NCBI GenBank assembly: GCA_031258155.1
Contig: JAIRNH010000066.1
Coordinates: forward strand, 1-64,000
Reading direction: 5' to 3'
Source of the DNA: Helicobacteraceae bacterium
Lineage (GTDB): Bacteria; Campylobacterota; Campylobacteria; Campylobacterales; SZUA-545
Length of the DNA stretch: 64,000 bases
Shown: piece by piece, positions 1 to 64,000 of the stretch
How positions within the stretch are numbered: the first letter of the stretch is position 1
Layout of the letters: each line of letters starts with the position of its first letter
Made by a program: the position numbers and the translations under genes
Notes under the pieces: model-generated
What the model was told of the DNA's origin: nothing
Seen by the model: only the letters and a program-made list of their open reading frames with translations
The model's database searches: none

Positions 1-585
1 GCGGGAGCGGCAAAAGAGATCGCAAACGCGACCGATCTAGAAACTTGCAAAAAGATTCAGGCTCGTCTTCTAAAAGACGAACGCTTTATTGATGAAACGG
101 CGGCTTGCGAAATCGTCGATCTATTAGCGTTTGTTCTGCGCGGCGATAATAGCCAATCGATCGCAACGCCGCCAAGCTCGCAATACGCTTCGCCATCGAC
201 TTCGCAGTCGCGATACGCGCAACCGCAAACAAACGCAAACGCGCAGAATACGGGCGTAAATAACGCAAGCGGCTGGATTAGTAACGCGGCAAAAACAATT
301 ATCACCGTAATTATCGCGATAGCCGTTGGTATCGTAGTTGGGGCTATTGCCGTATTTGTGATATGTTGTATTAGCTTTCTAATTGCAGGCGGAGAAAGAA
401 TAGACAATTTATGGTCGTCTAATTATGACTATCATTCTTACAAAATTATAGATCACGCCAAAAAGATAGCCGCAGTTTGCGGCGCTATTGGCGGCTTTAT
501 AGTTTGGCTAATAACATTTTATAAGGTCAATAAAAAGTTACTGCCAAAGGCTACAAAAGATTGGATTAAGAATTGGCGCAATTGA
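1..585 (+). CDS. Two-TM membrane protein with shared N-terminal helical domain (5' end outside window)
   Basis: The frame is open from the first base to a TGA at 583-585, so this is the last 194 residues of a longer protein. Residues 1-60 match the second half of the N-terminal domain of the TPR protein at 1548 and the zipper protein at 48812 (shared AKEIAN..DL..CKKIQ.R.L and AACEI..LLAF.LR). A polar Ser/Gln/Asn-rich linker follows, then a long hydrophobic segment (about 100-134) and a second one (about 155-177) before a Lys-rich tail. That layout suggests a cytoplasmic domain tethered to the inner membrane. Function is unknown. It lies 90 bp upstream of the FHA-like gene on the same strand and may share its transcript. 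Confidence 0.75.
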   Translation, partial: AGAAKEIANATDLETCKKIQARLLKDERFIDETAACEIVDLLAFVLRGDNSQSIATPPSSQYASPSTSQSRYAQPQTNANAQNTGVNNASGWISNAAKTIITVIIAIAVGIVVGAIAVFVICCISFLIAGGERIDNLWSSNYDYHSYKIIDHAKKIAAVCGAIGGFIVWLITFYKVNKKLLPKATKDWIKNWRN

Positions 586-675
586 CTTGCCGCTTATATT
601 TATATAGCAAGGCTTTATTAGCGCCGATCTTTAATAAACGCCGCGTGATAAATCTATATCGCTAGGGAGATAAAG

Positions 676-1548
676 ATGTATGATCGCATCACTAAAAAGA
701 CGGCGTTTTACGCTGGCGGCGGCGCTATTGGCGGCGCTTTAGGCGAAATTATAAGCGAGTTATTCGCTTTTAATGAAGCTACCGACTCATTCATTGAATG
801 CCTAGTTCATACGGCGATCTGGATGGGAGTAATCGGGTTTGGCGTATCCATATCGCTGTTAGTAGCGCTTGGGATATATCTAAGAAAAACGCCAAATTGG
901 CAATCGCTAGTAAAAGCGGCGTTAATCGGCGCGGGCGCGGGCGCGGTCGCGGGCGGATTGGCGCAATTTATCTATAGCTTCGCGTTAGCGGAGATTGGCA
1001 AATTTGGATTGCTGCCGCGCGTTATTCAGGCGCTCTGCTGGGGCTTGGCGGGCTTGGGTTTGGGTTTGGGCGTTTCGCTTTTCACGCCAAACTATTCGGC
1101 GCTAAAAGCGATTTTGGCTGGATTTGCGGGCGGCGCGATCGGCGGCGCGATATTTCTTTTGTCTGGCGCTTTTCTGCCCGAAACAATTTCTCGGATTGCG
1201 GGCATAGCGATTTTAGGCGCGACGATTGGGCTAACTATTTCGGCGGTTGAGGAGATATTGCGCGAGGCGTGGCTAACGATAATCTGGGGCAAAAACGAAA
1301 CCTCCTCCGTCTCGCTAGGGCAAAAACCCGTAACGCTAGGTAGTTCAAGCGAGGCGGACATTCGCCTGCCGCGCAAAAAATATCCGCCCGTAACGGCGGT
1401 CATATCGGTAGAAAACGGCAAAGTTATATTGGACAACAGGCTGAGCAATCAAAGAGTCGCGCTCCCAAACGGCAGCAAAATTAGCATGGGAACAATCGGC
1501 GTAATTATCAATATACGCAAAAGCGGCATAGATAGAAAGGAGCGATAA
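676..1548 (+). CDS. Multi-TM glycine-zipper membrane protein with C-terminal FHA-like domain
   Basis: The protein has 290 residues. Residues 10-190 are a run of hydrophobic segments packed with Gly/Ala zipper motifs (AGGGAIGGALG, GAGAGAVAGG, GLGLGLG, FAGGAIGGA). Residues about 212-280 resemble a forkhead-associated fold: LGSSSEADIRLP matches the FHA strand with the conserved Gly and Ser, then come VISVENGKVILDN, RLSNQRVALPNGSKIS and a terminal hydrophobic strand. The classic SxxH is not obvious, so phosphothreonine binding is uncertain. The ATG at 676 has GGGAG 8 bases upstream. The stop overlaps the next gene as TAATG, so the two are probably translationally coupled. A membrane-anchored signalling or scaffold protein is the most that can be inferred. 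Confidence 0.75.
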   Translation: MYDRITKKTAFYAGGGAIGGALGEIISELFAFNEATDSFIECLVHTAIWMGVIGFGVSISLLVALGIYLRKTPNWQSLVKAALIGAGAGAVAGGLAQFIYSFALAEIGKFGLLPRVIQALCWGLAGLGLGLGVSLFTPNYSALKAILAGFAGGAIGGAIFLLSGAFLPETISRIAGIAILGATIGLTISAVEEILREAWLTIIWGKNETSSVSLGQKPVTLGSSSEADIRLPRKKYPPVTAVISVENGKVILDNRLSNQRVALPNGSKISMGTIGVIINIRKSGIDRKER

Positions 1549-2906
1549 TGGACGCGAAGTTTATAGCGATTGTAGGGCGCTTGCTCAAGGAGCAAGGCGC
1601 GGATACGTTGATCAATGCGGCAAAATGCAAAGCGTTTTTAAACGATTACGCCAAAAGCGAATTTAAGAGAGAGCGGCATTTGCTGATGATCGCTATTGAG
1701 GCGGGGGCGGCAAAAGAGATCGCAAACGCGAGCGATCTAGACGCTTGCAAGAAAATTCAAATCCGTTTTCTAAGAGACGAACTCAGCATCGACGGCGCGG
1801 CGGCTTGCGAAATCATTGAGCTATTAGCGTTTCTCCTGCGCGACGATCAAAACCAATCTATTGCCCAAACGGCAAAACTCGCGCCGCAATCGCAATATAA
1901 TCCAACGCGATACGACGATGAATCCTCGTTGCGGCGGCAAACGAGCGATCCGCCGTATCAGACGCCGCAAAACGGCGATAACGCACGATCGGCAAAAGCT
2001 AATAGATCAATAGGCTTTTTTCTTTTTATCGCGGGCGTTATAGCCGTCGTTTGCTTTGGTATAGTCGTCTTTATAAACGATCTATCCAGTAGCTATTATC
2101 AATCGCAATCAACGCAAAAGATCGCGCCGCCAACAACGCAGAATATCGACCCGCAAATCGCAATTCTAAAAGAGACGCTTGATAAGGCAAAGAGAGCCGA
2201 GCGCCTAAACGATCGCAAAGAGGCGATACGACTATATACAAAAGCGATCGAACTCGCCCCCGATAATTTCGCCGCGTATAGCGATCGCGGGGATATTTAC
2301 TACGCGCTAAACGATTACAAAAAAGCGATCGCGGATTTCAGCCAAGCTATCAAGATTGATCCTAACGTAGCCTACGTTTATAACAACCGAGGAAACGCCT
2401 ACGCCAATCTGGGCTTTTATTCCGCGTCTATCGTCGATTACTCTCAAGCGATCAATATCTCTCCTAGCGACGCAAAAATCTACAATAATCGCGGATACGT
2501 CTATCAAACATTAAACGATTACAAAAAAGCGATCGCGAACTATAATCAAGCTTTGGGTATCGATCCAAACTATGCGGAGGCTTATAATAATCGCGGGCTT
2601 GCCAACTATAGTTTAGGCGCTTATTCAAAGGCAATCGCGGATTTTAACCAAGCTATCAACATTAACCCCTACATCGCGGACGCTTATAACAATCGAGGAA
2701 ACGCTTATAATGATTTAGGCTATAGAAATAAAGCGATCGCCGATTACAATCAGGCGATAACAATAAATCCAAATTTGCCGTATTTGTATAATAATCGCGG
2801 GGACGCTTACTATAATATGGGCGACTACAAAGCCGCCGCGAAAGACGCGCGAAAAGCGTGCGAACTAGGTAGTTGCGATCTGCTGCGGCAGATAGAGAAA
2901 AATTAA
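1548..2906 (+). CDS. TM-anchored tetratricopeptide-repeat protein with shared N-terminal domain
   Basis: The protein has 452 residues. Residues 1-107 are the unnamed helical domain shared with the genes at 1 and 48812 (LNDYAKSEFKRER, then CKKIQIRFLRDE). A polar linker leads to one TM helix at about 159-182, then about seven 34-residue TPRs from about 207 to the end, with the repeating signature AYNNRGNAY..LG.Y..AIADYNQAI.I.P. The tail (AAKDARKACELGSCDLL) resembles the tail of the small TPR protein at 47224. The start is fixed by overlap with the upstream stop and by AAAGGAG just before it. TPRs bind other proteins, so the likely role is a membrane-linked scaffold; partners are unknown. Confidence 0.85.
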   Translation: MDAKFIAIVGRLLKEQGADTLINAAKCKAFLNDYAKSEFKRERHLLMIAIEAGAAKEIANASDLDACKKIQIRFLRDELSIDGAAACEIIELLAFLLRDDQNQSIAQTAKLAPQSQYNPTRYDDESSLRRQTSDPPYQTPQNGDNARSAKANRSIGFFLFIAGVIAVVCFGIVVFINDLSSSYYQSQSTQKIAPPTTQNIDPQIAILKETLDKAKRAERLNDRKEAIRLYTKAIELAPDNFAAYSDRGDIYYALNDYKKAIADFSQAIKIDPNVAYVYNNRGNAYANLGFYSASIVDYSQAINISPSDAKIYNNRGYVYQTLNDYKKAIANYNQALGIDPNYAEAYNNRGLANYSLGAYSKAIADFNQAININPYIADAYNNRGNAYNDLGYRNKAIADYNQAITINPNLPYLYNNRGDAYYNMGDYKAAAKDARKACELGSCDLLRQIEKN

Positions 2907-2950
2907 CCGCAAACGAGATAGCAAAATATTTACGCAAGTAGCAAAGAAAC

Positions 2951-3237
2951 TTAAACGCTAATGCTTGAGCGAGCGGCTTTTTTAGCGCTTACAAATCTTG
3001 TCTCGAGCGCTATGTCTAAAACATTAACCGTTTTCCCGTCCATTATAACAATAGCGCGCCAATCGCCAAAACGCAAGCGACGCGCAAGCCTTTGAATAAT
3101 CCGATAAGCGGTTTAGGGCGCGGCAAGCCCGTTTCAGCGAAACGATAAATGCGCTCGATGATCGCCGAGCGGTCGCGCTTGTCGATTTTATCAAGCGTTT
3201 TCAGCGACGTTTCCGCAAACTCAACTTTTAGCGGCAT
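2951..3237 (-). pseudogene. RelE/ParE-type toxin, frameshifted
   Basis: The ATG at 3237 opens a frame reading KVEFAETSLKTLDKIDKRDR and KPLIGLFKGL, typical of the first two thirds of a RelE/ParE-superfamily toxin, but it stops after 64 residues. The missing end is present in another frame immediately after FKGL: it reads RRLRFGDWRAIVIMDGKTV and runs to a TAA at 2951-2953. RLRxGDWRAI is the expected core strand of the family. One small indel near 3080-3100 would restore about 95 residues. The gene overlaps the 3' end of the antitoxin relic, the normal arrangement. It is either a dead toxin or a sequencing/assembly error. Confidence 0.75.
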
Positions 3238-3472
3238 AGCGCGACCTTACCTCTTCAAGCGAATATGCGCGCTCTTCGCCGCGATCAATACGATCTAAGA
3301 TCGCGCGGCATTTAATCGCCAGCGCGTCGTCTAGTTCGTCGTCCTCGTCGATGTAGTCTAGCGCAGCCGCTTATGTTACGGCGCTTTAACGCATATTTTT
3401 CTTTTTCGCAATCGCGGCGATTAACTGGATAATATCAGCGTCCAACGAGTAAGTTTTGACTACCGCTCCCAT
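3221..3472 (-). pseudogene. Ribbon-helix-helix antitoxin partner with two in-frame stops
   Basis: The ATG at 3472 has a good ribosome site (AAAGGAGCAAGA). It starts with VVKTYSLDADIIQLIAAIAK, which fits the strand and first helix of an RHH antitoxin. Codon 29 is TAA, five codons further on is a second TAA, then the same frame continues with ALDYIDEDELDDALAIK and EERAYSLEEVRSRYAAKS to a TGA at 3221-3223, overlapping the toxin ATG. The acidic C-terminal half is what usually covers the toxin. Two nonsense codons in one frame without a shift point to real decay rather than one sequencing slip. An internal restart could still make the C-terminal half. Confidence 0.65.
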
Positions 3473-3494
3473 TTCTTGCTCCTTTGTTATTTAT

Positions 3495-3504
3495 TGTTAT
3501 AACA
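3495..3504. promoter_or_regulatory. Palindrome upstream of the antitoxin relic
   Basis: TGTTATAACA is a perfect 10-base palindrome in AT-rich DNA, 23 bases upstream of the antitoxin ATG. RHH antitoxins usually bind short palindromes at this position to repress their own operon, so it is a plausible operator or part of the -10 region. No protein-DNA evidence is available. Confidence 0.35.
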
Positions 3505-3718
3505 TAATCATATTTTGACAAGACTTTCTCGTAAATAATCAGACGGGTTGTTATGGAGAAGTAAAAAAGCGGCTCTATACCCTATTTACGCCCTGTAAGC
3601 CGCGTCGTTAGCGTCGCGCGATTGTATTATAGACTGATCGGATCGCAACGCAAACGCTAAAAAATAGCGCAAATATTTTGCCGCGCGGCGATTTAGCGTA
3701 TTTTTCGGTCTCAAACGA

Positions 3719-3796
3719 TCACGACGCCAAGTCTTGCGTCGCGATCGTATCGATTACGCTTATTTCAAACGAATAACTTTTTGTCGCCGTTGGCAT
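3719..3796 (-). pseudogene. Possible second antitoxin relic (25 codons)
   Basis: An ATG at 3796 is preceded by AATAGGAGAGCC, a convincing ribosome site. It opens MPTATKSYSFEISVIDTIA, then hits TGA at codon 26. The opening parallels the neighbouring antitoxin (KTYSLDADIIQLIA): K-[ST]-Y-S, an acidic residue, an isoleucine pair, then a helix. No convincing continuation is visible in the other frames. It could be the remnant of a duplicated module or chance. Confidence 0.35.
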
Positions 3797-4045
3797 ATGG
3801 CTCTCCTATTGTTCATTATGCGTATTAACATATTTCCGCTTCGAGGTCAAGATTTTCCATAACAATTCTATCCGCCGCTTTGGTTGCGTAACATCGGTAA
3901 TCGAAAACCCGCGATCAGACCTTGCGATGCGTTTAGCTTTAAGTTAAGCGGTCGCTAGGGTAATAGTATTTGATCGATTAGAAACAAGCCTATTATAATA
4001 AAGCGGATATTTTGTTTTTTGCGATTTATCGGTATGTTGTGGCGC

Positions 4046-4735
4046 TTAACGCGCCGCGATCAACGTTAAAGCGTTTATCGCCGCGTCTCGCGGATTTTTT
4101 GCGCAAACGATCGGGCGCCCCATAACGATGAAATCGCACCCTTCGCGTCGCGCCGTTTGAGGCGTAGCCACGCGGAACTGATCGTCGGTTTCGCCGCCCT
4201 CAAAACGAACGGCGGGACAGAGCGAGAGAAAATGCTCCGCGCACGCCGCTTTGATCGCGCGACTTTCATAAACCGAGCAAACCGCGCCGTCCAAACCCGC
4301 GTTATACGCAAATCGCGCCATATCGATCGCCGACTTTTCAATTGGGTTGTGGTAGATCGACGCAAATTCGTCGTTAGAAAAACTCGTTAGCGCCGTAACC
4401 GCCAAAACAATCGGGCGCGTTTTTCGCGCGTTTAAGCGGCTCATCGTCGTTTCCATCGCCCTGATTCCGGCGGAAGCGTGAATATTGAACATATCCGCGC
4501 CGCGATCGGCAATCTCTAACGCCGCGTCCGCCGTCGTGTTTGGAATGTCGCATAGCTTCAAGTCTAAAAAAATAGGCGCGTCGCCCAACCTTTTTATCCT
4601 ATCTATAAACGCCCACCCGTCGCGGATAAAACTCCTAAGCCCGATCTTGAACCATAGGTCTAAGCCGCTTAGCTTTTCGACGACTAGCAGGTTCTCTTCG
4701 GCGCTTTGCAAATCCAGCGCGACGCATAACTTCAA
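4046..4735 (-). CDS. pyrF: Orotidine 5'-phosphate decarboxylase
   Basis: This enzyme makes UMP from OMP, the last step of de novo pyrimidine synthesis, in the cytosol. The 229 residues carry the family signature DLKLCDIPNT at 58-67, with the catalytic Asp/Lys/Asp set, FKIG at 29-32 and the phosphate-binding end (VMGRPIV). The start is TTG at 4735-4733, sharing bases with the TGA of nusB (TTGA), so translation is coupled to nusB. Order ribH-nusB-pyrF is the Campylobacter order. The gene is the last of this operon. Confidence 0.96.
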   Translation of the reverse strand: MKLCVALDLQSAEENLLVVEKLSGLDLWFKIGLRSFIRDGWAFIDRIKRLGDAPIFLDLKLCDIPNTTADAALEIADRGADMFNIHASAGIRAMETTMSRLNARKTRPIVLAVTALTSFSNDEFASIYHNPIEKSAIDMARFAYNAGLDGAVCSVYESRAIKAACAEHFLSLCPAVRFEGGETDDQFRVATPQTARREGCDFIVMGRPIVCAKNPRDAAINALTLIAAR

Positions 4736-5139
4736 GCGCTAATCCTTTGTTTGCGGATCGCTTCCAACACTCCGTTGATAAACGGCGGCGCGTGTTCGTC
4801 GGCGAACATTTTTATTAAATCCAGCGCCTCGTTAATGGCGATCGGCGCGTCGCTACCGCCAAACATTATCTCGCAACAGGCTAACCGCAAAACGGCAAGC
4901 TCCATGCGCCCTAGCCTATCCAGACTCCACTCTTTTGATATTTTGGAGGCGATCTCCGCGTCGATCGCGCTTAGGTTGGCGCAAGTTTTTTCAAAAAGCG
5001 AAACGGCGAACTCTTTATATTTTTGCGCTATTTTCGTCTCGGCGAGGAAGCCGTCCATCAGGTCTTGGCGGGTGTTGCCCATATCGTAAGCGTATAGCGC
5101 CTGCGCGGCGATAAGCCGAGAGCGGCGGCGCGCGCTCAA
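4732..5139 (-). CDS. nusB: Transcription antitermination factor NusB
   Basis: The 135 residues are all-helical. NusB normally binds boxA RNA together with S10 (NusE, encoded in this window) and keeps polymerase going through rRNA operons. Visible family features are the Arg-rich N-terminus (ARRRSRLIAAQALYAYDM), the central DRLGRMELAVLRLACCE and PIAINEALDLIKMF near the C-terminus. The start is TTG at 5139-5137, one base after the ribH stop. The stop overlaps the pyrF start. Confidence 0.95.
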   Translation of the reverse strand: MSARRRSRLIAAQALYAYDMGNTRQDLMDGFLAETKIAQKYKEFAVSLFEKTCANLSAIDAEIASKISKEWSLDRLGRMELAVLRLACCEIMFGGSDAPIAINEALDLIKMFADEHAPPFINGVLEAIRKQRISA

Positions 5140-5140
5140 A

Positions 5141-5608
5141 CTATTCGCCTAGTTTAGCGTAGAGATCGATTAGCTCGATAACTCCCGTCATCGCCTCGAA
5201 TCCTTTGTTGCCCGCTTTGCTTCCGGCGCGTTCTATGGCTTGCTCGATAGTGTCGGTGGTCAATACGCCGAAGGTTACGGGAATCAGGGATTCTAAAGCG
5301 ACGGCGGCTATGCCTTTGGTGGTTTCGGCGGCTATATAATCAAAATGCGGCGTAGAACCGCGTATCACCGCGCCGATGCATACTATGCCCGCGTAACGAC
5401 CAGTTTTTATGGTTTTTTTAAGCGTCATCGGTATTTCAAACGCGCCGGGCGTCAATACTACGTCCAGATTCTTTTCGTCGCCGCCGTGTCGTATAAAGCT
5501 GTCTTTCGCCCCCTCTACAAGCCGATCGGTAACAATATGGTTAAAACGCGAAGCGATTATCGCCGCTTTGACGTTTTTGTCTAGCCGTAACGCGCCTTCG
5601 TAAAGCAT
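5141..5608 (-). CDS. ribH: 6,7-dimethyl-8-ribityllumazine synthase
   Basis: RibH condenses a ribityl-diaminouracil with dihydroxybutanone phosphate in riboflavin synthesis and usually forms a 60-subunit or pentameric shell. The 155 residues hold the active-site segments [25 protein letters not shown] and [12 protein letters not shown] chose the ATG at 5608 ([10 protein letters not shown]) over an upstream start eight codons earlier because the protein then begins like the family, and AAAGG lies about 9 bases before it. It heads the ribH-nusB-pyrF set. Confidence 0.96.
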
Positions 5609-5651
5609 TCTAAAGCCTTTGATCGCCCGCAAATCGGGCGTGGATTAAAAA

Positions 5652-6029
5652 CTACCGATTTTCGGCGGTTTTAGCGGAGCGAATCTCTTTGATACGCGCC
5701 GCTTTACCGCGTAGGTTACGCTGGTAGTAGAGTTTCGCGCGGCGAACGCGACCGCGTCTAATAACCTCGATTGTTTCTAGCGCCTCCGCGTAAAGCGGAA
5801 AAATACGCTCTACGCCGATATTGTTCGCGCCAATCTTGCGAACGATAAAGGTTTTGTTAGCGCCCTCGCCGCGTTTGGAGATGCAAACGCCCTCGAAAAT
5901 CTGAACGCGGGTTTTTTCGCCCTCTTTGATTCTAACGCCGATACGAATAGTGTCGCCCGCGCCGAACTGAGGACGCGCTCTCTCGCCGATCTGCGCTTTT
6001 TCAAAGGCTTCGATATATCGGTTTCTCAT
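5652..6029 (-). CDS. rplS: 50S ribosomal protein L19
   Basis: L19 sits at the 30S-50S interface. The 125 residues include the conserved [25 protein letters not shown] and [16 protein letters not shown]. It follows trmD by 65 bases, the normal rpsP-rimM-trmD-rplS order, although rimM and rpsP are not in the window. The C-terminal tail (SAKTAENR) is slightly extended and charged. A good AAGGATAC ribosome site precedes the ATG. Confidence 0.97.
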
Positions 6030-6094
6030 AACTGTATCCTTAAAATTGCTTGAAAAAGGGGCAATTATAGCGGAAATAACTTAATAGATTAGCG

Positions 6095-6766
6095 CTAAGT
6101 CAGATCGGGGCGAAAATAGCGCGTCTTTAGCGCCGAAAGGCGCGATCTAAACTCGTCGATCGCCTTATGATTGCCGCTAAGTAGCTCGCTTGGCGTTCCA
6201 TAGCCGCGAAACAGCGTCGGTTTCGTAAAACTAGGCGACTCTAAAGCCGCGTTTTCAAAGCTATCCGTTAGCGCCGATCGCTCGTTGCCAAGCGTCCCGC
6301 TCACAAAGCGGGCGATCGCGTCGCACATCATAATCGCGGGTAACTCGCCGCCCGTCAAAACAAAATCGCCGATCGAAAAAACCTCGTCGGCAAAAACTTC
6401 GATCGCGCGTTCGTCGAAACCCTCGTAACGCCCGCAGACAAAAGCGATATGTTCTTGCGCGGCTAACCTTTTCGCGTCGCGCGATCCGAACCTTTTCGCG
6501 CACGGCGTCATGAACAAAATCTTGACCTTTGGCGATTTGCGCCTTAGATCGGCTAACGAGTCAAACAGCGGTTGCGGCGTCATCACCATTCCGGCGCCGC
6601 CGCCGGTTACCGTATCGTCGGTTTTTTGCCATTTGTCGGCGGAGTAATCGCGCGGATTGACGATCTCGATCTCAAGCAGCTTTTTATCAATCGCTTTTTT
6701 TAGGATCGCCTCGTTGAAATAGGGCGCGATCAGGTTCTCAAAGATCGTAATAAAGCTAAAACGCAT
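6095..6766 (-). CDS. trmD: tRNA (guanine37-N1)-methyltransferase
   Basis: TrmD methylates G37 next to the anticodon with SAM, preventing +1 frameshifting. It is a SPOUT-fold dimer with a trefoil knot. Visible motifs are GGGAGMVM, FVCGRYEGFDERAIE and the knot segment IGDFVLTGGELPA. The N-terminus MRFSFITIFENLI matches the family, so I take the ATG at 6766, not the start seven codons upstream. The protein then has 223 residues. The end (ALKTRYFRPDL) matches the usual C-terminal helix. Confidence 0.96.
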   Translation of the reverse strand: MRFSFITIFENLIAPYFNEAILKKAIDKKLLEIEIVNPRDYSADKWQKTDDTVTGGGAGMVMTPQPLFDSLADLRRKSPKVKILFMTPCAKRFGSRDAKRLAAQEHIAFVCGRYEGFDERAIEVFADEVFSIGDFVLTGGELPAIMMCDAIARFVSGTLGNERSALTDSFENAALESPSFTKPTLFRGYGTPSELLSGNHKAIDEFRSRLSALKTRYFRPDLT

Positions 6767-6944
6767 TGCCGCTCTTAGATTTTTCAAATAGTATAGACAA
6801 ATCCGCCAAAAAACTCGGCGCTAAGCGCTCGATCCGCCCTAACATAGCCGCGACGATACGCCAAGCTAACCGCTCGATTCCGTTTTCGCGCGCCCTTTTA
6901 ACGTCCGCGTTCGTCAACGGCGAGAAACAAGCTAAACGTCGTTC
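6756..6944 (-). other. Unexplained open frame between ybaB and trmD
   Basis: On the - strand one frame reads RRLACFSPLTNADVKRAREN and LAWRIVAAMLGRIERLAPSF before TAG at 6758-6756. The same frame continues upstream beyond a single TAA at 6947-6945 (RDVKIRPSRIGE). There is no good start codon or ribosome site, and I recognise no family. It may be a decayed gene, an ORF broken by an error, or non-coding spacer. About 280 bases here have no supported gene; rimM, the usual neighbour of trmD, is not recognisable. Confidence 0.25.
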
Positions 6945-7047
6945 TTACTCGCCAATCCGCGAGGGTCGTATCTTAACGTCGCGGATCGCGGCGATCTCGG
7001 CTTGCCGATCAATCTTACTCGCGAGCGGAAAATTGATCCGCGCTCAT

Positions 7048-7362
7048 TTATTTGGCGTTAAGATTAGCAAAATCTCCCACCATTTTCATAGCCGCCTCTT
7101 TTTTGGCGCAATCGACGCGCTCGGTCGTTTCGTTAAACGCCGCGATCAGCAAAATAACAAGCGATTGCTTGTCTCCTAAAAGCGAGTCGTCGATCTGAAG
7201 ATCGACAATCTCCCCCTTGCCGTTGGCTACGATTTTTATAAGTCCGCCGCCGCTTTTGATCGTATAGGCGACGCTTTCGGCGCTCTCTTGAATTTCGCGG
7301 GCTTTTTGTTGCACTTGGGTTAAAAGCTCGCCGATATTCCCTAAGTTTAAATTTTCAAACAT
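7048..7362 (-). CDS. YbaB/EbfC nucleoid-associated protein
   Basis: This small dimeric DNA-binding protein has 104 residues and starts MFENLNLGNIGELLTQVQQK, the N-terminal helix of the YbaB fold, followed by the family's central sheet (GGGLIKIVANGKGEIVDLQI) and a C-terminal helix. In most bacteria it is next to recR/dnaX; here it follows panD, the pairing also seen in Helicobacter. Its role is nucleoid binding with weak sequence preference. Confidence 0.93.
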   Translation of the reverse strand: MFENLNLGNIGELLTQVQQKAREIQESAESVAYTIKSGGGLIKIVANGKGEIVDLQIDDSLLGDKQSLVILLIAAFNETTERVDCAKKEAAMKMVGDFANLNAK

Positions 7363-7370
7363 TATCAGCC

Positions 7371-7733
7371 CTATATTTCGCGCAAAACCTGCGTTAGCGT
7401 GTTGTTTTCATCGACCATTACAATCGTCGGCTTGTAGTTAAGCGCCTCTCGTTGATCCAGCAAACAGTAACATACGACAATCACCTTATCGCCGACGCAC
7501 ACTTTTCGCGCCGCCGCGCCGTTTAAGCAGATTTTCCCGCTATGTTTTTCGCCTTTGATCGCGTAAGTGCCAAAACGCTCGCCGTTGTTGAGGTTTAACA
7601 CCTCCACTTTTTGACCGACTAAAATCCCGCTCGCTTCCAGCAAAGCCTCGTCGATCGTAATCGATCCCACGTAATTTATATTCGCGTCCGTAACCGTGGC
7701 GCGATGAATCTTCGCGCACATCATTTCTCGCAT
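7371..7733 (-). CDS. panD: Aspartate 1-decarboxylase (pro-enzyme)
   Basis: PanD decarboxylates aspartate to beta-alanine for pantothenate and CoA. It is a pyruvoyl enzyme that cuts itself at Gly-Ser; here the site is G23-S24 in [11 protein letters not shown]. Further family pieces are [29 protein letters not shown] and the C-terminal DENN. I chose the ATG at 7733: AAAGGAGG lies 9 bases upstream and the TGA of murE overlaps it (TGATG). Two further ATGs follow within five codons. Confidence 0.96.
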
Positions 7734-9031
7734 CACGCCGCGCCTCCTTTTAGTAGTTCTAGGACGACTTCGCGATCGCTAAAGGGCAAAATGTTATCGC
7801 CGATTGTTTGCGTCGTTTCATCGCCTTTGCCTAGTATAGCCAAAATCTCGTCTTTTTCAAGATCGGCGAGGGCTTTGGCGATCGCCTCTTTGCGATCGAC
7901 GATACAGACGACGTTTGGGTGAGACTCGCAACCGACTTTAATATCGTCGATAATCGCTTGCGGATCTTCGCTTCGCGGATTATCGCTTGTAATATATAGC
8001 CTCTTGCAATGCTTGGCGGCTGCCGCCGCCATCAGCGGTCGTTTGCTTTTGTCGCGATCGCCGCCCGCGCCGAAAACCGCGACGATTTTTCGCGGAAAGA
8101 GCGCCTCTAACGCCTTATCGATCCCGTCCGGCGTATGGGCGAAATCTACGATCGTTAGCGGTTCTTTGCAAACAATCTCCATACGTCCCGCCACGCCGCC
8201 AAAGTTTTCAACCTGATCGCAAATCGTTTTTAGCGGTTTGTCGGTTAGCAGTTTTACCGCGCCGATCGCGGCGGTAACGTTGTATAGGTTAAAGCGCCCG
8301 ATCAAATCGGCGTTAAAGATTGCGCGTTCGCCTCCAAAAAGGATCGCGCCGCTTAAACCGTCGTTTTGCGAGTAGGCTTCAAGTTTAAACGTGGCGGGCG
8401 TTTCGATCGCGTAGGTGCGGGCGTTGGTTATGTTGAACTCTACTTGCGGATCGTCTTTGTTGATCAGTTTTAGCGTATCGTCGGCAAAAAAACTATTTTT
8501 CACGCGCCGATACTCCTCAAACGTTCGGTGAAAATCCGAGTGATCGCCCGTGATATTGGAGTGGATTTTAAGCGCGAATTTAAGCGCCTCGACGCGCCCT
8601 TGCGCGATCGCGTGGCTACTGACTTCGGTAACGAAAAAATCGCGCGCGGCTTTTTTGGCGCGATCTATTCGGGCGTAATTATCCAGCAAAACGGGCGTGG
8701 TAAGACCTTTTGGCGCGATCGCTTCGCCGTCGATAAAAAAACCGCGCGTGCCTTGCATAGCGACGCTATAGCCTAAATCCAGCAAGATCGAGTAGATAAG
8801 CGCCGCGATAGTGGTCTTGCCGTTGGTTCCCGTAACGCCTATTATCGGCATATCAACGTCAAAATAGCCGCCTAGATCGGACGCCTCTAAAAGCGCGGGC
8901 GCGCCTTTTTTTAGCGCGTCGTCGGCAAAGGGGCGCGAATACCAATCGAGAGCAAACGCCGTTTGACCGTCGCATTCGCGCGAATCGCTCGAGACAAATT
9001 TGAAGCGATCTGAAATTACGGGATATTTCAC
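7733..9031 (-). CDS. murE: UDP-N-acetylmuramoyl-tripeptide synthetase MurE
   Basis: This cytosolic Mur ligase adds the third peptide residue to the peptidoglycan precursor. The P-loop [10 protein letters not shown] is at 65-74, followed by the TEVSSHA and [10 protein letters not shown] motifs and the C-terminal [12 protein letters not shown] is the signature for meso-diaminopimelate, so the wall is predicted to be the Gram-negative type. At 432 residues it is compact compared with E. coli (495), mainly at the N-terminus. It lies 0 bases after the helical hypothetical gene and is coupled to panD. Confidence 0.96.
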
Positions 9032-9640
9032 CTACGCCTCCGCTTTGTTTTTCTCGCTCGACTCTTTTTCTCGCAGTTTGACCAGCAACGCCCGCGCGCG
9101 ATCGTCTATGCCCACAAGCGGCGAGGCGCTCTCTATAAATCGGTAGGCAATCTCAAAATAGCCGCTTTCGATCAGCCGCTCTAGCAGATCGTACCAATCT
9201 TTTTTGCGCGAAATATAGACGTTGGTAGAACGGCTTACTTTTTCAAACAGATCGGCAAAACTCGGCGAAGCGTCTAAAAGAGTCAAAAACTCGTTGTAGT
9301 CTATGCCGTTTTGCAACGTCAAAAATTGTTCCAGCTCCGCGCCGTTTTTGCTCTCTTCCGCTTCGATCGCCTCGATCAGTCCAAGCGCGAGGCGTTTGGC
9401 GTTTTTAGGATCGATCGCGCGCGCGGCGGCGTAAGTTTCCGCTATTCGCGCGGCAAATTCGGCGCGTCTAAGGCAAAAATCCGCGATCAAAAGCCCTTCC
9501 ATAGCCGAGCGGTTATCTCGCTTTATCGCTAGAGCGCGGCGAAACAGTAAAGACGCGGAGTTGAAATTCAAGCTCTCCAGCGCGCGTTCCGCTTTATCGC
9601 ATAGCGATCGAAAAGAGGCGTTAGTCGTTAACGTTTTCAT
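9032..9640 (-). CDS. Conserved helical protein, TPR-like, function unknown
   Basis: The 202 residues are predicted almost entirely helical. The first 60 residues look like a degenerate TPR pair (SLCDKAERALESLNFNSASLL, then ALAIKRDNRSAMEGLLIADF). There is no signal peptide. It overlaps the 3' end of the Nfu-like gene by 20 bases and abuts murE. The same order (NifU-like, hypothetical, murE) is remembered from Campylobacter jejuni, which suggests a conserved gene, but no role is established from the sequence. Confidence 0.75.
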   Translation of the reverse strand: MKTLTTNASFRSLCDKAERALESLNFNSASLLFRRALAIKRDNRSAMEGLLIADFCLRRAEFAARIAETYAAARAIDPKNAKRLALGLIEAIEAEESKNGAELEQFLTLQNGIDYNEFLTLLDASPSFADLFEKVSRSTNVYISRKKDWYDLLERLIESGYFEIAYRFIESASPLVGIDDRARALLVKLREKESSEKNKAEA

Positions 9641-9887
9641 TGTCCGAGTCTATTACGATCATCTCCGGATGAATGCGCGATCTGATCGCCCGCTCGACGA
9701 CTTTTTTAAGCGTCTGCGAGCTCGCGTTGCATGCGGCGCACGCGCCCGTTAGCCGCACGAAAACCTCTTTTTGACGAACGCGCAAAAGCTCTATATCGCC
9801 GCCGTCCTTTCGCAACGCGCCGCGAACGGAGTCTAGCGCGCGCTCGACGGCGGGAAAAAGCTCCTCGTCGGTAAACGGAAAGCGCAT
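9621..9887 (-). CDS. NifU C-terminal-domain (Nfu) iron-sulfur scaffold protein
   Basis: The 88 residues are a stand-alone Nfu domain with ACAACNAS supplying the CxxC pair that holds a bridging [4Fe-4S] cluster between two subunits. ALRKDGGDIELL is the usual start of the domain. Such proteins pass Fe-S clusters to apo-enzymes; CysH in this window is an example of an Fe-S client, though no link is implied. It follows rplQ by 7 bases, at the end of the ribosomal operon. Confidence 0.93.
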   Translation of the reverse strand: MRFPFTDEELFPAVERALDSVRGALRKDGGDIELLRVRQKEVFVRLTGACAACNASSQTLKKVVERAIRSRIHPEMIVIDSDNENVND

Positions 9888-9894
9888 TAACGCC

Positions 9895-10245
9895 TTAAAT
9901 TAACGAGATAATCGCCAGCGGCGCCGCGTCGCCCAGCCTAACGCCGCTTTTTTGAATTGTCGTATAGCCGCCTTTGCGATCGGCGTATTTGGGCGCGATC
10001 TCGACGACTAATTTATGCGCGCACTCTTTGTCTTGCAATTTGCCGAATACGGCGCGATGCGCGTTTGGATCGCCTCTGCGCGCTCTGGTTATCAATTTTT
10101 CGATATAGCTTTTAAGCTCTTTTGCTTTCGGCTCGGTCGTTTCTATCTTACCCGCTTTTATTAACGCGATACTAAGATTTTTAAGCAACGCTTGACGATG
10201 CGCCGAAGTGCGTCCAAGTTTGCGATGCGCTTTTAAATGTCTCAT
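9895..10245 (-). CDS. rplQ: 50S ribosomal protein L17
   Basis: L17 lies near the peptide exit tunnel. The 116 residues begin [20 protein letters not shown], the family signature, and end with [12 protein letters not shown]. It follows rpoA directly with a 3-base gap, as in nearly all bacteria, and is the last ribosomal gene of the long operon. Confidence 0.98.
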
Positions 10246-10248
10246 AGT

Positions 10249-11253
10249 TTAACCTTTTAATTCCGCTATTGCCGCTTTAAGTCTTTTGGCTAGATCGTCC
10301 GAAAGCGACTCGTGGACGGGATAGCCTAGTTGCGATAGCTTGTCTTTTATCTCGTCCAACGATTTCTTGCCAAGGTTTTTCACCTTGCTAAGCTCCGACT
10401 CGTCCATCAAAACCACTTCGCCTAAATAGACGACGCCGCTTCTTGCCAAACAGTTATGGCTTCTAGCCGAAAGCCCTAAATCCTCGACTTTGATCAGGAG
10501 CGTTTTTAAGTTCTCGTCGTAAGCGCCGCCCTTCGAGCCAAACAAGCCCGCGCTCTCCACGCCAAGCGCGGAAGAAAGCACCTCTGTCTGCTTAAAGAGC
10601 GTGGCTACGCCGCTTTTGAAAACCTCCTTTGGATCGATCTGCCCATACGTGCATATCTCGAAAACGATCTTTTCAAAGTTCGGGTTGTCCTCCACCAATA
10701 TCTTTTCGATAGAGTAGTTGGCTTTTTTAACGGGACCGAAAATCCCGTCGAGCGGCAAGTAGCCTTCGGGGATCAACTCGCGTATATCCTCGCTCGGCAC
10801 GTAACCCATGCCTTTTTCCAAAATAATGGAAATTTTCAGCTCGCCGTCCTCGTTAATCGTCGCGAAGTGCGCTTCCGGCGTTACTACGTCAACACCCTGA
10901 GCGGCGAGATCGGCGCCTTTGACCTCTTTAGGACCTTTAAAGGATGCGACTAGCTCTACCCTATCCTCGCTTCCCGTAATTTTGAAGCGAACGTTTTTTA
11001 GATTGACGATCAGGCGAGCCGCGTCTTCGACCACGCCGCGAACGCTGTCAAACTCGTGCGTGGCGCCTTCGATTTTTACGGCGATCGGCGCGCTACCGAC
11101 CGCGCTGGAGAGAATTAACCGTTTGATCGGGTGAGCCAAAGTAATAGCGTATCCCGGCTCGAAAGGGTAAATTTCAAACACAGCGCGATCGTTATCGCTT
11201 TTCGTTACGACAAATTCGGTAGGCGCGTGTGGCGCCGTTTTGATTTTTTTCAT
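10249..11253 (-). CDS. rpoA: RNA polymerase alpha subunit
   Basis: The 334 residues comprise the N-terminal assembly domain (GYAITLAHPIKRLILSS), the dimer interface (ILVEDNPNFEKIVFEICTYG) and the C-terminal DNA-binding domain (LGLSARSHNCLARSGV, VKNLGKKSLDEIKDKL). The alpha-CTD binds UP elements and activators. Length is normal. It sits between rpsD and rplQ as in the classic alpha operon. Confidence 0.98.
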   Translation of the reverse strand: MKKIKTAPHAPTEFVVTKSDNDRAVFEIYPFEPGYAITLAHPIKRLILSSAVGSAPIAVKIEGATHEFDSVRGVVEDAARLIVNLKNVRFKITGSEDRVELVASFKGPKEVKGADLAAQGVDVVTPEAHFATINEDGELKISIILEKGMGYVPSEDIRELIPEGYLPLDGIFGPVKKANYSIEKILVEDNPNFEKIVFEICTYGQIDPKEVFKSGVATLFKQTEVLSSALGVESAGLFGSKGGAYDENLKTLLIKVEDLGLSARSHNCLARSGVVYLGEVVLMDESELSKVKNLGKKSLDEIKDKLSQLGYPVHESLSDDLAKRLKAAIAELKG

Positions 11254-11279
11254 CTCTATTACCGCTTTGAATTGGTTTA

Positions 11280-11906
11280 TTACTTGGAATACAGTTCGAT
11301 AATCAGGCGCTCTTCGATCGGCAAGCTAAGCTCGCTACGATCGGGTACGCGAGTGAAAATCCCCTCAAAATTATCTCTATCCACGTCAACCCAAGCGGAC
11401 AAGCCCGTCTGATTGGTAAGCTCTATCGCGCGTTGAATCTGCGGATTGTTTCTCATCTTCTCTTTAACCGCGACTTTTGCGCCCGCTTTCAAAAGCATCG
11501 ACGGCACGTTTGCGGCTCTACCGTTTACAAGAATATGACCGTGGCTTACAATCTGTCTCGCAAGGCGGCGCGTCGTGGCGAAACCCATTCGATAGACCAC
11601 GTTATCAAGGCGGCTTTCAAGCAACTGGATAAAGTTTTCGCCGGTGTTGCCCAAGCGGCGGCTCGCCTCTTTGTAAGCGCCGGCGCACTGCTTCTCGCTC
11701 ACGCCGTACATATAGCGCGCCTTTTGCTTTTCGCGTAGTTGCAAGCCGTATTCGCTAATCTTGGTTCGTCTTTGACCGTGTTGCCCCGGAGCGTAAGGGC
11801 GCTTTTCGATCGCGCTCTTGCCCGCTAAACGGCGCTCGCCTTTAAGGTTCAGATTTACGCCGAGCCTTCTTTCGATCTTTTCTACGGGACCTCTATATCT
11901 TGCCAT
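11280..11906 (-). CDS. rpsD: 30S ribosomal protein S4
   Basis: S4 starts 30S assembly on the 5' domain of 16S rRNA and in some bacteria represses its own operon. The 208 residues include [25 protein letters not shown] and the S4 RNA-binding domain ([35 protein letters not shown]). There is no N-terminal Cys cluster, so it is the zinc-free form. Confidence 0.98.
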
Positions 11907-11915
11907 CGTTAATCC

Positions 11916-12320
11916 TTACACTCTTCTTCGTTTGGGCGGTCTGCAACCGTTGTGCGGCAACGGCGTTACGTCTTTGAGAGAGGTTACTTTGATTCCGTCA
12001 AACGCGCCGACGCTCTTTATCGCCGTTTCGCGCCCGCCGCCCGGACCTTGAACGCGAATCGCAACCTCTTTTAATCCCGCTTCTTTGGCTTTCGCCAGCG
12101 CGTTTTCCACCGCCTGTTGCGCGGCGTAAGGGGTGGATTTTTTGCTGCCCTTGAAACCCAAACTACCCGCCGTAGTCCAGCAGATCACGTTACCCGCTTC
12201 GTCGGTTACGGTTATGTTGGTGTTGTTAAAGGTCGCGGCTATATGCACCACTCCCTTGCCTATGGTCTTTTTAATCTTTTTGCGCGTCGTTCGCTGTTGT
12301 TTTGTAGCGGTTATCGCCAT
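11916..12320 (-). CDS. rpsK: 30S ribosomal protein S11
   Basis: S11 forms part of the platform near the mRNA exit. The 134 residues contain [39 protein letters not shown] and the Arg-rich end [11 protein letters not shown]. It is placed between rpsM and rpsD. Confidence 0.98.
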
Positions 12321-12332
12321 TAGCTTGTTTCC

Positions 12333-12704
12333 TTATGCTTCTTTGGGCTTAGAGCCTACGGTTTTGCGCTTGCCTTTGCGGGTGCGCGCGTTGGTTTTGG
12401 TTCGCTGACCGCGAACGGGCAAACCCTTGCGATGACGAATGCCGCGCAACGTTTTAATGTCTATAAGGTTTTTAATGTCCATAGCCGTGCGCTTTCGCAA
12501 ATCGCCCTCGATCGCGTAATTGCGAAGCTCTTTTGTGAGGGCGGCTACATCGTCCTCGCTTAGATCCGCCACGCGCTTATCGGGGCTAACCCCCGTCGCC
12601 GCGAGCGCTCTAAGAGAGGTGGCGCGTCCAACGCCGTATATATAGGTCAAACCAAACTCGATTCGTTTCTTTTTGGGCAGATCGACGCCCGCAATACGTG
12701 CCAT
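12333..12704 (-). CDS. rpsM: 30S ribosomal protein S13
   Basis: S13 sits in the 30S head and contacts P-site tRNA and the 50S subunit. The 123 residues begin [20 protein letters not shown] with the H2TH region after it, and contain the conserved [20 protein letters not shown] before the basic tail. The ATG comes immediately after the rpmJ stop. Confidence 0.98.
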
Positions 12705-12818
12705 TTATCCTTGCCTTTGCTTATGTTTTGGATTCGCGCAGATAACGCGCGCGACTCTTTTGCGTTTAATAACCTTACATTTATCGCACATTTTTTTAAC
12801 GCTTGCTCTAACTTTCAC
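12705..12818 (-). CDS. rpmJ: 50S ribosomal protein L36
   Basis: This 37-residue protein starts with GTG at 12818: [19 protein letters not shown], then [17 protein letters not shown]. Cys, Cys, Cys and His form the zinc site of the C+ type of L36. A ribosome site (AAAGGAAAAG) lies just upstream. It ends directly before the rpsM ATG; this infA-rpmJ-rpsM-rpsK-rpsD-rpoA-rplQ run is standard. Confidence 0.96.
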
Positions 12819-12882
12819 GTCTTTTCCTTTTTCTAGTAGCCGGCAATGAAGGGCGGAATTTTACCATTATAAACATTAAAAT

Positions 12883-13101
12883 CTACTTATAACGATAAAT
12901 TATTCTGCCTTTGTCTAGGCTATATGGCGTTAGCTCCACCTTAACCTTATCGCCCGGCAGTATGCGGATATAGTGCATACGCATTTTGCCGGCGATATGG
13001 CACAAAATCACGTGCTTATTCTCCAACTCCACGCGAAAAGTGGCGTTGGGAAGCGCCTGATTTACGATTCCGTCAATCTCTATTACGTCGTCTTTTGCCA
13101 A
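12883..13101 (-). CDS. infA: Translation initiation factor IF-1
   Basis: IF-1 is an OB-fold protein that blocks the A site during initiation. The 72 residues read [20 protein letters not shown], then [19 protein letters not shown] and [10 protein letters not shown], all typical. The initiator ATG follows the map stop by 11 bases. Confidence 0.98.
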
Positions 13102-13112
13102 TTGGTAAATCC

Positions 13113-13874
13113 TTACGCTACTGATAAAATCTCGGCTCTGCCGCCCATTATCGCCACGGCGTGTTCGTAATGACTGCCGTTAAGCCCGTCCTCGCTCGTT
13201 ACCGACCATTTATCGGCGAGTATTTTACTTCTGCCGCTTTTTTGGCAGATCATCGGTTCGATGCAAAAAACCATGCCCTCTTTGATCTTTGGTCCCTGCG
13301 TAGGTTTACCTTCGACATAGTTTAATATCTGCGGCTCCTCGTGCGGTTTTCGCCCAAGTCCGTGCCCGCAATAACCGCGCAGAGGAACATAGCCTCTTGA
13401 AACGATCGACTCTTCTAAAACGGCGCTTAGCTCTTTGAAACGCATGCCCGCTTTGATCGAGTCAATCGCCTCGTAGAGCGTCTCTTTGGCGCAGTCGATC
13501 AGCTTTTGATCGGCTTGCGAAATCTTGCCCACCGGCAAAGTTACCGCCGCGTCGCCATACCAACCGTTTAGCTCTACGCCTATGTCCAGCCCAAGAATAT
13601 CGCCCTCTTTAAGCGGCGTATCGTCGGGAACGCCGTGAATGATCACCTCGTTTTTTGAGGTGCAGATCGCGCCGGAAAAGGGCGGTTGGTATAGCCCTTT
13701 AAACGACGCGCGCGCGCCGTTTTCGACGATAAAGCGCTCCGCCTCTCTCGCAAGATCGTTTGTGGTCGCGCCCTCTTTTACGAGAGCGCCCACGCGCTCG
13801 AGCGTCCTCGCGACCAATCGATTTGCCGCGCGCAAGCCGGCGATCTCGTTTTTGTTGCGAAGCGCTATCGCCAT
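13113..13874 (-). CDS. map: Methionine aminopeptidase, type I
   Basis: MetAP removes the initiator Met after deformylation. The 253 residues show the two-metal site: [17 protein letters not shown] (two Asp), [15 protein letters not shown] (His), GMVFCIEPM (Glu) and the final Glu in SHYEHAVAI. Placement between secY and infA is usual for Campylobacterota and many Gram-positives. Confidence 0.97.
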
Positions 13875-13878
13875 CTTG

Positions 13879-15141
13879 CTATAAACCGACCGCGCTAAGC
13901 GTCTGATAGCGGCTCATATAGATCTGCGCCTCGATTTTGCGCATCGTATCTAGCGCCACTTGCACCACGATCAGCACCGCCGTGCCGCCGAAATAAAACG
14001 GCACGCCCATAGATTTGACCAACACCCACGGAAGAGTGGAGATGATCGCCAGATATATCGCGCCCCAAAACGTCAAACGGCTTGCGATCTCGCTTAAATA
14101 CTCCGAGCTGTGCTGTCCCGGACGCACGCCCGGAATAAAGCCGCCTTGCCGTTTGAGATTTTCGGCTATGTCCTTAGGGTTAAAGACGATCGAAGCGTAA
14201 AAATAGGCGAAAAATATCACGAGCAAAAAGGTCGCGAAGTTAAACCAATAGCCGTCTGGACTTAAGAGGTCTCGCGCGAAACGCACGTATTCGTTCTCGC
14301 TCGCCTGTAACAGCGTAGCGGGAAACATCAAGATCGCGCTGGCAAAGATCGGCGGTATAACGCCGCTTAGGTTGATCTTGATCGGAATATAGTTCATAAC
14401 GCGCTTGTTCTGACTTTCGATTATTACTTTGCGGGAGTAGCTAACCGGCACGCGCCTTTCGGCAAGCTCCACATAGATAATCGCCGCCACTGTTAGCAGC
14501 ATAATCGCCACGATGGCGATCGCGACTAAAAAGTTCATCTCCGCGCTGTTGATAAGTCTGATCGTCTCGTCGATAGCGCTCGGAATCCCCGCGACAATGC
14601 CGCCGAAGATGATAAGGCTGGTGCCGTTACCCACGCCGCGCTTGGTAATCTGCTCTCCGATCCACAACAAGATCATAGTCCCAGCCGTCATTGAAGCGGA
14701 CGCTAACGCGACAAAGACGTTCATATCGAGCATAATCGGATTTTTGCCGCCCTCTCCCGAAAGACTGTTTAACCCGATCGCCACGCCAATTGACTGAACT
14801 AAGGCTATGCCGACGGTCATATAACGAACGATCTGCATATATTTCTGCATGCCGTCGCGCTCTTTTTTCAGTTTGCCAAGCTCCGGAAAGGTCGCCGCTA
14901 AAAGCTCCATAATAATAGCGGCGGTAATGTAGGGCATAATGCCTAAGCTGATAATGCTAAGGCGCTCCACGGCGTTGCCGCTAAACATATTATAAAGCCC
15001 CAGAGCGTCGCCCCGATGAGAGTCGAAAAGCTCTTTGATAACCTCGACGTCAACGCCCGGCGTAGGCACGTATGCAAGCACGCGGAAAATAAATAAAAAT
15101 CCTAAGGTGATTAGGATTTTATTAACTAGGGCTTTATCCAT
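13879..15141 (-). CDS. secY: Protein translocase subunit SecY
   Basis: SecY is the channel of the general secretion pathway. The 420 residues have about ten hydrophobic segments, GIMPYITAAIIMELL in the second helix, the cytoplasmic NGTSLIIF and the C5 loop VVQVALDTMRKIEAQIY. Its partner SecE is encoded at 32942. It starts 3 bases after rplO, so the channel is made with the ribosome. Confidence 0.97.
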   Translation of the reverse strand: MDKALVNKILITLGFLFIFRVLAYVPTPGVDVEVIKELFDSHRGDALGLYNMFSGNAVERLSIISLGIMPYITAAIIMELLAATFPELGKLKKERDGMQKYMQIVRYMTVGIALVQSIGVAIGLNSLSGEGGKNPIMLDMNVFVALASASMTAGTMILLWIGEQITKRGVGNGTSLIIFGGIVAGIPSAIDETIRLINSAEMNFLVAIAIVAIMLLTVAAIIYVELAERRVPVSYSRKVIIESQNKRVMNYIPIKINLSGVIPPIFASAILMFPATLLQASENEYVRFARDLLSPDGYWFNFATFLLVIFFAYFYASIVFNPKDIAENLKRQGGFIPGVRPGQHSSEYLSEIASRLTFWGAIYLAIISTLPWVLVKSMGVPFYFGGTAVLIVVQVALDTMRKIEAQIYMSRYQTLSAVGL

Positions 15142-15144
15142 CGC

Positions 15145-15546
15145 TTATTTTTTGGCGCCGGAATAGGCGACCGCTTCGTCTTTGATCTTTGGCGCCAGCG
15201 TTTTGGCTTCCGAACCGATCAGCTTAACTTTTTTAGCCGACTTTGGCGCCAAACCAGCCTCGATCAAAGCCGCGATTGTGATCTCGGCAAGCTCCTTAAC
15301 CGCGGGAAAGCGATCCACGCTGATCGCGTAAGGTTTGCATATATGCGACGTGAAACCGACTTTTGGCAAACGGCGATACAGAGGTTGTTGTCCGCCCTCG
15401 AAGCCCGATTTGTAACCGCTACCCGTTCTAGCGTGCTGACCTTTGGCGCCGCGTCCGGCGGTTTTGCCATGTCCGCTGCCTTGTCCGCGACCTATACGCT
15501 TAATTTTTCGGTTTGAACCGGCTGCGGGATTAAAATTTTCAAGCAT
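15145..15546 (-). CDS. rplO: 50S ribosomal protein L15
   Basis: L15 is an elongated late-assembly protein. The 133 residues have the glycine-rich N-terminal arm ([20 protein letters not shown]), then [12 protein letters not shown]. It follows rpsE by only 9 bases, leaving no room for rpmD (L30), which is generally absent from Campylobacterota. Confidence 0.97.
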
Positions 15547-15555
15547 TGCAGCTCC

Positions 15556-16014
15556 TTATTTCTTTAGTTGTTCCAGCGCAAGGCAGGTAGCGCGAACCAC
15601 GTTAGCCGCGTTGTTGCTTCGCAACGATTTAGTCAGAATATCTTTCACGCCCGCAAGCTCCAGCACAGGGCGGACGGCGCCGCCGGCGATAAGCCCCGAA
15701 CCCTCCGCGGCAGGTTTCAAAAGCACGACGCTCGCGTTGAACTTGGCTTGCACCTCGTGAGGGATCGTCGTCTTTTTGAGATCGACAAAAATCATATTCT
15801 TAAAAGCGTCGTCCACCGCTTTGCGAACCGCGTCGGGAATCTCTTTGGCTTTGCCCACGCCGTAGCCCACGCGCCCTTTTTTATCGCCGACGACGACAAG
15901 CGCGCTAAATCTGAAACGGCGACCGCCTTTTACCACTTTGGTTACGCGCCCGATATTGACGATCGCCTCTTCAAACTCTTCGCGGTTTAACGCTCTTATT
16001 TCGCTTTGCTGCAT
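15556..16014 (-). CDS. rpsE: 30S ribosomal protein S5
   Basis: S5 helps control decoding fidelity and mRNA unwinding. The 152 residues include [37 protein letters not shown] and the C-terminal domain [19 protein letters not shown]. The N-terminal flexible arm is short, beginning [16 protein letters not shown]. Confidence 0.97.
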
Positions 16015-16023
16015 TATTAGCCT

Positions 16024-16380
16024 TTACAGTTTAATCGCGTTTTCGCGAAGCGCGTTAGCAAACGCCGCCACAACGCCGTGATAGAGATAGCCGTTGCGAT
16101 CAAAAACGACCGTTTCGATCTTTTTTTCTTTAAGCAGTTTGGCAAACGCTTTGCCAGCCGCCGTCGCGCCCTCTTTGTTGCTTGCCGCGCCGCTCGCCTT
16201 GCCGTCAAAAGCGGCGATTGTTACGCCGTTCGCGTCGTCGATCGCCTGCGCGTAGATGTAGCGGTTGCTTCTAAACACGCTGATTCTTGGTTTGCTAGCG
16301 ACGCCGACAAGCCTAGAACGGATACGCGCCTTGCGGCGAGCGCGCGTCGCGGTTTTTCGTTTTAAATTTTTTTCGGTCAT
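16024..16380 (-). CDS. rplR: 50S ribosomal protein L18
   Basis: L18 binds 5S rRNA with L5. The 118 residues have a basic N-terminus ([20 protein letters not shown]), then [19 protein letters not shown] and the end [19 protein letters not shown], all family landmarks. It lies between rplF and rpsE. Confidence 0.97.
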
Positions 16381-16395
16381 ATTAAAGCCTCTTAA

Positions 16396-16935
16396 TTACT
16401 TTTTAGCGGTTTTACCGGCTTTTCTAAGGATCGTTTCGTTCGCGTAACGAACGCCTTTGCCCTTATAAGGCTCCGGTCCTCTAAAGCCGCGTATAATAGC
16501 CGCCACCTGACCGACCTGTTGCTTGTCGGCGCCTTTAATTGAAACGCTTACGCTCTTATCCACCGCGATCTCCACGCCTTCGGGAATCTCGTAGTTAATC
16601 GGGTGAGAGTAGCCGAGCAACAGCTCCAGCGTTCTGCCTTTTACAGCGGCGCGGTAACCCACGCCCGTAATTTCCAGATTTTTCTCAAAACCCTTCGTCA
16701 AGCCCTGAACAATATTGTGAGCCAAAGCCCTATAGGTTCCCCAAAACGCTTTGGACTGCTTGGTTTCGTCTTTTGGCTTGAAATGCAATTTGCCCTCTTC
16801 AAGCGTTACCTGCACGTTGCCCAGCGTATCGAGCGTTTTAACCTGTTTCGCGCCCTTAAACTCTATGGTGTTGCCGTTAATTTTCGCCTCTACGCCTTTA
16901 GGCAGAGCGATCGGCGCTTTTCCTATTCTAGACAT
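16396..16935 (-). CDS. rplF: 50S ribosomal protein L6
   Basis: L6 lies near the factor-binding site of the 50S subunit. The 179 residues include [40 protein letters not shown] and the hallmark [15 protein letters not shown]. Normal length and position between rpsH and rplR. Confidence 0.98.
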
Positions 16936-16944
16936 TGTTAATCC

Positions 16945-17337
16945 TTACCATACGGTGCAAAGCGCTTCGCCGCCGGCGTTTTGCGCGTGAGCGTCGTCGT
17001 TGCTAAGCACGCCTTTTGAGGTAGATATGATTATCGTTCCAAAACCGTGCTTGAACTTTTTAACGTCTTTAGCCGAAACGTATATTCTACGACCCGGTTT
17101 GCTGACGCGCTTAATCTCGACGATCGCGCTTTTGCCGTCGTCGCCGTATTTCAAAAACACGTCGATATAACGTTTAACGTCCGATTCGTCGGCTTTGAAC
17201 GAATCGATATAGCCTTTTGCCTGCAAAACGCCCAAGATAGACTCGACCGTTTTAGAATACAGAAGTTTAGTCGCCTCTTGGCGGCGCAAAGCGGCGTTAC
17301 GAATACGGGTAATAGAATCGGCGATAATGTCGTTCAT
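16945..17337 (-). CDS. rpsH: 30S ribosomal protein S8
   Basis: S8 binds the central domain of 16S rRNA and in E. coli represses the spc operon. The 130 residues include NDIIADSITRIRNAALRRQE, SKPGRRIYVSA and the C-terminal GTIIISTSKGVLSNDDA. The end AGGEALCTVW is the usual Trp-terminated tail. Confidence 0.97.
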   Translation of the reverse strand: MNDIIADSITRIRNAALRRQEATKLLYSKTVESILGVLQAKGYIDSFKADESDVKRYIDVFLKYGDDGKSAIVEIKRVSKPGRRIYVSAKDVKKFKHGFGTIIISTSKGVLSNDDAHAQNAGGEALCTVW

Positions 17338-17345
17338 TTTTTTCC

Positions 17346-17531
17346 TTACCAGCTTGCTTTACGAACGCCCGGCAACAACCCTTCGTTCGCCATCTTGCGC
17401 AGACATACGCGGCATATGCCAAAATCGCGATAAACCGATTTCGGACGACCGCAGATTTGGCAGCGCGTATAGCCGCGCACCGCGAATTTAGGCTTGCGCG
17501 CCGCTTTAACTATAATTGACTTCTTTGCCAT
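17346..17531 (-). CDS. rpsN: 30S ribosomal protein S14, zinc-binding type
   Basis: This short S14 of 61 residues has the zinc ribbon CQICG followed by CRVC ([18 protein letters not shown]), the type-Z form also called RpsZ. E. coli instead has a longer zinc-free protein. It ends [10 protein letters not shown] as expected and lies between rplE and rpsH. Confidence 0.97.
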
Positions 17532-17543
17532 CTCTTCCTCTCT

Positions 17544-18086
17544 TTAGCTCTTCTTGGCGAATGGAAAGCCAAGTTTTTCAAGCAGCGCCAAAGCCTCTTT
17601 GTCGCCCCTTGCCGTAGTAACGATCGAGATATTCATGCCGTGAATCTTCACAACGTCGTCGTAATTTATTTCCGGAAAGATCAGCTGTTCGGACAACCCA
17701 AAATTATAGTTGCCCGCGCCGTCGAATCCGCTTCTTGGCAGACCTCTGAAATCCTTGATGCGCGGCGCGGCGATCGAGATAAACTTCTCTAGGAAGTTAT
17801 ACATCTGCGCGCCGCGAAGCGTTACGCGAACGCCCACGTTCATACCCTGTCTAATCTTGAACGTCGCGACCGATTTTTTAGCTTTAGTAATCACCGCTTT
17901 TTGACCGGCGATCAGGCTGATCGTATCGGCGATATTTTGCATCAGCTTCTGATCCTTGCCGCCCTCGCCGCTTCCAACGCTAATAACGATCTTCTCTAGT
18001 TTAGGTAGAAGCATCGGATTGGCTAATCCAAGCTCTTTGGATAATTCGGGCTTCAAAGCGGCGTATTTCGACCTTAATTGAAACAT
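17544..18086 (-). CDS. rplE: 50S ribosomal protein L5
   Basis: L5 binds 5S rRNA and touches P-site tRNA. I place the start at the ATG at 18086 ([11 protein letters not shown]): it follows the rplX stop by one base with GAGGG upstream, and the longer frame would run back over rplX. The resulting 180 residues are normal and include [31 protein letters not shown] and [16 protein letters not shown]. Confidence 0.97.
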
Positions 18087-18087
18087 A

Positions 18088-18318
18088 CTAGCCCTCGACT
18101 TTTTTAATGTTAGAGATATGGATCGGCTTCTCTTTGCCAATAAATCCGCCCTCTTTGTTTTTGTCGTTAGGTTTGATCGCCTTTTTAACGACTCTCACGC
18201 CCTCGACAATCGCAAGCGAATCTTTTGGTAAAACGCGCAAAACTTTGCCCTCTTTACCTTTGTCGTCGCCGGCGATCACCCTAATCGTATCGCCTTTTTT
18301 TATATCAAACTTAGGCAT
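18088..18318 (-). CDS. rplX: 50S ribosomal protein L24
   Basis: L24 is an early 50S assembly factor with a KOW motif. The 76 residues read [20 protein letters not shown], then [20 protein letters not shown] and IHISNI. The ATG at 18318 has GGAGG 7 bases upstream and shares its A with the TGA of rplN. Confidence 0.97.
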
Positions 18319-18686
18319 CACAAAACCTCCGGAGCGAGCGAAACGATCTTCATAAAGTTGGCGTAGCGCACCTCGCGCCCAACAGGACCGAAAATGCGCG
18401 TGCCGATCGGCTCTTTTTTCGCGTCGATAATCACCGCCGCGTTGTCGTCGAATCGGATCAGGCTGCCGTTTTCGCGGTGCGTCTCTTTGCTGACGCGAAC
18501 GATCACCGCTTTGACGACCTGACCTTTCTTCACCTTGCCGTTTGGAACGGCTTTTTTCACGCTTGCAACGATTACGTCGCCAAGCCCCGCGTAGCGGCGT
18601 TTGCTACCGCCCGGAACCTTGATGCACATAATCTCTTTAGCGCCGCTGTTATCGGCGACGTTAAGACGAGTAAAGCTCTGTATCAT
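18318..18686 (-). CDS. rplN: 50S ribosomal protein L14
   Basis: L14 lies at the intersubunit bridge. The 122 residues start [20 protein letters not shown] and include the signature [15 protein letters not shown] and [12 protein letters not shown]. The start overlaps the rpsQ stop by four bases and the stop overlaps the rplX start. Confidence 0.98.
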
Positions 18687-18952
18687 GCAAGCGCCTCCGG
18701 TCTGACGTAGGATTTAAGCCTAAAGTTTTTACTTTTGCTGATCGGGCTTGTTTCCACCGCCGTTACCTTATCGCCGATTTGAAGCTCGTTCTTTTCGTCA
18801 TGCACCTGAAAGGCGCTAAATCGTTTAACGATCTTGCGATACCTTGGGTGCAAAACCCGTCTTTCCACGCGGATCTTTGCGCTCTTATCGCCGCTTTTGG
18901 AGACGACGACGCCCTGAATTTCGCGTTTATGCGCGGCTGCTTTTTCGCTCAT
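18683..18952 (-). CDS. rpsQ: 30S ribosomal protein S17
   Basis: S17 is an OB-fold protein of the 30S body. The 89 residues include [59 protein letters not shown]. It overlaps rpmC and rplN by four bases each, showing tight coupling. Confidence 0.97.
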
Positions 18953-19200
18953 TTGCTCTCCCTTGCCTTAGCCGACAGCGCGGTTTGAATCCGCGCGATC
19001 TCTAATCGTTTGCCTTTGATTTCGCCCGTATTGGTAAGCTGCATCGTCTTTAACTTTAACCGCAACGAAAATAACTGCGTCTTTTTCTCTTTTAAATCTT
19101 TTAACAGCTCTTCTTGACTTTTGGCTCTTATCTCGGCGTTAAGTTTCTGGCGCTTAGTCAGATACTCTTTGCCGCCCGCCTTTTTCTCAGTATAACTCAT
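18949..19200 (-). CDS. rpmC: 50S ribosomal protein L29, N-terminally extended
   Basis: L29 sits at the tunnel exit, where trigger factor docks with L23. The core ([45 protein letters not shown]) is a standard two-helix L29. The frame from the ATG at 19200 gives 83 residues, about 20 more than usual, adding a charged leader [19 protein letters not shown]. That ATG overlaps the rplP stop by 14 bases. No other good ATG lies nearby, so the extension may be real. Confidence 0.9.
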
Positions 19201-19612
19201 GTTCGGCTCCCGCGCTTACGATTTTAGTTCTTAGCGGCAGTTTGCTGGCGGCGATGGTAAGCGCCTCTTTAGCCAGCGCGTTCTCGATGCCCGCGATCTC
19301 GTATAAAACGCGACCGCGCTGAATGTTCATCACCCACTCCTCTATGCCGCCTTTGCCTTTACCCATACGAGTTTCAAGCGGTTTTTTAGTCAAAGGCTTG
19401 TCGGGAAAGATTCTAATCCACACCCTGCCCTGCCGTTTAATATGCCGTGTCATCGCAACGCGCGCCGCCTCGATCTGGCGGGAGTTGATTCTGCCGTTTT
19501 CGACGGCTTTCAATCCCAAATCTCCGTTGGCTAACTCGGCGCCGCGGTTAGCCTGCCCGCGATTGCGCCCTTTCATCATCTTGCGATATTTGGTTTTTTT
19601 GGGCGTTAACAT
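19187..19612 (-). CDS. rplP: 50S ribosomal protein L16
   Basis: L16 helps position A-site tRNA. The 141 residues begin [19 protein letters not shown] and contain [40 protein letters not shown] and [13 protein letters not shown], the full set of family signatures. Confidence 0.98.
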
Positions 19613-19617
19613 ATCGG

Positions 19618-20352
19618 TTACTCCCCTTTATCTTCTGTTTTTCTGCGTCTAGGCGAGCGCCTTCTCTCGCTCTGCTCTTCTTTAGGCTCCGACGCGGTTT
19701 CCGCGTCGGCTTGAATACCTTTGGCAAGCACTTCGCCCTTAAATATCCACGTTTTTATACCGATCACGCCATAAGTGGTATGCGCCTCCGCAAAGCCGTA
19801 ATCGACTTTGGCGCGAAGCGTATGAAGCGGCACCCTGCCCTCCAAATACCACTCCCTGCGGGCGATCTCCGCGCCGCCCAAACGACCGCTGACTTGAACG
19901 CGAATGCCTTTAGCGCCGCCTTTTAAAGCCGCCTGCATCACCTTTTTCATCGCGCGGCGGAAGGCGACGCGCTTTTCGAGCTGCGCGCCTACGTTTTCGG
20001 CGGCAAGCTGCGCCGACAGTTGCGGACGGCGCTCCTCTTTGATATTGATGATCACCTCTTTTTTATTGACCAGATCGGAAACCTCGTTTTTGAGCTTATC
20101 GATCTCTTCGCCTTTTTTACCGATCACAAGTCCGGGGCGAGCGACCACAAGAGTAACTTTCAGCTTTTTGATCGTCCGCTCGATAATAATATCGCTGACG
20201 CCCGCATAGTAGAGCTTCTTTTTCAGAAAGTTGCGCACTCTGTAATCTTCGCCAACGTTCGCCGCTCGAGAGCTTTTGCCCGGAAACCAACGCGACTTCC
20301 AGTTGGCGTTGATCCCAAGCCTTAGACCAATCGGATTAGTTTTCTGACCCAT
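19618..20352 (-). CDS. rpsC: 30S ribosomal protein S3
   Basis: S3 forms part of the mRNA entry and its helicase. The 244 residues start [20 protein letters not shown], contain the KH domain ([18 protein letters not shown]) and [20 protein letters not shown]. The last 25 residues are a charged disordered tail ([20 protein letters not shown]). The start shares one base with the rplV stop. Confidence 0.97.
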
Positions 20353-20678
20353 TACTTATCACCCTCTTTTTCTACTTCCACCAAAATATGCGAAGTCGGC
20401 TTTCTAATCGGCGTGGCGCGTCCGCGAGCGCGGGGCGTAAAACGCCGTAAAACGGCGGCTTTATCCACGCGCGCGCTTTTTACGATCGCCTTATTCGCGT
20501 CCAGACCGGAGTTGGCTATCGCGCTGGCAAGAACTCTATAGAGAACGCGAGCCGCTTTGTTTGGCATAAATTGCAATCCCGCGAGCGCTTTTTCGGCGTT
20601 TAAGCCTTGAATCTCGCGCGCGATCAGCCGCGCCTTCGTCGGAGATAAACGAACATACTTTAATAACGCTCTGCTCAT
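20352..20678 (-). CDS. rplV: 50S ribosomal protein L22
   Basis: L22 lines the exit tunnel with its long beta-hairpin. The 108 residues include [38 protein letters not shown] and the hairpin/tail [20 protein letters not shown]. One base separates it from rpsS. Confidence 0.97.
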
Positions 20679-20679
20679 T

Positions 20680-20961
20680 TTACTTTCCTATCTTCTTTTG
20701 GACGCTGCCCTTATGCCCGTGAAAGGTGCGGGTAGGCGCGAACTCGCCGAGCTTATAGCCGATATGGTTTTCGGTGATATACACGGCGACGTGATCGCGC
20801 CCGTTATGCACCAAAAAGGTTAGCCCCACGAAATCGGGGCTGATCGTGCTTCGGCGCGACCATGTTTTGATCGGCTTGGAGCTGTTCTCTTTTTTCGCTT
20901 TATGCACCTTAGCGAGAAGGTGCGAGTCGATAAACGGACCCTTCTTTGTTGATCTAGCCAT
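20680..20961 (-). CDS. rpsS: 30S ribosomal protein S19
   Basis: S19 is in the 30S head next to S13. The 93 residues read [40 protein letters not shown] and [15 protein letters not shown], typical throughout. It follows rplB by two bases. Confidence 0.98.
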
Positions 20962-20963
20962 TG

Positions 20964-21803
<840 letters not shown>

Positions 21804-21813
21804 CTTTGTCTCC

Positions 21814-22095
21814 TTACGCCGTTAGCGCTTCGATCGCCGCGCCTTCAGGCAAGGTTACGAAGAACTTTTTAAGATCGCTGCGTTTTCCTATCACGCCGCG
21901 AAACCGCTTGGTTTTGCCGCGAACGGAAGTCGAATTGATCTTCTTGGGCAAAACGCCGAAATAAACGCGAAAAAGCTCTTTGAGCGAGTTCTTGGTGATC
22001 TTCGGCGAGGTTTGCACGACGACTACTCCCCGCTCTTGCAGACCGAGAGATTTTTCCGTATAGAGAATGGATTTAATATCGGTGATGTCCGCCAT
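21814..22095 (-). CDS. rplW: 50S ribosomal protein L23
   Basis: L23 is at the tunnel exit and binds trigger factor and SRP. The 93 residues include [33 protein letters not shown] and [20 protein letters not shown]. It starts 1 base after rplD stops. Confidence 0.96.
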
Positions 22096-22096
22096 C

Positions 22097-22711
22097 TCAG
22101 TCCTCTTTTATGATTTGTTCAAGCGCCGCTTTTTCAATAGCGATCACGCGGTAGCTCGCGGCGATATAGGCGTTAAGCTCGGAAACCTGCGCTAGGTAGT
22201 GCGAGGGCAGATTTCTAAACGCCAGATAATTTTTATCGTTCAGGCTCGATACGACAAACAGCCCGTCTCTTGGAGCGATCTTTTTAGCGATCGTAGCTGC
22301 CTCTTTGGTTTTGCCGCTTTCTACGCTAATTGAATCGACGACAAATAGCGCGCCTTCGCTCGCCTTTTTGTTGAGCGCGTATAGCAGAGCCAAGCGTTTC
22401 TGCTTCTTATTTACCTTCTGATCGTAGTTGCGGGTGTTTTTGGGTCCAAAAGCCGCGCCGCCGCCTACGAAAGTCGGACCTTTTAGCGAACCTTGTCTAG
22501 CGCGACCGCCGCCTTTTTGCGCAAACGGCTTCTTGTCCGTTCCGCTAACGACCGCGCGCGTTTTGGTGTGCGCGCCGTTTTGCCGAATGGAGCTTAAAAA
22601 CGACTTTGCGTATAGATAAAGATTCTGCTCGCTGATCTCTTCATATTTTTCGGGCAGAGCGAACTCGCCCGCCTTTTCAAATTGCGCGTTTAATATCGTT
22701 GCTTTGCTCAT
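22097..22711 (-). CDS. rplD: 50S ribosomal protein L4
   Basis: L4 reaches into the tunnel constriction and represses the S10 operon in E. coli. The 204 residues include [20 protein letters not shown] and [20 protein letters not shown], the extended tunnel loop, then the C-terminal globular part. The start overlaps the rplC stop by four bases. Confidence 0.97.
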
Positions 22712-23286
22712 TTAATCACCTTCGCGCGACCTAAAGCGCCGTTTGGTCCCGGCACGCTACCCTTAACGACTATAACTTTGCCGTTGTTATCAAAGTCAAG
22801 AGTTTCGCTTTTGATCGTTACCTTTTCAACGCCGTAATGTCCCGCCATCTTGCGCCCTTTATGCACGCGCCCCGGTTCGTCGCGGTTGCCGATCGAACCG
22901 CTAGTGCGGTGAAAACGGCTGCCGTGCGCGGCGGGACCGCCTTGAAAGTTCCAACGTTTAATCAAACCGCTAAAGCCGCGCCCTTTGGTGTTGAAAGAAA
23001 GTTTCAAAATAGCGCCCTCTTTCAGATCGTCGTAGCTTTGATCGCCCTCTTTCGCGCCGCTAGCGTCGATTGTGGCGAAGCGGTTAAACTCCTTAGAAAG
23101 CCCGTATTTTTTTTGCGCGCCGCCGATCGCCTTGTTAAACTTTTTGGCGTTGGAGTAGGCGACTAACGCCTTACCGTCCTCGCGGGAAGCTACAATCTTG
23201 GCTTCGCGTATTTTTAAGAGCGTTACCGCTTTGGCTTTAAGCCCCAACGTTCTGCTCATTCCGATTTTTTCTACGATGTATTCCAT
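22708..23286 (-). CDS. rplC: 50S ribosomal protein L3
   Basis: L3 nucleates 50S assembly. The 192 residues have the landmark loop [20 protein letters not shown] and [16 protein letters not shown], with Gln in the position that PrmB methylates. The N-terminus ([17 protein letters not shown]) is typical for the phylum. One base is shared with the rpsJ stop. Confidence 0.97.
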
Positions 23287-23606
23287 TATTTCGCCTTCTG
23301 ATTCATAGAGCGAACCTCCACGTCCACTTCGGGAGCGAGGTCAAGTTTCATCAGAGAATCAACCGTGTCGCTAGTGGCGAACTCGATGTCGATCATTCTA
23401 GTATGAACGCGGGTTTCAAACTGCTCGCGCGAATCTTTATTGACGTGCGGCGAACGCAGAACGGTATATCTGCGGATTTTGGTCGGAAGCGGCACCGGAC
23501 CAATTAGTTCCGCGCCGGATCGCTTAACCGCGTCAACGATCGCGCCGACGGATTTGTCCAATACGCGGTGATCGTAAGCTTTTAGCTTTAGTCGTATTTT
23601 TTCCAT
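23286..23606 (-). CDS. rpsJ: 30S ribosomal protein S10 (NusE)
   Basis: S10 is in the 30S head and, as NusE, partners NusB in antitermination. I use the ATG at 23606 ([20 protein letters not shown]), which has AAGGAAAA upstream; the longer frame runs into the promoter region. The 106 residues include [20 protein letters not shown] and the C-terminal [17 protein letters not shown]. It is the first gene of the long ribosomal operon. Confidence 0.97.
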
Positions 23607-23694
23607 AATCGCGTTTTTCCTTGAATAGTTTAGAAAGCCTAACGAAGCGGGTTTAACGCCTTTTACGCGCAGGATTTCCGAAAATGGAAGCGCA

Positions 23695-23723
23695 ATTCTA
23701 ACCGCCGATCGACGAAAAATCAA
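23695..23723 (-). promoter_or_regulatory. rpsJp: Promoter of the S10 ribosomal operon
   Basis: Read on the - strand: TTGATT at 23723-23718, exactly 17 bases, then TAGAAT at 23700-23695. It lies about 90 bases upstream of the rpsJ ATG, where the operon promoter is expected. The bases after the -10 are TGCGC, a GC-rich discriminator of the kind found in stringently controlled promoters. A hairpin-forming repeat (TTTCCTT/AAGGAAA, 23742-23760) lies just upstream. Confidence 0.6.
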
Positions 23724-23882
23724 GAGTTGGCGGCTATTTTATTTCCTTTTTATAAGGAAATGATATGTCTAACTATAGCGCGATAAGCGCGGCGACGCGC
23801 ATTTAAGACGTGTAATTTTCGCCGTATCCTCCGCGCGATCGCGAAAAATCGAGCGCCAAAATAAGCGCGCGGAGAGAAAAAC

Positions 23883-24845
23883 TTAGCGATCAGGGTTTCG
23901 TATATTGCGAATATGCGATCGGTAGTTGCTAGAAAAATTGTGCGTTCCGTCCGCGCCGCGAACGAAGTAAAGGTAATCGCTTTTAGCGGGATTAAGCGCC
24001 GCGTTGATCGCCTCTAAACTCGCCATCGCCACCGGAAAAGGCGGCAAACCGCGTTTTTTGTAGGTGTTGAAATCGCTGGAGTCGGATTTGATTCGTTGAG
24101 GCGTTACCTTTTGGTGCGAAAAATAGCCGTAATTCAGCGTTCCGTCCATCTGAAGACGCATATTTTTTTTCAAGCGGTTATATATAACGCTCGCCACAAG
24201 CGGCATTTCGGCGTTGTTCGCCGCCTCTTTTTGGACGATCGAAGCGATCGTTACGATTCTAAACCAGCTCTTTTCGTCGTATTTGCCAAAATGCGACGCG
24301 GCGCGTTCCTTATGTAGCCGCATAGAGGCTTTGAGCAACGATTCCACCACCTCCTTTTCCTCCGCGCCCTTCGCGATCCGATAGGTATCCGGAATCAAAA
24401 CGCCCTCTTCCAACGGCGCGTTTTCGTCGTATATCTTGCGCATCAGATCGGCGTTTAGATTCAGCTTTTGAGCGATCAGATCAAGCGCCACGACCGTCGT
24501 TTCGCCCGGAATTAACACGATCTCGTCGTAAGCGGTTTTGCCGCCGACAAGCCCTAAATAAAAATCGAGTTTCGAGGCGTTTTCCTCTCCAATATCAATC
24601 AAACCGCGCTTGGGCATTCCAAGAGCGCGTATAAACCATAAATCCAACTCGTTGAGATCGACGCCGTTCATTTTAAGTTGCGCTATAATCGGGCGCAAAG
24701 CTCCGGGCGCGATCTGCACAAAACGCGAATGTTCAAGCCGCTGAGCGAAATAATACGAGAGAAACATGATAATCAAAAGAGCGATCGTAGCCGCCGCCAA
24801 AACGGTGGCGGTAATTTGCGTCTTGTTTATTTTCACCTTAATCAT
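23883..24845 (-). CDS. mltG: Endolytic peptidoglycan transglycosylase MltG
   Basis: MltG (YceG) cuts nascent glycan strands at the inner membrane. The 320 residues from the ATG at 24845 begin with a basic stretch and one TM helix (about 10-34), followed by a periplasmic LysM-like region (LIPGETTVVALDLIAQKLNL) and the catalytic domain: IVTIASIVQKEA with the catalytic Glu, VIYNRLKKNMRLQMDGTLNY and SLEAINAALNP. The 5' end overlaps the divergent AsmA-like gene by about 80 bases. Confidence 0.93.
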   Translation of the reverse strand: MIKVKINKTQITATVLAAATIALLIIMFLSYYFAQRLEHSRFVQIAPGALRPIIAQLKMNGVDLNELDLWFIRALGMPKRGLIDIGEENASKLDFYLGLVGGKTAYDEIVLIPGETTVVALDLIAQKLNLNADLMRKIYDENAPLEEGVLIPDTYRIAKGAEEKEVVESLLKASMRLHKERAASHFGKYDEKSWFRIVTIASIVQKEAANNAEMPLVASVIYNRLKKNMRLQMDGTLNYGYFSHQKVTPQRIKSDSSDFNTYKKRGLPPFPVAMASLEAINAALNPAKSDYLYFVRGADGTHNFSSNYRSHIRNIRNPDR

Positions 24846-27513
24846 CTGTATAGGCGTTCTCTTCTTTGGGGTGAGTTTTGAAAAGCTGGATTTTAGCCAA
24901 TTCGAGGTTCGCGACGTAGAGCTAAAAATCAATCCGAAAATTGTTTTGTCAATCGACGAACTTGTGTTGCGCGATCCGCCAAAAGAAAAAGAGGCGATCG
25001 ATTCGGAGGCTACGCTTAGAAACGTAGAGGCGGCGTTTTTGGCGTTAATGCTAACCGATCGCCTAGAGATTAAACGCGCGAACGTTCAAGGGGTAGAGAC
25101 GCGGATTGTATATGAAAACGGCGAGTTTGCCGTTTCCAACGAAAAGGGGCGCGCGCGATTTACGCTAGGCTGGCTAGAGGGGGCTGGGGCGGCGTTTGAG
25201 CTTACGGACGCGCAATACTTGGAATTGGGGCTAAACGTTCAGGCAAACGGGTTTATCAGCCCTATTACGAGACGATTTTCTATCGACGCTAAATATCAAT
25301 CGCCCTACGCTTCGGGCGAATTGAGCGCGTCGGGGGACGCCAAACGCGCCGTTTTGCGCGTTAACGACGCGCGATTTAACTTCAAAGATTACGAAGGAGA
25401 GCTATCCGGGCTCGCCGAGGTCGATTTGACGCAAAAAAAAGGCTCTTTCGCGGGAAACGCGCGCGCGCTAGATATTCGCGGCGCGGTGCGCGCCAATTAC
25501 GAGGGCGACCTGATTCTCTTTACGCTCCTAGACGCGGAGGCGGAAAGTTTGGAGAAGCTATCTCGCGCGATAGCGATCGACGATAGCGCGAGAAAGTGGG
25601 TTCACGGAAATATCGTAGCGGAGAGCTTTAGAGCCAATCGTTTCGCTATGGAGCTGAATCTAACGACAATGAAACTAAACATACCGACCCTATTTTTGGA
25701 CGCGACGGCGTATAACGCCGAAATTCGTTTTCACCCAAATCTACCCGCCGCGCTCGCCGAAGAGGTAAAAGTCGCGATCAATAAAGGCGTTTTGAAAATT
25801 ACCGCCGACAACGCCGACTACGAAGGGCAAAAAGCCGACGCTAAAGTTGTTATAGATCGACTCGCGGTTGAAAACGGCAAGAGGCTGAGTCTGAAAATCG
25901 ACACGTCGGCGCTATTTAATAAGTCGATGCGCGATCTGATCGCCGCATACGGCGCGAACGCCGCCATAGTTCAACTAAGCGGCAACAACGAGGCTAGTTT
26001 CGAGCTTGAAACGCCGCTGTCCAATACGGACGATCTGCATTTTCAAGCGGCGCTTGTTACGGAGGACGGCGAGTTCGAGATAGCGGGAATGCCGGTTAGC
26101 TATCGCGACGCGAGAGCTACAATCAACGATTCAAATATAACGATTGAAAAATTCGAGGCGATTATCCCGAACGTTCGCTCCGCCTCGATTGTCGGTCTGG
26201 TGGAAGCAAAAGAGAGAAGGTTTTCGCTTAACATAGATATTAAAGGCGCAAACGCCCTAAACGGAAAGGGGGCGCGTTTCGATCGTCTTAAAACAAACCT
26301 GCTAGGCGAATGGAACGATAAAAGAACGCTGTTAAAATTGGACGATTTTGCCACCGAGTTATCGCTAGTCGGCGAACGCGCGGAGATTAAAGCGAGCGAT
26401 TTAAAACGATATAAAGCCTATATCCCGTTGATGGAGCTTTTGAATATAAACGGCGGGACGCTAAAGCTGGTAAAAGATAACGGCGGAGTGGTCGCCGATT
26501 TTACGATCGACATCGGCGCTACGATACTCTATAAAGACGAACAGCCCGTTAAAAACGTCGTCGGGCGTTTCAAAAGCGATAAGGACGGCAGCTATTCGCT
26601 AAAACTGTTGGACGGCGCCTTTATGAGGGAGGCAAACGAGGATTTTGTAAGAGTAACGATGAGCGGATTGGAGATAGACGCTCTGGAGCTTATCGATTTC
26701 GCAAAACGCAGACAAGCCGCGCTCAACGCCGACGAATTAAGCCAAGACGGCAAGCCGCTGTTCGTTTTCGGCGATAAAAGCGGCGTGCGTTTCAAAGACA
26801 GGCGCTTTGCGAGCGACTGGTTCTCGTTTTACCAAGAGGGGGAGAAATTCGAGGGAAAGATCAAAAAAGACGGCGCGACTATGACGATCAGCCGCGATCG
26901 CGGCGATATAACCTTTCGCGGAGAACATATAGGAAGCGATTGGGTCAGAGGATTGAGCGGCGTTAAGATGAGCGGCGGCGAATGGGATTTTAGCGCTTAC
27001 GGTAGCTTGAATAGCGAGGACGTTTACGGAATTATCCGCATAAGAGAGACGACGATCGAGGAGGCGAGACTATTTACCAACGTAGTGGCGCTAATCAACG
27101 CCCTCCCCTCTTTAGCGCAGTTTAGATCGCCCGGTTTTACCTCTAAGGGCTTTAAGATAAACGACGGCGTGATTGAGCTCTATTACGCAAGCGACACTTT
27201 ATACTTCAACGCGGCGCGTTTTACCGGAACGAACACGGATATTTTGGCGCAAGGCAGCATAAACGTCGATAGCGGCGAGGTTGATATATACGCGGCGGTT
27301 CAAAGCGCCAAATCGTTAAGCTCTCTCGTTTCCAAAATACCGATTGTCGGCTATCTTTTTACGGGCGACGGCGGAAAAATCGAAAACGTCTTGCATATTA
27401 CGGGCAATATCGACGATCCAAAAGTGGAAACCGCGCTGGCGAGAGAATTTATCTTTTATCCGGTCGGCGTCCTAAAACGCACGCTAACCTTACCGGTTAA
27501 ACTATTTGAATAG
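24766..27513 (+). CDS. AsmA/YhdP-like large periplasmic protein (DUF3971 type)
   Basis: The 915 residues have one N-terminal TM helix (about 12-36) and then a long beta-rich periplasmic body, with the typical C-terminal AsmA-like part (NINALPSLAQFRS is close to the usual NxPSL element; GSINVDSGEVDIYAA; SKIPIVGYLFTG; ITGNIDDPKVE). AsmA-family proteins are thought to bridge the envelope and carry phospholipid to the outer membrane. The ATG at 24766 lies inside the coding region of mltG on the other strand; a weak GAGAG precedes it. Confidence 0.85.
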   Translation: MIIKRAIVAAAKTVAVICVLFIFTLIICIGVLFFGVSFEKLDFSQFEVRDVELKINPKIVLSIDELVLRDPPKEKEAIDSEATLRNVEAAFLALMLTDRLEIKRANVQGVETRIVYENGEFAVSNEKGRARFTLGWLEGAGAAFELTDAQYLELGLNVQANGFISPITRRFSIDAKYQSPYASGELSASGDAKRAVLRVNDARFNFKDYEGELSGLAEVDLTQKKGSFAGNARALDIRGAVRANYEGDLILFTLLDAEAESLEKLSRAIAIDDSARKWVHGNIVAESFRANRFAMELNLTTMKLNIPTLFLDATAYNAEIRFHPNLPAALAEEVKVAINKGVLKITADNADYEGQKADAKVVIDRLAVENGKRLSLKIDTSALFNKSMRDLIAAYGANAAIVQLSGNNEASFELETPLSNTDDLHFQAALVTEDGEFEIAGMPVSYRDARATINDSNITIEKFEAIIPNVRSASIVGLVEAKERRFSLNIDIKGANALNGKGARFDRLKTNLLGEWNDKRTLLKLDDFATELSLVGERAEIKASDLKRYKAYIPLMELLNINGGTLKLVKDNGGVVADFTIDIGATILYKDEQPVKNVVGRFKSDKDGSYSLKLLDGAFMREANEDFVRVTMSGLEIDALELIDFAKRRQAALNADELSQDGKPLFVFGDKSGVRFKDRRFASDWFSFYQEGEKFEGKIKKDGATMTISRDRGDITFRGEHIGSDWVRGLSGVKMSGGEWDFSAYGSLNSEDVYGIIRIRETTIEEARLFTNVVALINALPSLAQFRSPGFTSKGFKINDGVIELYYASDTLYFNAARFTGTNTDILAQGSINVDSGEVDIYAAVQSAKSLSSLVSKIPIVGYLFTGDGGKIENVLHITGNIDDPKVETALAREFIFYPVGVLKRTLTLPVKLFE

Positions 27514-27838
27514 GCAAACGTAAGAGAGCGCCTTTCAGGTTTTGCAAAATAGCGAATACGGGGTTTTAGCGTCGATACGGCTTCGCAAAACCTTGCCGAT
27601 AGTCCCGTTTGAACTTCTGTTTGCCGTTGATTGCGCATTTTAACGCGCGGCTTCATACTGTCCGATACGCTTGAACGCGCTTTCCTTATTCGTTTTTACG
27701 AGAAACGCGGACGTTTTTATGCGGATATGGGCAAGCAGCCGATAGTTTGGCGGGGTTTTGCATCTCTATAACTCAAAACCGCCGCGGCTATAAAAATGGC
27801 GATAAATCCAATTTATAGAGGAGCGGCGAACGCTGGTA
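27514..27838. other. Gene-free spacer with an inverted repeat
   Basis: 325 bases separate the AsmA-like gene from tRNA-Arg. AGGTTTTGC (27537-27545) and GCAAAACCT (27585-27593) are perfect 9-base inverted arms 39 bases apart. The spacer between them is not itself a clean hairpin and no T run follows, so a terminator function is doubtful. No gene is supported. Confidence 0.4.
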
Positions 27839-27912
27839 TGCCCCGAACAGGACTCGAACCTGTCGCCTCAAGCTTAGGAAGCCTGCGCTCTATCCGGATG
27901 AGCTATCGGGGC
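27839..27912 (-). tRNA. tRNA-Arg (anticodon CCT)
   Basis: A full cloverleaf: acceptor GCCCCGA/TCGGGGC, D stem GCTC/GAGC, anticodon stem CAGGC/GCTTG with loop TTCCTAA (anticodon CCT, reading AGG), T arm ACAGG-TTCGAGT-CCTGT, discriminator A. CCA is not encoded (TAC follows), unlike the other five tRNAs here. Confidence 0.95.
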
Positions 27913-28026
27913 AAAGGACGCGATCTTAGCAAAACGATCATAAATGTCCCGAAATTGGGAAACTTTCAAACCTCTTTCAAATATGTATATGCGGTTGTTA
28001 TAGCGGAGACCTCTTTATCTGTCAGG

Positions 28027-29142
28027 CTAAAACAACGCTAAATATTTAGCGAAATAATATTTTCGTTTGCCGCCGGCGTTCAATTGATTAATAACGCCAA
28101 GTTTTACCAAATCGTTAAGCAGTTTATGCGCGGTTACTCTAGATTTTCCTATAATCTGCGTAATCGCGTTTGCATCGACGATCGGTTGCGAATACAACGT
28201 ATCCGTAACTTTCTTGGCGTCTGACATTCTTTTGCCAAAATTCTTAAACAGTTCGTCAATCTCGTTTTTTAATCGCAATATGTCGTCAAAGGTTTTTATG
28301 CCTTTTTCCGCCGTTTCTATCACTCCGGTCAAGAAAAAACTAAACCATTGAGCTATATCGCCTCGAGTCCGAACGCTCATCAAATTATCGTAATACAAAT
28401 CCCTATGCTTTTCAAAGAAATCCGAAAGGTATAAAATAGGACGTTTCAGATCGCCTTTGTCAATAAGATAAAGCGTAATCATCAAGCGACCTACTCTGCC
28501 GTTCCCGTCCAAAAAAGGGTGGATTGTTTCAAATTGATAGTGTATCAGCGCTATTTTCAACAAATTGGGCAAATTAAGCGAATCATTGTTCGCGAATTTC
28601 TCCAAATCGCTCATTAGAGAGCCTATCTCCGCATGAGGAGGCGGCACAAACCTAGCGTCGTTAATCGTCGCGCCTCCGATCCAATTTTGACTAACGCGAT
28701 ACTCGCCGGGAGACTTATGTTTGCCTCGAACGCCTTGCAACAACGTTTTATGCGTCTTCTTAATCAACCTGCTTGAAAACGGCAGGCGTTCTAGCGACAA
28801 TACCGACTCGTTCATAGCGGCGATATAGTTTTGAACCTCGTCCCAGTCCTCCCGCTTTTGCGGATCAATATCCTCTTTGGCGACAAACGCGTCCTCTATG
28901 GAGGTTTGAGTCCCTTCTATGCGGGAAGATTGAGTGGCTTCCTTGACTATATGCATACGAATATATAGCTCGATATCTACATAATTTGAATACATATCAA
29001 GTTTTCCAAGCAGACGATCGGCTCGACTTAGTAAATTGACGATACGCATATCATTGATCGTCCATTCTCGATTGACGGCGCTTGGAATAAACGCTTTGTA
29101 ATAGCCCTGCTTAACGTAACCGCCCGGTTGAAAGTTTTGCAT
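28027..29142 (-). CDS. Fic-family protein (AMP-transferase type) with C-terminal winged helix
   Basis: The 371 residues have the Fic catalytic motif HPFLDGNGRVGR at 208-219, with His, the metal-binding Asp and two phosphate-binding Arg intact. An inhibitory helix motif S-x-x-x-E-G is at S72-E76-G77 (SSRIEG), in the N-terminal part: a class II Fic that should be held inactive until Glu is displaced. Residues about 300-371 look like a winged-helix DNA-binding domain (ITQIIGKSRVTAHKLLNDLV). Such proteins transfer AMP to target proteins; the target is unknown. GGAGG precedes the ATG. Two tandem palindromes lie just upstream, so autoregulation is likely. Confidence 0.92.
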   Translation of the reverse strand: MQNFQPGGYVKQGYYKAFIPSAVNREWTINDMRIVNLLSRADRLLGKLDMYSNYVDIELYIRMHIVKEATQSSRIEGTQTSIEDAFVAKEDIDPQKREDWDEVQNYIAAMNESVLSLERLPFSSRLIKKTHKTLLQGVRGKHKSPGEYRVSQNWIGGATINDARFVPPPHAEIGSLMSDLEKFANNDSLNLPNLLKIALIHYQFETIHPFLDGNGRVGRLMITLYLIDKGDLKRPILYLSDFFEKHRDLYYDNLMSVRTRGDIAQWFSFFLTGVIETAEKGIKTFDDILRLKNEIDELFKNFGKRMSDAKKVTDTLYSQPIVDANAITQIIGKSRVTAHKLLNDLVKLGVINQLNAGGKRKYYFAKYLALF

Positions 29143-29168
29143 AGTCTGTTTGCCTCCAAGAATAACGC

Positions 29169-29195
29169 GTTAAGTTTAGCGGGTCTAAACTTAAC
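29169..29195. promoter_or_regulatory. Palindromic operator candidate 1 upstream of fic
   Basis: GTTAAGTTTAG (29169-29179), a 5-base spacer, CTAAACTTAAC (29185-29195): 11-base perfect arms. It starts 27 bases upstream of the fic ATG. Its sequence recurs in the second palindrome 41 bases away, which argues for a bound dimer rather than an RNA hairpin. Confidence 0.7.
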
Positions 29196-29209
29196 AAACC
29201 TGTCATATA

Positions 29210-29236
29210 GTTAAGTTTAGAGGCTCCAAACTTAAC
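29210..29236. promoter_or_regulatory. Palindromic operator candidate 2 upstream of fic
   Basis: GTTAAGTTTAG (29210-29220), 5-base spacer, CCAAACTTAAC (29226-29236); 10 of 11 arm positions pair. The left arm is identical to that of palindrome 1. Centres are 41 bases apart, close to four helical turns, so two dimers would lie on the same face. CTATATG between them could be a -10 element. Confidence 0.7.
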
Positions 29237-29305
29237 AGATTGCGACATAAAAAGACTAAAATTGTTGTAGCGCAAATGAGCGGCGCGGTTTTTGACGTGG
29301 CGCGA

Positions 29306-30298
29306 TCAGTCGCGATCGCCCTTTGCCCGCGCGTTTTTATAATCCAGAACAAATTGGTTGATTTGCGCGAGTATCTGATTGTTGCGCGCCTCTTTCGCGT
29401 TATTTGACTTGCGCCCAATCGTTTCGTTTAGCTCTTCATCGCTTGGATAATCGTCGTTAATCTTTCTTAGAACCATCAAAGATTGTCTGTGTTGCCCCAA
29501 CTCGATTGATTCGTCAAAAGGCGAGCCGTCGTATATATCAAAAATCTCTTCGCAACGCCAGCCCTTTAAGAGTAGCGGCAGTCTGATTTTGCCGTAGATT
29601 CTATGCAAATTCCAGCAGAGCAAGTCTTTGCCCAGCGGAACGCCCAGAAACAGAATCCCGCCCTCTTTAAGCGAGTTATGCGCCGCCTTCATAGCTTTGA
29701 GATCGCCTATTGGATCGATCGGATCGCCGTAACGTCCCAGCCCGTCATGCTCGAACGAAGAGTAAGAGATGGCAAAATCGGTTTTCAAGTCTTTCTTGTT
29801 TAGCTCCTCATGGGTTAAAACCTCTATTTGCGGATGATCGCAGATAGGTTTATTGTAATCTACGACATAAACTTTGCGAGCGTTGTTGTAGATGGACAAC
29901 GCCTCGCAGTTGCAACCTGCTAAACCCCAAACAAGAACCGTTTTATCGCTAAAGGTATATCTTTCAAACGCGGCGTAAAAGGCGTTTATCTCTGCGCCGT
30001 AATACCTAAACGATCGATTTTTAATCTGTTTGAATACCTTTTTATATTCTTTAGCGCTATTATGAACGGCGCCGTCGCCATTTACTTCGGCGCAATAACT
30101 ATACGCTACCTTTATAGCGTTGTCGAGGGTAAAATCAGGAATAAGATTTTGCGGTATAGTATTGGGAGGTAGGGGGAGAGGCGGGGCGAACGACAATAAT
30201 TGCGGCTCTACAAGCGATCTGTCCAGCGCCCATATCAACTTTTTTATGCCTTTGCGGATAAAGCCAATTTTGGCCAGTCGCCTCGCTAATTTTTTCAT
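29306..30298 (-). CDS. DUF268 family protein, methyltransferase-like
   Basis: The 330 residues carry the DUF268 core: SFEHDGLGRYGDPIDPIGDL at about 182-201, ALKEGG-type segment LKEGGILFLGVPLGKD, then NLHRIYGKIRLPLLLKGW. VLVWGLAGCNCEALSIY resembles the SAM-binding Gly-rich loop of class I methyltransferases. DUF268 members are often found in polysaccharide and glycan clusters; here there is no such neighbour. The ATG at 30298 follows a TTG by one codon. AAAGG lies about 10 bases upstream. Activity is not established. Confidence 0.82.
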   Translation of the reverse strand: MKKLARRLAKIGFIRKGIKKLIWALDRSLVEPQLLSFAPPLPLPPNTIPQNLIPDFTLDNAIKVAYSYCAEVNGDGAVHNSAKEYKKVFKQIKNRSFRYYGAEINAFYAAFERYTFSDKTVLVWGLAGCNCEALSIYNNARKVYVVDYNKPICDHPQIEVLTHEELNKKDLKTDFAISYSSFEHDGLGRYGDPIDPIGDLKAMKAAHNSLKEGGILFLGVPLGKDLLCWNLHRIYGKIRLPLLLKGWRCEEIFDIYDGSPFDESIELGQHRQSLMVLRKINDDYPSDEELNETIGRKSNNAKEARNNQILAQINQFVLDYKNARAKGDRD

Positions 30299-30519
30299 CA
30301 AACAAGCCTTTACGCGGTTTTTAACGCCGCCATTGTAACCGCAACGCCTTTATTTAGATTTTGGTTTTGGCGCGGGCGGCGGATTATCTTATCTTGCGCG
30401 GCGCCAAGCGGGGTTAAAGCGCGGCTAACGAGATTGGCGGGTAATTTGACGCTATAAAGCGTTTTTGGCGCCAAATCGCGCAAGAAAGAAAGCTTGATAT
30501 TTGACAAACTAATCGAGAC

Positions 30520-30537
30520 GGGGCGAAAAATCGCCCC
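30520..30537. terminator. Terminator-like hairpin, spacer before tRNA cluster
   Basis: GGGGCGA, loop AAAA, TCGCCCC: a perfect 7-base GC-rich stem. On the + strand five A follow; there is no T run on either strand. It may stop readthrough towards the tRNA genes. Confidence 0.4.
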
Positions 30538-30618
30538 AAAAATGCGGCGTAAAGTAAATTTTGCGGCTTTTTGGCGCGTTTTTGCAGGTCGTTTAATGGC
30601 AGATTAAGGATTGCAAGA

Positions 30619-30624
30619 TAGAAT
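30619..30624 (+). promoter_or_regulatory. -10 element for the tRNA-tuf operon
   Basis: TAGAAT followed by TGCACGC, 19 bases upstream of tRNA-Thr. The same TAGAATTGC follows in the S10 operon promoter, including a GC-rich discriminator. No clear -35 hexamer is seen, which is common in this phylum. Confidence 0.4.
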
Positions 30625-30642
30625 TGCACGCTCAAACTTCGG

Positions 30643-30718
30643 GCTGGTTTAGCTCAGTTGGTAGAGCAGCTGCCTTGTAAGCAGCAGGTCGGGGGTTCAA
30701 GTCCCTTAACCAGCTCCA
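30643..30718 (+). tRNA. tRNA-Thr (anticodon TGT)
   Basis: Acceptor GCTGGTT/AACCAGC, D arm AGCTC..GAGC, anticodon loop CTTGTAA with TGT (reads ACA), T arm GGGGGTTCAAGTCCC, discriminator T, encoded CCA. First of the Thr-Tyr-Gly-Thr set that precedes tuf in many Proteobacteria. Confidence 0.96.
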
Positions 30719-30841
30719 GTTTAGTTGTTTGGCTTAAAACGAGAAACAGCGTTTTACCGCGCTGGATTTGCGTTAGGCGTTACAAAGGCGCGTAGCGACG
30801 CGCAGGTTTAGGATTACGAAGCGGTTAGCCGCAAGTAAGCC

Positions 30842-30926
30842 GGTGAGATTCCCGAGCGGTCAAAGGGGACAGACTGTAAATCTGTTGGCTCTGCCTTCGA
30901 AGGTTCGAATCCTTCTCTCACCACCA
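30842..30926 (+). tRNA. tRNA-Tyr (anticodon GTA)
   Basis: Class II tRNA of 85 bases with a long variable arm (GGCTCTGCCTTCGA). Acceptor GGTGAGA/TCTCACC, anticodon loop CTGTAAA with GTA, T arm AGGTTCGAATCCT, CCA encoded. Confidence 0.97.
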
Positions 30927-30995
30927 CAAAACGCCTATCTTGTTAGCTTAGGATTTTAGGTTTTAGTAAAATTAGCCTAGAATACGAGCTTAAAC

Positions 30996-31072
30996 GCGGG
31001 AGTAGCTCAGTTGGCTAGAGCATTAGCCTTCCAAGCTGAGGGTCGCGGGTTCGAGTCCCGTCTCCCGCTCCA
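30996..31072 (+). tRNA. tRNA-Gly (anticodon TCC)
   Basis: Acceptor GCGGGAG/CTCCCGC, anticodon stem TTAGC/GCTGA with loop CTTCCAA (anticodon TCC, reads GGA), T arm GCGGGTTCGAGTCCCGT, CCA encoded. Confidence 0.97.
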
Positions 31073-31221
31073 AGACGCAGTCCGGATTGATCGGGAGCTG
31101 GCATAGCCCGCCTTTCCCCCGATTTGCGCCGTTTCCAAATTAAGCCTGACTTTGAAGGTTGGTTTTAGCCGAGCTTGCCAAAAGGGGAAGCAAAACAAAG
31201 CCTAAAAAGAGCAAGCAAGGC

Positions 31222-31296
31222 GCCCATATAGCTCAGAGGCAGAGCGCTTCCTTGGTAAGGAAGAGGTCGGAAGTTCAATTCTTCTTATGGGCTCCA
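31222..31296 (+). tRNA. tRNA-Thr (anticodon GGT)
   Basis: Acceptor GCCCATA/TATGGGC, anticodon stem CTTCC/GGAAG with loop TTGGTAA (anticodon GGT, reads ACC/ACT), T arm GGAAGTTCAATTCTT, CCA encoded. 44 bases upstream of tuf. Confidence 0.97.
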
Positions 31297-31340
31297 TTTG
31301 ACGAGCTAAACGAAAGAAAACAAAACGAAAGGATACAAAA

Positions 31341-32549
31341 ATGGCAAAAGAGAAGTTTGTCCGCAACAAGCCGCACGTTAATATCGGCACGATCGGACAC
31401 GTTGACCACGGCAAGACCACGCTGACGGCGGCGATTACCGTTATTCTGGCGAATAAATACGGCGGCGAAAAGAAAGCCTACGATCAGATTGACAACGCGC
31501 CAGAAGAAAAAGAGCGCGGCATTACAATCGCGACCAGCCACGTCGAGTATGAAACGTCAAAACGACACTACGCGCACGTCGATTGTCCCGGACACGCCGA
31601 CTATGTGAAAAACATGATTACGGGCGCGGCGCAGATGGACGGCGCGATTTTAGTTATCGCGGCGACCGACGGTCCTATGGCGCAAACGCGCGAACATATC
31701 CTGCTAGCTCGTCAAGTAGGCGTTCCATATATCGTCGTGTTCCTCAACAAAGAGGATCAGCTCGACGAAGGCGAAAGAGCGGAAATGCTCGAACTTGTCG
31801 AAATGGAAGTTCGCGAGCTACTAAGCTCCTATGAGTTTCCGGGCGACGACACGCCTATTATCGCGGGATCGGCGAAACTCGCGCTCGATGCGGGCATGGA
31901 CAATAAAGAGAACGAATGGACGGCGAAGATCTTTGATCTGATGGATAAGATCGACGAATACATTCCGACTCCCAAACGCGACACCGACAAACCTTACCTG
32001 ATGCCAATCGAAGACGTTTTCTCTATCTCCGGACGCGGCACGGTCGTAACGGGCAGAATCGATCGCGGCGTGGTAAAAGTAGGCGAGGAAGTCGAAATTA
32101 TCGGTCTGCGCGAAACCCGCAAAACCGTCGTTACCGGCGTCGAGATGTTCCACAAAGAGATGGAGCAGGGCGAAGCGGGCGATAACTGCGGCATTCTTTT
32201 GCGCGGCACGAAAAAAGAGGAGGTCGAGCGCGGTATGGTTCTAGCTAAGCCCGGCACGATCAACCCGCACACCGAATTCGAGGCTGAAATCTACGTGCTG
32301 TCTAAAGAGGAGGGCGGTCGCCATACTCCGTTCTTTGCCGGTTACCGCCCGCAGTTTTATATCCGCACGACGGACGTAACGGGCGCGGTTTCTCTGCCCG
32401 CAGGCGTCGAGATGGTTATGCCGGGCGATAACGTAAAGGTCTCTTGCTCTCTGATCGCTCCGATCGCTATCGAGGAAGGCACTCGCTTCGCTATTCGCGA
32501 AGGCGGCAGAACCGTCGGCGCGGGCGTAGTAACTAAGATCAACAAGTAA
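31341..32549 (+). CDS. tuf: Elongation factor Tu
   Basis: EF-Tu brings aminoacyl-tRNA to the ribosome. The 402 residues have G1 GHVDHGKTT, effector region [23 protein letters not shown] (G3), [11 protein letters not shown] (G4) and domains 2 and 3 ending GVVTKINK. Downstream of the tRNA cluster, as in the tufB operon. AAAGGATACAAAA is a good ribosome site. Only one tuf is in the window. Confidence 0.98.
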
Positions 32550-32558
32550 GGTTCGGTT

Positions 32559-32711
32559 ATGCGCGATAAGATCGGGCTAAAGTGCGCGGAGTGCGGCGAT
32601 ATTAACTACACTACCACCAAAAACAAGAAAGCTCACCCCGACAAGGTAGAGTATAAAAAGTATTGCCCGCGTCTGAAAAAGCACACGGCGCATAAAGAGA
32701 CGAAGATATAG
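32559..32711 (+). CDS. rpmG: 50S ribosomal protein L33
   Basis: The 50 residues read [20 protein letters not shown], then [19 protein letters not shown]. The first CxxC (CAEC) is intact; the second pair has one Cys only, as in other epsilon sequences. It follows tuf by 9 bases and precedes tRNA-Trp, secE and nusG, the usual Campylobacter order. Confidence 0.95.
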
Positions 32712-32720
32712 CGCTTTAGA

Positions 32721-32750
32721 GCCGTTCTCGTTTTCGCGAATGAGAACGGC
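32721..32750 (+). terminator. Hairpin after rpmG
   Basis: GCCGTTCTC (32721-32729) and GAGAACGGC (32742-32750) form a 9-base perfect stem with a 12-base loop. GAAAAG follows instead of a T run, so it may be a weak terminator or an RNA processing/stability site between tuf-rpmG and the tRNA-Trp-secE part. Confidence 0.5.
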
Positions 32751-32843
32751 GAAAAGCAACCTTCGTTAGAGCTTTGACGGGTCAAGCGCGTTTAAGCGGC
32801 GAATGGCGTTTAAACAAACGCGCTTGGCGCAAAAGAGCAAGCT

Positions 32844-32919
32844 AGGGTAGTAGCTCCAACGGTAGAGCGGCTGATTCCAAATCAGTAGGTTGTGGGTTCG
32901 AATCCTACCTACCCTGCCA
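32844..32919 (+). tRNA. tRNA-Trp (anticodon CCA)
   Basis: Acceptor AGGGTAG/CTACCCT, D arm AGCTC, anticodon stem CTGAT/ATCAG with loop TCCAA region (anticodon CCA), T arm GTGGGTTCGAATCCTAC, discriminator G, CCA encoded. Immediately upstream of secE as in many Proteobacteria. Confidence 0.97.
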
Positions 32920-32941
32920 TTAGGCGGATATGAGGATGTAA

Positions 32942-33130
32942 ATGGGAAAACTAATTAGTTATATCAGGCTCTCTCGCGCCGAGTTGAGCAAGGTTATATT
33001 CCCCTTGTCTATGCAGGTTAAGAGCGCGTTCATAGCCGTGTTTGCGGTGGTAACAGTGATCACGCTCTTTTTGGCGTTAGTCGATCTGTTGATGGGTTTC
33101 GGCGTTTCGTCGATCATAAGCGAAGGATAA
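32942..33130 (+). CDS. secE: Preprotein translocase subunit SecE
   Basis: The 62 residues are the short, single-TM form of SecE: an amphipathic start (LISYIRLSRAELSKVIFPL) and one TM helix (about 28-52). It clamps SecY (encoded at 13879). GAGG is upstream of the ATG. nusG follows after three bases. Confidence 0.95.
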   Translation: MGKLISYIRLSRAELSKVIFPLSMQVKSAFIAVFAVVTVITLFLALVDLLMGFGVSSIISEG

Positions 33131-33133
33131 ATC

Positions 33134-33667
33134 GTGTCGCAAAAATGGTACGCGATCCAAACCTACTATGGAAGCGAGCAGAGCGTAAAACGATCTATCG
33201 AGCGTCTGCGCGACGAACTCTCCATTTCCGATCGTATTTTCGAGATCGTCGTCCCAACCGAGGACGTTATTGAAATCAATAAAAGCGGCAAACCTAAAAC
33301 GACCGAGAGGTGCCTATATCCCGGATACGTTTTCGCGCAACTAGAGTTAGATAACGATCTGTGGCATCGCATTCAGTCGCTTCCAAAGGTTTCGCGGTTT
33401 ATAGGCGAGGAGAAGAAAGCCGCTCCGCTTCAAGAGAAGGACATTCAGCAGATTCTGGAAAAGGCGCGCAACAAAGGTCCGGCGAAACACAAGATATTCT
33501 TCGATACCGCCGAGCAGGTGAGGATTATCGACGGTCCGTTCGCCAATTTTACCGGCGTCGTCGAAGAGTATGAAGCCTCGTCGGGCAAGTTGCGTCTTAA
33601 CGTGTCGATCTTCGGTCGTTCAACGCCCGTCGAGATTGAATACGCAAAAGTCGAGAAGATGATTTAA
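33134..33667 (+). CDS. nusG: Transcription termination/antitermination protein NusG
   Basis: NusG rides on RNA polymerase and couples it to the ribosome or Rho. The 177 residues start with GTG ([20 protein letters not shown]), contain the NGN domain ([18 protein letters not shown]) and a KOW domain ([18 protein letters not shown]). The family length is normal. 23 bases separate it from rplK. Confidence 0.97.
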
Positions 33668-33690
33668 GAAAGGCAAGAAAGGATATTAAA

Positions 33691-34116
33691 ATGGCTAAAA
33701 AAGTCATAGGGCAGATCAAGCTGGTTATTCCGGCTACTCAAGCAAAACCCTCCCCTCCGGTGGGTCCGGCGCTTGGTCAAAGGGGCGTTAATATAATGGC
33801 GTTTTGCAAAGAGTTCAACGAAAAAACCAAAGATATGGCGGGTTGGAATCTGCCTGTCGTGATCACGGTTTACGAGGATAAGAGCTTTTCGTTTATTACC
33901 AAGCAACCGCCGGTTACCGATCTGATCAAAAAAGCCGCCGGTATTGAAAAAGGCGCGGCAAACCCGCTTAAAAACGTCGCGGGCAAGATCAGTAAAGCGC
34001 AGATTCAAGCGATTATTAAACAGAAGATTGTCGATATGAACGCGATCGACGAGGCGGCGGCGTTCAAAACTATCGCAGGCTCCGCTCGCAGTATGGGCGT
34101 TCAGATAACGGATTAG
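33691..34116 (+). CDS. rplK: 50S ribosomal protein L11
   Basis: L11 forms the GTPase-associated centre and senses uncharged tRNA for RelA. The 141 residues include [36 protein letters not shown] and the C-terminal [22 protein letters not shown] precedes the ATG. Confidence 0.98.
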
Positions 34117-34128
34117 GAGTTAAAACAT

Positions 34129-34833
34129 ATGCCCAAAGTAGCTAAACGCATACAAAAACTTAACGACGCGCTGGAAAAAGGCGCGATCTATACGCTAGAC
34201 AAAGCCTCGCAAAAGATCGGCGAGCTAAAAAGCGCGAAGTTTGACGAAACGGTGGAGCTTGCCGTTTGGCTTAACGTCGATCCGCGCCACGCCGATCAGA
34301 TGATCAGAGGCGCGGTCGTTTTGCCGCACGGCACGGGAAAAACGGTGCGCGTGGCGGTTTTCGCCAAAGGCGATAAAGCTAAAGAGGCGCAAGAAGCCGG
34401 AGCCGACATTGTGGGCGAAAACGATCTTGTCGAAGATGTGACCAAAGGCGTCGTCAATTTCGACGTCGTGATCGCCACGCCGGATATGATGGGCGTAGTA
34501 GGCAAGATCGGGCGTATTTTGGGTCCAAAAGGGCTTATGCCAAACCCGAAAACCGGCACGGTTACGCAAGATGTGAAAACGGCGGTCAAGAACGCTAAAG
34601 GCGGTCAAATTAGTTTTAAGGTCGATAAAAAAGGCAACATCCACGCCGGCATTGGCAAGGCGAGTTTTTCTAGCGATAAGATCAAAGAAAACGCCGAAAC
34701 GCTAATGCGGGCGCTAAATAGAATGAAGCCCGCGAGCGCGAAGGGTAGATATGTGAAAAAGGCGGTTATGAGCCTCACTATGTCGCCCTCTATTTTATTG
34801 GACGTAAACGAGTTAACGGAACTGCGCGGCTAG
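34129..34833 (+). CDS. rplA: 50S ribosomal protein L1
   Basis: L1 forms the stalk that escorts tRNA out of the E site; in E. coli it represses the rplKA mRNA. The 234 residues include [38 protein letters not shown] and [20 protein letters not shown]. Confidence 0.98.
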
Positions 34834-34927
34834 AACGCTCGGTTTTGATTTCTGTAGGCTAAAGACAGCGGGCGTTTAGGCGACTAAACTTAATCCAGCC
34901 CGCCGAAGTTTGTCGGAAAGGAGTTAA
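34834..34927 (+). promoter_or_regulatory. Leader of the rplJ-rplL mRNA
   Basis: 94 bases between rplA and rplJ. In many bacteria this segment folds into the L10 leader, which L10-L12 binds to repress translation. Here AGCGGGCG and CAGCCCGCC give a GC-rich pairing around GTTTAGGCGACTAAAC, and AAAGGAG follows before the rplJ ATG. No consensus match could be tested. Confidence 0.35.
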
Positions 34928-35407
34928 ATGACAAAAACAGAAAAAGCGGAAATCATCGATTCTTTGACGGAGGGATTCAAAAACAGCGACGCCATTTTGG
35001 TCGCCGATTTTAAGGGTCTTACCGTCGCGGAGTTCGAGGATCTCAGAAATCATGCGCGAAAGATCGGGGCGTTTACGCGCGTGTCCAAAAACACGCTCGC
35101 CGCGATCGCGCTGAAAAACGCCGGTAAAGAGGGTTTGACTCTTAAAGACGGCAACGTCTTTATTTGGGGAAACGACGGATTAAACCTAATCAAAACGATT
35201 AGCAAATTCGCCGAAAACTCCAAAGAGAAGTTTGTCGTTAAACAGGGTCATATTGATAACAAAGTCGTTGACGCGAGTTATATTGAAGCGCTTGCTAAAC
35301 TGCCCTCTAAAGAGCGGCTTATCGGCATGTTGCTGTCGGTGTGGAGCGCGCCGCTACGCGGTTTTGTTACGGGTCTTGACAATCTGTCTAAAAAACTCGC
35401 CGCCTAA
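34928..35407 (+). CDS. rplJ: 50S ribosomal protein L10
   Basis: L10 is the base of the L7/L12 stalk. The 159 residues include TEGFKNSDAILVADFKGLTV, RVSKNTLAAIALKNA and a C-terminal helix (PLRGFVTGLDNLSKKLAA) that binds L12 dimers. GGAAAGGAGTTAA is the ribosome site. Confidence 0.97.
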   Translation: MTKTEKAEIIDSLTEGFKNSDAILVADFKGLTVAEFEDLRNHARKIGAFTRVSKNTLAAIALKNAGKEGLTLKDGNVFIWGNDGLNLIKTISKFAENSKEKFVVKQGHIDNKVVDASYIEALAKLPSKERLIGMLLSVWSAPLRGFVTGLDNLSKKLAA

Positions 35408-35445
35408 AACGCGGCGTTAGCTAAATTAAAACGAAAAGGAAAGAA

Positions 35446-35823
35446 ATGGCGATCACAAAAGAAGAGCTGCTTGAGTATATCGGCAAATTAACCGTAATCG
35501 AGCTTAACGATCTCGTTAAGGCTTTTGAAGAGAAGTTTGGCGTAAGCGCCGCTCCGACCGTAGTCGCGGGCGCGGCAAGCGTCGCCGCGGACGCTCCGGC
35601 GGCGGAAGAGAAGAGCGAATTTACCGTTCATCTTAAATCCGCCGGCGAGAAAAAACTCAACGTTATCAAAGTCGTTCGAGAATTGACGGCTATAGGGCTT
35701 AAAGAGGCGAAAGACCTCGTGGAAAGCGCTCCGGCGGTAGTCAAAGAGCACGTATCCAAAGCCGACGCCGAAGAGTGGAAAAAGAAACTTGAGGAAGCCG
35801 GCGCGCAGGTTGAGCTTAAATAA
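35446..35823 (+). CDS. rplL: 50S ribosomal protein L7/L12
   Basis: The 125 residues have the N-terminal dimer domain ([20 protein letters not shown]), an Ala-rich hinge and the C-terminal domain ([40 protein letters not shown]). It recruits translation factors. A T-run terminator follows 20 bases downstream. Confidence 0.98.
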
Positions 35824-35843
35824 CCTTAGCCGTCGCGTATTTT

Positions 35844-35871
35844 AGGCGATCTGTTTTATGATCGCCTTTTT
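35844..35871 (+). terminator. Rho-independent terminator or attenuator after rplL
   Basis: AGGCGATC, loop TGTTTTAT, GATCGCCT, followed by TTTTT: an 8-base stem with a T run. It would end most rplKAJL transcripts and let a fraction, or a separate promoter, supply rpoBC. Confidence 0.8.
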
Positions 35872-35884
35872 GTTTCAACGCTTC

Positions 35885-35939
35885 GACTCTCTCGTTTTGC
35901 GTAGGTTGCCAAAAAGCGAGCTTTTTTGGCGGGAGAGTC
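35885..35939 (+). ncRNA. Two-tier leader hairpin upstream of rpoB
   Basis: Outer arms GACTCTC (35885-35891) and GAGAGTC (35933-35939) enclose inner arms GCCAAAAAGC (35908-35917) and GCTTTTTTGGC (35920-35930, one extra T). The structure lies about 140 bases upstream of the rpoB start and after the terminator. It could be a processing site (RNase III-like) or a second attenuator. Confidence 0.45.
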
Positions 35940-36027
35940 TTAACCTCGCGCGTATCGATTGTGCGCGCTCGAATCATAAACTTGAGCCTTAGAACGTCTA
36001 AACGGACGATCACGCCGTCTTTCTTGA

Positions 36028-44734
<8,707 letters not shown>

Positions 44735-44740
44735 CTAGCG

Positions 44741-44772
44741 GAAATCAAATCGGTTAACGCCGATTTGATTTC
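44741..44772 (+). terminator. Hairpin after rpoC
   Basis: GAAATCAAATCGG, loop TTAACG, CCGATTTGATTTC: a perfect 13-base stem beginning 6 bases after the rpoC stop. The downstream GCTTTCTC holds only a weak T stretch. It is likely the 3' end of the rpoBC mRNA. Confidence 0.65.
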
Positions 44773-44844
44773 GCTTTCTCGATTAACCGCCCTGCCCTTT
44801 TCGCGATCGCGAGCTTTTAAACGACAAACGCGTAGAGATCAAAA

Positions 44845-45495
44845 TCATAAAAACCGCTTCGCTATCGATCTAGCCGCCTCGAAAGCGTTTGAAACGATTT
44901 CGCAATCAAACGGCGCGAAGTCCTTCGCTGTAGAGTAGCCGCATAACAGGGCGATCGGCGTTACGCCCGCGCTAAGCGCCGCGTTTATGTCGATTGGCGT
45001 GTCGCCTATCATAAAAGCGTTTCTCTTGTCTCCTCGCGTTCTCTCTAACGCGAGCAGTATAGGTTCCGGATGCGGTTTGGGGTTTTTCGCGTCCTCAAAC
45101 CCCACGATCGCCTCAAAATACCCGTCTATGCCAAAATGCGCCAAAATCTCTTTAGAAAAGCTCGCCGACTTTGTGGTAACCACGCCGATTGCTGCGATTG
45201 GCTTTAGCGTTTCAAGCGCCTCTTTAACCCGCGGCAGAAGCGTCGTCTTTTGCAAACAGACCTTTCGGTAGCGATCTTTATAGCGATCGATGTAGCCTTG
45301 AATCTCCGCTTCCTCTATGCCAAGCGAGACGAACATCTTATGAAGCGGATTACCTATTAGCTTAATAATTGCCTCCGGATCGGGGCTTGCTCTATTAAAA
45401 TGCGCGAACGCCGCGTTAAAGCTCTCTACAATCGCCTCCGTAGAGTCGATCAGAGTTCCGTCGAGATCGAATAGCGCCGTGGCCGGTTTTGCCAT
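44845..45495 (-). CDS. HAD-superfamily phosphatase, phosphoglycolate phosphatase-like
   Basis: The 216 residues have motif I DLDGTLIDST with the Asp nucleophile, motif II VVTTKSA, the Lys motif in NPKPHPEP and motif IV GDTPIDINAA. A helical cap lies between. The family Gph/PpaX hydrolyses phosphoglycolate or similar small phosphates; sequence alone does not settle the substrate. It is convergent with rpoC and divergent from prmC (31-base gap). Confidence 0.88.
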   Translation of the reverse strand: MAKPATALFDLDGTLIDSTEAIVESFNAAFAHFNRASPDPEAIIKLIGNPLHKMFVSLGIEEAEIQGYIDRYKDRYRKVCLQKTTLLPRVKEALETLKPIAAIGVVTTKSASFSKEILAHFGIDGYFEAIVGFEDAKNPKPHPEPILLALERTRGDKRNAFMIGDTPIDINAALSAGVTPIALLCGYSTAKDFAPFDCEIVSNAFEAARSIAKRFL

Positions 45496-45526
45496 AATTA
45501 GCTCCGTTGTTGCGTGAAAGGACGTT

Positions 45527-46330
45527 ATGTATTCTATTAAACGGGCGCTTGAGTTTGGAACTAACGCGCTAAAAAACGTCTGCGATCGACCGCGTTTTGA
45601 AGCGCGGATACTGCTTGAGCGCGCAAGCGGGCTTAGCCGCGTAGAGATCGCGACTAACGATCAAGCGCCAATCGACGCGGCGCGATACGAAGCGATGATC
45701 GCAAGAAGAGAGCGAGGCGAGCCAATCGAGTATATTATTGGTTTGGTTAGCTTCTATTCGCGCGAGTTTCTATGCGAAAGCGGCGTGTTGATCCCCCGCC
45801 CCGAAACGGAGCTTTTAGTCGATCGGGTTATCGAGGCGGCGAAGGGGTTTAACGCGCCGAAGATCGCCGAGATCGGCGTTGGAAGCGGTTGCGTTTGCGT
45901 TATGATCGCCGCGTTAATTCCAAACGCGAAAATTACCGCGAGCGATATTAACAAAAAGGCGATCCTTCTTGCCGCAAAAAACGCCGAGCGCTTTGGCGTA
46001 GCCGATCGCGTAGCGCTAATTCAAACCAATCTACTAGAGGGCGTTCAAGGCGATTTCGATATTTTGGTATCCAATCCGCCTTATATCCGCGCGGACTATC
46101 CTTTGCCAAAAGCGGTATCGTTCGAGCCAAAAGAGGCGTTAATCGGCGGCGAAAGAGGAACGGAGATTTTAGAGGCGATTATCGCGTTAAGAAAACCGAT
46201 ATTAGTCTGCGAATGCGGATACGATCAGGAGGCGTTTTTGCGCGAAAAATTGAAGGCAAACGGCTATAAAATGGTAGAGTTCTATAAAGATTACGCGAAT
46301 TGGACGCGGGGATTTACGGCGAAAAGATGA
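45527..46330 (+). CDS. prmC: Release factor glutamine N5-methyltransferase (PrmC/HemK)
   Basis: PrmC methylates the Gln of the GGQ motif in RF1 and RF2. The 267 residues have the SAM loop EIGVGSGC at 115-122 and NPPY at 183-186, with VLIPRPETELLVDRVI before it. Length is typical. The stop overlaps the next ATG (ATGA), so the MlaF-type ATPase is coupled to it. Confidence 0.93.
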   Translation: MYSIKRALEFGTNALKNVCDRPRFEARILLERASGLSRVEIATNDQAPIDAARYEAMIARRERGEPIEYIIGLVSFYSREFLCESGVLIPRPETELLVDRVIEAAKGFNAPKIAEIGVGSGCVCVMIAALIPNAKITASDINKKAILLAAKNAERFGVADRVALIQTNLLEGVQGDFDILVSNPPYIRADYPLPKAVSFEPKEALIGGERGTEILEAIIALRKPILVCECGYDQEAFLREKLKANGYKMVEFYKDYANWTRGFTAKR

Positions 46331-47079
46331 TTCAAATACGCGATCTGCGCAAACGTTTCGGCGAAAAAGAGGTCTTGCGCGGCGTCGATCTCGATATTAT
46401 TCGCGGCAAAACGACGACCATTTTCGGCGTTAGCGGCGGCGGCAAAAGCACCATTATTAAACATATCGTTGGGCTTTTGACGCCCGATCGCGGCTCTATC
46501 GTGGTGGATGGCGTGCGGCTGTGCGACGCGAAATCGCTATACGCGATACGGCGCAAAGTCGGCTTTTTGTTTCAAAGCGGCGCGCTTTTTGATAGTATGA
46601 GCGTGCGCCAAAACGTGGAGTTTCCGCTGATCGAGCATACGAAACTAAGCGCCGCCGAACGAGAAAAAAAGATCGTAAAGGCGTTGGAGCTTGTGGGGCT
46701 AAAACCGCGCGAAGTTATGCCGCTGTTTCCTCACGAATTATCGGGCGGCATGCGAAAACGCGCGGGGCTTGCGCGAACGATTATCCTAGACCCGCAGGCG
46801 GTGCTATACGACGAGCCGACAAGCGGACTCGATCCTATCACAAGCGATCGCATAAGCCAAATGATATTGCGTCTGCAAGAAGAACTTGGCGTTACCGCCG
46901 CGCTAATTAGCCACGATATTAAAGAGAGCTTTAAGTGTTCGGACTATATCGCTATGCTGTTCGAGGGTAAGATCGTGGAGTATGGCGAGACAAAGGCGAT
47001 CGCCGCGTCGCAAAATCCAATCACGCGGCAGTTTATCGACGGATCGTCGGACGGACCGGTTAGATTCGCCGACGACTAA
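46327..47079 (+). CDS. mlaF: MlaF-type ABC transporter ATPase
   Basis: The 250 residues contain Walker A GVSGGGKST at 34-42, the MlaF-like Q-loop FQSGALFDSMSVRQNVEFPL, signature LSGGMRKRAGLAR, Walker B VLYDEPTSGLDP and switch His in LISHDIKESF. Mla systems move phospholipids between membranes. I place the start at 46327, not the in-frame start nine codons earlier, because MIQIRDLRKRFG is the normal beginning and it couples to prmC. Permease (mlaE) and MCE (mlaD) genes are not adjacent. Confidence 0.87.
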   Translation: MIQIRDLRKRFGEKEVLRGVDLDIIRGKTTTIFGVSGGGKSTIIKHIVGLLTPDRGSIVVDGVRLCDAKSLYAIRRKVGFLFQSGALFDSMSVRQNVEFPLIEHTKLSAAEREKKIVKALELVGLKPREVMPLFPHELSGGMRKRAGLARTIILDPQAVLYDEPTSGLDPITSDRISQMILRLQEELGVTAALISHDIKESFKCSDYIAMLFEGKIVEYGETKAIAASQNPITRQFIDGSSDGPVRFADD

Positions 47080-47184
47080 CGCGAAACAATCTATCAAAGC
47101 GACCAAACGCGGTTTTGCTAATCGCGAGTAATCGATCGCCAATCGTTTAGCGAAACGCGGCAGACGTTTTAGGCTTACATATAC

Positions 47185-47190
47185 TATAAT
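47185..47190 (+). promoter_or_regulatory. -10 element of the small TPR gene
   Basis: TATAAT, consensus, 34 bases before the ATG at 47224. No clear -35. GGGAGATAA serves as ribosome site. Confidence 0.5.
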
Positions 47191-47223
47191 CGCCAAATCA
47201 CACGACATAAGGGAGATAATGCG

Positions 47224-47616
47224 ATGAAAGCGGTTATGCTTGCGGCGTTAATATGCGTCGCCTCTTGGGGCGCAAGCCTTTTTGAACTAGGCAAAGAAGC
47301 CTATGTAAACGGCAATTATGAAGAGGCGTTAGAGTATTTCGCCAAAGCGATAAAAGAGAAGCCAAAAAGCGCTGAAATTTACTACGAGCGCGGCTGCCTT
47401 CTTAGCGATCTGGGCGAATATGAAGCGGCGATCAAAGATTTTACGAAAGCGATCGAGCTTAAACCCGATTACGGCTTTGCCTACAACAATCGCGCGATCT
47501 CCTACGGAACGAGCGGCGATATTGAAAAGGCGGAAAAAGACGCGCGTAAAGCGTGCGAGTTAAAAGTCTGCGTCGCGTATCAATTTATGCGCGAAAACGG
47601 ATTTATAGAAGACTAA
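47224..47616 (+). CDS. Small secreted TPR protein
   Basis: The 130 residues start with a signal peptide (MKAVMLAALICVASWGAS, likely cut near 17) and contain three TPR-like units (FELGKEAYVNGNYEEALEYF; AEIYYERGCLLSDLGEYEAA; GFAYNNRAISYGTSGDIEKA). The end (DARKACELKVC) recalls the TPR protein at 1548 and is frequent in this phylum. Probably a periplasmic protein-binding factor. It stands alone with its own -10 element. Confidence 0.85.
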   Translation: MKAVMLAALICVASWGASLFELGKEAYVNGNYEEALEYFAKAIKEKPKSAEIYYERGCLLSDLGEYEAAIKDFTKAIELKPDYGFAYNNRAISYGTSGDIEKAEKDARKACELKVCVAYQFMRENGFIED

Positions 47617-48007
47617 CAAAACCTTTTATAAGGGCGGGGCGACGGCAAGATCGATCCTTGAAGCAAACAGCAAAATCCGCTACGACTTCTGCGCGTCAAG
47701 CCGTTAACGGATTTTTAATCTGAATACGAAAGACACGGCGCCCGCCTTTTACGCATAGCTATTAACGATAAGTTTGAGCGCGTTGGCGTTTGTTTTGTCA
47801 ACGCCTCGTCGAAGGCGGGGATTTAAAAAACGTTTATTTTAAACGTTTTTGATCTTACTTTTAGAGAAAACCGCGCGTCTTTCGGCTTTTGCGATCGTTT
47901 AAGCAAACGCGCCAAAATAAACTAGGCTTCTAACCCCTCGCGCGATATAGGCGGGCTTTTTAGCCTAGCCGTAAAAGCCGCGCCGCCGATAGCTTAAACT
48001 CGCAACG
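47617..48007. other. Gene-free stretch between TPR gene and rpmA
   Basis: 391 bases without a supported frame. The main structure is the symmetric hairpin at 47826-47850. The rest is a GC-rich mix with short inverted repeats (GCGTTG/CAACGC around 47780-47805). The TPR gene ends on one side and rpmA (opposite strand) on the other, so two transcripts converge here. Confidence 0.5.
47826..47850. terminator. Bidirectional terminator
   Basis: AAAAACGTTT, loop ATTTT, AAACGTTTTT: perfect 10-base arms flanked by A and T runs on both strands. It lies between convergent genes (TPR gene, +; rpmA-rplU, -), as expected of a two-way terminator. Confidence 0.6.
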
Positions 48008-48271
48008 TCAAAGCGGCGTTTTTGGAACGACGGAAACTTTTTTGCGGTTTGCGTCTTTGTGCGAAAAGAGCGTCTCTCCGTCGATCAGCGCGAAGAGCGT
48101 GTGATCTTTGCCTGTGCCGACGTTATCGCCCGCGTGAATTTTCGTGCCGCGCTGACGGACGATAATGTTTCCCGCGCGGACAAACTCGCCGCCAAATTTC
48201 TTAACGCCTAATCTGCGACCGATCGAGTCGCGGTTGTTCTGGGTGCTACCCTGCCCTTTTTTATGCGCCAT
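48008..48271 (-). CDS. rpmA: 50S ribosomal protein L27
   Basis: L27 reaches the peptidyl transferase centre with its N-terminus. The 87 residues start [20 protein letters not shown] and contain [20 protein letters not shown] and [14 protein letters not shown]. The N-terminus is not extended in the way found in some Firmicutes. The usual neighbour obgE is not seen next to it here. Confidence 0.97.
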
Positions 48272-48303
48272 ATCCTATTCCTTTGATATTTGTAAAACCG
48301 CGC

Positions 48304-48615
48304 TTACAGGCTTATGCCCGTAATTCTCACGCGGGTAAAATCGCGCCTAAAGCCGCGTTTTTGCTTGCTGTCTTTGCGGCGGCGTTTTTTGAAAATAATG
48401 ATTTTCTTGCCGCGCCCTTCGTTGATCGCCTCGCCCGTAACCTTCGCGCCCTCGATAAACGGCGAACCCACCGTCAGCGCGCCGTCGTTACTCACCAGCA
48501 AAACCTTTTCAAAAGTAACGGCGGCTTTCGGCTCTAAACCGCGCTTGTCAAACAGAACTATATCGCCTTGCGCGACCTTATACTGCCGTCCGTCCGTATT
48601 GATTATTGCATACAT
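48304..48615 (-). CDS. rplU: 50S ribosomal protein L21
   Basis: The 103 residues begin [19 protein letters not shown] and contain [20 protein letters not shown] and FTRVRITGI, typical of L21. It precedes rpmA by 32 bases. TATAAT lies about 35 bases upstream of the ATG. Confidence 0.97.
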
Positions 48616-48650
48616 CGCTTGCCTTTTTGCCTAGCAAAATAAAAGGCGCG

Positions 48651-48656
48651 ATTATA
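48651..48656 (-). promoter_or_regulatory. -10 element of rplU-rpmA
   Basis: TATAAT read on the - strand, followed by CGCGCC (GC-rich discriminator). No clear -35; TTGACT is 25 bases upstream, too far. 36 bases separate it from the rplU ATG. Confidence 0.5.
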
Positions 48657-48811
48657 TTCAAAGGTAGCTTTAACGCAAATTAGTCAATGTTCAAAACGGC
48701 GAAACTTTAGCCGATAAAGCGTATTTCGCGCTTGCGTCATAAACTCGGCGAAGTTAGAAAAGAGACCAAGCCGCGCGAGAAAATCGTCCGACGGCTACCG
48801 CGCGTTAATTT

Positions 48812-49531
48812 TTACCCTCTGTTTTTATTGATCGCCTTATCCGAAATCCGCGTTCCAAGCATTAATCCAGTCAACGCTCCGAATGTTCCTGCGGTCAGCG
48901 CTCCGATCACCGCTCCTGCTATTGCCGTGTATTCCGTTCCGACTATATCTCCAATCAACGCTCCGATCGACACTCCAATTAGCGCTCCGATCGTCGCTCC
49001 GAACGACGTTCCAACCAGCCCTCCGAGTAGCGCTATAACATTCCTCCATCCAATCAGCCACCCAATCAACGCTCCGATCGCCACGATCAGACATACAATC
49101 GGCATTCCAAACGCCGGTCTAACCATCATTCCAATCAGCGCTCCGAACGTCCCTGCGATCAGCGCTCCAATCGCCGACGCCTGTTTATCTATTCGCGGCG
49201 TTTGATCGGGTTGAACAATCGATTTGCTCTGATCTTGGCGTAAAATAAGAGCGAGCAGATCGACGATCTTCGCCGCCGCGGTATCGTTTATAAATAGCTT
49301 CTCGCATAGATAACGAATTTGCGTCTGTTTGCAGACTTGTAAATTCCGCGCGGTATCGATCGCTTTCGCGCAATCCGTTTCGATCGCCATTATTAGCAGA
49401 CGGCGCTCCTGTTTGAACTCGCCTTTTGCGTAATCGTTTAACGACGCCTCGCATTGTTTTGGATCGAATAGAACCTCTCTGCCCTCTTTCGCAACCAGCT
49501 CTTGCGCAACCGATACAAACCGCGCGTCCAT
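48812..49531 (-). CDS. Glycine-zipper membrane protein with shared N-terminal helical domain
   Basis: The 239 residues start MDARFVSVAQELVAKEGREV and carry the same ~105-residue domain as the proteins at 1 and 1548 (LNDYAKGEFKQERRLL, CKQTQIRYLCEK, IVDLLALILRQDQSKSI). From about 130 a long Gly-zipper membrane domain follows: IGALIAGTFGALIGMM, IGALIGWLIGW, GATIGALIGVSIGALIG, IGALTAGTFGALTGLMLG. No enzyme motif is seen. The zipper segments suggest tight helix packing or oligomerisation in the membrane. The DNA here repeats itself because the codons do. Neighbours are rplU and lepA, with no apparent link. Confidence 0.75.
   Translation of the reverse strand: MDARFVSVAQELVAKEGREVLFDPKQCEASLNDYAKGEFKQERRLLIMAIETDCAKAIDTARNLQVCKQTQIRYLCEKLFINDTAAAKIVDLLALILRQDQSKSIVQPDQTPRIDKQASAIGALIAGTFGALIGMMVRPAFGMPIVCLIVAIGALIGWLIGWRNVIALLGGLVGTSFGATIGALIGVSIGALIGDIVGTEYTAIAGAVIGALTAGTFGALTGLMLGTRISDKAINKNRG
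48850..49180. repeat. Imperfect tandem repeat coding for glycine-zipper units
   Basis: On the + strand the motif CGCTCCGATC or CGCTCCAAT recurs many times (for example near 48899, 48961, 48985, 49070, 49160), spaced about 24-60 bases. On the coding strand it reads GAT/ATT-GGA-GCG-, the IGA of IGALIG. The array could expand or contract by slippage. Confidence 0.6.
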
Positions 49532-49642
49532 TGTCGCCTCTTGTAGTTTTTTTGAAAACCCGCGTCAATCGTAGCGCCGCGTTTCTTAAAAGGAGACCTG
49601 TATCAACGCCATAACCGAGCGAGCGAGCGAAGATCGCGACTT

Positions 49643-51436
49643 TTATCGGCGCGAGTTGTCGTCGATCTGTAAAACGGCTAAAAACGCCTCTTGCGGGATA
49701 TGAACCTTGCCGATCGCTTTCATTCGCTTTTTGCCCTCTTTTTGCTTCTCTAATAGCTTGCGTTTTCTGGTAATATCACCGCCGTAGCACTTGGCGGTTA
49801 CGTTCTTGCCCACCGATTTAACCGTTTCGCGAGCGATTATCTTAGCGCCGATCGAGGCTTGGATCGCCACTTCAAATAGCTGGCGATCGATTAACTCCTT
49901 CATCTTTGCGACAAGCTCGCGCCCTCTGTATTCGGCTTTGGATCGATCGATAATTAAGCTAAGCGCGTCAACCGCTTCGCCAGCCACGCGAATATCGAGT
50001 TTTACTAGATTGCCCTCTCGATATTCGATCGGCTCGTAATCAAAACTCGCGTATCCTTTTGACAGGCTTTTTAACTTGTCGTAAAAATCGCCGATCGCCT
50101 CGTTAAGCGGGATCGCGTAGATAAGCATCACGCGGCTTTGACCGATATACTCCATCTTTTCGCTAACGCCGCGCCTATCGTTCAACAGCGCGATCATAGA
50201 GCCGACAAACTCGTTTGGCGCAATCACCGTCGCGCGCGCGTAAGGCTCGAAAACCTTGTCGATCTTTCCCGCGTCGGGAAACAAAGAGGGGTTGGAGACG
50301 AGTATTTTTTCGCCGCTTGTCGTCAAAACTTCATAGGTAACGCTCGGAGCGGTGGCGATCAGATCAAGCCCAAATTCGCGGCTTAATCGCTCCTTAATCA
50401 CGTCCATATGAAGCGCGCCCAAAAACCCCGCGCGGAAGCCAAAACCTAGCGCGACGGAACTTTCGGGCGTAAAGGTAATGCTCGAATCGCTCATCTTTAG
50501 TTTTTCTAGCGCGTCGCGCAACGGCTCAAACTGTTCGGCGTCGATCGGGTAAATCCCCGCGAATACATAGGCTTTTGCCTCGCGGTATCTTGCGACGGGT
50601 TCGTTAGCTGGCGCGATCAGATCGGTGATCGTATCGCCCACGCGAATATCGCCAATCGTTTTAACGCCCAAAACGACAATCCCGATTTCGCCCGTTTTAA
50701 GCTCCTCGGTCGCAATATGATCGATCGGGTGCGGGTAATAAAGCGCGCCTATCTCGCGGCGCGTTCGCGTCGCCATCGTCAGAACCTTTTGCCCTACTTT
50801 AAGAGCGCCGTCAAAGACGCGGACAAGCGCCAACGCGCCTAGATAGGGATCAAACCTGCTATCGTAAATCAGAGCGCGGCTTGGAGCGTTTTCGTCTCCA
50901 TCGGGCGGCGGGATTTTCGCCGTAATCGTATCTAGCAGCGCCTCGATCCCCAGCCCGCTTTTTGCCGATACAAGATTGGCGTTAGAACAGTCAATCCCGA
51001 TCACGCTTTCAATCTCGGCTTTAACGCGATCAATATCCGCGTTTGGCAGATCGATCTTGTTTATGACCGGAATAATCTCCACGTCGTTTTCAATCGCCAT
51101 ATAGCAGTTGGCGATCGTTTGCGCCTGCACACCCTGCGTCGCATCAACGACAAGCAACGCGCCTTCGGAGCTAATCAGCGACTTGCTCACCTCGTGCGAA
51201 AAATCCACGTGTCCGGGCGTGTCGATCAGATTAAGAGTGTAATCTTTGTATCTGAGGCGAACGCTCTGCGCTTTGATCGTAATGCCGCGCTCGCGCTCGA
51301 TCTCCATATCGTCTAGCAGTTGCTCTCTCATCTGCCGATCGCTAACCGATCGCGTCTGCTGAATAATCCGATCGGCGAGAGTGCTTTTGCCGTGATCGAT
51401 ATGCGCGATAATAGAAAAATTGCGTATGTTTTTCAT
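49643..51436 (-). CDS. lepA: Elongation factor 4 (LepA)
   Basis: EF4 is a translational GTPase related to EF-G that acts on stalled or back-translocating ribosomes. The 597 residues have [13 protein letters not shown] (G1), [10 protein letters not shown] (G2), DTPGHVDFS (G3), NKIDLPNAD (G4) and the LepA C-terminal domain ([17 protein letters not shown]). Length is normal. Confidence 0.97.
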
Positions 51437-51521
51437 CTACTTCCAAATCTAACGCCAAAGCGAATTTGCGCCAAGCCAAGCGTAGGCGGAAATATACCAA
51501 AAACGCATTTGCGCGGCGAAA

Positions 51522-52337
51522 TTAGTTCTGGGAGTTATACCACGGAAACGCCTTGCGCGTAACAAACACAAAAACTCTATCGGCGATAAAACCCGACGCG
51601 CCGAGCGCTCCTATGCCTATAAACATCCATTCGACATAAAAAAGCTGATTGCCAAGCGACATCATATACGCGATTCCGCTCAAACTGCCGCTTAATTCCG
51701 CCGCCACCAGCACGACCAGCGAAAGCGCGATCGCCTGTCGAATGCCCGTCAAAATAAAGGGTAAAGCGGCGGGCAGAACGACCAAAAATAGCGTGTCGCT
51801 ACGGCTTGCGCCCAAGCTCGCGGCGCTTTTTAGATATATCTGATTAACGTCGCGCACGCCGATTAGCGTCGTGATCCAAACGGGGAAAAACGCGCCCCAC
51901 GCTATCAGCGCGACTTTAGGCGGCTCGCCAATTCCAAACCAAAGCACGACAATAGGCACGATCGCCAAAACCGGCACGGCGCGAAAGCCGTGCAAAATTG
52001 GCTCCGTAAGGTAGTTAAACCACTCTAACCTAGCCGAAGAGACTCCCGCTACCACTCCTACGACGACGCCAATCGCAAAACCCGCGATCGCGCGCTCCAT
52101 GCTCGCGACGATATGCGTCCATAATTCGCCTGAAACGATTAGCGGAATAAGGCTTTGCGCCACCTTTGAAGGCGGCGGAAACAACGAGGGATTCAACCAA
52201 TCTATCAGACGCGGCGCGATCTCCCACAACGCTAAAAATATAACGCCGCCCAGCAGATTAAACGCCAGCCGTTTAACCCGTTTGCGCCGTTTTTCGCGCT
52301 CCGTCGCGCGCTTAAACTCCTCTTTTAGGTCGCTCAT
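51522..52337 (-). CDS. ABC transporter permease, SsuC/TauC type
   Basis: The 271 residues have about six TM segments and the EAA loop for the ATPase (YLKSAASLGASRSDTLFLVV). GFRAVPVLAIVPIVVLWFGI matches the nitrate/sulfonate/taurine (TauC, SsuC) permeases. It overlaps the ATPase gene by four bases. No periplasmic binding protein gene lies nearby, so the substrate is open; the family suggests sulfonates, nitrate, cyanate or pyrimidine precursors. Confidence 0.87.
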   Translation of the reverse strand: MSDLKEEFKRATEREKRRKRVKRLAFNLLGGVIFLALWEIAPRLIDWLNPSLFPPPSKVAQSLIPLIVSGELWTHIVASMERAIAGFAIGVVVGVVAGVSSARLEWFNYLTEPILHGFRAVPVLAIVPIVVLWFGIGEPPKVALIAWGAFFPVWITTLIGVRDVNQIYLKSAASLGASRSDTLFLVVLPAALPFILTGIRQAIALSLVVLVAAELSGSLSGIAYMMSLGNQLFYVEWMFIGIGALGASGFIADRVFVFVTRKAFPWYNSQN

Positions 52338-53089
52338 TTTTCTAATAACTCCTCGATATTACCGTATAGCAGCTCCTCGATCGCGCGGTATTCGACGGCA
52401 AATTCGGGCGATCCGCGCAGACGAAAATACGGGGCGGCGATCGCTCTGTATCCTGCAATCGCGCCGTTTCGCATTACCGCCACGCGCTGCGCCAAAAATA
52501 TCGCCTCGTCTATATTGTGCGTTATAAATAGGATCGTTACGCCGGTTTCCTTCCAAATGCGCAACAGATCGCTCTGCAACTCGGCGCGAGTGAGCGCGTC
52601 AACGGCGGCAAACGGTTCGTCCATCAGCAAAATCGACGGGCGCGTAACAAGCGATCGCGCCACCGCCACCCGTTGGCGTTGCCCGCCGCTAAGCTCGTGC
52701 GGATAGCGGCGCGCCTGATCTTCCAGCCTCGTCATTTTCAGAGCTTCCATCGCGCGTTCATAGCGTTCGGCTTTGCCGACGTTTAGCGATCGCAGTCCAA
52801 ACGAAACGTTTTGAATCGCGCTCATCCAAGGAAAAAGCGCATATTCCTGAAACACCACCGATCGATCGGGCGCGGGTTTCGTTATTCGTTTGCCGTCGAT
52901 TAAAACTTCGCCCGCGCTGGGCGCGATAAAACCCGCCAGCAAATGCAGCAGAGTGGTTTTCCCGCAACCGGAACGCCCAAGCAAACAGACAAACTCGCCG
53001 CGATCCATGCGAAAATCGACGTTATTCAACGCCAAAAACGGCTCGCCTTTACCTGCAAAATAGCGGCTAACCGCCTTAACTTCTATCAT
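52334..53089 (-). CDS. ABC transporter ATPase, SsuB/TauB type
   Basis: The 251 residues have Walker A LGRSGCGKTTLL at about 36-47, Q-loop FQEYALFPWMSAIQNVSFGL, signature LSGGQRQRVAVARSL, Walker B ILLMDEPFAAVD and switch His in FITHNIDEA. Closest to SsuB/TauB/NrtD. It is the first gene of the pair and is divergent from the amidohydrolase at 53190 with a 100-base gap. Confidence 0.9.
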   Translation of the reverse strand: MIEVKAVSRYFAGKGEPFLALNNVDFRMDRGEFVCLLGRSGCGKTTLLHLLAGFIAPSAGEVLIDGKRITKPAPDRSVVFQEYALFPWMSAIQNVSFGLRSLNVGKAERYERAMEALKMTRLEDQARRYPHELSGGQRQRVAVARSLVTRPSILLMDEPFAAVDALTRAELQSDLLRIWKETGVTILFITHNIDEAIFLAQRVAVMRNGAIAGYRAIAAPYFRLRGSPEFAVEYRAIEELLYGNIEELLEK

Positions 53090-53139
53090 ATCGATCGCGC
53101 CTTTTTTGGCTTATGTTCGAGGCGGTATTTTAGCGCTAT

Positions 53140-53145
53140 TATGAT
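53140..53145 (+). promoter_or_regulatory. -10-like element before the amidohydrolase
   Basis: TATGAT (or TATTAT three bases before) 45 bases upstream of the TTG start. It lies in the 100-base gap that also must hold the promoter of the divergent ABC genes. No -35 match. Confidence 0.3.
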
Positions 53146-53189
53146 AAACTTGAGCGATTTACTTAACTTATCAAAACAAAGGAGACGAA

Positions 53190-54125
53190 TTGGCAAAGAA
53201 ACTGATTGAGACGCACTGCCATCTAATCGGCGCCTCGCCCGTCAGCGAAAATCTTGGCGACAAGATAAAAACGCTGCCCGACAAGATCGCCTTTCGCACA
53301 AGGTATCCCGATCTTTACGCGCAGCGGATTCAACTGCCGCCGATCGATATTTCCGACGCTCTGATCGCCGACATGGACGCGCACGGCGTAAGCCACGCCA
53401 TTATCCAGCAAGATTACGGCAGAGGCGACAACGATATGGTAGCCGCGCAGGTAGCCAAGCGTCCCGATCGCTTTTTCGGTTTGGTGAAAATGCAGCGTTA
53501 TACCGACTTCGTCAAACGTATGCCTAGTCGCGAAGAGACGCCGCGCATCCGCGAGTTTGCGGTTTCTGAGATCAGACGCGGCATAGAAGACCTAAAGCTG
53601 ATCGGCGTAGGCGAGTTTTTTGCGCGGGTATTTACCAACGAGGTAAATCCCGACAACATTCTTGAGGATTTTCGTCCGATTTTCGATACGCTAAGCGAAT
53701 ATAAGGCGCCCGTTCAGATTCAAACCGCATGGACGCAGTTCCCGCATAATCTTTTTTACGGCGATCCGCTCTGGGTTGACGAGATCGCGGGCGAGTATCC
53801 GCGCGTTCCGATTATTCTGACAAAAATGGGGCGCGGCTTCGAGTCGCTTTTTGATAACGCCTTGATGGTGGCTATGCGCAACGCCAACGTCTATTTTGAT
53901 ATTGTCGATACCAACGCCAACCATCTACGCCGCGCGATAGACGCGATCGGCTCGGATCGCATAATGTATGGCAGCGATTGGTGTTGTATGACCCGCTGGG
54001 TGAGAGAGCCGTCGGGCTGCCACCAGCGCCATCTCGATCTGCTAGATCAGGCGAATGTTACTCCGCAAGAACGAGAGAATATCGAGTGGCGAACGGCGGC
54101 AAAGGCGTTTAACCTAAAACTATAA
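53190..54125 (+). CDS. Amidohydrolase-2 (ACMSD-like) metal-dependent hydrolase
   Basis: The 311 residues show the TIM-barrel amidohydrolase marks: ETHCHL (9-12 region, two His), a central YAPVQIQTAW-like strand (KAPVQIQTAWTQFPHN), and YGSDW near residue 265 with the last metal Asp. The ACMSD family includes decarboxylases and lactonases of aromatic and carboxylic acids; substrate unknown. The start is TTG with AAAGGAG 7 bases upstream. TPs in between are few, and it is divergent from the orphan ABC pair, which may be linked functionally. Confidence 0.83.
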   Translation: MAKKLIETHCHLIGASPVSENLGDKIKTLPDKIAFRTRYPDLYAQRIQLPPIDISDALIADMDAHGVSHAIIQQDYGRGDNDMVAAQVAKRPDRFFGLVKMQRYTDFVKRMPSREETPRIREFAVSEIRRGIEDLKLIGVGEFFARVFTNEVNPDNILEDFRPIFDTLSEYKAPVQIQTAWTQFPHNLFYGDPLWVDEIAGEYPRVPIILTKMGRGFESLFDNALMVAMRNANVYFDIVDTNANHLRRAIDAIGSDRIMYGSDWCCMTRWVREPSGCHQRHLDLLDQANVTPQERENIEWRTAAKAFNLKL

Positions 54126-54680
54126 GCAAAGCGTTCCGCGTGGCGACGAACGGCAATGCGGAGCGCTACGCTCGCCATAGCGTTAGGACGTAGAACGGCT
54201 TGCCGTAGGATTGCGGCATCGCCGCCTCTCTTAGCGCGGATACGCATATCCGCTCGCGGCGGACTAAACGATAACGCGAACTGCAAAGTCTCGCGCTTGA
54301 GCGAAAACAAAACAAGATCATAGACGGTTTTGGGCAATGGTAGATACGGTTATCAACGCCGAGCGCGATCTGCGCGAGATGGATACCCGCCTTCCTACGC
54401 GATTACGGGCGGTAAACACCGCCCTATCGCTCCGCGCGGGTATGACGGGAAAGGCGGGAATGACGAAAAGCGGATCGTTTCGGGGTAAAATAACGCGATA
54501 GGGTTTAAAGCGCCTAAGCGATAAAAGGAGCAAAATAACCCTCCTAACCATTAGGCTAGCGCCGCGCTCCGCTCGCGTTGTGTAGCGCGGCGATCAACCT
54601 CGTTAGCCGTTAGAATTAACGCCGCTAGCGCCTTCGTTTTATCAGCTCTCTCGTTTCTAAATAACTGCCCGCGAGCGCGA
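54126..54680. other. Gene-poor stretch
   Basis: 555 bases without a supported gene between the amidohydrolase and the DinB-like gene (opposite strands, convergent). It contains the hairpin/repeat block at 54383-54465. The 54490-54560 part reads CCTAAGCG..GGAGC..CCTAACC with no further clear structure. Confidence 0.55.
54383..54465. repeat. Double-hairpin intergenic repeat with tandem CGGG[TA]ATGACG
   Basis: Outer arms ATACCCGC (54383-54390) and GCGGGTAT (54436-54443) enclose GGGCGGT-AAAC-ACCGCCC (54407-54424). At the right end CGGGTATGACG (54437) and CGGGAATGACG (54455) are direct repeats differing at one base. Similar CGGGAATGAC elements are dispersed between genes in many proteobacterial genomes. 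No second copy was found in this window. Confidence 0.55.
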
Positions 54681-55217
54681 TTAGTCAAAAAAACGCGGCT
54701 TAATCCCCGAATAATCGTTGGTGATCGCGAGCGAATCAAAAATCTGCGAAAGCTGCCCGCGATGGTGTATGTTGTGCGCGGAAAGCATCGTCAAGAAAGC
54801 TCCGAGCGCGATCGTGACGCCGCCGTACCACTGCAACTTTACCGGCGCGTCGTATTGCGCGTCGCTTAACGCTAGAGCGAGCTTAACCCACGTTTCATCC
54901 GCGATTGAAAGCGCTTTTTTGAGATTTTCCCAGCCGTTTACGTCGAGCGGCTTTTCGTCGATCGCCGGGACATTATTAAGCGCGAGCAAAATCGCCTCCG
55001 CCGTTTTATCGCCCGTTAGCGATCCTTCGGCGATTTTCAGAAAATGAAGCGTTCCGCCCGCTAGATGTTTAGCTAACCCCTCTAGGCTTCCGTAGTAACT
55101 GCCGCGATCCGCTTGGCGCGCCGAAAGCGAAAACTCGCCGTCTAAAATTTTTACGACCGTCGCGTTTGCCTCTTGGTTTTGTTTGGCAAGACCCAAAAGA
55201 ATCGTTTTTGCGAACAT
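54681..55217 (-). CDS. DinB/YfiT-type putative metalloprotein
   Basis: The 178 residues form a predicted four-helix bundle with three His at the usual metal positions: H51 (LAKHLAGGTLHF), and H148/H152 in SAHNIHHRGQLSQ. The DinB superfamily binds metal and includes thiol transferases (bacillithiol, mycothiol, glutathione) and stress proteins. Substrate is unknown. The gene lies 46 bases after the MFS gene on the same strand, so they may be cotranscribed; the downstream 555-base stretch is gene-free. Confidence 0.83.
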   Translation of the reverse strand: MFAKTILLGLAKQNQEANATVVKILDGEFSLSARQADRGSYYGSLEGLAKHLAGGTLHFLKIAEGSLTGDKTAEAILLALNNVPAIDEKPLDVNGWENLKKALSIADETWVKLALALSDAQYDAPVKLQWYGGVTIALGAFLTMLSAHNIHHRGQLSQIFDSLAITNDYSGIKPRFFD

Positions 55218-55263
55218 AACTATCTCCTTTGTTGTTTTATCGTTGCATTATACATTTGAGCGC

Positions 55264-56439
55264 CTATGACAAACCAGCTTTTTTTCGGCGCGTTTTTGCG
55301 TCAATCAAAAACGCTGAACATAGCGCGAAGCCAAAGCCGATAATCAGCGCGCCCGCGTAACCGACGAAACTTACGCCCAAAGAGAGCGAAACAATCGAGC
55401 CGACATACGCGCCGCCGCCGATTCCCACGTTGAAAATGCCCGAATAGATCGAATTCGCCACGTCCGCCGCGTCTTTTGCCGCCGCGAGTAGGCGCGATTG
55501 CAGACCCATAAAGATCATCACGACAAAAATCCCCCAGATAAAATACAGAGCTAACGCGGCGTAGAAATTAAACGCGCTCGCTCCGAAAAGAGCCATTGTA
55601 ACGACGAGCAGTCCTAGAGGGACAATCAGCGTCAAATTGGCGTAACGATCGCCCCATAAGCCAAACAGATAGCTTCCAATCAGTCCCGCGCCGCCGCCGG
55701 CAAACAGTAGCCACGCCACGCTCGATCCCTCGTAGCCTTTCGCCTCCAAAAAAGGACCTATATAGGTAAAGGCGGTAAAGTCGCCCGTAACGATCACGGC
55801 GATCAGCGCGTAAACCCAAACGACGCTCGCGCGCCGAAAGAGGATCGGCAGGCTTTTGAAATTGCCCGCGTTTTGACAGGGCAGGCGCGGCAGGAGTTTA
55901 ACTATTACGCCCATCGCGATCAGGGCGAACGCGGCTATGATAAAAAAGGTAACGCGCCAGCCGAACGTCTGTCCGATCGCCGTGCCAAGCGGCGCTCCCA
56001 ACACCATAGCCACGGAACCGCCGGCTACAAGCGCGCCGATAGCTTTGCTTTTGGCGTTTTCCGGCGCTAAACGGACGGCGAGCGGAACGGCGATCGCCCA
56101 AAAAATCGCGTGAGCGCACGCCACGCCGATCCTCCCTACGAGCAAAGTCTCGAAATCCCCAGCCGCGCTTATCAGCAGGTGCGAGGCGATAAACGCTATA
56201 AAAAGCGCGATCAAAAGCCGTTTGCGCTCGATCTTGGCGGTCAAAACCGTAAGCGGCAGGGAGAGGATCGCCACCGCCCACGCGTAGATCGTAACCATAT
56301 AGCCCGTTTGCGCGGGATTGATATTAAAATCGGCGCTAATAGCCGTAAGCAACCCTACGGGCGCGATCTCCGTCGTGTTAAATATAAACGCCGAAAAGGA
56401 TAGGCTTGCGACGGCGAGCCACGAAGTTACTTTTTTCAT
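55264..56439 (-). CDS. MFS exporter, SotB/AraJ-like
   Basis: The 391 residues give 12 predicted TM segments. The start (FIFNTTEIAPVGLLTAISADF) and GRIGVACAHAIFWAIAVPLA match the SotB-AraJ-Bcr group of drug/sugar exporters. GGSVAMVLGAPLGTAIGQ is the conserved motif C region of antiporters. The export substrate cannot be read from the sequence. It is divergent from the sulfate operon; 222 bases separate the two starts. Confidence 0.88.
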   Translation of the reverse strand: MKKVTSWLAVASLSFSAFIFNTTEIAPVGLLTAISADFNINPAQTGYMVTIYAWAVAILSLPLTVLTAKIERKRLLIALFIAFIASHLLISAAGDFETLLVGRIGVACAHAIFWAIAVPLAVRLAPENAKSKAIGALVAGGSVAMVLGAPLGTAIGQTFGWRVTFFIIAAFALIAMGVIVKLLPRLPCQNAGNFKSLPILFRRASVVWVYALIAVIVTGDFTAFTYIGPFLEAKGYEGSSVAWLLFAGGGAGLIGSYLFGLWGDRYANLTLIVPLGLLVVTMALFGASAFNFYAALALYFIWGIFVVMIFMGLQSRLLAAAKDAADVANSIYSGIFNVGIGGGAYVGSIVSLSLGVSFVGYAGALIIGFGFALCSAFLIDAKTRRKKAGLS

Positions 56440-56596
56440 TGCTTGGCGATTGTATCAGACTCTCGCCGAACGCGGATTTAATTCGGCTAAACGATTTAAG
56501 CGGATAAACGGATTTTTAAAACGGCTCTATTAGGCTAAACGATAAAGCGTCGCCCGCGAACGCCCGTTTGCGCGATAAATTCTCGACTTGTTAATC

Positions 56597-56635
56597 GGAA
56601 TACTTGACTTTTAAGGAATAAAACCTTAGTATTCC
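56597..56635 (+). promoter_or_regulatory. Promoter with embedded inverted repeat, sulfate operon
   Basis: TTGACT (56604-56609), 17 bases, TAGTAT (56627-56632): a near-consensus sigma-70 promoter 30 bases before the sbp ATG. Arms GGAATAC (56597-56603) and GTATTCC (56629-56635) bracket it: one abuts the -35, one covers the -10. TAAGG/CCTTA form a nested pair. This is the layout of a repressor-controlled promoter; AAAGGAGAG is the ribosome site. Confidence 0.65.
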
Positions 56636-56661
56636 ACCCGATTTTAAAAAAAGGAGAGAAA

Positions 56662-57675
56662 ATGGGTTTAACTAAACCTGTTGTCGGTCTATTAGCGGCG
56701 TTGGCGACCGCCTCGGCATTAAGCGCGGCGCAAATTCAGCTTCTTAACGTGTCTTACGACCCCACAAGAGAGCTTTACAAAGCGTATAACCCCGCGTTTG
56801 TCAAATACTACAAGGCGAAAACGGGCGACGACGTAACCATTACGCAATCGCACGGCGGCAGCGCCAAGCAAGCAAACGCCGTTATCGACGGCAACCCAGC
56901 CGACGTGGTAACGCTTGCGCTCGGCGGCGACATCGACGCGATCGCGGTCAAGCGCCCCGATCTAATCGGCAAAGATTGGATCAAAAAGCTCCCGCTTAAC
57001 AGCTCGCCCTACACCTCGACGATCGTCTTTTTGGTGCGCAAGGGCAATCCTAAGGGAATCAAGGATTGGGACGATTTGGTAAAACCCGGCGTGTCGATCA
57101 TTACGCCAAATCCTAAAACCAGCGGCGGCGCGAGATGGAACTATCTGGCGGCTTGGGCTTACGCCGATAAGAAATACGGCGGCGAGGCTAAGGCGAGAGA
57201 GTTTGTCAAAAAGCTATTCGCGAACGTGCCAATTTTGGACGCGGGCGCGCGCGGTTCGACGATCACCTTCGCGCAACGCGATCAAGGCGACGTTCTGTTA
57301 GCGTGGGAGAACGAAGCGTTCTTGATTTTCGAGGAATACGAAGACGGCAAGGATCGCTTCGAGATCGTAGTTCCTTCGCTTAGCATTCTCGCCGAGCCTT
57401 CCGTAACGGTGGTGGATGGCAACGTAAAGAAAAAGGGCGAGGCGACGGTAAAGGCGGCGACGGAATACCTGAACTTCCTATACTCTAAAGAGGGTCAGCG
57501 CATAGCGGCGAAATACTACTACCGCCCGACCGATAAAGAGGTGCAAAAAGAGTTTGAGAAGGCGTTTCCTTCGCTTGAACTTGTGAAGATCGACGATTTC
57601 GGCGGTTGGGATAAAGCGCAAAAACTGCACTTTAACGACGGCGGCGAGTTCGACAAAATCTACGTGAAAAAATAG
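56662..57675 (+). CDS. sbp: Periplasmic sulfate/thiosulfate-binding protein
   Basis: The 337 residues begin with a signal peptide ([13 protein letters not shown], cut near 22). Family signatures: [59 protein letters not shown]. It captures sulfate (or thiosulfate) for the CysTWA transporter encoded next. The order sbp-cysT-cysW-cysA is the classic one. Sbp versus CysP cannot be distinguished here. Confidence 0.95.
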
Positions 57676-57683
57676 GACGGCAA

Positions 57684-58607
57684 ATGTCGTCGACCTCCTC
57701 GAAGCCTCATAAAAAAACCGCGCTTCCGGGTTTTGGATTGTCGCTTGGGTTGTCGATGACCTATCTGTCGCTGCTCGTGCTTATTCCGCTTGGAGGATTG
57801 CTGTTATACTCGACAAAGGTATCCTTCGAGCGGTTTATAGAGATCGCGACGGATTCAAGAACGTTCGCCGCGTTTGAAATCTCTTTTGGCGCGTCGTTTC
57901 TAGCCGCGAGCATAAACGCGGTTTTCGGACTGATTTTGGCGTGGGTTCTGGCGCGCTATAACTTTTTTGGCAAAAAGTTTTTAGATTCCATTATCGATCT
58001 GCCCTTCGCGATACCTACGGCGGTCGCGGGCATATCGCTAACGGCAATCTTCGCTAAAAACGGGATTTTAGGGCAGTTTTTCGCGCCCGTCGGCGCCAAA
58101 GACGAGGGCGCGGTTTTGTGGCTAAAAGAGCATATTTTCAGCTACGTTATCCCCGACGGCGGCGTTAGTATCTCTTATTCGGAGATCGGCATTACGATCG
58201 CGCTTACCTTTATCGGACTGCCGTTTATCGTGCGGACGGTTCAGCCTGTGATCGAAGAGCTAGACAAGGAGGCGGAGGAGGCGGCGATCACGCTGGGCGC
58301 GAATTACTGGACGGTGTTTAGGCGGGTGATTTTCCCATCTATCTATCCGGCGCTATTAACGGGGTTCGCGCTGGCGTTCGCAAGAGGGCTTGGCGAGTAT
58401 GGATCGGTTATCTTTATATCGAGCAACAAGCCATACGAGACCGAGATCGTGCCGCTTTTGGTCTTTATGCAATTGATGGAATACGATTACGAGGAAGCCG
58501 CCGCGATCGGCGTTTTGATGTTGGTCTGCACCTTCTTTTTGCTACTGTTAATCAACTTTTTGCAGACGTTCGCTAGGCGGCGGGGAAAGGTGAAAGCCAA
58601 TGCGTAG
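57684..58607 (+). CDS. cysT: Sulfate ABC transporter permease CysT (CysU)
   Basis: The 307 residues have about six TM helices; PFAIPTAVAGISLTAIF and the EAA loop (EAAITLGANYWTVFRRVIFP) are diagnostic. A cytosolic positive start (STSSKPHKKTALPG) precedes the first helix. It begins 8 bases after sbp and overlaps cysW by 8 bases. Confidence 0.95.
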   Translation: MSSTSSKPHKKTALPGFGLSLGLSMTYLSLLVLIPLGGLLLYSTKVSFERFIEIATDSRTFAAFEISFGASFLAASINAVFGLILAWVLARYNFFGKKFLDSIIDLPFAIPTAVAGISLTAIFAKNGILGQFFAPVGAKDEGAVLWLKEHIFSYVIPDGGVSISYSEIGITIALTFIGLPFIVRTVQPVIEELDKEAEEAAITLGANYWTVFRRVIFPSIYPALLTGFALAFARGLGEYGSVIFISSNKPYETEIVPLLVFMQLMEYDYEEAAAIGVLMLVCTFFLLLLINFLQTFARRRGKVKANA

Positions 58608-59439
58608 AGAGCCGCGCTGGTTAAAATACGCGCTGATAGGCGTGTCGCTTCTGTTTTTGGCGATCTTTATCGCGCTGCCGCTCTTTACGATCTTTCAACA
58701 GGCATTTTCAAAGGGGTTCGCGTTTTATAAAGACGCGATTTTAGAAAACGAAACCTTCGAGGCTATTAAGCTAAGCGTCCTGATCGCGGCGATCGTCGTG
58801 CCGCTTAACGCCTTTTTCGGCGTAATGGCGGCGTGGGCGATCGCCAAGTTCGAGTTCTTTGGCAAAAACGTGCTGATCACGCTGATCGAGCTGCCGTTTT
58901 CCGTTTCGCCCATTATCGCGGGTCTGATCTACGTGCTGCTTTTTGGCGCTCACGGCTGGTTTGGCGAGTGGCTTATGGAGCATGAGATTAGGATCGTTTT
59001 CGCGCTTCCTGGTATGATTTTGGCTACGGCGTTTGTTACCTTTCCGTTCGTGGCTAGGGAGCTGATACCGCTTATGCAGGAGCTTGGCAAGGACGACGAG
59101 GAGGCGTCGCTGACGCTGGGCGCGGGCGGGATATATACGTTCTGGCGCGTTACGCTTCCCAATATAAAATGGGGATTGCTATACGGCGTGATTTTGACAA
59201 ACGCGCGCGCTATGGGCGAGTTCGGCGCGGTGGCGGTGGTGAGCGGCTTGCAGCGCGGCGTTACGATCACGACGCCGCTTCAGATCGAGATTTTATACAA
59301 CGAGTATCAGCTTACCGCCGCCTTCGCGGTCGCGTCGATCTTAACCTTTCTGGCGCTGCTGACGCTGGCGGTTAAGAGCGTAATCGAGCGGTTTATAGCG
59401 CTTCAGCGCAAAGAGGTCGTATTTAAGGAAACCAAATGA
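58600..59439 (+). CDS. cysW: Sulfate ABC transporter permease CysW
   Basis: The 279 residues form the second permease half. [20 protein letters not shown] and the EAA loop [20 protein letters not shown] are CysW-like, as is [16 protein letters not shown]. It overlaps cysA by four bases (ATGA). Confidence 0.95.
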
Positions 59440-60494
59440 GCATAGAGATAAGCAACCTTACCAAGCGCTTTGGAAACTTTACCGCTTTGGAGGACGTAAG
59501 CGTTACGATCAAAGAGGGGGAGCTAACGGGGCTGTTAGGTCCTAGCGGATCGGGCAAGACGACGCTGCTACGTATTATCGCGGGGCTTGAGAGCGCCGAC
59601 GAGGGCGAAATCAGGTTTTTTGGCGAGGAGGCGGGGCATAAGAACATAAAAGATCGCAACGTAGGTTTCGTCTTTCAGCACTACGCGCTTTTTAAGCACA
59701 TGAGCGTGTTTGAAAACGTAGCCTTTGGACTGAAAGCGCGGAGGCGATCGACGCGCCCAAGCAAAGACGAGATTAACGATCGCGTATTCAAACTGCTGAA
59801 AATGGTGCAGTTAGAATCGATGGCAAATCGTCTGCCAAGCGAGCTTAGCGGCGGACAGAAACAGCGCGTCGCGTTAGCTAGGGCGCTCGCGGTCGAGCCT
59901 AAGATACTGCTACTAGACGAACCTTTTGGCGCGCTGGACGCGAAGGTTAGGCAGGAGCTAAGGCGCTGGCTTAGGTTTTTGCACGACGAAATTCATATCA
60001 CCAGCGTTTTCGTAACGCACGATCAGGAGGAGGCACTGGAGGTGAGCGACAATATCGTGATCTTCAACAAAGGCAGGGTGGAGCAGATCGGCGCGCCCGA
60101 AGACGTTTACGATAGTCCAAAAACCCCTTTTGTCTATAGTTTTCTGGGCAACGTCAATCTCTTTCGCGCCCGCGTCGAGAAGGGCAGATTAAAATTAGAC
60201 GGCGGCGAGGGCGAAAGCGATCTGAAGTTTTTTATCCGCCCGCACAATATTGAGATTTCGTTAATCAAAGAGAATGAAAAGGCGATCGAATCTAGGATCG
60301 TCGCGCATAGATTTTTAGGCGGCAGGGTGCGCGTGGAGCTGGTTACGCTAGAAGGCGCTAAACCGATCGAAGCCGATATAGATAAAACGCGCTGGAATCG
60401 CGTCAAAAGCGCTAATCCCGACACGGTATTTATCAGCTTCAGCGAGGCGAAAACCTACTCGCAAAACGAGGAGTGGAACGACTATGTTATCTAA
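59436..60494 (+). CDS. cysA: Sulfate ABC transporter ATPase CysA
   Basis: The 352 residues contain Walker [12 protein letters not shown] near 35-45, signature [15 protein letters not shown], Walker [12 protein letters not shown], switch His [11 protein letters not shown], and a C-terminal regulatory TOBE-like domain ([20 protein letters not shown]). It overlaps cysH by 11 bases. Confidence 0.95.
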
Positions 60495-61140
60495 GCTATT
60501 AAAACGAATAAACGGCAAGATCGCCTTGTCGTTTAGCTATCAAGCCGAAGATATAGTCGTTTTAGACCTGGCGCTAAAAACGAGAGATAAACGCATAGAG
60601 GTTTTCACGCTCGACACCCTTAAGCATTTTGACGAGTGCTTAGCGTATCATAAGAGTGTGGAGTCGTTTTATCAGATCGGCGTTAAACGATACAGACCAA
60701 ACCCGCGCGCCGCCTCGGAGTTAGCAAAGAGGCTCGGCGAGTTTGGCGTGCGCGAGAGTCTAGAAAACCGCCGCGAGTGCTGTTCTGTCCGCAAGGTAGC
60801 CCCGCTTGGCAGGGCGCTGCGCGGCAAAGCGGCGTGGATCACGGGGTTAAGAGCCGCGCAGAGCCAAACGCGAAGCGCGCTTAACGAGATTGAATACGAC
60901 GAAAAATACGATCTCATAAAAATCAATCCGATCGCGCGCTGGAGCGATCGGGAGGTTTTCGAGTATATAGAGCGCAACAATCTGCCAATCAATCCTCTGT
61001 ATAATCGCGGTTTCAAAAGTATTGGTTGCGCGCCCTGTACCCGCGCGGTGAAAGACGGCGAGGATATACGAGCGGGGCGCTGGTGGTGGGAAAATCCCGA
61101 ACATAAAGAGTGCGGCTTACATATAAGGAATACGGCTTGA
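60484..61140 (+). CDS. cysH: Adenylylsulfate (APS) reductase CysH, [4Fe-4S] type
   Basis: CysH reduces activated sulfate to sulfite. The 218 residues carry the cluster Cys pairs C99-C100 and C182-C185 and the catalytic C210 in KECGLHI. The CC/CxxC set marks the APS-reducing class; PAPS reductases lack it. Other motifs: [13 protein letters not shown] and [11 protein letters not shown]. No APS kinase is therefore needed, and none is seen. The start overlaps cysA. Confidence 0.93.
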
Positions 61141-62015
61141 ATAAACTAGACAAACTTGAATCGCAAAGCGTTTTTATTATTCGAGAGGCGTATAAGTCGT
61201 TCAAAAACGTGGGTATGTTGTGGTCTATCGGAAAGGACAGCACCGTTTTACTGTGGCTTGCGAAAAAGGCGTTTTTTGGGCATATCCCCTTCGAGCTGAT
61301 ACATATCGACACAAACTATAAAATTCCGGAGATGATCGCTTATAGAGATAAGACGGCTAAAGAGTTAAAATTAAGACTTGTGGTGGGGCAAAACAAAGAG
61401 GCGCTTAAAAATAAAAAGACGTTCGCGGACGGAATAGATAGAATATCCTGTTGCAAAGAGTTAAAGAGCGTCGCGTTAAAACGCACGCTAGACGGCTCTT
61501 GGAGCAGAAAGATATACGATCCGAAAAAAGACGCTTGGGAAGAACATAAGAGCGCGGAGACGTATAACGCCGTAATCGTCGGCGTTAGAAGCGACGAGGA
61601 GGGAAGCCGATCGAAAGAGCGCGTTTTCTCCGCTAGAGACGAAAAAAGCGAATGGGACGCGAGCTTGCAACCGCCTGAATTGTGGAATCTATACAAAACC
61701 GAATTTGCCCCGAAAACGCACGTGAGAGTTCATCCGCTTTTAGAATGGACGGAGTTAAATATATGGGAGTATATCGATAGGGAGAAAATCCCAGTGATAC
61801 CTATATATTTTGATCAAGGCGAAGGCAAAAGATACCGATCGCTTGGTTGCTATCCATGCACAAGCCCCGTCGAGTCCGCCGCTAAAAATCCCGCCGAAAT
61901 TATTAAAGAGCTTGTAAGCGGAAAGTTTAAGAACATAGCGGAGCGATCGGGGCGCGCGCAGGACAAAGAGGGGGGAGGCACTCTTGAGGCGCTACGTAAA
62001 GAGGGGTATATGTGA
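61137..62015 (+). CDS. cysD: Sulfate adenylyltransferase subunit 2 CysD
   Basis: CysD makes APS from sulfate and ATP. The 292 residues contain the PP-loop [14 protein letters not shown], the [10 protein letters not shown] strand and [16 protein letters not shown] choose the TTG at 61137 (TTGA with the cysH stop, AAGGAA 7 bases before), giving [18 protein letters not shown]; the frame is open nine codons further up but without better support. It needs CysN as GTPase partner. Confidence 0.95.
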
Positions 62016-63385
62016 TGAGCGCAAAACATCATTTAGAAAGAATGAATATCGTTATAACGGGACACGTCGATCACGGAAAAAGCACGCTTGTCGGACGAAT
62101 GCTGGCGGACGCCTCTTCTTTGCCCAAAGGGAAGCTGGACGCGCTTAAAAAGCGGTGCGAAAAAAACGGCAAGGTTTTTGAATACTCTATGCTATTAGAC
62201 GCGCTAGAAGACGAGCAAAAGCAGGGCATAACGATAGACAGCGCGAGAATCTTCTTTAAGAGTAAAATCAGAGAGTATATTATTATAGACGCGCCAGGGC
62301 ATATAGAGTTTTTGAGGAATATGCTAAGCGGAGCGTCCAGAGCCGTAGCGGCTGTGTTGGTGATAGACGCGCTAGAGGGCGTCGCCGAAAACTCCAAACG
62401 GCACGGGCTTCTTTTATCGTTGCTTGGCATATCCCAAGTGTTAGTCGCCGTTAATAAACTCGATCTATTCAATTACGACGAGAAAGTTTTTAGAAAGATA
62501 AAAAACGAATACGAAAAATACCTAGAAAGCCTGAACGTCAAACCGATCGCGTTTATCCCAATAAGCGCGAGAGAGGGCAAAAATATCGTAAAAAACGCGA
62601 AGGAAACGCCTTGGTATAACGGAAAAAACGTTCTTCAAACGCTAGACGGCTTAAGCAATCTTCCGTCGAACGAAAAGCTATTTTTCGCTATGCCTTTGCA
62701 AGACGTCTATCGCTTCAGCGACGATAACGACGATAGGAGAATCTACGCGGGAACGATAGTAAGCGGCGAAATAAAAAGAGGGAGTTTAGTTAGGTTTCTG
62801 CCCTCGAACGCGGAGGCGCATATCGATAACATAGAGGTTTGGAACGCCCCTCGCAAAGAGTCCGCCAAAGCGATCGAGGCGTGCGGTTTTACCTTGAAAG
62901 AAGATATATACGTGAAAAACGGCGAGGTTATGGTAAAAGCCGACGAGCGCGCGCCGATTATCGTAACCTCTAAAATAAGAGCGAATATTATCTGGCTTGG
63001 TCGGCGTCCGTTTGTCGCCGACGAGAACTATTTGCTTAAATTAGGCGGCGCGAAGGTAGGCGTAAAACTCGTAAAAATAGAGAAAGCGTTAGGCGAACCG
63101 AACGAGGGGACAAACTATAAAGAGCTTAAGCGAAACGAGTGCGGAAGCGTTATCCTCTCGCTATCGCGCCCTATCGCGTTATCGACCTTTTACGATAACG
63201 CCGCTCTAGGGCGGTTTGTGATAGTTGACGGATACGACGCGGCGGCGGCGGGTATCGTCTTAGAAAGCGTTAAAGACGAAGAGGCGGATAGATTGGCGCG
63301 GGATAGTTTCGAGGAGGAGCTTTTTGCTCTTTTAAAAAAACATTTTCCGCACCGGTTTAACGATCCCGTTTTATATCAAATATAA
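62015..63385 (+). CDS. cysN: Sulfate adenylyltransferase subunit 1 CysN
   Basis: The 456 residues are a GTPase: GHVDHGKST at 16-24, DSARIFFK effector region, [11 protein letters not shown] and VAVNKLDLF, then EF-Tu-like domains 2 and 3. No CysC (APS kinase) domain is fused at the C-terminus. GTP hydrolysis drives APS formation by CysD. ATG 62015 shares its A with the cysD TGA. Confidence 0.95.
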
Positions 63386-63394
63386 GGAGAGGCG

Positions 63395-63604
63395 ATGAAC
63401 ATAAGAATTAACGACGAAGAGAAAAGTTTTAAGCAAGAGGCTTTATCGATCGCCGAGTTGCTAAAGATAGAGAACGTATCGCAACCAGATATGGTTTCGG
63501 TTCAACTAAACGACGAGTTTTTGCGTCAAAACGAATACGAAACGACGAAGCTAAAAGAGGGCGACGCGGTTAATTTTCTATATTTTATGGGCGGCGGGCG
63601 ATGA
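63395..63604 (+). CDS. Small sulfur-carrier protein (ThiS/HcyS-like) ending GGGR
   Basis: The 69 residues fit a ubiquitin-fold sulfur carrier: DEEKSFKQEALSIAELLKIE, then MVSVQLNDEF and LKEGDAVNFLYFMGGGR. Active carriers end in Gly-Gly, whose carboxyl is adenylated and turned into a thiocarboxylate; here one Arg follows three Gly, so a protease may have to trim it. Placement after cysN and before a ThiF/MoeB enzyme (ATGA overlap) suits the Wolinella HcyS-HcyF system or ThiS. The start follows GGAGAGGCG. Confidence 0.8.
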   Translation: MNIRINDEEKSFKQEALSIAELLKIENVSQPDMVSVQLNDEFLRQNEYETTKLKEGDAVNFLYFMGGGR

Positions 63605-64000
63605 GAGATTGGAGCGACGAGGAGTTGGAGCGTTACTCTAGGCATATTATCCTAGAGGAGGTCGGCATAGAGGGGCAGGAGAAAATCCTAAACGCCAAAG
63701 TATTGGTAATCGGCGCGGGCGGGCTTGGCTCGCCGATCGCCTTGTATCTCGCGGCGGCGGGCGTAGGGACGATTGGGATTATCGACGGCGACGCGGCGGA
63801 TCTAAGCAACCTCCAGCGCCAGATTATCCATACGACAAAGGATATTGGAAAGCCAAAAGCCGCGAGCGCCAAAGAAAAAATGCTCGCTATCAACCCGCAT
63901 ATCGCGATCGAAACCCGTCAGACGATGATAACGGCGGAGAATATCGAAAAAATTATCGCGCCTTACGATTTCGTGATCGACGGCACGGACAATTTCGCGG
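63601..64000 (+). CDS. ThiF/MoeB/HcyF-type E1-like activating enzyme (3' end outside window)
   Basis: 133 residues are visible. RYSRHIILEEVGIEGQEKIL and the nucleotide loop GAGGLGSP at about 38-45, then IDGDAADLSNLQRQIIH and VIDGTDNF, are standard for the MoeB/ThiF superfamily: they adenylate the C-terminal Gly of a sulfur carrier. The ATG overlaps the carrier stop as ATGA, so the pair is probably a matched set. Which carrier-system subtype it belongs to needs the missing C-terminus. Confidence 0.9.
   Translation, partial: MRDWSDEELERYSRHIILEEVGIEGQEKILNAKVLVIGAGGLGSPIALYLAAAGVGTIGIIDGDAADLSNLQRQIIHTTKDIGKPKAASAKEKMLAINPHIAIETRQTMITAENIEKIIAPYDFVIDGTDNFA

Follow-up and report, generated by a model that had tools for sequence, protein, structure and literature searches.

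Introduction

TerY-P triads are widespread, and we know of no phosphorylation target for any of them. PMC11090510, citing Anantharaman et al. 2012, defines the triad as a VWA protein, a PP2C phosphatase, and a Ser/Thr kinase whose C terminus bears a zinc ribbon. It reports TerY-P-like modules that act against phage on their own and others that accompany restriction systems, and the TerY-P clusters of Helicobacter pylori, most of which are broken, adjoin restriction and WXG100/FtsK genes (PMC4978471). Kaur et al. describe an actinobacterial GAP1-N2 theme with a kinase (Zn ribbon plus beta-rich domain), a PP2C protein, and a stand-alone vWA protein (PMC7159879). The same paper sets out the principle of the effector-associated domain (EAD), in which a core copy of a domain is joined by amplifying copies on unlike outputs.

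The DNA analyzed here (the window) is a 64,000-nucleotide stretch from a Helicobacteraceae bacterium. A preliminary description pointed to a domain shared by three of its proteins, which we call the N-domain. This domain is real and conserved, has no family name, and is tied to a known switch, the TerY-P triad.

The N-domain and its copies

The N-domain is about 107 residues long and N-terminal in two complete window proteins. In the first (1548-2906, plus strand), the domain (1548-1868) is followed by a linker, a TM helix (residues 158-176), and seven TPRs. In the second (48812-49531, minus strand), the domain (49211-49531) precedes a glycine-zipper membrane protein (Gly-zipper_Omp, E = 9.8e-9), and the gene stands isolated with rplU/rpmA-like genes on one side and lepA on the other. 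A third protein (1-585, plus strand) has two TM helices (residues 103-121 and 156-174) and only the second half of the domain (1-171), because its gene is cut at the contig start; the remainder lies on contig C69 of the same genome (positions 3-272). The preliminary description had assigned the domain to all three proteins, and the unlike outputs that it listed are present. Its first motif (LNDYAKSEFKRER and LNDYAKGEFKQER) and its second (CKKIQIRFL and CKQTQIRYL) occur literally in the 1548-2906 and 48812-49531 proteins, respectively. The third is literal only in the 1548-2906 protein; the glycine-zipper protein has LLALILRQDQSKSI at this place. The contig start removes the first motif from the 1-585 protein, which carries the other two as the variants CKKIQARLL and LLAFVLRGDNSQSI.

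A small protein encoded at 47224-47616 (plus strand) has an apparent signal peptide and three TPRs and lacks the N-domain. Its C-terminal TPR cap, KDARKACEL..C, is shared with the N-domain/TPR proteins.

The earlier view of a reused, nonenzymatic helical module holds up. With the glycine-zipper protein as query, eight copies were found in the genome (E = 1.9e-33 to 1.7e-9, excluding the query itself), and one relative (G005, 98% complete) has 10. The other copies in the genome share 35-66% identity with the window copy at 1548, and eight residues are invariant over 27 copies (M1, G17, E42, A49, I58, A94, L97, and D100); R43, K68, and D91 are conserved as well. An AlphaFold2 model built from the 27-sequence alignment (mean pLDDT 90.9, pTM 0.85) is all helical, with eight segments, and the domain matches no enzyme family.

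The preliminary description could not name a family, and neither could we: the N-domain has no meaningful match in Pfam or NCBIfam, none in PHROGs, and no solved structure among the PDB chains. The matches of the 27 members to Pfam-A (E <= 1) include no named EAD family. Foldseek found no PDB structure at E <= 0.001 and no fold match among viral models. The best PDB hit (E 1.5, TM 0.42) does not place the domain in the death-like fold superfamily with its six-helix death fold, and we rejected this assignment. N-domain queries against viral contigs, phages, and plasmids gave no match. A single-sequence scan of genome contigs gave two matches, one of them genuine (a Helicobacteraceae MAG); the other, a Rickettsiales transposition gene, was not confirmed by the profile and is spurious.

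Operon context

The first 119 bases of the window, which begins contig C66, are exactly the last 119 bases of reverse-complemented C69. An overlap of this kind is the signature of assembly-graph neighbors broken at a repeat, and because it is exact, it puts the triad and the first window genes into one operon, a join that depends on the assembly overlap. The joined order is kinase (Zn ribbon), VWA, PP2C/TM, N'/TM, N/TPR, N/RDD, N/2TM (1-585), FHA-like (676-1548), and N/TM/TPR (1548-2906), where N marks an N-domain and N' the copy directly behind PP2C. The gene at 676-1548 and the contig preceding the window thus place the first two genes flagged by the preliminary description in one triad operon, an association that the description missed because the triad is on another contig.

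Judged by their sequences, the first three genes of the operon have all three defining features of a TerY-P triad. The kinase (PF00069, E = 1.3e-14) contains GEGGQG, K, YQDLNDGN, and DND, and its C terminus consists of a zinc ribbon (C-x-C...C-x2-C) and a beta-rich tail. The VWA protein (PF00092, E = 1.4e-6) has the MIDAS elements DSSGS, GLT, and SDG. The PP2C phosphatase (PF13672, E = 4.8e-31) has DGHG, GDG, SDG, and GDD and carries a TM helix. The catalytic and metal-binding motifs of all three proteins are intact in G000 (the window's own genome) and G004.

The gene at 676-1548 (plus strand) encodes a glycine-rich multi-TM protein that ends in an FHA-like (YscD_cpl-like) domain; the stop codon of this gene and the start codon of the one that follows overlap (TAATG). 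The FHA-like assignment is tentative. Three of three homologues match PF16697, the best at E = 8.7e-5, which is below the Pfam cut-off; the AlphaFold2 model, built from few sequences, has low confidence (pLDDT 52); and by eye the domain is without the usual phosphothreonine-binding residues.

In the relative G004, a congener, a single contig carries kinase, N/TPR, N/glycine-rich/TPR, VWA, PP2C, N', N/TM/TPR, N/glycine zipper, and FHA-like, so that kinase, VWA, PP2C, and N' are accompanied by five further N-domain copies. An N-domain on this contig forms a single open reading frame with the FHA-like protein, an in-frame fusion; the corresponding two genes of the window are those that overlap by TAATG. 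The same components are spread over three short contigs in G002. The N/glycine-rich/TPR gene of G004 (contig C94; L041:11308-13120) is broken at a G run into two frames that overlap, which is a frameshift, a slippage site, or an assembly error.

A tree of N-domain copies clusters by genome (8 label changes against a shuffled mean of 17.6, with 0 of 200 shuffles as low). The exception is the N'/TM copies of G000 and G004, which lie directly behind PP2C in both genomes and pair together with support of 99/97. N' may therefore be a constant core copy, with the remaining copies acting as amplifying, interchangeable clients.

A second kinase and PP2C gene pair occurs on contig C5 of G000 (L064/L090, about 6.8-8.5 kb), on C5 of G001, and on C90 of G004. 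It is possibly another TerY-P-like locus. G001 has this pair and no N-domain.

Distribution and fused bodies in Campylobacterota

Of 60 genomes searched, 8 have the N-domain, namely the window's own, five congeners, and two members of a second genus in the family; it was found in none of 45 genomes from other families of the order. Among 298 sampled genomes of the phylum, three have it, all in the window's family. The bodies behind the domain in 27 sampled proteins are TPR (13) and RDD (6), and the rest are glycine zipper, two TM, RCC1, DUF805, and short TM tails. The preliminary description had spoken of membrane-bound effectors. Most of these proteins are indeed membrane proteins, but the term is too narrow for copies that precede soluble TPRs or RCC1 repeats and for the Methylomonas bodies described below, and "effector" is at most a putative label.

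In three N/RDD proteins (L047:2104-3606, L045:4793-6217, and L049:7181-8158), a fourth, strongly hydrophobic helix lies behind RDD (for example, IFVLVIIAAIALPRL). It recalls a pilin-type N-terminal helix, and in two of the proteins an unassigned region follows it.

The triad kinase and FHA-like protein are complete in G000, G002 (in fragmentary form), and G004. An intact triad kinase is absent from the five other N-bearing relatives (G003, G005, G006, G011, and G014), and a PP2C search gave no match in the first four. The N-domain is consequently not strongly correlated with presence of the core system, and since these five genomes retain it without an intact kinase, it can persist without the switch. 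In G014, several stops have degraded the triad kinase on contig C51 (L059/L063, 8.3-9.4 kb) to pseudogene fragments, and pieces of the N-domain immediately adjoin it; the TerY-P/N-domain system is in the course of loss in this genome.

Triad loci on Methylomonas and Prevotella plasmids

A kinase search of plasmids gave two near-full-length matches, to Methylomonas CP157007.1 and Prevotella NZ_CP091789.1. The plasmid of Methylomonas sp. AM2-LC, which a cyanobacterial-style query matched and which was then tested with real sequences only, carries the triad followed by five proteins with a common 101-residue domain. A profile made only from Campylobacterota copies (A2, with no Methylomonas rows) and run over whole plasmids hits CP157007.1 in exactly five places (E = 2e-5 to 2e-4), all directly behind the kinase-VWA-PP2C triad; the link of the N-domain beyond Campylobacterota depends on this one plasmid and on weak profile scores (hhalign, below). 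The same profile finds nothing, even at E <= 10, in three other TerY-P-type plasmids.

Direct comparisons agree with this match on an unrelated plasmid. The Methylomonas domain scores 18.9 bits against the N-domain HMM, which none of 4573 scored shuffles reaches (maximum 7.8), and its median Smith-Waterman Z is 6.2. The hhalign alignment is collinear (P about 2e-4) with a probability of only 41-49%, which is low because the Methylomonas copies are near-identical to one another. Identity to the Campylobacterota N-domain is about 25%. The bodies behind the domain are Sel1, Tim44-like, Clp_N, a ClpX C4 zinc finger, and one unassigned region.

Within this array (L085:14924-16418), Clp_N and the ClpX C4 zinc finger are carried on N-domain genes from which the ATPase is absent, and a third gene is Tim44-like. 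From their sequences, these chaperone-part proteins look like adaptors that could divert Clp machinery.

The Prevotella plasmid has a TerY-C protein, then kinase (43% identity, 99% coverage), VWA, and PP2C, and then two genes with a common N-terminal domain (Z 8.7, 0 of 2000 shuffles). One of these carries an FGE-sulfatase body and the other a different body. No homology of this domain to the N-domain was detected, its HMM score lying within the shuffle range; only the layout is in common.

Similar domains may also occur in Treponema, cyanobacteria, Bacillota, and Bacteroidota. A Treponema-style query found no match in viral contigs. Two samplings of the phylum of G327, of about 300 and about 400 genomes and without a positive control, likewise gave none.

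Proposed role and alternatives

Our preferred reading, which we hold with modest confidence, is that the N-domain is a coupling adaptor, or plug, of a TerY-P-type phosphorylation switch, onto which it would dock interchangeable, mostly membrane-bound clients. This reading draws on the homology of the copies, the order of the genes, the conserved triad with its catalytic residues, the fusion in G004, and the recurrence on an unrelated plasmid; its main difficulty is the group of N-bearing genomes without an intact triad kinase, which speaks against strict dependence. The operon encodes a Ser/Thr kinase, a VWA protein, a PP2C/TM phosphatase, a membrane-bound FHA-like protein, and a series of N-domain proteins. 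The domain, most likely cytoplasmic and near the membrane, would dock each body onto the kinase/phosphatase/FHA core. It might do so by homotypic contact with a core copy (the N'/TM copy behind PP2C or one joined to the FHA-like protein by coupling or fusion), or it might contact the kinase directly. One kinase/phosphatase decision could then act on many clients, so that membrane proteins would be phosphorylated and deployed together, perhaps in response to envelope stress or to phage. The charge flanking the TM helix of N' and of several N/TPR proteins is positive before it and neutral or negative after it, which weakly predicts that the N-domain is inside and the tails or TPRs are outside the cytoplasm. 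Of the sensing and docking functions proposed in the preliminary description, docking is favored.

The domain could instead be a kinase-independent module for oligomerization or localization, such as a scaffold for membrane clusters, with the triad as one use among several. Most of its outputs are membrane or scaffold-like (TPR, RDD, and glycine zipper), and N/TPR proteins, in up to 10 copies, occur in genomes without the triad kinase. This explanation is nevertheless unlikely, as Methylomonas has the same type of domain immediately after the same triad, G004 has the domain fused in frame to the FHA-like protein, and the decayed kinase beside N-domain fragments in G014 suggests that some lone copies are leftovers. 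Paralogous expansion within the lineage, by which a 5' gene segment recombined before unrelated genes without any common function, is more improbable still. It would account for the near-identical neighboring copies on C69 and for the broken and fragmentary copies of G003, G006, and G014, but not readily for a confident fold with invariant residues over 27 copies, for copies that are intact at 35-65% identity, or for homologues in another phylum with other outputs.

Defense against phage, or another conflict, may be what the locus serves: the triad would sense, with glycine-zipper and multi-TM N-domain proteins as abortive-infection effectors in the membrane. This idea is compatible with an adaptor and draws on the reported antiphage and restriction-companion roles of TerY-P-like modules (PMC11090510) and on a patchy distribution with decay and within-genome amplification. 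We think it somewhat unlikely. The kinase gives weak matches (E about 1e-12) to PD-T4-6 and mad6, two kinase models of PADLOC, but only in its general kinase fold, and the VWA, PP2C, FHA-like, and N-domain proteins have no PADLOC match. In addition, none of the bodies joined to the N-domain here is a nuclease, an NADase, or a known toxin, and many copies stand singly among housekeeping genes.

If the N-domain is a TerY-P plug, then it allows triad clients to be listed from sequence in any genome and yields a binding hypothesis that can be tested directly. More tentatively, and with some doubt on our part, it may found an unnamed multi-phylum superfamily of adaptors that couple arbitrary membrane and chaperone-like bodies to TerY-P triads, a bacterial analogue of death-domain coupling that works through reversible phosphorylation.

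Comparison with known systems

The locus resembles described TerY-P triads in that all three proteins are adjacent, the kinase has the C-x-C...C-x2-C ribbon, and the VWA MIDAS and PP2C motifs are intact. It differs in that the recovered neighbors include no restriction, Ter-family, or WXG100/FtsK genes; in their place are the membrane-bound FHA-like protein and a series of membrane proteins that carry the N-domain, and the PP2C protein has a TM helix. The actinobacterial GAP1-N2 theme has the same triad and the same kinase C-terminal architecture, whereas the present locus belongs to another phylum, has an N-domain array, and contains no identified GAP1/GTPase gene. The Methylomonas locus shares the triad and the homologous N-domains behind it, five in number, and differs in its bodies and in the low identity of its domains.

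In design, the N-domain parallels the EADs (PMC7159879, PMC8195603). Unlike these, the N-domain has no Pfam match to a named family, EADs included, is not tightly bound to the presence of its core, and accompanies a kinase triad rather than a MoxR-vWA or GTPase core. Like them, it is a small, helical, nonenzymatic N-terminal domain on unlike outputs, with copies in the core operon and elsewhere that are most similar within one genome. The EAD arrangement of one copy on a core component and others on effectors is seen in the FHA-like fusion of G004, where treating the FHA-like protein as core is our own assignment. If the plug reading is true, then the EAD logic of one adaptor with many outputs extends from NTPase-centered systems to a kinase-centered, membrane-located one.
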